From a virus, in the IMG/VR virus record IMGVR_UViG_3300025168_000280, positions 1-35,525 of that record: 35,525 bases of DNA. One strand, given 5' to 3'. Positions 1-35,525 of the stretch are shown here, one piece after another. Under the pieces are notes generated by a model, which searched no databases, was not told the DNA's origin, and saw only the letters and a program-made list of their open reading frames with translations. Within the stretch, counting starts at the first letter, position 1. Every line of letters starts with the position of its first letter. The translations under genes and the position numbers were made by a program.

Positions 1-149
1 CCTCCTGCGACAGCGGCTCGGTTGCTACCGTCTCCACCAACCACTGAGCTGCCGTCAGGGCAACACGGTCCCCCTTCCGACGGTTCAGCACATCCTCGAG
101 CACCGCGAGAGCCTGGGGGACCAAGGCCTTCAGACCTGGTGCCAGCTCG
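1..149. repeat. Left copy of 149-bp terminal direct repeat
   Basis: These 149 bases are identical to 35377-35525 except at position 23 (T here, C at 35399). The simplest reading is a circular or circularly permuted genome whose assembly overlaps itself; a true direct terminal repeat of T7 size is the alternative. The mismatch falls in the third position of an Ala codon of the minus-strand gene crossing the join (GCA versus GCG), so it is synonymous and looks like population variation. Confidence 0.95.
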
Positions 150-229
150 GGGTGCAGCATCGGCGAAGCCTTCTCGGGGCGGCCGCGCTTGGGAGGGGAG
201 GGCGAGCGGGTGTTGGCATGGCGGGACAT
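1..229 (-). CDS. Junction-spanning small protein, 5' part (possible small terminase)
   Basis: This is the first 76 codons of a gene that continues past base 1 into 35376-35318 when the contig is closed; the whole product is 95 aa. The start is ATG at 229-227. The N-terminus is basic and Pro/Arg-rich, with an AT-hook-like KRGRPEK at about residues 14-20. The rest (about 25-75) is predicted helical, with an LVPQALAVLEDVL stretch followed by an ALTAAQWLVET helix. This layout resembles small helical phage proteins sometimes called small terminase subunits. The position as first gene of the late unit, with TerL four genes downstream, fits that idea, but no specific motif proves it. There is no Shine-Dalgarno before the ATG, and an extended -10 box ends six bases upstream. 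Confidence 0.75.
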   Translation of the reverse strand, partial: MSRHANTRSPSPPKRGRPEKASPMLHPELAPGLKALVPQALAVLEDVLNRRKGDRVALTAAQWLVETVATEPLSQE

Positions 230-244
230 GCAGCTATGATAGCA
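229..244 (-). promoter_or_regulatory. Putative extended -10 promoter for the late unit, possibly leaderless
   Basis: Read on the minus strand, TGC (244-242) precedes TATCAT (241-236), a 5/6 match to TATAAT with the TGn extension. The region 17 bases further upstream (264-259, CAACCC) does not resemble a -35 box. A start about seven bases downstream of the -10 would fall on or beside the A of the ATG at 229, implying a leaderless transcript. This is inference from sequence only. Confidence 0.35.
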
Positions 245-723
245 CGGTTTGGTGAAAAGGGTTGGAGATTTGTTTGGGACTCCAATAGTAGAAAGTGAGT
301 TTCGGTTTTCGGTGGGCCCGCGCCCGCTCCACCCCCCCCGCGCGCGCGGCGTGACATCGGTGAGAACTCCCACCACGCGAGGGTTCTCTTGAGTCGAGCG
401 ACGGCGCGCGAACCAGAACACCACCTCCGGTGTCACGCGTGTCATGCCTTGAACCACCTGTTGATGGGCCTTCTCCCCTCTTCCATGACATGACATTCAA
501 GGATTTCCGAACCTGAAGAGGGGAAGTCTACAGGGTTACGGGGGTCGTTGTCATGTCATGCGGTGGAGCATGTGGCGCTGGTGGCGCACCTTCGCGGCGT
601 GGCACGGATGACAGGCCGTTTTTTCGGCCGTCGAGAACGAGCAACGGCCACCCGTGGGGGCGGCCGTCTGAGGTGGTGCGGCGCGAATGACGGAAGGAGG
701 AACGCCTCCCCCTCCGCCTCACC
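230..723. other. Gene-poor gap between accessory block and late unit
   Basis: About 490 bp without a convincing gene. It holds a relatively AT-rich patch (about 250-310) upstream of the junction gene, a C8 run followed by alternating CG (about 331-348), several CATGACA/TGTCATG motifs (listed separately) and a GGCCG-TTTTTT-CGGCC palindrome near 613-628 that lacks a downstream T-run and so is not a normal terminator. A GTG-started minus-strand frame (722-528, 64 codons) begins one base after the stop of the 26-aa membrane peptide, but its product is Arg/Pro-rich and unconvincing. Candidate roles are late promoter, packaging site or origin; none can be shown. Confidence 0.5.
484..560. repeat. 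12-bp perfect inverted repeat CATGACATGACA / TGTCATGTCATG
   Basis: CATGACATGACA at 484-495 is the exact reverse complement of TGTCATGTCATG at 549-560, with a 53-bp centre. Each arm is itself two overlapping CATGACA units, and a further TGTCATG lies near 439-445. The spacing is too wide for a terminator hairpin. It fits better with paired binding sites for a dimeric protein, for example a repressor, origin-binding protein or terminase recognition site. It lies in the only long gene-free gap of the genome. Confidence 0.7.
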
Positions 724-804
724 TCATGCGATGCACCGCGCCAACAGTAGCAGCGCTGCAGCTACGAGCAGACCGAGTGGCAGGCCAGCACAGCCGGACG
801 ACAT
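724..804 (-). CDS. 26-aa single-span membrane micropeptide
   Basis: An ATG at 804-802 overlaps the TGA of the GP88-like gene (806-804) by one base in a TGATG arrangement, and the frame closes at TGA 726-724. The product starts MSSGCAG and continues with an unbroken Leu/Ala/Val run (about residues 8-22) ending in RCIA, long enough for one transmembrane helix. The stop-start coupling and clean hydrophobic core support a real gene; nothing indicates a specific role. Tiny phage membrane peptides can act in lysis, exclusion or membrane targeting. This one is far from the endolysin. Confidence 0.5.
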   Translation of the reverse strand: MSSGCAGLPLGLLVAAALLLLARCIA

Positions 805-1583
805 CAAGCGCACGAGTCACCCCGCATCGCTGCGCGTCGACGCTCCTCGGCTGCCTTAACTCGCTTCCTCCACGTGCGCGCAACCTGTGGGCCGTGCGCA
901 GCGAACCAGACACCGGGGCCGCCTGAATGGTGCTTCACCGAGCACAGCCCGCAGTCGTTGCACTGCACCGGCTTGCCGGTGAGTTCTCCGACTTGCGCGG
1001 GGCACACCACTGCATCCACCTCCACCACCTTTGACAACGGCTTGCCGTGCTCGACGTGGTCCGCGATGACTTCCGCGGGGACGACGAGCGTCGCGCGCCA
1101 CCCAGCTCGGGTGGCTCTTAGGTAGGCTGACAGGGTGTAGGTACTTGCCATTGACCAGTCCCTCAGCCACTCCCTACCCTTCCTTCGCCACTGCGACGTG
1201 TACACGATGGGGGGCAGTCCCTCGTCAAGGCATTGAACGAGGGCCGGTTCCACCTCAGGCCTGTCTAGTCCTCCGACATCGCCGATGGATGTAAACCTGA
1301 CAAACCTTGCGCCGATGGTACGACCGGTCAAGGCGTGGTCTACCGAGTAGGCCCGGGGGTTGCGCTCGGCTGCGCGTGCGGTGCGCTCGGTGGAGAACGA
1401 GGCAGTACCTTGCCGGGCGTAGCAGCTGCCTCCCTTGCCGTCGTCGTCTGGTGCCATGGGGCAGCCCTTGCACGACCGGGCGATGTGGTCGTGATGGATT
1501 GACGCGGTCGGAATGTTGCCGGTCTTGCGGTTGGTGGTCGTTGGTCGGAAGAGGAGGCGGGCGAGGGTGGCGAGGGCGTTCAC
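804..1583 (-). CDS. GP88-like phage cysteine-motif protein
   Basis: The 259-aa product starts at GTG 1583-1581, which overlaps the upstream TGA in a GTGA; an ATG start further upstream (1625) would overlap the previous gene by 46 bases and has no support. Residues 18-25 read NRKTGNIP, followed by Cys38-x2-Cys41 and GSCYA (Cys54). The middle has RFVRFTSIGD, then a YTSQW motif. The C-terminal third has VVCP (Cys194) and CNDCGLC (Cys208, 211, 214). This order matches phage proteins of the Gene-product-88 (GP88) type, which carry N-KTG-IP, C..C..CYA, a short GD motif and a terminal CxxCxxC cluster. Their biochemical role is not established; the cysteines suggest metal or Fe-S binding. A radical enzyme is possible but unproven. 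Confidence 0.7.
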   Translation of the reverse strand: MNALATLARLLFRPTTTNRKTGNIPTASIHHDHIARSCKGCPMAPDDDGKGGSCYARQGTASFSTERTARAAERNPRAYSVDHALTGRTIGARFVRFTSIGDVGGLDRPEVEPALVQCLDEGLPPIVYTSQWRRKGREWLRDWSMASTYTLSAYLRATRAGWRATLVVPAEVIADHVEHGKPLSKVVEVDAVVCPAQVGELTGKPVQCNDCGLCSVKHHSGGPGVWFAAHGPQVARTWRKRVKAAEERRRAAMRGDSCA

Positions 1584-2017
1584 GCTCCACCCCCCAAGAC
1601 ATAGCCGGCAAGGTCTGCCGCCCAATCGTCAAAGCACTGGTCCGCCCGGTCGACAGTCCCGGGGGGATAGATGCCGTGCTCGGCGTGGTAGTCCCGGGCT
1701 CTTACAATCTCGCGCAGTGCAAGAAGGGCATACGCTCCGGGCGGGGGCGATGCGCTGAACGTTGGCGAGCTGGGTGCGGGCCTGGTCGCGGGCGGGGTGT
1801 CGTCGATGATGTCGACAACGCAGCATATATAGGTTTCGGGGTTCTGTGCGTGCGGGCCGTCTGCCTCCGCGCAGATGTCGCCGATACAATAGACGGTCTC
1901 ATCTCGAAGGTGCGACAATAGCTGTGCCGCGTCGGCATCCGTTCGGAGGTCAATCATCAGACGCACCGCGGGGAGGTGTTCCCCGTTCGTGCTGGTGTTG
2001 GTTCGGTTCTCGGTCAT
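1580..2017 (-). CDS. Hypothetical protein, 145 aa
   Basis: Starts at ATG 2017-2015 behind an AAGGAG ribosome site eight bases upstream, and ends in a 4-base GTGA overlap with the GP88-like gene. The N-terminal 65 residues mix helices and strands (RLMIDLRTDADAAQLL, then a YCIGDICAE segment and YICCVVDIIDD). A Pro/Ser/Ala linker at about 74-93 leads to a C-terminal acidic helical segment ending in GYVLGGGA. The four cysteines in the central part are not arranged as a standard zinc finger. No family was recognised. The good ribosome site and tight packing make it a real gene. Confidence 0.7.
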   Translation of the reverse strand: MTENRTNTSTNGEHLPAVRLMIDLRTDADAAQLLSHLRDETVYCIGDICAEADGPHAQNPETYICCVVDIIDDTPPATRPAPSSPTFSASPPPGAYALLALREIVRARDYHAEHGIYPPGTVDRADQCFDDWAADLAGYVLGGGA

Positions 2018-2041
2018 TGGTCTGGCTCCTTGTTGGGTCGT

Positions 2042-2122
2042 CTACAGTGACATCACAAGCCACCAGACGGCGGCGATGATGATGAGGGAAGCGGCGGCTT
2101 CGATGTGCTCTTGGTGGCTCAT
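2042..2122 (-). CDS. 26-aa single-span membrane micropeptide
   Basis: ATG at 2122-2120 is preceded by AGGAG about ten bases upstream, and the frame ends at TAG 2044-2042. The product begins MSHQEHIEAAA and then has a hydrophobic run rich in Leu, Ile, Val and Trp to the C-terminus, enough for one membrane helix. It lies between the 102-aa and 145-aa genes with short gaps on each side, consistent with a gene of the same transcript. No function can be assigned. Confidence 0.5.
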   Translation of the reverse strand: MSHQEHIEAAASLIIIAAVWWLVMSL

Positions 2123-2173
2123 GGGGTCTGTGCTCCTGAGGTGCGGGGGCCGTGGCCCCCTCGGGTGAGTGGT

Positions 2174-2482
2174 TCAGGCGACGCCGGCAAGGCGCCAAGA
2201 TACGGGGCGGGGGGAGGTCCGCCATACGGGGCGGTATGCCCGGGCGGGGGCGGTCCATGCGGGGAGGGTGAGAGGCTCGGGGGTGGGCTCGGGGGTGGGC
2301 TCGGGGGCGGTCCATTGGTACTCGATAGCGGCGGCGCCTACGCGCCACACGCTCACCTCGTCCGCGTCGATGTAGACTCGGGCGTCCCCGAGGTGCAGAC
2401 GAACGGCGCCAGACTTGGTGAGGCGGATGCTGTCAGCGAGAAGGGCGAAGAGGGCGAAGAGGGCGCGATGTGCGGTAGTCAT
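2174..2482 (-). CDS. Hypothetical protein with EPTPEP repeat, 102 aa
   Basis: Start chosen at ATG 2482-2480 because an AAGGAG site lies nine bases upstream; an in-frame ATG at 2530 would sit inside the predicted promoter and has no ribosome site. The first ~20 residues (MTTAHRALFALFALLADS) are hydrophobic and could anchor or be helical. A strand-rich part (VRLHLGDARVYIDADEVSVW) follows, then a short EPTPEPTPEP segment encoded by an imperfect 12-bp tandem repeat at about 2276-2311. The C-terminus is basic and aromatic. It is the first gene of the leftward accessory block. No family recognised. Confidence 0.6.
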   Translation of the reverse strand: MTTAHRALFALFALLADSIRLTKSGAVRLHLGDARVYIDADEVSVWRVGAAAIEYQWTAPEPTPEPTPEPLTLPAWTAPARAYRPVWRTSPRPVSWRLAGVA

Positions 2483-2507
2483 TGTGTCGGCTCCTTGGTT
2501 CCCCACT

Positions 2508-2535
2508 ACTCTATCACTGCTATCACTCATGTCGC
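2508..2535 (-). promoter_or_regulatory. Putative leftward promoter with embedded ATCACTGCT element
   Basis: On the minus strand GCGACA (2535-2530, 4/6 to TTGACA) lies 16 bases from TAGAGT (2513-2508), which also has an upstream TGA as a partial extended -10. The spacer contains the 9-mer ATCACTGCT (plus-strand 2513-2521), also found in the spacers of both plus-strand promoters. A start near 2500 would give a short leader with AAGGAG before the ATG at 2482. The match to consensus is modest. Confidence 0.4.
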
Positions 2536-2633
2536 ATGCGTCTCGCTCATGTGGCCAGCGGTCTCACTCATGCCGCCGGGGTCTCGCATCCTGAGGCGGG
2601 CGCGCGCGAGCCACACGCGGTGGTACTTGTCAA

Positions 2634-2709
2634 GGGGGGGGGCGGGAGAAGCTGAGACGCTCGACGGGGGGGGAGCCAAGCCGAGGGGGGGGGAGGGGGC
2701 AGGGGGGGG
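2634..2709 (+). other. Very G-rich tract with G-quadruplex potential
   Basis: Within 76 bases the plus strand carries uninterrupted G runs of 9 (2634-2642), 3 (2644-2646), 8 (2666-2673), 9 (2685-2693), 5 (2695-2699) and 8 (2702-2709). Four or more runs of at least three G separated by short loops meet the usual quadruplex pattern. The tract lies in the non-coding interval between the divergent transcription units, upstream of the rightward promoter. It may affect promoter strength, replication initiation or be a source of assembly error. Confidence 0.7.
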
Positions 2710-2743
2710 TGCCTGGCCTGCCTGGCTCGAGGCCTTCCCCCGA

Positions 2744-2840
2744 CCGTAGGCAGCAGGGCTGACCGTAGGCAGCAGGCTTCACCCTTGCATCACTGCTCGC
2801 TATGCTATACGGTGCTGGGGCTGCCACCGTAGGCAGCAGG
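2744..2840 (+). repeat. Three direct repeats CCGTAGGCAGCAGG around the rightward promoter
   Basis: The 14-mer CCGTAGGCAGCAGG occurs at 2744-2757, 2763-2776 and 2827-2840. Copies one and two are 19 bp apart and abut the -35 box at 2778. Copy three lies between the -10 region and the ATG at 2849 and merges into the GGGAG ribosome site. A fourth copy, with 13 of 14 bases, is at 3982-3994 inside the primase-helicase gene. Placement on both sides of the promoter suggests operators for a phage regulator; replication iterons are the alternative. Confidence 0.75.
2778..2806 (+). promoter_or_regulatory. Putative rightward early promoter
   Basis: TTCACC (2778-2783, 4/6 to TTGACA) and TATGCT (2801-2806, 4/6 to TATAAT) are separated by 17 bases. 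The spacer contains ATCACTGCT (2789-2797). The same -10 box and the same 9-mer at the same spacing are found at 6008-6036 before the ERF gene, which argues that the arrangement is functional. An alternative extended -10 (TGC-TATACG, 2803-2811) overlaps it. It would drive the Dcm-like and primase-helicase genes. Confidence 0.6.
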
Positions 2841-2848
2841 GAGCACCG

Positions 2849-3676
2849 ATGCCTGTCGCCTTGTACGTCGATACCCGCCGAGGACCCTACCCTGAGCTGC
2901 TGCCTGAGCAGATGTGCTGGGGTTTAGAGCGGGACGCCACGCGCTACCGTGGCCCACACCCTGTCGTCGCCCACCCTCCATGCAAGGACTGGGGAGGCTT
3001 CCGCTACCGGGTCATTGCTGACGCACGACGCAAGGCCTGTGGTCCTCGAGCGGTGCGGCAGGTGCGTGCCCACGGGGGTGTGCTCGAGCACCCAGCCAAC
3101 AGCCTGCTGTGGCAGGAGGTGGGCATGCCTGCCCCTGGTGAGGGCAAGGACAAGTGGGGTGGATGGACCCTCGAGGTAGACCAGTGCGACTGGGGGCACC
3201 GAGCTCGCAAGCGCACGTGGCTGTACATCGTGGGCCTCGAGGCCGACCAGCTGCCCGAGCGGCCTGCTGCTGGCGCACCCACCCACGTCATCGCCCCTGC
3301 GAAGACACCCGCTGCCCGAGCTGCAGCTCGGGGCCGGCACATTCCCAAGTCCCAGCGACACCTGACCCCGCCGGTATTCGCCGAGTGGCTGTTGGCTGTC
3401 GCAACACGAGCCGGTGAGGGCCGGCAGGAGAGCACGATGCCCGAGAAGAGAGGCGCCATCTGGTGCGACCAGTCCGATGCGAATGCCGTCCGCACAGCAG
3501 CAGCTGCACGAGGCGAGACGACGCGCGAGTACATGCACAAGCTGGCCGAGGTGGCTCGCATTCACACGAGGCAGGCGCTGGACCCCAAGCCTCGCGGTCA
3601 GGCTACGCAGGCGGGCGAGCCCGAGGGACTGCCTCTCGCGAGGCTGGTGTCCGCGCTTAGAGAAGCGAACACGTAG
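2849..3676 (+). CDS. Phage Dcm-like protein with C-terminal helical extension
   Basis: A 275-aa product; ATG 2849 follows GGGAG. Residues 1-190 match a phage family related to cytosine-methyltransferase-like proteins: an N-terminal strand with ALYVDTRRGPYPEL, then VVAHPPCKDWGGF at about 38-50 (a PPC motif like the catalytic loop of C5 methyltransferases), GGVLEHPANSLLW at about 76-88, and a conserved GHRARKRTWLYIVGL segment. The usual SAM-binding glycine loop of Dcm enzymes is not visible, so methylation is uncertain. From Met197 (ATG 3437, behind GGAGAG) the sequence changes to a short strand (RGAIWCDQ) and helices, like a ribbon-helix-helix DNA-binding domain. This could be a fusion, or a second product from internal initiation. 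It is the first gene of the early unit. Confidence 0.7.
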   Translation: MPVALYVDTRRGPYPELLPEQMCWGLERDATRYRGPHPVVAHPPCKDWGGFRYRVIADARRKACGPRAVRQVRAHGGVLEHPANSLLWQEVGMPAPGEGKDKWGGWTLEVDQCDWGHRARKRTWLYIVGLEADQLPERPAAGAPTHVIAPAKTPAARAAARGRHIPKSQRHLTPPVFAEWLLAVATRAGEGRQESTMPEKRGAIWCDQSDANAVRTAAAARGETTREYMHKLAEVARIHTRQALDPKPRGQATQAGEPEGLPLARLVSALREANT

Positions 3677-3697
3677 GCTGCACCCTCGGAGGACAAG

Positions 3698-6001
3698 ATG
3701 AACATGCCCGCACGACAAGCAGACCAGCTGCCTGCAGACATCGACCAGCTTGTGTACGAGCTGCTGTGGCCTCGCCCTCCTGACGACATGATGTACGTCG
3801 GGAAGGTGTTGCCTGGTGGTGACTACCTGAGCACGGGGCAGTTCCCTCGAGCCGTCATTGGTCCCTCGGGTGGTGGTCGCACCGTCGACAACTGCGCCCG
3901 GGTCACATCGCTGATGTGGGATGCGGACCTCGTCACCCTGTACGAGGCGCTGCTTGTGGCTCGTCGTCGCCCTGTGCCCAGCCGTAGGCAGCAGTTGAAG
4001 GCTGCGCTGTGGAGGCTGCCGACGGACCACATCACGAAGCTCAAGGAGGTGCTGCTACAACAGCTGGTGCCGGTCTGGTCTGACGTGATGGGGATGGAGC
4101 CGACGGCGGTGTTCGACTCGGGGTGGGGAGTACACATCCACCTCGCTGTCGACCCGTCGGTTGGTGGCAACGTGGTCGAGCTGGCCGGGCTGCATGCTGA
4201 CGTGACTCGTCGAATGAACGAGCGTGTGGCTGGCGTGGCTCGGGAGCTCCGTCCGTCGCTGCGTGTGCCGACCTTGTTCGACCGGCTGACCGTTGGTGCG
4301 CAGCTGGCCCGGATACCGGGGAGCATCAACAAGAAGTGCAGCCACATCCCGATGACTGTGGTGGTACTGGACTGCAACCCTGACTCAGCTCTCGATGCTG
4401 GAGAGATGGAGCGGCTCGGTGCCATGACCGGAATGTCCGACGACATGTTCGCCGACTTCGGCAATGCGCCTGAGCCTGGTGGGTACGAGCACGAGGTCGG
4501 CCCTCCGCACGTCGGCCCCCCTCCCCCCACCGAGACCGACTTCACCCAGCAGTACATCGACGGTCGGACCTGGGCTGACATTGCCTACGCCCTGTCCCCT
4601 GGTGAGCGGGTCAAGGTGCGGTGTCCCTTTGGTGGCACGAGTATCGGCAGCGGCTTCTTCGCCCGGGAGATTGATGGGCGCACCCGCTACTACAGCCACC
4701 CTCTGCAGCGCACGTTCTGGGACTGCATGGTGCGGCAGGCTCCCCGCTCGCAGCGCACGGTACGCCTTGCCATGCTGCCCCGAAAGGGGGACAAGCCGCC
4801 TCGCCCTCAGAATACGCTGAGCAACCTGCGCCTGATGGTGGCGAACGACCCGGCCTTCGACCTGTGGTTGGACGACTTCACGGGTGAGGTGATGGACGGG
4901 GGCGAGACGCTGCCTGAGTCGTGGTGGTTGGACACCCGCATCCACATGGAGTCGGCGTACAACTGGACCTGGTCAGCCAGCCGTGAGGTGCTGATGTCGA
5001 CGGCGATGGCGGTGGCTACGGACAACCGACGCAACCGTCCGCGCGAGTGGCTGCTGTCGCTGCGGTGGGACAAGCAGCCGAGGCTGAAGACGTGGATGCA
5101 CAAGGCGCTGGGCGCTGCAGCAGGCAACGGGCTGGTCACGCAGTACAGCTTGCGCTGGCCCATCGCCCTCGTCGCTCGCATGCTCGACCCTGGGGTGAAG
5201 CAGGACTCCATGCTTGTGCTGCAGGGGCCACAGGGCAGCGGCAAAAGCCAAGCGCTCGAGGCGTGGGTCGACACCTCAGTCCAGCCGGGCATGTTTGTGG
5301 ACACGCGCATCCGCCTGGACGACAAGGATGCGATGCTCGTGCTGCGCCGTGCTTGGCTGTACGAAGACGCCGAACTGCTGGCTCATGGTGGGGCGGGTGC
5401 GTCTGCGCGCAAGGCTTTCCTGAGCTCGAGGGTGGACACCTTCCGCCCGCCCTACGGACGGACTGTCATCCGCGCGCCTCGGCACTGCGTGGTCTGTGGC
5501 TCGACGAACGACGCAGTGTTCTTGCACGACGTCACTGGCAGCCGCAGGTACTGGGTTGTGCCGTCTGGCAAGATCAACCTGCGATGGTTGAGGGACAACC
5601 GCGACCAGCTGCTGGCTGAGGCGGTCTACCTGTACCGGAAGGGTGAGCCCTGGTGGTTGTCGCGCAGCTGGGAGGAGAAGCAGTCGCAGCTGAACAAGCG
5701 CTTCCTGTACACCTCGAGCTACGCAACGGCGGCCACTGCCCTCTTCGAGAAGGCGCCTGCGGGTGCAGCATTCACGCTGGAGTCTTGCCTGCAGGTACTG
5801 GGTGCAGGCGTGGGTCGGGACTCGAAGATGGTGACGAGTGCGCTCGAGCTGGCCGGCTTCAGTCGAGCTCGCACGGGTACGTGGCGTGGCTGGGCGAAGC
5901 CTGTCGACGAGCGCATGCCTTGGCCTGACCGTCGTGCGGCAGGCAGCATTGCTGTCCGTCAGTTGGCGGACATCTGGGGCGAGATGTTTGCGACGGGATG
6001 A
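3698..6001 (+). CDS. AEP-type primase fused to VapE-like helicase
   Basis: A 767-aa replication protein with GGAGGA five bases before its ATG. The N-terminal third resembles archaeo-eukaryotic primase/primase-polymerase domains: FDSGWGVHIHLAVD at about residues 138-151 carries the characteristic SGxGxHxH strand, and LARIPGSINKK (about 206-216) is also typical of this class. The C-terminal third is a VapE/virulence-associated-E P-loop ATPase: Walker A GPQGSGKS (about 510-517), an acidic WLYEDAEL motif (about 553-561), RPPYGR (about 582-587), GSTND sensor (about 602-606) and TGSRRYWVV (about 613-621). Together they would prime and unwind phage DNA. No DNA polymerase is visible elsewhere, so elongation is probably left to the host, or partly done by the AEP domain. 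Confidence 0.85.
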   Translation: MNMPARQADQLPADIDQLVYELLWPRPPDDMMYVGKVLPGGDYLSTGQFPRAVIGPSGGGRTVDNCARVTSLMWDADLVTLYEALLVARRRPVPSRRQQLKAALWRLPTDHITKLKEVLLQQLVPVWSDVMGMEPTAVFDSGWGVHIHLAVDPSVGGNVVELAGLHADVTRRMNERVAGVARELRPSLRVPTLFDRLTVGAQLARIPGSINKKCSHIPMTVVVLDCNPDSALDAGEMERLGAMTGMSDDMFADFGNAPEPGGYEHEVGPPHVGPPPPTETDFTQQYIDGRTWADIAYALSPGERVKVRCPFGGTSIGSGFFAREIDGRTRYYSHPLQRTFWDCMVRQAPRSQRTVRLAMLPRKGDKPPRPQNTLSNLRLMVANDPAFDLWLDDFTGEVMDGGETLPESWWLDTRIHMESAYNWTWSASREVLMSTAMAVATDNRRNRPREWLLSLRWDKQPRLKTWMHKALGAAAGNGLVTQYSLRWPIALVARMLDPGVKQDSMLVLQGPQGSGKSQALEAWVDTSVQPGMFVDTRIRLDDKDAMLVLRRAWLYEDAELLAHGGAGASARKAFLSSRVDTFRPPYGRTVIRAPRHCVVCGSTNDAVFLHDVTGSRRYWVVPSGKINLRWLRDNRDQLLAEAVYLYRKGEPWWLSRSWEEKQSQLNKRFLYTSSYATAATALFEKAPAGAAFTLESCLQVLGAGVGRDSKMVTSALELAGFSRARTGTWRGWAKPVDERMPWPDRRAAGSIAVRQLADIWGEMFATG
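3982..3994 (+). repeat. Intragenic fourth copy of CCGTAGGCAGCAG
   Basis: Thirteen bases identical to the core of the three repeats at 2744-2840, located inside the primase-helicase reading frame. A 13-base chance match in a 35-kb genome is unlikely unless codon bias helps. It may be a distal operator or a second binding site for a replication protein. Confidence 0.55.
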
Positions 6002-6007
6002 ATCCCC

Positions 6008-6036
6008 TTGCGCTACCTATCACTGCTGACTATGCT
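6008..6036 (+). promoter_or_regulatory. Putative internal early promoter before the ERF gene
   Basis: TTGCGC (6008-6013) is 17 bases from TATGCT (6031-6036). The spacer contains ATCACTGCT at 6019-6027, three bases before the -10, exactly as in the promoter at 2778-2806. It would start a transcript for the ERF-RuvC-nuclease-SSB group inside the 59-bp gap after the primase-helicase gene. Confidence 0.6.
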
Positions 6037-6060
6037 TGCAGAGCAACAACGGAGCACAAC

Positions 6061-6765
6061 ATGACCGACCCGTTCACCCACACCGACTTGTCTGAGCTGG
6101 CCCCTGCCCTTGCCCTTGCGCAGCTGCGCATGGTGCCTGCGGTCTACGACAAGACCAACCCTCACTTCCGCTCGAAGTACACGAGCCTTGCCTCGGTGCT
6201 CGGCAGCATCCTGCCCGCGCTCAACGAGCAGGGCATCGCCCTACTTCAGCACCCCGGCTTTGAATCGGCCACAGGCCTGGTGTCCGTCACCACTATGCTC
6301 ATGCACAAGAGTGGCCAGTACATGTCGAGCACCTGCTCGCTGCCCTTGGGTGGACGCAAGGATGGCCACGCACTGAAGAGTGCCTCGACCTACCTGCGTC
6401 GCATCGGTGCCATCTCCATCTGCGGTCTGCCGGAAGAGGACGACGACGGCAACCGTGCGTCGGCTCGACGGGAACCTGCCCGGCGTCAACCTGCCCCTGC
6501 GCAGGAGCCGTTGTCCGACACACCTGTGACTGCCGCAGACGTCGAGCTGTACCGCGGCATGGTGAACGGCATCGGCCTCGATGCATCTGTCGTCGCCTCA
6601 TTCTTCGAGGCACACGGGCGTGAGTCAGCAGCAGACCTGACTGCCAACCACCTCGACGCCCGCCTGCAGTGGGTCAAGTCTGACGCAGCGGGGGACCACA
6701 TCAAGCGATGGGCAGCAGACAACAACATGCCCGCAGCTGTCCCTGACGTGGGTGATGGGCAGTGA
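6061..6765 (+). CDS. erf: ERF-family single-strand annealing protein
   Basis: The 234-aa product begins at ATG 6061, behind GGAGC with six-base spacing; the in-frame ATG at 5998 lies before the promoter and overlaps the previous stop. Residues about 10-125 carry the ERF signature: an N-terminal helix (LALAQLRMV), DKTNPHFRSKYTSLASVL, a LPALNEQGIALLQ helix and VTTMLMHKSGQYM, followed by ALKSASTYLRRI. After an Arg/Pro-rich linker (about 140-160) a helical tail resembles the C-terminal module of other phage annealing proteins. ERF proteins form rings on single-stranded DNA and promote annealing. Here it pairs with the RecE-like nuclease and SSB encoded downstream. Confidence 0.9.
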   Translation: MTDPFTHTDLSELAPALALAQLRMVPAVYDKTNPHFRSKYTSLASVLGSILPALNEQGIALLQHPGFESATGLVSVTTMLMHKSGQYMSSTCSLPLGGRKDGHALKSASTYLRRIGAISICGLPEEDDDGNRASARREPARRQPAPAQEPLSDTPVTAADVELYRGMVNGIGLDASVVASFFEAHGRESAADLTANHLDARLQWVKSDAAGDHIKRWAADNNMPAAVPDVGDGQ

Positions 6766-6962
6766 GCCGGCCCGAGCAGCTGTCGGCTCTGTCGGGGCTG
6801 AGCTCCCACGAGGTGATGCTTGCCCGCATGCTGTGGCCGGGCCTCGAAGCCTCGATGTCTGTTGAGCAGGAGGCTGACTACCTGCGCCGGCACTGGGCCA
6901 ACATCGACGAGATGGCGAGGCTGGGTCGCAAAGATCGGGCCGAACATGGGGAGGTCGCATGA
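6762..6962 (+). CDS. Small hypothetical protein, 66 aa
   Basis: GTG 6762 overlaps the ERF stop in a GTGA, and its own stop overlaps the RuvC start in an ATGA, so it is firmly inside the recombination operon. The product is helical and charged, with an HEVMLARMLWPGLEA helix and a YLRRHWANIDEMARLGRK helix. No cysteine or catalytic motif is seen. No family recognised; an accessory factor for the neighbouring recombination proteins is a guess. Confidence 0.7.
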   Translation: MSRPEQLSALSGLSSHEVMLARMLWPGLEASMSVEQEADYLRRHWANIDEMARLGRKDRAEHGEVA

Positions 6963-7528
6963 GCGCCCTGCGCTACGTCATAGGCATTGACCCTGGCCCT
7001 ACCTCGAGCGGGCTGGTGGTCTGCTCGGTGCGCGGTCCAGCCGACGCCGACATGACAGTCAACCAGACCTACAAGGCAGCCAGCTGGAAGGACGTGCGAG
7101 CGGAGCTCGAGAACCGAGGCATCGACATTCGCACTGGTCACTGCTTGGTGGCCCTCGAGCGGGTGCAGCCGGGGGTGTCGAGCTGGTCACTGACCAAGAC
7201 CTCGGAGATATGCGGCCGAGTCATGCAGATGCACGACGTCATTGGCTGCGGGATGTCGCAGGTCGTACCGCTCCAGCTCCTGACCCGGTCGACCATCCTG
7301 TCCCTCATGCGGGTCGGTCGGTCGTCGCAGCGAGACAAGATGGTGAGGGCTCGCCTCATCGAGATGTTTGGTGGCGACCGAGCCACCGCTATTGGAACCG
7401 TGAAGAGGCCTGGTCCCCTGCACGGTGTCGCTTCCCACGCATGGGCTGCACTGGCTGCTGCTGTCGCTGCCCGCGTTCACCTGAGGGAGCAGCGCGAGCT
7501 GCACCTCGCACACGAGAGAGCACGATGA
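6959..7528 (+). CDS. RuvC-like Holliday junction resolvase
   Basis: A 189-aa RNase H-fold nuclease. Strand one carries IGIDPGPTSSGL with the metal-binding Asp11. LVALERVQ gives Glu67, the second acidic ligand. RSTILSLMRVGRSSQRDKMVRARLIEMFG fits the helical part of RuvC-like phage resolvases. The final motif reads SHAWAALAAAV with His160, but the acidic residue usually found three positions later is Ala163, so the fourth metal ligand of classical RuvC is missing or replaced. The role would be cutting branched recombination and replication intermediates before packaging. ATGA overlaps at both ends show translational coupling. Confidence 0.85.
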   Translation: MSALRYVIGIDPGPTSSGLVVCSVRGPADADMTVNQTYKAASWKDVRAELENRGIDIRTGHCLVALERVQPGVSSWSLTKTSEICGRVMQMHDVIGCGMSQVVPLQLLTRSTILSLMRVGRSSQRDKMVRARLIEMFGGDRATAIGTVKRPGPLHGVASHAWAALAAAVAARVHLREQRELHLAHERAR

Positions 7529-8460
7529 CTGACATCAATCCCATGACACTGCCTGAGGTGGTCGAGTTCGACACCGACAAGGCGTACCGGTCAGACCCTG
7601 GCTACAACTGGTCGATGATCAAGACCATGGTCGCAGGCCTGCGCGGCGCCACGTCTGCAGCCACCATGCGCCACCGCCTTGACGTCGAGAAGCCTGCTGC
7701 CACACCAGCCATGGTGTTCGGCACACTGGTCCACACGGTGGTCCTTGAGCCCGACAAAGCGGACGACATCTACTACGTCATGGACGGTAGCAAGCGGACC
7801 AAGGCGTGGAAGGAAGCAGCGAAAGAGGCTGCCGAAGAGGGCAAGGAGCTGGTTCATGTCGACGACATGGCGGTCGCCATCGCTATGCGAGACGCCGTCA
7901 ACAGCAACCCTGCTTGGCGGAAGCTGATGACCGAGTACGCCCGCGGGTTGCGTTCGGAGGCGGGACCGCCCCGGTTCGAGGTGGGCATGGCCTGCAACGA
8001 CAGCGAGTACAACCTGCGCCTGCGTGGCAAGTACGACGTGCTGGTGGACGACGAGCTCATGGTCGACTTGAAGACCACCTCGTCCACCCTGGACTACGGA
8101 CAGCTTCAGCGTGATGTGCTGAACTTCGGCTACCACGCACAGCTGGCGCTGTACTGGCGCATCCTCCGACAGGTGCGCCCCGAGCTCACGCACTACCCCT
8201 CGCGCATGGCGTGGCTCTTCGTCTCGAAGGCGGCACCGCACGAGACCGTCCTGCTGCACGCGGACGACGAGGTCGTTGAGCATGCTGAAGCCATCGTGGA
8301 CGAGCTGCTGACTGCGCTCGCCTACTCCGACCGCCACAACTACTGGCCCCCGCGGCACCCAAGTGGAGAGACTGTGATGTCTCTCCCGCACTGGGCACGC
8401 AAGGCTCTCGAGTCGTCGGCTGACGACACTTCCCCCGCCGCCCTCCCGGCCGGCATCTGA
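7525..8460 (+). CDS. RecE-like PD-(D/E)XK exonuclease
   Basis: A 311-aa product; start at ATG 7525, which overlaps the RuvC stop in ATGA. The frame stays open upstream but that part lies inside RuvC. It has the motifs of the phage/exodeoxyribonuclease VIII-like family: FGTLVHTVVLEP (His70), LRGKYDVLVDDELMVDLKTT with Asp171 and the Asp181-x-Lys183 core, and GYHAQLALY giving Gln206-x3-Tyr210. An acidic-basic helical insertion (about 88-110) is also typical. The enzyme would resect double-stranded ends to give single strands for the ERF protein. Next to ERF and SSB it completes a two-component annealing recombination system. Confidence 0.88.
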   Translation: MTDINPMTLPEVVEFDTDKAYRSDPGYNWSMIKTMVAGLRGATSAATMRHRLDVEKPAATPAMVFGTLVHTVVLEPDKADDIYYVMDGSKRTKAWKEAAKEAAEEGKELVHVDDMAVAIAMRDAVNSNPAWRKLMTEYARGLRSEAGPPRFEVGMACNDSEYNLRLRGKYDVLVDDELMVDLKTTSSTLDYGQLQRDVLNFGYHAQLALYWRILRQVRPELTHYPSRMAWLFVSKAAPHETVLLHADDEVVEHAEAIVDELLTALAYSDRHNYWPPRHPSGETVMSLPHWARKALESSADDTSPAALPAGI

Positions 8461-8472
8461 CAGGAGCACAAC

Positions 8473-8868
8473 ATGTCTGTTGCACACATGACCATCGTCA
8501 CTCGCTTGGGCCGAGACCCCGAGCTCCGCACCACCTCGGCTGGAAAGTCGGTCTGTACCCTCAGCCTCCCGACCGACACAGGCTGGGGCGACAACAAGAA
8601 GACCACCTGGTGGAGGGCCACCATCTGGGGCAAGCGTGCGGAGGCTGCAGCCAAGCACCTGCGAAAGGGCTCCTGGGTCTGCGTCCAGGGCAAGGCTGGT
8701 GTCGAAGAGTGGACGTCCCGTGAGAACGAGAAGCGGTCCACACCCGTTATCGAGGTAAACGAGTGGGACTTCGTCGGACCCAAGCAGTCGATTGACTCGG
8801 ACTTTGTCGAGAGAAAGGACTTGGATGGGAAGACCTACAACAGCGATGCACCCGACATCCCGTTCTAG
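8473..8868 (+). CDS. ssb: Single-stranded DNA-binding protein
   Basis: The 131-aa product follows an AGGAGCACAAC leader that closely matches the one before the ERF gene. The OB-fold is recognisable: MTIVTRLGRDPELRTTSAGKSVCTLSLPTD, then TTWWRATIWGKRAEAAAKHLRKGSWVCVQGK, typical of bacterial and phage SSB. The acidic tail ends DAPDIPF, close to the DDDIPF tip that recruits host partners. It protects single strands during replication and recombination. Its TAG overlaps the convergent endolysin stop within CTAG. Confidence 0.95.
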   Translation: MSVAHMTIVTRLGRDPELRTTSAGKSVCTLSLPTDTGWGDNKKTTWWRATIWGKRAEAAAKHLRKGSWVCVQGKAGVEEWTSRENEKRSTPVIEVNEWDFVGPKQSIDSDFVERKDLDGKTYNSDAPDIPF

Positions 8869-9314
8869 CCCGCGACGTACTGCTCGTAGCCCCCACCACG
8901 GGGAGCCCATAGCATCTGCCTCCGGGGGGTCGAACCCTCGGGGGCCAACCCGACATGGACGTGGCCGCCCCTCGACGCGGCATACGCGATGACCTGGTCG
9001 TAGTCGAGGGCGCCCTGCTCACGCAGCTCCTCGATGCGCTCGGCCAAAGCCGTGGAGGCCATGCGCCGCACCTTGATGTCCGCCGCCAGACCGAGCATGT
9101 GCCGGCTGGTGCGCGAGCCGCCAACAGCCTTGTTGACGTTGGGGCTGCGGTAGCCGCTGGTCACCCGCACTGGCTGCCCGAGGTCGTTGCGCAGGGGGTC
9201 GAGCAGGGTGTGGACCAACCGCCCCAGGTTCGCATAGGCCGCGTCGGGCGGGTTGTTCTCGATGCCTGTTGAGGTTCGGGTCAGCTCCCGCATGCTGAAC
9301 CACTGCCCGAGCAT
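8865..9314 (-). CDS. M15-type peptidoglycan peptidase (endolysin)
   Basis: A D-Ala-D-Ala carboxypeptidase-like (peptidase M15) protein of about 149 aa. VTSGYRSP is followed by SRHMLGLAADI, giving His72 and Asp79, and GGHVHVGL gives His120; these are the expected zinc ligands. The N-terminus WFSMRELTRT and ENNPP are also typical of phage M15 lysins. No signal peptide is present, so release probably needs a holin. The start is uncertain: ATG 9314 is chosen for family length, ATG 9329 overlaps the upstream gene, and neither has a strong ribosome site, so reinitiation is likely. It is the last gene of the late unit. Confidence 0.9.
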   Translation of the reverse strand: MLGQWFSMRELTRTSTGIENNPPDAAYANLGRLVHTLLDPLRNDLGQPVRVTSGYRSPNVNKAVGGSRTSRHMLGLAADIKVRRMASTALAERIEELREQGALDYDQVIAYAASRGGHVHVGLAPEGSTPRRQMLWAPRGGGYEQYVAG

Positions 9315-9318
9315 GGTG

Positions 9319-9507
9319 CTACGCGGCATCGTCGGTATCCGCGATGGCCAGGATGGTGGCGCCAAGGTCGAGCAGGTCAGCAGCCAGCTCGCGGAGCTCC
9401 GTTGGGGTGTAGCCGCCTCGACCCAAGCGCACGGCCTTGGCCACGAGCCGGATGATGCGAGCGATAGGAACGTGGGATGCAGACCGCATCAGCTTCTCCT
9501 GGCTCAC
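9319..9507 (-). CDS. Small hypothetical protein, 62 aa
   Basis: GTG 9507-9505 overlaps the stop of the 48-aa gene (GTGA) and the frame stops at 9319, four bases before the chosen endolysin start. The product has a basic N-terminal half (IARIIRLVAKAVRLGRGGY) and an acidic, hydrophobic C-terminal helix (LRELAADLLDLGATILAIAD). It is not clearly a membrane protein. No family recognised. The position between endolysin and the small basic proteins hints at a late or lysis-related role. Confidence 0.65.
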   Translation of the reverse strand: MSQEKLMRSASHVPIARIIRLVAKAVRLGRGGYTPTELRELAADLLDLGATILAIADTDDAA

Positions 9508-9650
9508 TTCTTCCTCCGCTTGGGCTGGAAGCCGCCCTTCTTCGCCTTCATCTTCGCGTATGTCTTCGTCGAGATGGTGCTGTTCTTCTTGCTCCTCGAC
9601 GTGCCCGCCTTCTTGCGCTTGTTGATGTTCGCGTACAGACCCTTGGGCAT
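9504..9650 (-). CDS. Lys-rich small phage protein beginning MPKGLYANI
   Basis: A 48-aa product from ATG 9650-9648, preceded by GGAGG with optimal spacing. It begins MPKGLYANINKRKK and is almost a third Lys/Arg, ending PKRRKK. Short basic proteins with the same MP-GLYANI opening recur in many phages, usually near structural or lysis genes, without a known function. The very basic tail suggests DNA or RNA contact, or packaging with the genome. Overlaps its downstream neighbour by GTGA. Confidence 0.7.
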   Translation of the reverse strand: MPKGLYANINKRKKAGTSRSKKNSTISTKTYAKMKAKKGGFQPKRRKK

Positions 9651-9652
9651 GG

Positions 9653-9916
9653 CTACCTCCTGCTCTTCTTGCCGCTGCACTTCCAGCGCTTTCGGCTGAG
9701 GCGCAGCGGGCTGTTGGGATTCTTCGCCGCGGCAGGCGACTTCTTCATCTGGCCGGCAGACCGGGCGCAGTAGGCGTCACCCTTGCTTGTGCCAGGCTTG
9801 ACCCTCGGGCCGCCGCCCTTGGCTTTGCCGGCCTGCCCGTAGGACACCTTGCGCTTCCGCCCGGTGCGCTTGTCGGTGTAGGTCTTGACCCGGGCCTTGC
9901 CCTTCCGCGGCTTCAC
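9653..9916 (-). CDS. Lys-rich conserved small phage protein
   Basis: An 87-aa product starting at GTG 9916-9914, overlapping the previous TGA as GTGA. The pattern is recognisable: KARVKTYTDKRTGRKRKVSYGQAGKAKGG, then KPGTSKGDAYCARSAG, and near the end NSPLRLSRKRWKCSGKKS. Basic phage proteins with this CARSxG and LSR-WKC layout are common in environmental phages and are usually unnamed; it may be related to DUF6321-type proteins, which I could not check. The two cysteines may pair or bind metal. Function unknown, nucleic-acid binding plausible. Confidence 0.7.
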   Translation of the reverse strand: MKPRKGKARVKTYTDKRTGRKRKVSYGQAGKAKGGGPRVKPGTSKGDAYCARSAGQMKKSPAAAKNPNSPLRLSRKRWKCSGKKSRR

Positions 9917-10200
9917 TTGTTGGCCATCGAGTCGAGCTTGCCGTACAGTCCACCGACCTTGCGCTCGATGCGGGCCGAGGTCTCGCGACACTCCTGCATC
10001 TCAGCCAGCCACGCATTGCGGTCGGCTGCATGCTCGTCGATGAGGCGGTCGACCTGGGCGAGATGACTGTCCACCCACCTCGATGCCGCCGGCACGATGG
10101 TCTGAGTCATGAACCTCCAGCCCGCCAACCCCATGCCGAGCAGCAGGACCAGCGAGGACGTGGGGCCAGTGGCCAGTGTCAGCAGGGTTGACTCATCCAT
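9913..10200 (-). CDS. Single-span membrane protein with coiled coil (candidate holin or spanin)
   Basis: A 95-aa product whose first residues (MDESTLLTLATG) precede a hydrophobic span at about 13-32 (SSLVLLLGMGLAGWRF), followed by a long charged helix with coiled-coil character (VDSHLAQVDRLIDEH through SARIERKVGGLYGKLDSM). The start overlaps the upstream stop by eight bases. One membrane span plus a coiled coil in the same late block as the endolysin suggests a holin of the single-span type or an inner-membrane spanin. No paired outer-membrane spanin was recognised. Assignment is from topology and context only. Confidence 0.65.
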   Translation of the reverse strand: MDESTLLTLATGPTSSLVLLLGMGLAGWRFMTQTIVPAASRWVDSHLAQVDRLIDEHAADRNAWLAEMQECRETSARIERKVGGLYGKLDSMANK

Positions 10201-10486
10201 CGTTGACCGCCCACGCGAGGACTGCAGCCGTCAGCCCGAGCTCATCGAGGTGTGACTTGAGCACTGGTGAACTGCTTCCGCCGGCTATCCGCGCCTGTAT
10301 GTCTGCCTTGACGCCCTCCGCCACGGCATACACGACCGCACCGGTGGTCGAATAGACGGCCAGCCCTTCGGCCTGTGTCGACTGCATGAGCGGGGTCCCG
10401 AGTGCCTGCCACGCGTCAACGTGGACGACAGGTAGCCCGCTTGGATCGTATGCGATCTCAACGACTGTCAGCGTGTTGTCGCTCAT
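10193..10486 (-). CDS. Hypothetical protein, 97 aa
   Basis: Start at ATG 10486-10484 within a TGATG coupling to the fibre-like gene. The product has strand-rich N-terminal sequence (LTVVEIAYDPSGLPVVHVDAW), then a small Ala/Val-rich region and a C-terminal helix ending LTAAVLAWAVNDG. No membrane span or motif is clear. It sits between a probable fibre protein and the lysis-end genes and may be a small virion component or chaperone. No family recognised. Confidence 0.6.
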   Translation of the reverse strand: MSDNTLTVVEIAYDPSGLPVVHVDAWQALGTPLMQSTQAEGLAVYSTTGAVVYAVAEGVKADIQARIAGGSSSPVLKSHLDELGLTAAVLAWAVNDG

Positions 10487-11298
10487 CAGAATGTCTCCAC
10501 GAAAAGGCGCTCAATTGTGAAGTCTGCGGTATCGCCACTGCACACGAACAGCCGCACGCCGTTCGCTTGGTATGTTGGCGCGTCGCTCCCCAACCCAAGG
10601 CTCTCGCCGCCGCACACAATGTTGTCCGCGTGGCCCGGCGTTGGCACCGGTATCGATGTGCCCGCCGTGTCCATCGCCTCTATCATTTGCCCGTCTGTCA
10701 GAATCAACGTAATGACCCGGGAGGTCTTAATCGTCTGGGTTCGCTGTAGGGCTGAGCTGTTGGTGTTTTTCCGTGATCTGATTTCCTCATTGGCCCCATC
10801 TCCTGCGTCCTCAGCCCAGAACATGCGGGCGTTCCCGCTGTTGTGTGTGGTCACGTTTCCTCGGTTGAGACCAACGAAGATGAGCGAGTTGTTCGCGCTT
10901 GGATAGGACAGCCCAGTAATCACCACATGGAACGCGTAACGCTTGGACCGCACGTCTGATACTGTGTAGGATGCAAACAGAGGATCAACGTCGAACGATA
11001 TCGTATTGCCGCTCGAAGTGTCGGTGCCACCGTCCAACACGAGGCCGTCTGTATTGGTTGGCGTGACTGTGGCGTTGCCGCCGCTGAATTGCGTCCAGTC
11101 GACTCCTACTGTGGTGTCGCTGGACTGAAACGCCAACGTGTGCGATCCCACCGAAAGAGCGCCCGCTGTGGCCATGTCCTTGAAGTTGAGATCGGCGAGA
11201 GTGACGCGCGAGGGTGCAGACGGGGCCGGTCCACCGCCACCGGACGCAGGACCGCCGCTCGCTCCGGTCGTGGGGTTGAATGCTGGGACGATGCTCAT
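10486..11298 (-). CDS. Probable tail fibre or receptor-binding-like virion protein
   Basis: A 270-aa product. Residues about 9-30 are a flexible Gly/Pro/Ala linker (TTGASGGPASGGGGPAPSAP), followed by a beta-rich domain to the C-terminus with alternating hydrophobic residues and Thr/Ser/Asn-rich turns (TLAFQSSDTTVGVDW, ISFDVDPLFASYTV, VTTHNSGNARMFWAED). This composition is typical of lectin-like or jelly-roll surface domains of phage fibres. It follows the internal virion genes, the place where T7-type phages carry their fibre gene. Function is inferred from composition and order. Confidence 0.55.
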   Translation of the reverse strand: MSIVPAFNPTTGASGGPASGGGGPAPSAPSRVTLADLNFKDMATAGALSVGSHTLAFQSSDTTVGVDWTQFSGGNATVTPTNTDGLVLDGGTDTSSGNTISFDVDPLFASYTVSDVRSKRYAFHVVITGLSYPSANNSLIFVGLNRGNVTTHNSGNARMFWAEDAGDGANEEIRSRKNTNSSALQRTQTIKTSRVITLILTDGQMIEAMDTAGTSIPVPTPGHADNIVCGGESLGLGSDAPTYQANGVRLFVCSGDTADFTIERLFVETF

Positions 11299-11741
11299 GT
11301 CTCAGTCCACGTCACGGTGGTCTGGTCGACGGTGCAGGCCGCGTCAGCCTTCAGGAAAAGGTACAGCTTCCCCACCTCGCCGCTGGCAGACTGGTAGATG
11401 GGCAACTTGACCGAGAAGGCCACGGCCCCCTTGGCCGCTGTGGACACACCCGTGGAGATGGTCGCCTCGGTGTCGGGCACGACGATGTCGTCCCCAAGCG
11501 GGTCAAGCGTGACCTTTATTGTGATCTTGGTGGCGCTGCCCACGGCGCTGAGGCGAACACGAATGCCTTCGAGCCGCTCACGGAACCGCTGACCAGCAAC
11601 GCCTGGCGTCGCCCCAGCCCGAAGGTCGTGCTCGTGCTTGAGAGCTGCACCGAAAGATGTCGTGACCGAGATGTTCGACGGTGACGCCCCCTCTGGAGGA
11701 ACCACGCTGTGGTGAAAGAAGCTGACAATCTTGGCTGGCAT
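11295..11741 (-). CDS. Beta-rich late protein, probable virion component, 148 aa
   Basis: Start ATG 11741-11739 is chosen because GAGGAGG lies seven bases upstream; the longer frame reaches back into the 2036-aa gene. The product begins MPAKIVSFFHHSVVPP and is dominated by beta-forming stretches (RVRLSAVGSATKITIKVTLD, AVAFSVKLPIYQ, GKLYLFLKADAACTVDQTTVTW), like a small beta-sandwich. It overlaps the fibre-like gene by ATGA, suggesting the two are made in step and may assemble together. No family recognised. A 55-bp gap with no clear promoter separates it from the giant gene. Confidence 0.6.
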   Translation of the reverse strand: MPAKIVSFFHHSVVPPEGASPSNISVTTSFGAALKHEHDLRAGATPGVAGQRFRERLEGIRVRLSAVGSATKITIKVTLDPLGDDIVVPDTEATISTGVSTAAKGAVAFSVKLPIYQSASGEVGKLYLFLKADAACTVDQTTVTWTET

Positions 11742-11796
11742 GTGAGACCTCCTCGTCTCTGGACGGCTCTCAAACAAACACAGGGTAGCACGACAC

Positions 11797-14700
11797 CTAC
11801 TGCGTCGCGAAGTAGTCTCTGCGGAACGAGCGGCTGTACACATCTTCCGGCGACTTGACTCGCACAGGCGTGCCTGCTCCAACCAAGTACATCAGCCACG
11901 GCACCGTACCGCGATACTTCGGGTCGTAGCCGTCTGGCCCGTAGCCGGCGGCGATGGCAGTCTTGGTGGTGTCCTGCGTGGCGCGGCCGATCATCAGCTG
12001 GGTAGCGAGGAACGTGAACGCCTGGAAGTTGCGGAAGCCGTTCTGCTCGAACACGTACTGGCGGTTCCGGAACTCCGAAGCTCCAGGCCTGCGCTCGTCG
12101 CGGTCGTCCAGCGGACCCCCGATGTCCTTGATGTCGAACGCATCGACCGCCCACTCCCACACATCAGGGCCTGCGTTCTGGAACGCCACAGCCCAGGTGT
12201 CAGGCACCAGTCGACCCCGGCTCGAGGGTCTGGTGTTCGCAGCCAGCGCCAACACCATCTGAATCTCAGGGCGAATCTGCTCTTCGAGGACTGCGTCGAC
12301 CACCCTGCCAACGATGTCCCCAGCCGCACCCTCCTTGCCAGCGAGCTGCGCCATCGAGCCCATAGCAAAGAAGCTCAGGTCGATGAGGTCCGCCATGCCA
12401 CCAGGGAACACGCCCTGCGGACCAGCGACCGCCGTGCCGCGGTAGTCGAAGTCGGGGCCAGGGATAGCAAACTGCCTGATGCGGTCGTAGTCGCTGCCGT
12501 AGGTCCACGTCCCAGCAGCCTTCTGCATCTGCATCTGCACACGCAGAACACGAAGCCAATCGGACTGACCTCGAGCACCAGCCATCAGTATCTCGCGCAT
12601 GCTGGCCATACGGAAGGTGGCGAAGAGGGCGTACCGGTTGATGCTCTGCTTGACGACGTCAGGCACCGCGCCGTAGTCGAGCACCGAAGCTCGAGCGAGC
12701 TCAGCTGCCTGCATCGGACTCATGCCGTCACGTATGGCTGACGCGAACGTGCCTCGCCGGAACACGGTGTCCGTCCACGTCGCAAGCTGCATCGAGATGG
12801 AGGTGCGCGACGGGTCGAACAAGGACGACTGAAGCTTGCGCGCCATCTTCCACCACGGCGCCGAGTCGAGCTCCGCGTCGCTGATGACCCCGATGTCTCG
12901 CTGGATGGTGCGCAACATATCAGCCGCCTGGTCGACATCTCCGCGGGACATGTAGTAGTTGTATGCGCCGGCCATCTCCTCAAACTCGCGAACCGTCCAC
13001 TCCTTGCCGTACACGTCCGTGAACAGGAAGTCGTCAGGCTTGCGAGGAGACACCGTGTCGACGAGGGCGCGCCCCCACTCGGACACCGTCTTGTTCTTGA
13101 CTGCGCTGGCTACATCTCCAACAGCCATCTTCGCTGACATCGCCAGCGACTTGGCCGCCTGCCGATAGCCCAACGTGCCGACCATCATCATCGGCGCGGT
13201 CAGCAAGTTGAGCCCGACGTACCGCACAATGGGAATGCCCGGGATGATCCACAGCGGACCACCGAGCACGATGCCCGCACTGAGCAGACCGTAGGCCGCA
13301 GCCTGTCGCCCGTATACAGCGACGTCGCTCAGTGACCGAAGGATGAACTTCGCTGGCCCAGCCAGACCACCCTCGGCAAGCAGTGTCTGTGAGTGAATGT
13401 TCTGCAGGGTCGACAGCAGGGAGCCGTTGGCGGCACCCGACTTCATCTCGGTGAGCACATCCTCCATGCCTGGCAGCACAGGGTACGCGATGTCAGGGTC
13501 GGTGGGAATGCGGAGCACTGTGGCCATCACCTGGTCAAGCGCTCCCGGAGTAGCAAACGAAGAGAAGCCCCACGTCCGCATGGTAGCTCGAGCCTGGTTG
13601 CCGACGAACGACGCAAGCCCAGCCTCGATGCCCCTCTCGGCCCCTTCAGCGATGAGCTTTTGAATGGCGCCGTTTGCCATGCCCCGGCTCTTGAGCTCCC
13701 GCACAGCATCCCGCATGAAGATGCTGACAGGGTTCTTGAGGTCGTGGTTTTGCTGCGCCTCAAGCACAACAATCTGTGCCTTGGCAAACTGCACATCGCG
13801 CGAACCGCTGGTCCCACCTACAGGATTCAAACGAACGCTTGGATACAGTGTGCCGTCGGCTTGCATGGCGTCGAAGACAGACTCGACCATGTTGAGCTGC
13901 TCTTCGGACGACATGTGCTGCATGCGCTTGCGCGCCCACGACAGCATCGGCTCAAGCACAGGGTCCGCCAAGCCAGTGGCGTGAGGCTCAGCCCCTGTCG
14001 CTCGCAACGTCTCGGGGGAGAAGACCTTGTTCATCGCGCGAACAAAAGCCTCCTCGAGCTCCGTCGGGAACTCTTCTCCAAGCGCTGTCCTCAAGCGATC
14101 CAGCACAGACGTGACCGCATGGTTGGGGCCGCCGTAGCGCAATGCCATCTGGCTCACCCCAAACTCAGTGTCCGCGGTTGCGGTTGGGGTGAGCGCTGTC
14201 CGCAGCTCGGGGTTGCGGCGGAACAGATCATCCCAAATCTGGGTCACAGCAAAGCGCCGGTCTGCTGCCAACTGCCACGACTGCTGAGTCTCGAGGATGG
14301 CATCAGCAAACAGCTTGCCCTTCTTGAACAAGCTTGCAAGGCTTATGCGAGCCGCACCGCGCCGACCCAAAGTCTCAGGCATGTCGTCGCGCAGCCGGGC
14401 AATGACCTTCTGGATGTTGCCGTGCGTCGGCTCGAGGATGGCTGCCTTCGCCATCTCGTCAAGCAGGTTTAGAATCTCTTTCGACGATGGAGTCATTCGA
14501 GCAGACAGCTGCCGAGCGCGCTTGACTGCATCGACACCCTCCTGACCAGCCTGGATGTACTTGTCGATGTGGGCGTCAACCCTCTTGATTACCGCCTCGG
14601 TCTTGTCGACGTTGGCAAGCATGCTCTGCGACGTGAAAAAGTCCTGCATGAGACGCGACCACTGCGCCCGGTACTCACCACGCCTGACCAGCTTGCGCAC

Positions 14701-17700
14701 GTTGTCGAGGAACTGGGCCTGCGCACCCTCGTCCATCTGCCGCACGCTCTCCAGCGCTGCACCAATACTCACACCACCGCGAGCTCCACCGTCTTGGTAC
14801 AGCAACAGCGCTGCAACCTCCGCTTCCGACGGAGGCCTACGCATAGGCTCCTTGATGGCCGCTTGCTCAATCATCTCTATCTGCTTGCGGACCCGCTCAA
14901 AGAAGCGGTCTTCGACCAGCTGCCCAACGCGAGCCCACCGTGTAGTGCTGGCCACATCAAGGGCTTCCTTGCCCGCGTCCCCGAAGGGGACACCTTCACG
15001 CCGCAGTTGAGCAGTCAGCTGCATGATCTCATCGTTGTACTGGCGCTGCACGACTCCCATCGCATTGGACACCTGGTCGAGCCCCTGCCGAAACGTCGAC
15101 GGCATGGTGGCCGATGTAGACTGAAGCCACATGCGCTGGGCTGCTGAGTCCCACTTCGCCTGCACCCTGCGCGAGGCACGCACAATGGCCTCTCCTGCCT
15201 CCGCTGCGCCCAAGCGAGACACCACCCCCCCTGCTCCCCTGGTCGCCGACGTAGCAGCCAGCAGGGAGGCGCTGACGGTGTCCATCACAGGAAGCACCAC
15301 CTGCTGCATGAACGCCTTGCGGCTTTGGCCCCCTGGGCCGACCGCCCTACCAGCCTGCATGGATGTGCGAGTCTCGAAGGCAGCCTCAGCTACGTCACGG
15401 TCTGGAATAATGCGACGCCACACGAGCTCCCTGGCAGCATCCTCCAAGTAGGCATGCTGTGTGAGCGTCACCTTCTTGTCTTCAAACAACGCTCGCTCGA
15501 GCTCTACCCGTTGGGGTCGACGGGGGTCGACCACGTTCAGCATGTCGAGCACATCGTCGGCACTGTCGAGTACGTCGTACATGCCCTCCTCGGCAGCCGG
15601 GTACGCTTGATAGATCGCACGCTGCCCCTCTCCAACGCGGCGCATGTTTTCTGCTGTCGCGAGCTCTCGAGGCACCATCAATCTGTCGGTGACGAAGCGC
15701 ATGTCTCGAGGAACGTGGGCGTCGACCATCTCTTCGACAGTTCGTTGGAAAGCCCGACCCAGAGCGGACCCATACTGCACCGCGGCAGGGGCCTTGGCAA
15801 GGTCGCGAGCCGCTTCACTCGTCTCGGTGGGTAAACGGAAGAAGCCCTTCAGCGGACTGTTGGCCTTCATCCCACGAGACGCCCCGAGCGCACTGGTCTC
15901 GTCAGCCAAGCTCAGCATCATTCGCACGCGCTGGTTCGAAGTGCGTACCGCAGCAGATCCGGCGGTGTTGGCTGCGTCCCGGAACAAGTCGGCAACCTCG
16001 TCGGCACCGCGAGCCTTCTTTGATGCGTCAAGGGCGTCAGCGTACAAGCTGTCTGCGTTGAGCACACGCCTCGCTTGGTCAGGACCGAGCAGGTCTTCGA
16101 CCACCTTCATCAGGTTGCCGCCGTCGGGACGAAGCGCCTCTCGCACGGTGGAGGACTCAAGACCCAAGCGCCATTCAAGGATGGCTTCTTCGAGTGCTAC
16201 TCGGTGAGCAAGCGTGAGCTCGTCAGCCTCAGACGCGACAGCCCAAGACTGAGCGCCCGCGCGGTTTAGGATGTGGCGCCCAACGTCCGACGTTTCGGCC
16301 AGCCCAATGATGTGGTCATAGGTGAAGGGCGCGTCGTCGAGCAGGGCAGCACGCATGGTAAAGGGGGCGCTGAGTTGGCGCTGGATATTCGCTGCCACTG
16401 CTCGAGCTGGCTCACCCTTGTGCAGCAGGATGTCGACCACACTGGCCGTCTCCATGCCATCGCCCACCAGCTGCGACAGCTCTCGGTGAGCCATGTGCGC
16501 CTGATACCAAGCACGAGGGCTGGTGGCCCGACTGACCATTTCGCCCGTCTCACTGAGCACCTTCGCACCCTTGGCGACGCGCGCCCCGAACACACCAGCT
16601 TTGGCCAAGCTGGACGCGGCCGACGTCACATTCGCGCCCGGCACAATGGGGAGGGCTATGCCACCCATCAACGCTGGGATGAAAGACAAATACTGCCGGT
16701 CGCCCAGGTGGTCTGTGTAGCTGGGGATGCTGTTGACCTCGTCGAGCAAGCTACGCCCGCGGGCATTGTTCATGGCGACGTCAGAGAAGAAGCCCCCCGT
16801 GCTGGCGGCGACACGCTTACCCGCCTCGTCGAACGACGTTGGTGCGTCTCGGTCGATCGGCTTGAACGCAAGCGGAACAATGTCGCCAGTGTTGATGCGC
16901 TCGAATTTGCCCTTGCGGTACAGCTCCACCGGGTCGAAAGCAAAGTTGAAAGAAGGGGCATACGCCCTCATTGCAACGTCACCCACAAACCGCTGCGCCT
17001 TGTCCAGGGTGCTGACCTCGACTCCAGTCGCATCAGCCACCGCCTTGCGACTGCGGTCCACCAGGTACGCGATGTTGTCCGCGAGGTCGTCAGGGTTCTG
17101 GAGGTCGCCCTGCTCATCCACCTCGTAGAACAGCGGCATTGTGTCGAAGATGAACTCGCCCGAAGTGGCTTCAGCAATACCGAGCGCCCCTCGCATGAAC
17201 GCCGCAAGCGGGGTCTCTACAATCTGCCTGCGCTCCTCGTCGATCTCGCTCAGCTTCCCGTCGAACCACGAGTCGAGGTCGGCTTCAGCTTCTTCGGGCG
17301 TCATGCCTGCAGCCACGTTCTGCTGGTACTTGACCTTCCGAGCAGCTTGGAGCTCCGCAATACGTCGGTCGAAGTCGTCGCCCTCGTACAGGACCTGCCG
17401 ACCAAACTGCTGCAGCAGGAGCTCGCGACCGCTGGCCTTGCGAGGCCGCCCGTCTTCACCCACGATGTAGCCGTCGGTGTTCAACAAGATGTCGCTGATA
17501 CCGAAGCTACCGATGTCGCGACCCTCGGGGGTGACTGAGCGCTCAAGCAACTGCCGGCGCAGGTCAGCTTGGTCTTTCTGTTTCGCTGCCTCAGGCAGGG
17601 TGGAGACCAGCTGTTGGCGCTTCAGCTCCCTGGCCCGCTCCTCGTAGCCCAGCACAATCTCAGCTTGAGACAGGGGTATCGTCAGACCCAGGGTGTCGAC

Positions 17701-17907
17701 CGGTTCACCTGCCGGGAGCGTCGGCTCAGGCAGCGGCTCCTCGACCACCACCTCAGGAGCAGGCGGCATCCCGAGCAGGAACAGCTCCCGCTCGGCCAGA
17801 GCGTCGCGCTCCAACGCCTCGGACTGCAGACGACGGAGCTCCTCCTCCGGGATCATGGGGAGGCCCTCGAGCGACACCGGAGGGGGAAAGTCGAAGGGTG
17901 TACTCAT
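11797..17907 (-). CDS. Giant internal virion (ejection) protein, 2036 aa
   Basis: The largest gene, third in the run of genes that matches the T7 gp14-gp15-gp16 order, so a gp16-like DNA-ejection role is inferred. It begins with a Pro/Glu-rich segment (about 1-75) and continues mostly as charged alpha helices. Hydrophobic stretches occur near residues 405-425 (SFIPALMGGIALPIVPG) and at about 1530-1590 (AAAYGLLSAGIVLGGPLWIIPG, then VGLNLLTAPMMMVGTLGY), possibly for insertion into the host envelope. The C-terminal part has ASVLDYGAVPDVV and SINRYALFATF, a pattern seen in large phage virion proteins. No lytic transglycosylase or RNA polymerase motif was found by eye. At 2036 aa it is longer than T7 gp16 (1318 aa). 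Confidence 0.75.
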   Translation of the reverse strand: MSTPFDFPPPVSLEGLPMIPEEELRRLQSEALERDALAERELFLLGMPPAPEVVVEEPLPEPTLPAGEPVDTLGLTIPLSQAEIVLGYEERARELKRQQLVSTLPEAAKQKDQADLRRQLLERSVTPEGRDIGSFGISDILLNTDGYIVGEDGRPRKASGRELLLQQFGRQVLYEGDDFDRRIAELQAARKVKYQQNVAAGMTPEEAEADLDSWFDGKLSEIDEERRQIVETPLAAFMRGALGIAEATSGEFIFDTMPLFYEVDEQGDLQNPDDLADNIAYLVDRSRKAVADATGVEVSTLDKAQRFVGDVAMRAYAPSFNFAFDPVELYRKGKFERINTGDIVPLAFKPIDRDAPTSFDEAGKRVAASTGGFFSDVAMNNARGRSLLDEVNSIPSYTDHLGDRQYLSFIPALMGGIALPIVPGANVTSAASSLAKAGVFGARVAKGAKVLSETGEMVSRATSPRAWYQAHMAHRELSQLVGDGMETASVVDILLHKGEPARAVAANIQRQLSAPFTMRAALLDDAPFTYDHIIGLAETSDVGRHILNRAGAQSWAVASEADELTLAHRVALEEAILEWRLGLESSTVREALRPDGGNLMKVVEDLLGPDQARRVLNADSLYADALDASKKARGADEVADLFRDAANTAGSAAVRTSNQRVRMMLSLADETSALGASRGMKANSPLKGFFRLPTETSEAARDLAKAPAAVQYGSALGRAFQRTVEEMVDAHVPRDMRFVTDRLMVPRELATAENMRRVGEGQRAIYQAYPAAEEGMYDVLDSADDVLDMLNVVDPRRPQRVELERALFEDKKVTLTQHAYLEDAARELVWRRIIPDRDVAEAAFETRTSMQAGRAVGPGGQSRKAFMQQVVLPVMDTVSASLLAATSATRGAGGVVSRLGAAEAGEAIVRASRRVQAKWDSAAQRMWLQSTSATMPSTFRQGLDQVSNAMGVVQRQYNDEIMQLTAQLRREGVPFGDAGKEALDVASTTRWARVGQLVEDRFFERVRKQIEMIEQAAIKEPMRRPPSEAEVAALLLYQDGGARGGVSIGAALESVRQMDEGAQAQFLDNVRKLVRRGEYRAQWSRLMQDFFTSQSMLANVDKTEAVIKRVDAHIDKYIQAGQEGVDAVKRARQLSARMTPSSKEILNLLDEMAKAAILEPTHGNIQKVIARLRDDMPETLGRRGAARISLASLFKKGKLFADAILETQQSWQLAADRRFAVTQIWDDLFRRNPELRTALTPTATADTEFGVSQMALRYGGPNHAVTSVLDRLRTALGEEFPTELEEAFVRAMNKVFSPETLRATGAEPHATGLADPVLEPMLSWARKRMQHMSSEEQLNMVESVFDAMQADGTLYPSVRLNPVGGTSGSRDVQFAKAQIVVLEAQQNHDLKNPVSIFMRDAVRELKSRGMANGAIQKLIAEGAERGIEAGLASFVGNQARATMRTWGFSSFATPGALDQVMATVLRIPTDPDIAYPVLPGMEDVLTEMKSGAANGSLLSTLQNIHSQTLLAEGGLAGPAKFILRSLSDVAVYGRQAAAYGLLSAGIVLGGPLWIIPGIPIVRYVGLNLLTAPMMMVGTLGYRQAAKSLAMSAKMAVGDVASAVKNKTVSEWGRALVDTVSPRKPDDFLFTDVYGKEWTVREFEEMAGAYNYYMSRGDVDQAADMLRTIQRDIGVISDAELDSAPWWKMARKLQSSLFDPSRTSISMQLATWTDTVFRRGTFASAIRDGMSPMQAAELARASVLDYGAVPDVVKQSINRYALFATFRMASMREILMAGARGQSDWLRVLRVQMQMQKAAGTWTYGSDYDRIRQFAIPGPDFDYRGTAVAGPQGVFPGGMADLIDLSFFAMGSMAQLAGKEGAAGDIVGRVVDAVLEEQIRPEIQMVLALAANTRPSSRGRLVPDTWAVAFQNAGPDVWEWAVDAFDIKDIGGPLDDRDERRPGASEFRNRQYVFEQNGFRNFQAFTFLATQLMIGRATQDTTKTAIAAGYGPDGYDPKYRGTVPWLMYLVGAGTPVRVKSPEDVYSRSFRRDYFATQ

Positions 17908-17908
17908 G

Positions 17909-20230
17909 TCACTTCACCTTCCCAACCTGCCGGGCACCCATGTCCACACCGTATGTCGGAGGCTGGGGGCCACCTGTCAGCGATTGACGAGCAAGCGCTC
18001 TGTTGAACGGGTCGTCCGGAGTGAAGTCGGACAGGTACGGCAAGCCCGTCGCGGCTTTCCGGTAGCGTTGGCCGATGATGCCAAGCGCCGCAGGGTTATC
18101 GCGATTAATCAAGGACCCTGCAGGGTCTTGCAGCCTTGACACCGCAACCCCGAAGCGACCACCCCCTTCATCAAAGATACCGTCCCCGCCCGGCAACTGA
18201 CCCATGAGCGTTGGGTTCAAGGCTGGAGCCTGGTCCGCAAGGAAAAAGTCGGCCGACGTCCGCGCCGCTGCCCGGTCCAACTCTGCTTGTCGCATGCGTG
18301 CGTTGGCGGCGATTGCAGACAAAGTGTACGGATCAGCGCCGGTCAGCTGTCCGTAGTCCAGCAAGGGCGCCGCGTCGGCAACAGGGGCGGAAGGGGGCGC
18401 AGCCACGACCGGAGTAGTGGCTGCAGTCCGGCGAGGGGTGCCGCCCGTTGTTGCTGCCGGGGCAGGCGTAGCTTCGACAGGGACGTCAACTGGGGGTGGG
18501 GGAGGGGGCGCAGGCACTGGAACCGGAGGCGGTGTCACCTCGGTTGGCGCAGGAGCTCCAGACCCGCCGCGAGCCACGTCGTCCTGCACCATGTTCATCG
18601 CCATGAAGTAGGACACCGCAACACGCTGTACTTCGGGCTTGCCCTTGAACTGCTTGCGCAGCTGGGCGATACCCTCGCTCAGAGACTGGGGGTCGATAGT
18701 GTCAGCAGCATCGTCGCGGTACATTTGGTAGGCGCGGAGGGCCGCGCGGTGCGTGCGGGTCTTCAGCGGACCCTTGCCGCCCAGCCGGCGAGTCCGGTCC
18801 TCGGGTGCTGCGCTGGGGTCGAAGACTGCGGCGCCTTCCTTGCGCACGATGTCGAGCGCGCCCCCGTATGTCCGCATTTGGAACGGCGTCTGGAAGTCGT
18901 CGAAGCTGGCAGGCACCACCTCGAGGCCCTCGGCAGCGGTGACTGAGCGGACGAAGTTTTGCGCCATCTCTCGTTGAATCTGCTCGGGAGTACGCTCGGC
19001 TCGAGCAAGCGCCTTCTCTTCAGCAGTCTGAGCCTCACCTGTAAGGCCGATCTGCTTGAACATCTGCTCGAGGAACTCGTCGTCGAACCACTTCGCTTCC
19101 TCAGGCCTGAAGGCGCTGAACCGCTTTGCCTTCTGGTAGGCAGCGCGGCCTGCCTCGAAGTCAGAACCGGTCGGCACCTGCCCGGTGGTTCGCAACGAGC
19201 CCAAGAACCTGTCGAGCGCAGCACGCTCTTCGGGTGTCAGCTTCTGCTGCTTCTGACGCTCGAGCTCGGATCGGTACGCCGCGCCCCCGTCACCCGTCGC
19301 ACCACCCCCGCCGCCGTACATCTGCTGCAGCGTGTTCTCTACAAGGTCAGCGACTCGGGGAAGCCTGGCTGCTTCACCCCTGCCCGCGGGAAGCATGTCC
19401 GTGAGGGCACCCTTGAGCTGTTCTTGTTGGGCAGCAGTGTATTCAGCGCTGACGGCATCGGGGTTGGTGATACCGAAGAGGTCTGCTGCGATCTTGTTTG
19501 CCTGAGCTCCACCCATACCCCTGTCTTGCAGCATACTTCTGAACGCCGAGGCCTGACCCAGCTTTGCCATCTGGTCTGAGTCATCCGTGATGGCGGCGAT
19601 AATGGTGCCGCTGCCTACCGCATCGCCCCCCAAAGCCTGCTGCAGAACTCGTGGGTCCGTGATGTCAGCCCTCTCGAGGCGTTCTCCAAGGATAGCCAGC
19701 TTGCCGAGCGAGCCGCGCAAGGAGTCTGGAAGCGCCCCCGTCGTGCCGAAGCTGTTGGCGAACGCTTGCTGGCTTGCGACATCCATCTCTTCAAAGCGCG
19801 CCGTGTACGCCGTAGCCTCTGCCTTGCCGACTTCACCCAGCAGCTTCATCAGGTCGATGGTGTCCTTCATGCTGACGCCGCCGCTACCCTTGGCTCGCTT
19901 CGCTGCAAGGCCCAGCTTTAGCTGACCGGCCTGCGCGAGCGCTGACTGGCGACGGCGCGCCTCCGCTTCAACGAGCGTAGCCCGCTTGTCGGTCTGCTTT
20001 CGGATGTCCGCAAGCTGACCGTTGAGTACCTCGAGCCGAGGGATGAACGGGTTGCGAACAGCAGCAGCATCTGCCGCGCGCATCAGCGCCTCGTTGCGAC
20101 GCAGCGGGTAGTAGCGCTCGTACAGCGCACCGCCGAGAGTCACACCCGGTTGGTACGCACCGAGCCCCGAGGGGGTCAGTCCAGCCGTGGAGGTCTGGAG
20201 AGACGATGGAGTTGTTTGCGGCGGTGCCAT
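17909..20230 (-). CDS. Internal virion protein, T7 gp15-like by position, 773 aa
   Basis: Starts at ATG 20230 directly after the previous stop (TGAATG). The first 35 residues are Ser/Thr/Pro/Gly-rich; residues about 40-560 are mostly helical with Gln/Ala/Arg-rich heptad-like stretches (LIEAEARRRQ-type helices, QREMAQNFVRSV). A Pro-rich linker at about 580-620 (PPPVPVPAPPPPPPVDV) separates a C-terminal region with LDYGQLTGADPYTLSAIAANAR and a final disordered tail. Size, helical content and order between a 219-aa and a 2036-aa protein match the second internal core protein of T7-like virions. No enzyme motif is visible. Confidence 0.65.
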   Translation of the reverse strand: MAPPQTTPSSLQTSTAGLTPSGLGAYQPGVTLGGALYERYYPLRRNEALMRAADAAAVRNPFIPRLEVLNGQLADIRKQTDKRATLVEAEARRRQSALAQAGQLKLGLAAKRAKGSGGVSMKDTIDLMKLLGEVGKAEATAYTARFEEMDVASQQAFANSFGTTGALPDSLRGSLGKLAILGERLERADITDPRVLQQALGGDAVGSGTIIAAITDDSDQMAKLGQASAFRSMLQDRGMGGAQANKIAADLFGITNPDAVSAEYTAAQQEQLKGALTDMLPAGRGEAARLPRVADLVENTLQQMYGGGGGATGDGGAAYRSELERQKQQKLTPEERAALDRFLGSLRTTGQVPTGSDFEAGRAAYQKAKRFSAFRPEEAKWFDDEFLEQMFKQIGLTGEAQTAEEKALARAERTPEQIQREMAQNFVRSVTAAEGLEVVPASFDDFQTPFQMRTYGGALDIVRKEGAAVFDPSAAPEDRTRRLGGKGPLKTRTHRAALRAYQMYRDDAADTIDPQSLSEGIAQLRKQFKGKPEVQRVAVSYFMAMNMVQDDVARGGSGAPAPTEVTPPPVPVPAPPPPPPVDVPVEATPAPAATTGGTPRRTAATTPVVAAPPSAPVADAAPLLDYGQLTGADPYTLSAIAANARMRQAELDRAAARTSADFFLADQAPALNPTLMGQLPGGDGIFDEGGGRFGVAVSRLQDPAGSLINRDNPAALGIIGQRYRKAATGLPYLSDFTPDDPFNRALARQSLTGGPQPPTYGVDMGARQVGKVK

Positions 20231-20890
20231 TCAGAACCCCGGGTTCTTGTATTGCCAGAACTGGTTAGACTCGGCGCTGGTCTCCGCAGCCCTGCCCGAC
20301 ATGGCTGTGTTGTCCGTCTCGAGGCGCTGCTGCTCTTCTGCTGCCACTGCGCGGTTCTGCATGATGGCCTGGTCGATTGCGGGAACGCCTGCACCCAGGG
20401 CGCCTGCGGTGAGCGCTTGAGTCAATCCGCCGCGGACACCAGCCTTGCGAGCTCGGCGCTGCTCCTCGAGCTGCGCAATCTCCTGCAGCTGCTGCTGGCG
20501 AACAGCCATGTTCTGCTCGTTGATCTGGCGAGCCTGGTCGTTGGCAAGGTCAACCTCGGCCTGCTGTCCAGCCATCTGCGCGAGGAACAGCTCGCGTCCC
20601 GACAAGGCCTGCCGGTTGGCAAGCTGCTGCATGCCCTGGACCTGCTGCGACTCCAGCGACCGCATGATGCCACCGCGCTGAGCCATCTGGTCTGCTTCGA
20701 TGCGGGTGCGTGCGTTGTCCGTCAGACCGAGCTGGCCGCTGGCGCGCAGGGCTTCAAGGCGGGCAAGACGTTCCTTGTCCTCTTTGTTGAACAGCGCCGT
20801 GCTTTGCGCTGCTTGACTGATTCCGCCGATAGCACCGCTGACGCCTGCCCCGACGGCAGCTCCGATTGCGGCTGTTCCAATCACAGACAT
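20231..20890 (-). CDS. Internal virion protein, T7 gp14-like by features, 219 aa
   Basis: ATG 20890-20888 is chosen over the much longer upstream frame because TAGGAG lies seven bases before it and the preceding gene ends at 20899. Residues 4-25 are a Gly/Ala-rich hydrophobic segment (IGTAAIGAAVGAGVSGAIGG), followed by a long Gln/Arg/Glu-rich coiled coil (about 40-150) and a second Ala/Gly-rich stretch (TQALTAGALGAGVP). A membrane-active start plus coiled coil is what small podovirus ejection proteins, such as T7 gp14, look like. It is first of the three internal-protein genes. Confidence 0.65.
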   Translation of the reverse strand: MSVIGTAAIGAAVGAGVSGAIGGISQAAQSTALFNKEDKERLARLEALRASGQLGLTDNARTRIEADQMAQRGGIMRSLESQQVQGMQQLANRQALSGRELFLAQMAGQQAEVDLANDQARQINEQNMAVRQQQLQEIAQLEEQRRARKAGVRGGLTQALTAGALGAGVPAIDQAIMQNRAVAAEEQQRLETDNTAMSGRAAETSAESNQFWQYKNPGF

Positions 20891-20898
20891 GACCGCTC

Positions 20899-21651
20899 CT
20901 AGTAGAAGGTCTCGAGAGACACGGTCCATCCTACAACGATTGACCGCTGAACCAACGACCAATGGGCGAGGCCGACATGTACGACGTTGTCTCTCGTTGG
21001 AGACGTATTCTTGCTGAACAGCAACCGCCCGGTGCGCTGACCGTATCCGCTCACATGGTACGTGCAGTTGGGGCCGCTGGGTGCCGGCGCCGCAGCAGTG
21101 TTGAATCCGTCGTGTGTCGGCGTCCCCCGGTTGGTCCCCACCTCCTGCACCGCGAACTCGTAGACCCGTGAGTCCTCGAAGCCTTCCTCTTCGAGGTAGA
21201 CGTAGGGAGCAACATGCACCCGACGGTCGACCCCCGCAGGGCCGACGGTTGTAGCGTCTGGCCCGACGTATGCGCTGAAGTTGAAGTGAAACACACCTGT
21301 CGTGTTGCCGCGAATGTTGAACGACATTGCCGTACCCGGAAGCGGCGACCACGTCGGGTTGTCTTCTCCCCGAGCTCGGCGGGTGAACGTCGAAGACGCC
21401 ATCGTGTACCGCTCACCGGGACGGTAGTGCAGGCCCCCAGCGAGGCCGGTCGCACCGTGTTGCACGTTCGTGTACGGCTGGTAGAGCGGCGGCTGGACGT
21501 GCCTGGTCTCAACCCACGCAGGGCTGGCCCGCATGTCGCCTGCAACGATTCCCTCGTGCAGGTACTTGCGCAATGCGTCGTCGTTGCCTGCGAGCTGGCT
21601 CGCCTGCAGGACGTTGCCCGAGACGAAGGTGGTTGGCGGGGAGTAGGCCAT
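20899..21651 (-). CDS. Virion structural protein C of a three-gene set, 250 aa
   Basis: Start ATG 21651-21649 in a TGATG overlap. The N-terminus has FVSGNVLQASQLAGNDDALRKYLH, close in pattern to the GNPLEAADLNSRY of its upstream neighbour; such GN-L-A--LN openings are common in phage virion proteins that anchor on the tail. The rest is beta-rich (TGVFHFNFSAYVGPD, VHVAPYVYLEEEGF, RSIVVGWTVSLETFY). It is probably a tail or fibre-base component. No enzymatic motif. Function inferred from order between nozzle and internal proteins. Confidence 0.6.
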   Translation of the reverse strand: MAYSPPTTFVSGNVLQASQLAGNDDALRKYLHEGIVAGDMRASPAWVETRHVQPPLYQPYTNVQHGATGLAGGLHYRPGERYTMASSTFTRRARGEDNPTWSPLPGTAMSFNIRGNTTGVFHFNFSAYVGPDATTVGPAGVDRRVHVAPYVYLEEEGFEDSRVYEFAVQEVGTNRGTPTHDGFNTAAAPAPSGPNCTYHVSGYGQRTGRLLFSKNTSPTRDNVVHVGLAHWSLVQRSIVVGWTVSLETFY

Positions 21652-22538
21652 CAGTCCTCCTTCATGTGCAGCGCCAAGATGTTGCTGGACTGGTATTGAG
21701 CGGAGATGCCCGGGGTTGACCCGACGTCCAGCACCAGACCGTTGTTCGTGCCATCGTTGCGGGGGTGGTAGATTCCGTGCATCACGAGGCGCAACCCGTA
21801 GACAGTGGTGGTAGAGCCCGGCGCGAAGTGGAACGTCAGCGCAATGTTGCGCCAGCCAGTGCCCCGCTCTTCAGTGTCTGTCAGGCCATTGGTTGTTCCA
21901 TTGAGCCAGTTGATGCCGCCCGACCAGAATGCTGGAAACGCAGCGGTTCCAGCGAGATTGGACAAGGGCTCGCCGTAGCGACCCGAGGTAGACCACGTCG
22001 ACTGGAAGTTGCCTTGGTTTGGAACGTTGACAAAGTTGGCGCGCGAGGTGGAGGTGATGTCCCACTGCAGCTGCACCAGCCAGACATGAGCTCCAATGCA
22101 AACCGGCGTCGTCCCTGCTGACTTTGTGTCTACAGTGACGCTGCCGTCGAGGATTCCGTGCGGAGATGTGGACGCCGTAATGACGCCGCGAACTTGCAAG
22201 TTGGCGTAGACTCGCAACACTTCGTCGGTGTTAATTGCCCAACCTGAACCAAGGGATGCCCCCAAACCGGTGGCATCAAGAGGCACAGGCGTCGCTGGTC
22301 CAGACGTAGTGCGCGCAACCAAGAGCGGGGCTGCGTGCGTAATACCACCCGTCCCCAGCTGGGTCTGTATTGAGTTGACAAGTATGGCACTCGATGAAAG
22401 CTGCGCTGCATCAACGGCATGGTCTGCGACGTTGGTATCGTCGAGGTCTGTCTGAGTGAAGTCGGCGTACCTGCTGTTGAGGTCTGCCGCCTCGAGCGGG
22501 TTGCCTGGATTGATGCGGCTGCGGGTAATGCGGCTCAT
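21651..22538 (-). CDS. Virion structural protein B of a three-gene set, 295 aa
   Basis: ATGA overlap with the upstream gene. Begins MSRITRSRINPGNPLEAADLN, then a helix with VDAAQLSSSAI that echoes ITSAQLKSSAL in the previous protein. Residues about 95-295 are beta-rich with aromatic and Thr/Asn content (VYANLQVRGVITAST, AHVWLVQLQWDITS, IALTFHFAPGSTTTVYGLRLVMHG), typical of a virion surface beta-sandwich. Likely part of the tail tip or fibre assembly with its two neighbours. Confidence 0.6.
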   Translation of the reverse strand: MSRITRSRINPGNPLEAADLNSRYADFTQTDLDDTNVADHAVDAAQLSSSAILVNSIQTQLGTGGITHAAPLLVARTTSGPATPVPLDATGLGASLGSGWAINTDEVLRVYANLQVRGVITASTSPHGILDGSVTVDTKSAGTTPVCIGAHVWLVQLQWDITSTSRANFVNVPNQGNFQSTWSTSGRYGEPLSNLAGTAAFPAFWSGGINWLNGTTNGLTDTEERGTGWRNIALTFHFAPGSTTTVYGLRLVMHGIYHPRNDGTNNGLVLDVGSTPGISAQYQSSNILALHMKED

Positions 22539-23191
22539 CGAAACCTCGCAACCGCCAACAGGACGGTGTTCGCCAAGTGGTACTGCATGATGCGGTTGTT
22601 TGTCGACACGTCTTTGATGGGCTCGTCGTCCGCTTGCCCTGTGCCGTCAAACTGCAGCGAGATGATGTGGTCACCCGGAGGCAGGTTAACCGAGGCGAAC
22701 ACGCAAAAGGACTCCGTGCCAGCTAGCAGCAACTGGAACTCTCCTATCAACAGGCCTGACGCGACGATGCGCAACCGAAGGTGCTTCTCCATGAGCTCGT
22801 AGGTCGTGAGCTTGCCGTTCTTCATAGGGGCGAAGCCGTTGCAGAACGCCAGTCCCGACCACTCGATGTACGTCATCCCCCCCTTGTGACCAGTCAACGT
22901 CTTCTCGAAAGCCGTGACGTAGCCTCCAGAGTAGTTGATGAATGTCGCGCACCTCCACTGGTCGATGGGCACGTTGGTCGCAACAAACTTCGTCTGCTCT
23001 TCCCGGTCGGCAAACAGCCACACCTTGTGAAGAGCGGAGCTTTTGAGTTGTGCGCTTGTGATTGCGCTTGTCGGCAGCTGCGTTCGGTCCAGCGTCTGGA
23101 TGCTGGCGCGGTGGGCCAGTTGCTCACTGTTGAACTGGCCTGAGTCCAGGAGCTGCGACGCTCGGGGCTGGTGTTGAGTCCATCGCTTCAT
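22535..23191 (-). CDS. Virion structural protein A of a three-gene set, 218 aa
   Basis: Start ATG 23191-23189, in an ATGA overlap with the nozzle stop. The N-terminal ~55 residues are helical with FNSEQLAHRASIQTLDRTQLP and ITSAQLKSSAL, short repeats often seen at the attachment end of podovirus tail proteins. The remainder is beta-rich (ATFINYSGGYVTAFEKTL, LRLRIVASGLLIGEFQLLLAG, GDHIISLQFDGTG). It is probably a fibre or tail-tip component. No receptor-binding or enzyme motif can be identified. Confidence 0.6.
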   Translation of the reverse strand: MKRWTQHQPRASQLLDSGQFNSEQLAHRASIQTLDRTQLPTSAITSAQLKSSALHKVWLFADREEQTKFVATNVPIDQWRCATFINYSGGYVTAFEKTLTGHKGGMTYIEWSGLAFCNGFAPMKNGKLTTYELMEKHLRLRIVASGLLIGEFQLLLAGTESFCVFASVNLPPGDHIISLQFDGTGQADDEPIKDVSTNNRIMQYHLANTVLLAVARFR

Positions 23192-25302
23192 GCTCGCTTT
23201 CCCTCGGTAGTCAGCGTGCCGCGAAGTTGGTACTCGATGGACCACCCAACGAGCACAAGGTCGTCAGTAGTCTGCACCTCGAAGGCAAACCAGCTGCACG
23301 ACTGGTGAGCAACCGACACCCGCAGGGGCACCGCTTGCGTCTGCTCCCACTCGACCCCTTGGTTGAGCACCGCTGTGTCCAGTACAGGCAAGTTGACCGC
23401 ATCAGCTGGCTGGGCCAGGTACGCACGCTCAGTGTACGAGGTTCGCTGCCAGTCCTTGTAGACGCGCACGCTGACGCTTACTGAGCCGGTGGTCATCACC
23501 CACACGGTGACGTACTGAACCTGTTTCTTGTCTTGCGGTGATGTGACTGATAGCCACGTGGACTTCCACTTCGACGTAGGAGGCGCCGCATCGACGTACG
23601 CTTCACCATCCTGCACCCGCCCGAGGGCTCGGCGGCTCGAAATGACAAACAGCCCGGGGTGGGCTGCGTTGCCGTTGCTGCCGAAGACAAGGTCTCCGGA
23701 GGGAAGGCGGTCCAGCGCGCCGACAGGGAAACCCTTGCGGGTCGACCACACCAGCTTGTCGACGTGCCAGACCAGGCCCAGCGAAGGGCGGTCGAAGCCG
23801 TCCGCGGGCACATAGATGTGGTACTCGCGCTTCACGGGGCAATACCTACCCACAGCCCGAGCAAGGCATTCGCGAGTAACGGTGCCCCACGTCTCCGACA
23901 AGTTGGTTGTCAGGCGCGTGAAGTCGAAGCTCGACCCACCCTCGCCGCCGCCGCTCAGGGCGTAGATGCCATCGACTGCAGCAAACACGAGCCCCACACC
24001 CGGTACGTGGTCTGCCGTCATCGGGGCAATGCACTGCATCTCGGTGCTCAAGGGGCGCGAAGACCACTGTCCCAGGTTGGGGTCGATGGCAGTCACAGCA
24101 TCAAGGCCTGACTCTCGAAACACCACGAGCACACCGTAGTGGCTGCGCAAGCCTGTGATGTTGCCACCGTCTCCCGACAGCGTGATGTAGCCCCCGAGGC
24201 TGAACTGCTCGGGCAGCCCTGCATCGCTGTAGTAGAGCGTGCGCGCGTCGTCCGCCCCTCCGTCCATCCAGCATCGCCCAGCCCAGTTGCTTGCGAACCG
24301 AGCTCGCGTGCCAGGGAAGTCGACATACTCTGTCGGAGCAAGAGCCCCGAGCCCGGCGCTTTGGTAGCCGTCGACCACCAGCTCTTCGGCGTTGTTCGGG
24401 ATGTCGACGACCCGGTATCGCTCCGACTGGCCCTCAATGTTCGTGTCGTCGGAGAAGTTGCGGCTGCGGTACAGCCGTCGACCTACAGTCCCGAGAGGGC
24501 CTGTTGGAATCTGAAGCGCCATGGCGTATCGGTAGCGCTTCTTTCCTTGGGTCTCCCATGCCGTGGTGATCGGCGTAGACAAAGGCCCCTCCGAGCCAGT
24601 GTCGGAGACGAACGAGACCTGGTGGGTAAACCTGCTGGTCGCTGGGTCGTCTCCCTTGTCTCGCGCGAAGCCGATGCCAAACTGGTCGACGGTCCACTGT
24701 GGGCTCGAGCGAGGGTGCTGGGCTACCCACAGGGATACAGACGACGACCCTGAACCGTCGGCCGGATCGCCCTGATGCGTCGCGTCAACTCGAAACGGAA
24801 CAGGCCCTACAGGTCTGGGGACACCCCAGTCACGCGCCAAGCTCCGTCCGGAAAACGGAGGGATGCGGGGCCACGGTCGAACGAACATTGGCGCGTCTCG
24901 CCCATTCGTGACCAGCACACCTCCTGCTATCGGCGTGTACTGAGAAGGAACCGAGGACGCCGAGGGGATGGACCGGCCAGCCCTGACAACGCGAAGAACG
25001 CACCCGCCACCGATTTCGTCTACGAGGTACAACGTGCCGCCCGACTCGAACAGAATGACGCTGCGAGATTTGTCGGGTAGTTGCTTGAAGACGAACAGGC
25101 TGTCAATGCGGCCGAGGGCTGTGAACGGGTTGAAGCCAACCGCGGGGTCGACCCGGTACGGCTCGAAGCCTACGCGAGTAGACCACCCAAGAGTGCGCTC
25201 GTCGATCGTCAGGTTCTGCGCGACCGACGCCGTCTCAGGGGGCTGAGGCTGTGTCTCGTAGACACCGCCCATACCGGTGGGCGCGAACAGCTCCGACTTC
25301 AT
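23188..25302 (-). CDS. Tail nozzle-like protein (T7 gp12 / tail tube B type), 704 aa
   Basis: Begins at ATG 25302 directly after the adaptor stop. The sequence is beta-rich throughout with propeller-like repeats: SLFVFKQLPDKSRSVILFESGGTLYLVDE, ARTLYYSDAGLPEQFSLGGYITLSGDGGNITGLRSHYGVLVVFRESGLDAV, and VGLVFAAVDGIYALSGGGEGG. These alternate short blades with Gly turns, as in podovirus nozzle proteins that sit below the adaptor ring. Length is near the 794 aa of T7 gp12. Position directly after the adaptor agrees. No lytic or depolymerase motif noted. Confidence 0.75.
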   Translation of the reverse strand: MKSELFAPTGMGGVYETQPQPPETASVAQNLTIDERTLGWSTRVGFEPYRVDPAVGFNPFTALGRIDSLFVFKQLPDKSRSVILFESGGTLYLVDEIGGGCVLRVVRAGRSIPSASSVPSQYTPIAGGVLVTNGRDAPMFVRPWPRIPPFSGRSLARDWGVPRPVGPVPFRVDATHQGDPADGSGSSSVSLWVAQHPRSSPQWTVDQFGIGFARDKGDDPATSRFTHQVSFVSDTGSEGPLSTPITTAWETQGKKRYRYAMALQIPTGPLGTVGRRLYRSRNFSDDTNIEGQSERYRVVDIPNNAEELVVDGYQSAGLGALAPTEYVDFPGTRARFASNWAGRCWMDGGADDARTLYYSDAGLPEQFSLGGYITLSGDGGNITGLRSHYGVLVVFRESGLDAVTAIDPNLGQWSSRPLSTEMQCIAPMTADHVPGVGLVFAAVDGIYALSGGGEGGSSFDFTRLTTNLSETWGTVTRECLARAVGRYCPVKREYHIYVPADGFDRPSLGLVWHVDKLVWSTRKGFPVGALDRLPSGDLVFGSNGNAAHPGLFVISSRRALGRVQDGEAYVDAAPPTSKWKSTWLSVTSPQDKKQVQYVTVWVMTTGSVSVSVRVYKDWQRTSYTERAYLAQPADAVNLPVLDTAVLNQGVEWEQTQAVPLRVSVAHQSCSWFAFEVQTTDDLVLVGWSIEYQLRGTLTTEGKRA

Positions 25303-26607
25303 CTACAGCCTCACAAGGCGACGCTGCCGGAAAGGACTCTCAGGAGCCATCGAGGCAGACAGCATGCCGCGGACCAGGCGGCGGCTGGGCTGAGACAGGT
25401 AGCGCGCCTCGAGCTGCAGCAGCATGGCGTCGTACCGCTTGCGGTAGAGCTCGGCGAGGCTCGGGTTGTTGTGCTTGAACAGCACCTCGTACAGCGCGCG
25501 GTACGCAATGGCCATGCGGTGCGGGGGTGGGATGATCGGAGTGTCGTTGTCCTCGACCATCGGCCGGTGGTCTCGCATGTAGCGGACACTCAGCTCCATG
25601 TCGCTGTCCTGCCGAGGGTGCAGTCGGATGCGGTCGCACACCCCGCTCGGCGACTTGAGCCTCTCCTTGAGGTAGTAGCCTTCAGACTGCAAGTGAGTCA
25701 GGCTCGCCAGAACGGACACGCCAGCTGTGGCTGAGGGGCTGAACTGCACGTGAAGACCAGTGCTTGCGTTCAAGGCAGGCCTCCAGTCCTCGAGCCCGTG
25801 GGAGGGCGCGCGCAGCCACACCTCGCGCCAAAGTCCGGTCGTGGTGTCGAGCGCGGACGATGGGGTCACCGTGAGAACTTGGGTCGGAGTCAAGGTCACG
25901 GTCTGAAGTGAGCCGACGGCGCTGCGGTAGCCCTCGGACGGGGAGCCAAGGCGGTGAACAAATGCCACCTCGATCGTGCGGTCACCTTGGTTGAGACCGG
26001 CTGCAGTAGCCAGCACACCCCCGACTCGAGGCGCGGTGACGCCGACGGGGTTGCCTGGCACCCAGTAGTCGGGAAGGCTCGTCTCTCCGAGGGGCAAGTT
26101 GGCGTACTCGTCCTCGAACTGAGTCAGCGGACTCAGCTGCCCGGGGTTTGATGGGCTGGGGGAGTTGGACCGCTGGGCGATCGACACCACCTGCACACAG
26201 TCCTGCGGTAGGTACACCCACCGCTGAATAACCTTGCCGGGGTAGTTCCCTGTCGCCAGGGTCAGCGCTTGCGTCAGGTAGATGGAGCTCGTCGTCTCTA
26301 CCCATGCGATCTGGTACTCCACCCCTTCAATCTCGATGAGGTGGCCAGCCATCCAGTCTTCGAAAGCACCGGTGCGCTGGACCTGAGCGGAGCCCGCCGT
26401 CACGTTGACGCCGCCCGACACGTTGATGTCGGCCCGCACAGGGAGCTTCTTCACGACTTGGGCGAAGGTGAACAGCTTTTCAGTGATGATGCGCCGTTCA
26501 GCTTCGTTCAGCAGCTTGTTCAGCTGCTTCTTGTACGTCGGGTTCGTCGGGTCGTAGTCGAGGACGTTCGCGACGTACTCTCGGAGCGAGGTCAGGTCGG
26601 TGGACAT
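25303..26607 (-). CDS. Head-to-tail adaptor (T7 gp11-like by position), 434 aa
   Basis: Start ATG 26607-26605; an ATG at 26649 lies in the hairpin-bearing leader. The N-terminus is helical (LREYVANVLDYDPTNPTYKKQLNKLLNEAERRII), as in tail tubular A/adaptor proteins that dock under the portal. A beta domain with GHLIEIEGVEYQIAWVETTSSIYLTQAL follows, and RWVYLPQDCVQVVSI is a pattern often seen in this family. The C-terminus is helical again (MAIAYRALYEVLFKHNNPSLAELYRKRYDAMLLQLEARY). Order between capsid/decoration and nozzle supports the call. It is larger than T7 gp11 (about 196 aa), as in many environmental podoviruses. Confidence 0.75.
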   Translation of the reverse strand: MSTDLTSLREYVANVLDYDPTNPTYKKQLNKLLNEAERRIITEKLFTFAQVVKKLPVRADINVSGGVNVTAGSAQVQRTGAFEDWMAGHLIEIEGVEYQIAWVETTSSIYLTQALTLATGNYPGKVIQRWVYLPQDCVQVVSIAQRSNSPSPSNPGQLSPLTQFEDEYANLPLGETSLPDYWVPGNPVGVTAPRVGGVLATAAGLNQGDRTIEVAFVHRLGSPSEGYRSAVGSLQTVTLTPTQVLTVTPSSALDTTTGLWREVWLRAPSHGLEDWRPALNASTGLHVQFSPSATAGVSVLASLTHLQSEGYYLKERLKSPSGVCDRIRLHPRQDSDMELSVRYMRDHRPMVEDNDTPIIPPPHRMAIAYRALYEVLFKHNNPSLAELYRKRYDAMLLQLEARYLSQPSRRLVRGMLSASMAPESPFRQRRLVRL

Positions 26608-26615
26608 GGACACGC

Positions 26616-26660
26616 CCCGAGAGCAAGGGGGGGGGTGCGACCCGCCCAACTACCCTCGGG
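26616..26660. promoter_or_regulatory. Nested inverted repeats in the leader of the adaptor gene
   Basis: In the 97-bp gap between decoration and adaptor genes, CCCGAG (26616-26621) pairs with CTCGGG (26655-26660), and inside it GGGT (26633-26636) pairs with ACCC (26640-26643) next to a run of nine Gs (26627-26635). The transcript would have a C9 run and a stable G-C rich fold just upstream of the adaptor start. There is no T-run, so simple intrinsic termination is unlikely; partial attenuation or protection of capsid mRNA is possible. Confidence 0.4.
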
Positions 26661-26704
26661 AGCACAATGACCGAGAATCGAGGGCAGAAGGGCGAGACGC
26701 AGTA

Positions 26705-27172
26705 TCAGAACTGCTTCAGGACGACGACTTGGGCATAGTTTGTGACAGCGCTGTCGTCGGTGAGAGCAATGCCGCAAAGCTGTCCGGTGGTGGTGCCAGG
26801 GACTTCGATCTCAGCGCGACCAGCCGTGCCAATGGGACCGACAAGTGCCGACCCGGCGACTGTGGCGGCGGCCACTTGGGCGCTTTCGCAAAACCCGCTG
26901 ACCACAACAGTCACGCGCTCGTCGGTCGCTGCTGCCGCGAGAGCAACACCGAACGCTGCCGAGTTGCCTTTGGTGGTAACACCAGCAGCTTCGACAACAT
27001 AGAGAAGCTGGTCCGATCCAGTCTTGCTTGCGTCGAAGGCAACCCAGTCGCCAGCAGCAATGGCGCCACCCGCGATAAAGTCCTCGGTCTGGCGGCGGTT
27101 GGAGGCGCTGACAGACGAGCCGGTGGTGTCGGCTGCGGTGTCCAGGCGCTGAAGATGAGTGTTGGTAGCCAT
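26705..27172 (-). CDS. Head decoration/cement-like protein, 155 aa
   Basis: Three bases after the capsid stop. The product is small, Ala/Gly/Thr/Val-rich and beta-rich: an extended N-terminus (MATNTHLQRLDTAADTTG), then GAIAAGDWVAFDASKTG, VTTKGNSAAFGVALAAAATDERVTVVVSGFCES, and a terminal VVVLKQF. The pattern GDxV-A-D followed by a repeated beta module resembles DUF2190-type phage proteins that stabilise capsids. Position immediately downstream of the major capsid gene agrees. Likely made in high copy. Confidence 0.65.
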   Translation of the reverse strand: MATNTHLQRLDTAADTTGSSVSASNRRQTEDFIAGGAIAAGDWVAFDASKTGSDQLLYVVEAAGVTTKGNSAAFGVALAAAATDERVTVVVSGFCESAQVAAATVAGSALVGPIGTAGRAEIEVPGTTTGQLCGIALTDDSAVTNYAQVVVLKQF

Positions 27173-27175
27173 GGC

Positions 27176-28180
27176 TCAGGTCTCCGCGTTCACGAGGATG
27201 CCGTGACCGGACAGGTTCTCGGAGCAGATTTGCATCCGCACGAGAAGGTCTGCCGACATGGCGAGGTAGCCAGACACCTTCTCCATGGGGCCTACTTCGA
27301 AGTAGGCGTCCTTGTCGAAGTAGATGCTGAAGAGCTGGCTGTTGAGGAAGTACATAGACATCTTGTTCGAGCCGCCGGACCCAGTGAATCCGAGGTTCGG
27401 GGAGATGTACATGCGAGCGCCGTTGAACTCGAGGCCGAGTCGACCAGCCATGTCGCGCTGTTCGGCGGACGAGGTGTAGCGCTCGAGCTGCTGGAGCTCG
27501 TCCTTGTACAGGCCGTAGCTGAGGGGGCTGGCGAGGATGATGTCGACATCGCCTTCGGGTGCGTAAATCTGAGTCTGGATGAGGAGGTCCTGCATCTTCT
27601 TCAGACCGTTGGTCGCGAAGGAGCCGTCGGCAACCTGGTTGTTCCACGCGGTGGTGTAGGTCGACTTGCTCAGGCCTCCGACCGTGTTGCCCTGAGTGCC
27701 GAACGCACCCTCTTCGAACCAACCGGTGGCTGCGTCGAGACCGTTGAGGGACTCGAGCTCGGTGAGCACGGTCGAACTGCCAGCGAGAATCTGCTTCTCG
27801 ACCTCACGCTTGAGCATACCCATGGTCTGCTTGAGGCGGGCGTCGAGGATGCGGACCTGGGCGCGCTCACCCTTGTTGGACAGCTCTTCCTTCTTGGTGA
27901 GCACGATGGGCGCAGTGAAGTCGCACCAGTTGTGCTCCGCAGTGCGAAGGGGGTCCTTGACGGCGAGGTTCGTGGATTCGTAACCTGAGCTCAGCTGGGT
28001 GAGTGAGCTGTGATCGACGAGCACTACAGGATGGTTGACCTTGGAGCCACCATCCACAAGCTCGACCAAGCCGAGGGTGTTGAGGTTCTCAAGGAGCGGA
28101 ATCGCCCGGAACGTGTTGTCGCGGTACTTGTCACGAAGAATGCGTAGCGTACTGGCTACGATATCCGGCTGGAGGGCCAT
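27176..28180 (-). CDS. Major capsid protein, 334 aa
   Basis: ATG 28180-28178 follows AGGAAG about ten bases upstream and a 103-bp leader with a GCGCAG/CTGCGC inverted repeat (28246-28276). The N-terminal helix (VASTLRILRDKYRDNTFRAIPLLENL), an extended loop with VNHPVVLVDHSSLTQLSSGYE, a long spine helix (VRILDARLKQTMGMLKREVEKQILAG) and the central domain with DIILASPLSYGLYKDELQQLERY agree with HK97-fold capsid proteins of podoviruses. Size and position after the scaffold and before the decoration and adaptor genes fit. Subunits would form the icosahedral shell around the scaffold. Confidence 0.85.
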   Translation of the reverse strand: MALQPDIVASTLRILRDKYRDNTFRAIPLLENLNTLGLVELVDGGSKVNHPVVLVDHSSLTQLSSGYESTNLAVKDPLRTAEHNWCDFTAPIVLTKKEELSNKGERAQVRILDARLKQTMGMLKREVEKQILAGSSTVLTELESLNGLDAATGWFEEGAFGTQGNTVGGLSKSTYTTAWNNQVADGSFATNGLKKMQDLLIQTQIYAPEGDVDIILASPLSYGLYKDELQQLERYTSSAEQRDMAGRLGLEFNGARMYISPNLGFTGSGGSNKMSMYFLNSQLFSIYFDKDAYFEVGPMEKVSGYLAMSADLLVRMQICSENLSGHGILVNAET

Positions 28181-28283
28181 GTGCGGCTTCCTGTTCGGTT
28201 CGAGTTGGGGGGTCTACCGTGTCCGCGCAACAGGGCGGGGGCGTAGCGCAGCGTGTCCGTCCAGCCGGGTCTGCGCGTAAACG

Positions 28284-28610
28284 CTACCGCATCGGTGCGC
28301 TCACTGCAAGGTCGTCGTCTACCCAGTCGTCGTCTTCCCAAACAAAGGTAGGGGTGTTTTCCCCGACCCACGCGCCCGACGTATTGTAGTTGAACCACTC
28401 CTGGGCAGCGAAGTAGTCGCACCCGTCTGCGCGCATGATGACTTCAATGCACTTCTCCGCACTGTAGACCGCGACAACCGTGTTGGTTTCGCGCGGCCAC
28501 TGGTCGTCGGGGCTGTCTGTGACGCCAATGAGGGCTTCGTCGTACACTTCCCGGGGCTCGAGCAGCAGCGCGTCTGGGTTCTTTTGGCGCAGCTCGTCGA
28601 CAACGCTCAC
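28284..28610 (-). CDS. Hypothetical acidic protein, 108 aa
   Basis: Starts at GTG 28610 overlapping the scaffold stop as GTGA. The product has an N-terminal helix (VVDELRQKNPDALLLEPREVYDEA), a central EVIMRADGCDYFAAQEWFNYN segment and a very acidic, Trp-rich tail (FVWEDDDWVDDD). Similar short acidic proteins occur in phage head operons without an assigned role. Between scaffold and major capsid protein it may help head assembly. No catalytic motif. Confidence 0.65.
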   Translation of the reverse strand: MSVVDELRQKNPDALLLEPREVYDEALIGVTDSPDDQWPRETNTVVAVYSAEKCIEVIMRADGCDYFAAQEWFNYNTSGAWVGENTPTFVWEDDDWVDDDLAVSAPMR

Positions 28611-29455
28611 CCTTCGTCTCGAGCTCGCCTGAGCGTCTCGTAGATGTCGAAGGACCGAGCTCCCTCTTTGATGACTGGGCGGCGGCGAGCCTGGGCTCGG
28701 GAGGGGGGGGTGCTGACTTTGACTGCAGCGGCTCGAGCAGCACGACGTTCGGCTGCGCGGCGCGCGTCAGTCGACAGCTCGGACTGGCGGGCTTGCCGCC
28801 CCTTGACGATGTAGTAGGCGCTCTCAAGCTTCATTGACTTGTCGGACCGCAGCATGGCTGCAACTTGCGTCCGCACAGCCTCGTTGGTCTTGAGCTCCGG
28901 GTTCGACTCGAGGAAGTCGGTGTACTTGGTCTGAGCAATGTTGGACTGGTGGGCTTGGCGGGCAGGCTCGAGTGCTTGGTGCAGACCTTGGCGGACGAGC
29001 GTGTCGATGTAGGTCTTGACGCTGTCCGGGTCGAGCAGGTCGACGTTCGGGTTCGAAGACGCAACCTCCTGCAGGCCTTTGTAGAAGGGGCTGTCGAAGA
29101 TGGCTGCCTTGTCTGCTTGCGCTTCTCGCTTCATCTCCGCGGCTTCTTGGAACCGTCGGGTCGACTCGGCTCGGAGTTGACGCATCAGCTGCTGGGTGTC
29201 GGACGACGCTTCCGAAAATGCCTGGTCCCAGCTGACCTTCTTGCCGTCGCCCGAGGGTTCTGGCTCCGGGGGTGGGTCTGCTGGTGTGTTCTTTGCGAGC
29301 ACCTCGTCGATGCGTTCGCGCCACGTCTTCGATGGCTGTCCGTTTTGTCCGCTGTCTTCAACAGCTTCGGTTTGCTCGGCTGGGGTGGCTTCGACTGCTT
29401 CAGCAGCCTCGGTTGATTCGGTCTGTTCCATGCTGTGCTCCTTGCTCTCGGTCAT
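28607..29455 (-). CDS. Probable scaffolding protein, 282 aa
   Basis: Highly charged and helical: an acidic N-terminus (about 1-45, rich in Glu, Ala, Thr), a Pro-rich break, long helices in the middle (SSDTQQLMRQLRAESTRRFQEAAEM, then SVKTYIDTLVRQGLHQAL) and a basic C-terminal tail (ARRAAERRAARAAAVK, RAQARRRP). Acidic-helical-basic organisation with a basic end that binds the coat protein is typical for podovirus scaffolds. It lies just upstream of the capsid gene. It would direct procapsid assembly and then exit. Confidence 0.75.
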   Translation of the reverse strand: MTESKEHSMEQTESTEAAEAVEATPAEQTEAVEDSGQNGQPSKTWRERIDEVLAKNTPADPPPEPEPSGDGKKVSWDQAFSEASSDTQQLMRQLRAESTRRFQEAAEMKREAQADKAAIFDSPFYKGLQEVASSNPNVDLLDPDSVKTYIDTLVRQGLHQALEPARQAHQSNIAQTKYTDFLESNPELKTNEAVRTQVAAMLRSDKSMKLESAYYIVKGRQARQSELSTDARRAAERRAARAAAVKVSTPPSRAQARRRPVIKEGARSFDIYETLRRARDEG

Positions 29456-29985
29456 GCCCTTTCGGCGAAGAGATCATCGAGGTCCGATGCCGCTGGCTCG
29501 GCGGACTCGGGAGGGAGCTCCTCCTCCATCCCGGGCGGGGGGGGCTCGGGGGGTCCTGACGGCTGCGCCATGGCCTCGATAAAAGTCGGGTTGTCTGCAA
29601 GCGCCGACAGCTTTCCTGCCAGCATCTCAAGGTCTGTGTCGTCGGTCACACCATCCAGCTCGATGGTTGCAGGCATGCCGGCTTGTTCGGCTGCGTCCGC
29701 CACCATGGCCAGCCCTCGGACAAACTCACCAGGCAGCGCACGGGTGCCCTCTCCGAACTCGGGGTACGGCTCGGGGATGCCCATTGACGCAAGCACGTCG
29801 TTGAACGAGCGGACGACAGCGTTCAGTGCGGTGGCGCTGAAGTTGCCGCGGGGAGCTCCGATGGAAAACATGTCGTCCATCTGCTGCTGCTCCGACATTC
29901 CAAGTGCTTGTGCTTCGCGCATGACGCTTTCCTCGTCGAGCATGACAGGGGCAGCGAGCGCTGCGGCTGGGTCCAGTGCGGTCAT
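29452..29985 (-). CDS. Acidic head-region protein, 177 aa
   Basis: ATGA overlaps at both ends. The N-terminal half is helical (VMREAQALGMSEQQQMDDMF), the middle holds TALNAVVRSFNDVLASMG, FVRGLAMVADAAEQAG, and the C-terminus is Pro/Glu-rich (PPEPPPPGMEEELPPE) ending with an acidic helix DLDDLFAERA. It could be a second scaffold-like or head-completion helper. Family not recognised; call is based on composition and neighbours. Confidence 0.6.
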   Translation of the reverse strand: MTALDPAAALAAPVMLDEESVMREAQALGMSEQQQMDDMFSIGAPRGNFSATALNAVVRSFNDVLASMGIPEPYPEFGEGTRALPGEFVRGLAMVADAAEQAGMPATIELDGVTDDTDLEMLAGKLSALADNPTFIEAMAQPSGPPEPPPPGMEEELPPESAEPAASDLDDLFAERA

Positions 29986-30401
29986 GTTGCAAGTGCCTCG
30001 TGTGCTGGGAAGGTGCGCGCAATAGCCAGCCCGGTGTCGCCGGTCTCAGTCTTGTGCTTGTTGAAGGTGGCGACGTTGCGCTCGTGTTTCTCGTGGTCGG
30101 ACTGGATGTCCTTGATGTGGCGATCTACCTCTCCGTCCTCGAGTTGACGCAACCCGCGCTGCTTCATCACAGCCTCGCGGTGCTTCTTCGACACCAAGGT
30201 CGTGCGGAGCCCGCGGTCTTTGCGCCCGTCCCAGTAGCTGTCCCCCCACTGAGACGCCGTGCGCGCTGGCGCAGTCACAGTCCGGTGGGTGGTCTGGCCG
30301 CAAGGACACAGCGGCACCGCGTCGCGCTGGTCGAAGGTGCGTATGCGCTCCTGAACGTCACCGCATTCTCGGTCGATGCACCGGTATTCGTACAACGGCA
30401 T
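29982..30401 (-). CDS. FmdB-type zinc-ribbon protein, 139 aa
   Basis: Begins MPLYEYRCIDRECGDVQE and has LCPCG at about 31-35, giving a CxxxxCG...CxCG four-cysteine zinc ribbon of the FmdB/regulatory-protein type. After residue 45 a linker with SQWGDSYWDGRKDRGLRTTLVSKKHREAVMKQRGLRQLEDGE is followed by a charged helical tail. Its start overlaps the portal stop by one base (TAATG). Phages often place such ribbons among head genes; a role in regulation or assembly is unknown. Confidence 0.75.
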   Translation of the reverse strand: MPLYEYRCIDRECGDVQERIRTFDQRDAVPLCPCGQTTHRTVTAPARTASQWGDSYWDGRKDRGLRTTLVSKKHREAVMKQRGLRQLEDGEVDRHIKDIQSDHEKHERNVATFNKHKTETGDTGLAIARTFPAHEALAT

Positions 30402-32122
30402 TAGACAACGCCCCCTGGAGGCAAGGCCTCTTTGACCCGGGCTGGTCCGCCGCGGGCTTGAGACAACATCTCAGGCGGGGTCTCCCCAGGAGCAGCCGCA
30501 CCCGCCGCTTGGGCCAACATCTCCTCCTCCATCTTCTGACGGTTGGCAGATGCTGCCGCAACCATGTCGGCGGGGAGCTCGAAGGCGCGCTGAAGCAGGT
30601 TCAGAAGGAAGTCTTCGGGAACACCGAGGGCTTGAAGCATCGGGGTGAGGCGCTCGAGCTCCTGCTTGCGGGCCGCTTCTGACATCGGGGTGTTGCCGCT
30701 GTCCTCTGCGTACAAGTCGAAGTCTCCAGTCACGTCTTCAGCGGTCAGCGCTACAATCTTGCCGTCCAGCTTCACCATGTCTGCGCCGTCGTCGACCAAA
30801 ACACCGACCATCGCGAGGTACGCGAGCACCGTATCCGTGATTGCTTGGTCGCGTGACCTGGCCATCCGGCCGATTTCCGATGCCGTGTAAGCAGCTAGTG
30901 CCTGAATCTCTGTCGCTGTCGCCTGCGTGGCCTGACCGCGCGTAAACGGCGCCATGACCGAGCCGCGGCTGAAGTCTTCGTCGACCACATCTGCGTAGCG
31001 CTGGAGCTCCGCGGGCACAGGCGTGTTCGGAATGGGGATCACCCCGTCACTGATGGACTGGTTCGTTGAGACGTCTACCTCAATGACCTCCCCGTCCTGG
31101 CCCTGCGCCATTTTGCTCTTCGCTTCCTCGTCGAAGAAGCCCCGGCGGGTAATCCACTGCCGAGCTGCGCGACGAACACCCTGCGCCTGGAAGGTTCGCA
31201 TGTGATTCACTTCGCGAAGCTGGTCGTACACCCGGCGCAGACCGCTGAAGCCGCGCATGGGGCAGTCGGGCTCCCGTGAAAGGTACAGGGGGATCAACGG
31301 CAGCCTGTATTCACCGCTTGCAGTCATATACGGGATGTCGTCAAAGAGCTGCTCGGACACATCCTCTTCGTCTACGCCGGTCTCAATCTTGACGCCGGCA
31401 TGCAACCACGCATCGCGCTTCCAGTCAGCAGACCAGACCCACATCTTGCCGAAGCGGAGATCGAACACCTCGACCACCTCCACGAAAGAATCTGCCGCCT
31501 TGATGGCGTGGCCACTGTTGGGCGGATTCTCGGGCTCAGCCGTGTCCGCGTCGACGTTGTCGATGTACAACGACCACGTTCGGGGCGCGTACTTCTTCGA
31601 GCCGTACCTTCTTTTGGCTTCAGCCAACGGCATCAGGTAGCGGTGGCCGCAGTAGCGTTGCGAAGACCAACTCGAGGCGGTCTCGTCCACGATGATGTCC
31701 CACGGCTGGACCGCTGACAGCTCGGGACGGTTCAGAACCTGCTTCGCGTGGCCGATGCTGAGCTTCAAGCCTGCGAACGGGTAGATGATGGACAGGCGAA
31801 GAGCGTCCTCAATGGAGTCCCTTTGCTTGCGGAGCCACCGGTTGGCTGCAAGCTCCGCAATACTTGCATCACCCTTGCCGTGGATGTCGTCTTTGACCAC
31901 GACCGAAGGGTCGCGAACGAAGAGGCTGGCGACGTAGCTCTCCACGAGCTCGTATGCCCGGCTCGTTTCGATGAGCAGGTCTTCGTCGTAGTCCTGCGCA
32001 CGCTTCCAGAAGCGCATGAGGTAGGCGTGACGCAGCCTGCGCATCTCCTGACGGCGACCGTCCCAGTATGCCTGGTGGCGGTCGAAGATGTCGGCAAACT
32101 CGGAGGGGGTGAGGGGCTTCAT
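30401..32122 (-). CDS. Portal protein, 573 aa
   Basis: ATG 32122-32120 overlaps the TerL stop in ATGA; the longer upstream frame lies inside TerL. The N-terminus (PSEFADIFDRHQAYWDGRR, then YLMRFWKRAQDYDEDLLIETSRAYELVESYVASLFVRDP) is typical for podovirus portals. The middle alternates strands and helices (WDIIVDETASSW, FVEVVEVFDLRFGKMWVW), and AQATATEIQALAAYTASEIGRMARSRDQA matches the crown/stem helix of portals (the QAT-TEI motif). The C-terminus is a Met/Ala/Glu-rich helix. Twelve copies would form the DNA channel and bind TerL. Confidence 0.85.
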   Translation of the reverse strand: MKPLTPSEFADIFDRHQAYWDGRRQEMRRLRHAYLMRFWKRAQDYDEDLLIETSRAYELVESYVASLFVRDPSVVVKDDIHGKGDASIAELAANRWLRKQRDSIEDALRLSIIYPFAGLKLSIGHAKQVLNRPELSAVQPWDIIVDETASSWSSQRYCGHRYLMPLAEAKRRYGSKKYAPRTWSLYIDNVDADTAEPENPPNSGHAIKAADSFVEVVEVFDLRFGKMWVWSADWKRDAWLHAGVKIETGVDEEDVSEQLFDDIPYMTASGEYRLPLIPLYLSREPDCPMRGFSGLRRVYDQLREVNHMRTFQAQGVRRAARQWITRRGFFDEEAKSKMAQGQDGEVIEVDVSTNQSISDGVIPIPNTPVPAELQRYADVVDEDFSRGSVMAPFTRGQATQATATEIQALAAYTASEIGRMARSRDQAITDTVLAYLAMVGVLVDDGADMVKLDGKIVALTAEDVTGDFDLYAEDSGNTPMSEAARKQELERLTPMLQALGVPEDFLLNLLQRAFELPADMVAAASANRQKMEEEMLAQAAGAAAPGETPPEMLSQARGGPARVKEALPPGGVV

Positions 32123-33660
32123 CTGTTGACGCTCCAGGGCAGCGGGCTCTTCCGGTTCCGCGCAGCGCGTATTCGCGCCTTGACCCTGTCGATGTAGCTC
32201 TCGACAGAGCGCCGACGCAAGCCGTTCGGAGCATCTCGCAAGCAACGATAGGCGAGAGCGCAGCCCATGGCAAGGTCGTCGTGCAGTCCCGAGGGGGCTT
32301 CGGGTGTGGTCCGACGTACCTCGAGCGAGCGGAGCTCCTGCAGCGTGGACTGGTCGAGCTGCCGCAGGATGCCACTCTCCACGACCTCCCGCAAGCCGTC
32401 GTAGATGTCCAGCTTGGACTGGGTCGACGTGTACCAGTGGTCCCCGTTCTCGTTCGCCCACAGGTTCGGGTACTTCAAGTGCTCCATCTCGCGCAAGAAG
32501 GAGTAGCCGTGGTTGTTCGACTCCGCGAGGATGACCGCGTGGTTGTAGGCGTGACCGACCTGAGCGCAGTGAGCCGCCCACGCGTGCGGCGCCTTGTGGT
32601 TGCAGCGCTCGATGTAGACCGGCTGCCGGGTCGCGACGTTGAGCACAACGATGGTGCTGTAGTCCTGACCGATACCGCCGCTGATGTCGACGCCCGCAAC
32701 GTACTCGGAGTCCTCTTCGGGCTCTTCGAAGCAGCGCTCGGACTCGTCAAACCAGACCTGGGTGATCTCGTCAAGCGACTCCGCGGTGAACCACGTCGAC
32801 TGCCTCGAGGCAAAAGCGTCCGCCAGGCACCCGGGGTACTCCCGCCGGAAGCGGGCAAGCCCGAGCGTCGCTATCTGCCGACGCCGCCAGTGCAGCTGGT
32901 GGTTGTCGACCCCGTACAGCTCGACCAGCTTCTGCTCTTCTACCGTCGGAGCGAAGTCGTCAGGGATGTCTGAGTCCCGATAGGCCTTGTGCTCGTGCCA
33001 CCAGTACGTGTAGACCGTCCACCCGTTCTCGGGAGCTCCCTCGATGAGCCGGTGGAACTCGTCGCCCGGAGTGTTCGCGGTGGACTCGATGATGATGGGA
33101 CCGTCTCCGACCGTCGACACGACCTGAGACAGCACCTCGCCCGGGTCCTTGTAGAAGGCGAACTCCGACAAGTGCGCTCCCGTAAACTCGAACGACCGAG
33201 TACCCCCCGAGCCCCCCGTCGTGAAGCTCGAGACACCCGCACCCGTGTCTTCAAACTCCGTGTCTGTTGCGCTGTCGAGCGACAACGGGCGCTTGAGCAT
33301 GTGAGGCAGACCCCGCAACCAACGACGGTCCATGCGGCGCAACGACTTGGCTGACCGGTCGTGGAAGGACAGGACCGAGAACACCTGGGGGTCAGGCGTC
33401 GTGTACGCCCGGTGGAACTGCCACGCCCGAGTCGCCGTCGAGATGCCGACCTGGCGTGCCTTGACGACAATCACCCGGCTGCTCCGGTCGAGCAGCGACC
33501 ACAACCGCAGCTGCGCGTCGTTCGGCTCGAAGGGCACGTACTTCTGCTTCTGCTTGTGCTTGATCTGCAGCAGACGGCAGAAAGCCTGGCGGTCTGCCAA
33601 CAGGCGAGCGAGCTCGTACCGGTTGTCCTTCGGGACCGACGACGGGACGAAGACGGTCAC
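32119..33660 (-). CDS. terL: Large terminase subunit (TerL)
   Basis: The start GTG 33660-33658 is preferred since it overlaps the QueC stop as GTGA; ATG 33684 is an alternative. The 513-aa product has the ATPase motifs VVKARQVGISTA (Walker A region, about residues 66-77), LSEFAFY (Walker B-like, about 164-170) and IESTANTPG (coupling motif, about 191-199). The nuclease domain shows VDISGGIGQD (Asp325), ILAESN (Glu380) and GLHDDLAMGCALA (Asp461, Asp462), the three acidic clusters of the RNase H-like nuclease. It packages DNA into the procapsid and cuts concatemers. The gene follows QueC without a gap. Confidence 0.95.
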   Translation of the reverse strand: MTVFVPSSVPKDNRYELARLLADRQAFCRLLQIKHKQKQKYVPFEPNDAQLRLWSLLDRSSRVIVVKARQVGISTATRAWQFHRAYTTPDPQVFSVLSFHDRSAKSLRRMDRRWLRGLPHMLKRPLSLDSATDTEFEDTGAGVSSFTTGGSGGTRSFEFTGAHLSEFAFYKDPGEVLSQVVSTVGDGPIIIESTANTPGDEFHRLIEGAPENGWTVYTYWWHEHKAYRDSDIPDDFAPTVEEQKLVELYGVDNHQLHWRRRQIATLGLARFRREYPGCLADAFASRQSTWFTAESLDEITQVWFDESERCFEEPEEDSEYVAGVDISGGIGQDYSTIVVLNVATRQPVYIERCNHKAPHAWAAHCAQVGHAYNHAVILAESNNHGYSFLREMEHLKYPNLWANENGDHWYTSTQSKLDIYDGLREVVESGILRQLDQSTLQELRSLEVRRTTPEAPSGLHDDLAMGCALAYRCLRDAPNGLRRRSVESYIDRVKARIRAARNRKSPLPWSVNR

Positions 33661-34235
33661 TTGCCTTGACCGCACGAACCGCATGAACCGCACGGCTTTC
33701 CGTCCCGCGGGTGGTAGCAACTCCAAGGCTCCGAAGGGGGGAGCCCAAACCACACGGCTGCAGCCTTCACCCTCTCACGAGACATTGATGCGAGCGGGTA
33801 GACGACTTCAACACCAAACACTTCAGTCAGCTTCGAGACGGCTTGTAGGTATCGGGGTCTACAATCCTCGTACCCGTCGACGTCTTCCAAAGTCGCCCCA
33901 ATCGCAACACGACTCAATCCCATTGATGCCGCAAGGTTTGCAGCCATCGACAACATCACAAGGTTCCTAGCCGGGACCACCCTCGGACCCGGGGTGCCTT
34001 CCCCAGTGAGCTGGTCCGCTCGAAGAGGGAGGTCGACGTCCAAAACAGGAGCAGGTTCTCCGTCAAGGTGCAGTCGCTGCCGAACGGAAATAACTGCTTG
34101 GCGCTCGTATGACTGGGCAGGGTGCGGGTAGACGAAGTGAACCGCACCACCAAAACGGTCAGCCTCACGCATGCACTGGACAAGCACAATGGAGTCGAGG
34201 CCGCCCGACAAGCACACCAGAGTGTCTCTACGCAT
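33657..34235 (-). CDS. queC: QueC-like 7-cyano-7-deazaguanine (preQ0) synthase
   Basis: A 192-aa product from ATG 34235-34233 with GGAGGGG upstream; the longer frame lies inside DpdA. LVCLSGGLDSIVL gives the ATP-pyrophosphatase P-loop (residues 10-15). VVPARN, then IGATLEDVDGYEDCRPRYL are the QueC substrate motifs (compare VPGRN and GYPDCRPEF). The end, SCYHP followed by CGSCGSC, supplies four zinc cysteines. QueC uses ATP and ammonia to convert 7-carboxy-7-deazaguanine to preQ0, via the amide. No FolE, QueD or QueE is encoded, so the carboxy precursor must come from the host. Overlap with the DpdA-like gene by eight bases couples the two. Confidence 0.93.
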   Translation of the reverse strand: MRRDTLVCLSGGLDSIVLVQCMREADRFGGAVHFVYPHPAQSYERQAVISVRQRLHLDGEPAPVLDVDLPLRADQLTGEGTPGPRVVPARNLVMLSMAANLAASMGLSRVAIGATLEDVDGYEDCRPRYLQAVSKLTEVFGVEVVYPLASMSRERVKAAAVWFGLPPSEPWSCYHPRDGKPCGSCGSCGQGK

Positions 34236-34845
34236 GAACCCCTCCAAGCAATGAAACCTGCCGCCGAGCGCAGTCAAGCATAGGCAGCGTCTTGGAAAAC
34301 CTTGTGGCCGAGCTACCGTCAAAACTGTCAGCCTGCGCGTCCTTGCAAATTGCAATGCGGCGCGCAGTATTGACTCGCAAAACGTGCAGGTACGCTGACT
34401 GTTTTTGGGCCAACTGGCCCCATTGACGGCAGGTAGTTTCCTTCCACTCGGTGGAACCCCCGACCGCAATGCCGATTTCGGGACCGACAATCGACTCAAC
34501 GTCGCTCGGGCTGATACCGTCTTGAACCGCGAGAAGCATAGGGCACACGCCCTGCAGCCGCTTTGCCCAACTCATCGACATCTTGAGCGACGAAAGCCCG
34601 CCCGCAACAACGTCAGGAAGGATGAGCCAGTCGGCGTCGGAACCTCCCCAAGCAACTGCCCGCTCGAATGCCGGAACGTCAAACTGCTCGCCTCGCTGAT
34701 GGGCTGTCCAAGCACCGTTGTCCAAAGCATATTGGAACCCTTCGTGGCGAAGAACCCCACGAGCGGAAACAAGAAGCCTCCACCCCGCGCGGCGCAGAGC
34801 ATCGAGGTTCCTTTTCGTGCCAGTCCTGCTGGCGTAGGCGATCAC
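34228..34845 (-). CDS. dpdA: DpdA-like DNA 7-deazaguanine transglycosylase
   Basis: A 205-aa TGT-fold protein starting at GTG 34845, overlapping the 43-aa gene as GTGA. The motifs follow tRNA-guanine transglycosylase order: ALDNGAW with Asp42 (like the D-x-GG base-binding motif), LPDVV with Asp78, GIAVGGS (about 125-131, like the GGLAVGE loop), HVLRVNT, and ADSFDGSSATR, where Asp176 lines up with the nucleophile of the FDCVxPTR motif. The zinc site and C-terminal extension of tRNA enzymes are absent and the size is that of short phage DpdA proteins. DpdA exchanges guanine in DNA for preQ0 or a derivative. Linked QueC makes this reading strong; the exact base is not predictable. Confidence 0.88.
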   Translation of the reverse strand: MIAYASRTGTKRNLDALRRAGWRLLVSARGVLRHEGFQYALDNGAWTAHQRGEQFDVPAFERAVAWGGSDADWLILPDVVAGGLSSLKMSMSWAKRLQGVCPMLLAVQDGISPSDVESIVGPEIGIAVGGSTEWKETTCRQWGQLAQKQSAYLHVLRVNTARRIAICKDAQADSFDGSSATRFSKTLPMLDCARRQVSLLGGVHA

Positions 34846-34973
34846 CCCACAACCCCGTACTCAGCGGCGCAGGACCACCAACCGTCTTCGACACCCTTGC
34901 GGTGCCCGGCGTCGTAGCTGCAGCGCCCGATGGCGAGGGTGAGGATGAGAAGGGCAACGTGTGAGCGGGTCAT
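34842..34973 (-). CDS. 43-aa membrane-anchored small protein
   Basis: ATG 34973-34971 overlaps the previous stop as ATGA, and its TGA overlaps the DpdA start as GTGA, so it is fixed in the operon. The N-terminus MTRSHVALLILTLAIGRC is a short signal-like hydrophobic segment ending in Cys18. Arg precedes the cysteine, so it is not a proper lipobox. The rest (SYDAGHRKGVEDGWWSCAAEYG) is small and polar with a second cysteine. The first residues resemble a membrane anchor. Function unknown. Confidence 0.6.
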   Translation of the reverse strand: MTRSHVALLILTLAIGRCSYDAGHRKGVEDGWWSCAAEYGVVG

Positions 34974-35281
34974 GAGGCACCTCCGTCGGTGTGCCCCGCT
35001 TCCCATGACCCCAGCCAGCGGGTGTCCTCGAGGCTGTCCATCAGCCGGTGGGTGGTCTCATCGCTGATGTCGGCAGACAGCCAGTTGCCAACCTCCACAG
35101 ACCAGTTCGCGAGACCATGAAGCAGGGTGGTCGAGCCGAGTGCTCCCGAACTGATGCAGACCAAGAAGTCCCCTGACGACCCTGTCAGAAAGCTATGCAC
35201 CCTGCCGCGTCGCGAACGGCCATGGTCTATGACCATCATGCCGGGCAGCCACGGGCCTTTGTGCTCTACGTAGTCGCTCAT
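34970..35281 (-). CDS. Hypothetical protein, 103 aa
   Basis: ATG 35281-35279 with GAGGAG six bases upstream; it ends in an ATGA overlap. The product begins MSDYVEHKGPWLPGMMVIDHGRSRRGRVHSFLTG, an SH3-like beta start (the PGMMVID-RGRV pattern is typical of small beta barrels), and ends with a helical, acidic region (SADISDETTHRLMDSLEDTRWLGSWE). Between the junction protein and DpdA; no family is recognised. A role connected to the DNA modification is possible only from its position. Confidence 0.65.
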   Translation of the reverse strand: MSDYVEHKGPWLPGMMVIDHGRSRRGRVHSFLTGSSGDFLVCISSGALGSTTLLHGLANWSVEVGNWLSADISDETTHRLMDSLEDTRWLGSWEAGHTDGGAS

Positions 35282-35317
35282 TGTTTGCTCCTCGGGGTTC
35301 TCGGTTCCCCTTCAGCG

Positions 35318-35525
35318 TTACTGTCCCCCTCGAAGCATCTCGAGGACCACACCCATCTCCTCTCCCGCAGGGGAATCCTCCTGCGACAGCGGCTCGGTCG
35401 CTACCGTCTCCACCAACCACTGAGCTGCCGTCAGGGCAACACGGTCCCCCTTCCGACGGTTCAGCACATCCTCGAGCACCGCGAGAGCCTGGGGGACCAA
35501 GGCCTTCAGACCTGGTGCCAGCTCG
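35318..35525 (-). CDS. Junction-spanning small protein, 3' part
   Basis: Continuation of the gene that starts at 229 when the contig is closed; the last 19 codons plus stop (35376-35318) are unique to this end, and 35377-35525 repeats the sequence of 1-149. The frame is open to the right edge of the window, so the piece is truncated at its 5' end here. It ends GVVLEMLRGGQ, an acidic-hydrophobic helix. A TTG (35500) or other start inside this piece should not be used: the real start is the ATG at 229. Possible small terminase; see the 5' part. Confidence 0.75.
   Translation of the reverse strand, partial: ELAPGLKALVPQALAVLEDVLNRRKGDRVALTAAQWLVETVATEPLSQEDSPAGEEMGVVLEMLRGGQ
35377..35525. repeat. 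Right copy of 149-bp terminal direct repeat
   Basis: Identical to 1-149 apart from C at 35399 (T at 23). It closes the contig into a circle of about 35,376 bp and joins the two halves of the small minus-strand gene into a single 95-codon frame. The preserved frame across the join is good evidence that the overlap is genuine. Confidence 0.95.

Follow-up and report, generated by a model that had tools for sequence, protein, structure and literature searches.

Do two overlapping genes, one for a short protein resembling tRNA-guanine transglycosylase (TGT) and phage DpdA and one for a QueC-type enzyme, serve a virus to modify its own DNA? This question is raised by a locus in the window, which is the whole stretch of 35,525 nucleotides analysed here (IMG/VR record IMGVR_UViG_3300025168_000280). 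We consider it probable that the pair is a minimal 7-deazaguanine DNA-modification cassette. It would draw on 7-carboxy-7-deazaguanine (CDG) from the host, the resulting base would be inserted into phage DNA, which would then escape restriction, and the cassette would occupy an exchangeable slot.

Table 1 Coordinates of the cassette, its neighbours and the genome ends in the window.
Feature	Position	Strand	Remarks
Direct terminal repeat, copy 1	1..149	.	148/149 identical to 35377-35525
Terminase large subunit (TerL)	32119..33660	(-)	Immediately downstream of queC; phrog_2, E 4.6e-32
GTGA overlap, queC stop/terL start	33657..33660	(-)	Seen in the sequence
QueC-superfamily enzyme, variant clade	33657..34235	(-)	192 aa; predicted amidation of CDG to 7-amido-7-deazaguanine (ADG)/preQ0
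Exchange segment	33661..34845	(-)	Holds dpdA-queC; the sister phage has one Mom-like gene instead (L191:3915-4361)
dpdA-like/queC overlap	34228..34235	(-)	8 bases
Compact TGT/DpdA-like transglycosylase	34228..34845	(-)	205 aa, GTG start; predicted 7-deazaguanine-inserting enzyme
GTGA overlap, small ORF stop/dpdA-like start	34842..34845	(-)	Left edge of the exchanged segment
Small ORF	34842..34973	(-)	43 aa, directly precedes the cassette; also present in the sister phage
Direct terminal repeat, copy 2	35377..35525	.	Sister phage (L191) continuous across the junction

Gene order and completeness of the genome

The preliminary description of this DNA had reported two minus-strand reading frames that overlap by eight bases, and both are found (Table 1). 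The ribosome site of queC, GGAGG, lies within the 3' end of the dpdA-like gene. The arrangement fits a single translationally coupled unit composed of the small ORF, dpdA, queC and terL. The cassette is probably expressed together with the packaging genes, as its position in front of terL suggests.

The window is probably a complete genome, since it ends in 149-bp terminal repeats and the contig of a sister phage reads across the junction, a judgement based on the present comparison and not on the database record. FolE, QueD and QueE/radical-SAM proteins were sought in the window and gave no match. In an apparently complete genome, this absence implies that the dpdA-queC pair would depend on CDG made by the host, and the dependence claimed in the preliminary description therefore holds. 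The same description had called the genome podovirus-type, which is left unconfirmed: the head genes match, but among the proteins scanned from the tail region there was no match to any PHROG tail family. No known phage was matched in a megablast search with 24 kb of the window. The late region contains a minus-strand ORF of 2036 aa (11797-17907) that has no PHROG match. A plus-strand block (3698-6001, 5998-6765, 7210-8460 and 8473-8868) forms a replication and recombination module with a VapE-like helicase/primase, an Erf annealing protein, a PD-(D/E)XK exonuclease and an SSB.

The short transglycosylase-like enzyme and the variant QueC

The short protein had been described as TGT-like because of Asp42, Asp78, a GIAVGG loop and a nucleophile-like Asp176. 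These motifs are present, with GIAVGG at residues 125-130, and they are conserved. Relatives were collected from viral contigs and bacterial genomes, which gave 128 distinct members. Residues N43, P77, D78, Q108, G129, G130, K135, H154, N159, D176 and G177 are invariant in all 128, and D42 is kept in 127. Conservation this close to total means that the motifs were not picked out by chance. The family match of the protein is phrog_15826 (E 1e-38), a PHROG without assigned function. DUF3151 was rejected as a candidate, as its Pfam score is below the cutoff and covers about 20 residues.

The AlphaFold (AF2) model of the short enzyme is a TIM barrel (pLDDT 91.4, pTM 0.89), the fold on which the earlier reading had been made to depend. 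Foldseek places tRNA-guanine transglycosylases among the top matches of this model (E ~5e-6), and VIA-align superposes it on the TGT of Z. mobilis with a Z of ~15 over ~201 residues. However, pyruvate kinase, another TIM barrel, gets the same Z as TGT, so the fold alone is not diagnostic and the diagnosis comes from the motif register. The hhalign E-values given here and below are from one-to-one profile comparisons, not database searches. Against the cellular TGT profile, the blind alignment (E 7e-5) puts VQDG on VQGG, aligns the GG loops and sets DSFDGSSATR opposite DMFDCVMPTR, a register that places Asp176 on the nucleophile Asp of TGT. Against phage DpdAs, which include that of CAjan, the E-value is 2.6e-5 and the DNGA/DSGA segment, the D78 segment and the GG loop are in register. 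The invariant His154 aligns with a His conserved in DpdAs (H187 of CAjan). The profile of phrog_887 (DpdA) matches the window protein with E 0.006, and its best match in the family has E 1.3e-7, over a short stretch only.

The C-terminal Cys-rich zinc-binding region of the cellular TGT consensus is absent from the 205-aa protein. PDB sequence searches with the short enzyme or its profile returned no TGT, which surfaced only by fold and one-to-one profile comparison. In all, the short enzyme shows what marks the TGT/DpdA superfamily, namely a predicted TIM barrel with the catalytic Asp pair and the base-binding Asp, Gln and Gly-Gly in register. We read it as a member of a compact DpdA-like subfamily with a predicted transglycosylase activity.

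The second protein belongs to the QueC superfamily, in line with the preliminary description. It matches Pfam QueC PF06508 with 103.2 bits against a cutoff of 22, and its closest solved structures are the QueC enzymes 2pg3 and 3bl5. It carries SGGLDS (10-15), VPARN (87-91), GYEDCRP (121-127) and the four zinc cysteines in the order C173-(x)8-C182-x2-C185-x2-C188. Thus, SGGxDS, VPxRN, YxDC and C(x)8CxxCxxC, which are features of canonical QueC (cluster 1)(PMC13329287), are all kept. The essential residues Y35, R99, Y131 and Y189 of E. coli QueC (PMC13329287) have equivalents in Y36, R90, Y122 and Y174. The canonical motif YxQxHxxE is missing and has YPHPAQSYE in its place, and the protein misses the equivalog cutoff of NCBIfam TIGR00364 (82.3 vs 150.3 bits).

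The variant motif is common to half of the distinct QueCs from such cassettes (14 of 28). All 14 variant genes lie directly downstream of the short dpdA, while most canonical ones lie upstream. In a tree, the variant QueCs stand apart from canonical QueCs, including those of CAjan, Quesadilla and Sonali, with a support of 94/84 when one odd sequence is counted in. A second tree supports the clade of the 14 variants with 98/97. Some of them neighbour QueD, alone or together with QueE (L158, L161), which makes CDG a reasonable substrate. The product of the variant enzymes could be preQ0 or the 7-amide, ADG. For the window QueC, given the changed motif, ADG is a fair guess and no more. This clade offers a way to ask whether the reaction of a QueC-type enzyme can end with the amide.

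Exchange with a Mom-like gene and linkage to supply genes

A TerL search led to a sister phage, IMGVR_UViG_3300034788_000865 (L191), whose TerL protein is 97% identical to that of the window. The two genomes are collinear, with 86-94% DNA identity across most of 36 kb. At the cassette, homology breaks off at the start codon and is regained where TerL begins. In the sister phage, a single gene (Table 1) fills the interval from the shared small ORF to TerL; its product is Mom-like (phrog_1384 with E 1.9e-36 and Pfam Mom with E 1.2e-5, the latter slightly under the cutoff) and unrelated to the dpdA/queC pair. The borders are gene-exact and the GTGA overlaps are identical. Neither DpdA nor QueC was found in the sister genome, and no Mom was found in the window. 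The modification slot is not the sole difference between the two phages, as a 103-aa ORF at 34970-35281 of the window is also absent from the sister. A portal scan yielded no relatives beyond the sister's contig and one other (L006). Mom of phage Mu modifies adenine.

Replacement of the pair by an unrelated DNA modifier supports DNA as its target. This swap, which is read directly from the two genomes, is the best evidence obtained here that the dpdA-queC pair modifies phage DNA, strong yet indirect. It suggests that phages maintain, beside the terminase, a modular slot for "DNA disguise" where a modifier of G and one of Mom type can stand in for each other. A looser second case is given by two contigs with TerLs that are 69% identical, one with dpdA-queC, a small ORF and TerL (L094) and the other with mom and TerL (L262). 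In other viral contigs (L202, L262 and L199), a Mom-like gene also adjoins that of the large terminase subunit, so modification genes may more generally be housed next to the terminase. The literature search returned no report of an exchange between deazaguanine and Mom cassettes, an absence that is weak evidence.

Linkage to genes of deazaguanine biosynthesis or transport, a mark of phage DpdAs, was found in 42 of 80 distinct viral members of the family (IMG/VR contigs), which have at least one supply gene near the short dpdA, on the same strand throughout and mostly abutting. QueC is near in 27, QueD in 14, QueE in 6 and a VUT/YhhQ-type (preQ0-transporter-type) gene in 3, and example neighbours of all four kinds were confirmed with Pfam. 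The other 38 have no supply gene inside the stretch examined. Matches of any kind to the window QueC occur in 197 of 50,697 phage records. A second DpdA, sought with the phrog_887 profile in 31 records, was found in none, which leaves the short protein as the only candidate there. The compact family thus travels with a varying piece of the supply line, QueC, QueD, QueE or a transporter, and often with none. Mycobacterium hosts are without a preQ0 pathway (PMC6884629). The pattern suggests that each phage carries only the supply piece that its hosts lack or limit.

Members of the family were also seen elsewhere. There are at least 528 viral matches and 165 matching plasmid records, 146 of them from Pseudomonas; on plasmids, the gene appears as "hypothetical protein". 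At two plasmid loci, from Pseudomonas aeruginosa plasmid pNY5530-NR1 (L264, 5833-6669) and a Burkholderia vietnamiensis plasmid (L265, 5836-6714), no QueC is annotated beside the short dpdA and DNA methyltransferases are encoded at most a few kb away. Deazaguanine may be present in plasmid DNA. BFVD entry A0A0F7L9Z1, a 499-aa protein from an uncultured marine virus, combines the fold of the short DpdA (TM 0.92, 44% identity) with about 290 further residues, and is possibly a fusion with a supply enzyme.

Proposed function, alternatives and known phage systems

In the proposed pathway, FolE, QueD and QueE of the host would make CDG. The variant QueC of the phage, with ATP and ammonia, would convert CDG to ADG and perhaps further to preQ0. 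The compact DpdA would then exchange guanine in phage DNA for the deazaguanine base, with Asp176 as the nucleophile and Asp42 as the acid/base, while Asp78, Gln108 and Gly129-130 would keep the base in place. Phage DNA modified in this way would escape restriction.

The genes might instead serve tRNA, either by raising the queuosine supply of the host or by modifying tRNA during infection. The classical substrate of TGT-family enzymes is tRNA, QueC takes free CDG, and a boosting of Q has been proposed for phages with preQ0 genes (PMC6884629). We regard this as improbable, as the short enzyme is without the Cys-rich zinc region kept by cellular TGTs, a full TGT is already present in all nine bacterial genomes checked that hold a short-DpdA homologue, and the sister phage has a Mom-like DNA modifier in the same slot. 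It is very improbable that the genes are non-functional, drifting singletons with no effect on phage DNA. Such a case is known from Mycobacterium phage Orion, which has a lone DpdA, a host without a preQ0 pathway and no deazaguanine in its DNA (PMC6884629), and many members of the short family are solo genes. Against drift, however, eleven residues are invariant over 128 divergent proteins, the overlaps and translational-coupling signals are intact, the dpdA-queC pair is conserved across otherwise different viral contigs, and the cassette is cleanly replaced by another modification gene rather than eroded.

A protein target, which we judge quite improbable, is suggested by type IV CBASS, where Cap9 (QueC-like) and Cap10 (TGT-like) make another such pair; they attach and handle 7-amido-7-deazaguanine on a protein N-terminus (PMC11996544). 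The spacing Y-x-[QH]-(x)5-E of Cap9 recurs in the window QueC, which with 192 aa also has the size of a Cap9 (PMC13329287). If the window pair acted in this manner, a phage counterpart of Cap9/Cap10 could interfere with defences, for example by blunting type IV CBASS or Qat. Whether the pair is a Cap9/Cap10 was examined using a type IV CBASS locus from a Pseudanabaena plasmid. Instead of CE(x)6CxxCxxC and H(x)4YxDC, which mark Cap9, the window protein has C-Y in its zinc motif, as in QueC, and no such His; its VPxRN is complete. The one Cap9 tested falls outside the variant QueC clade, on a long branch. Comparison of the short enzyme with the one Cap10 from this locus gave only E 0.16. Cap10 has 331 aa, a cyclase partner and a C-E zinc motif in its Cap9, in contrast to the 205 aa of the window enzyme. 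PADLOC had no match for the short enzyme, and no CD-NTase was noticed beside the pair. Identity with Cap9/Cap10 is thus disfavoured by the zinc motif, the tree, the E-value and the swap, in which the partner is a DNA modifier.

Among known phages, close counterparts of the pair are found where a DpdA accompanies a preQ0 cluster. CAjan, phages of the Rosebush type, Quesadilla and Sonali have a TGT-superfamily enzyme beside QueC, as in the window, and in CAjan deletion of dpdA abolishes DNA modification (PMC6884629). The DpdAs of phage preQ0 clusters and the window enzyme have a common catalytic register, D-x-G, D, GG, H, D. In Quesadilla, the genes dpdA-queC-queD-queE-folE lie directly upstream of the terminase genes, and the window pair likewise adjoins terL. 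Those DpdAs have ~300-385 aa and come with QueD, QueE and FolE, whereas the window enzyme has 205 aa and no upstream pathway; where modification of a phage has been measured, as in CAjan, the DpdA is of about 300 aa or longer. Unlike the window variant, the QueCs of CAjan, Quesadilla and Sonali carry the canonical YGQRHxxE.

The same compact family includes the short "DpdA-like tRNA-guanine transglycosylase" of the actinophages Aoka, Phegasus and Sonali (gp81) and gp10 of Erythrobacter phage R6L, which are 25-46% identical to the window enzyme (hhalign with Aoka, E 6e-27). Unlike the window gene, they have no QueC beside them in the regions seen. In Aoka and Phegasus, a VUT/YhhQ-like gene lies just upstream of the short dpdA, namely Aoka gene 38 (L004, 3107-3544), annotated "membrane protein", and Phegasus gene 53 (L005, 3310-3774), annotated "hypothetical". 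In Arthrobacter phage Sonali (L183), gene 81 is of the short DpdA-like kind and genes 87-91 encode a full-length DpdA, QueC, QueD, QueE and FolE; the two DpdA kinds are at 1993-2610 and 4980-5870. One phage can therefore hold both kinds, whose functions may not be the same. DpdA and QueC in phages, and their location next to terminase genes, as in Quesadilla, are known. As far as the literature searched shows, the compact family with its patchwork of partners, its variant QueC clade and the gene-exact exchange with a Mom-like gene are new.
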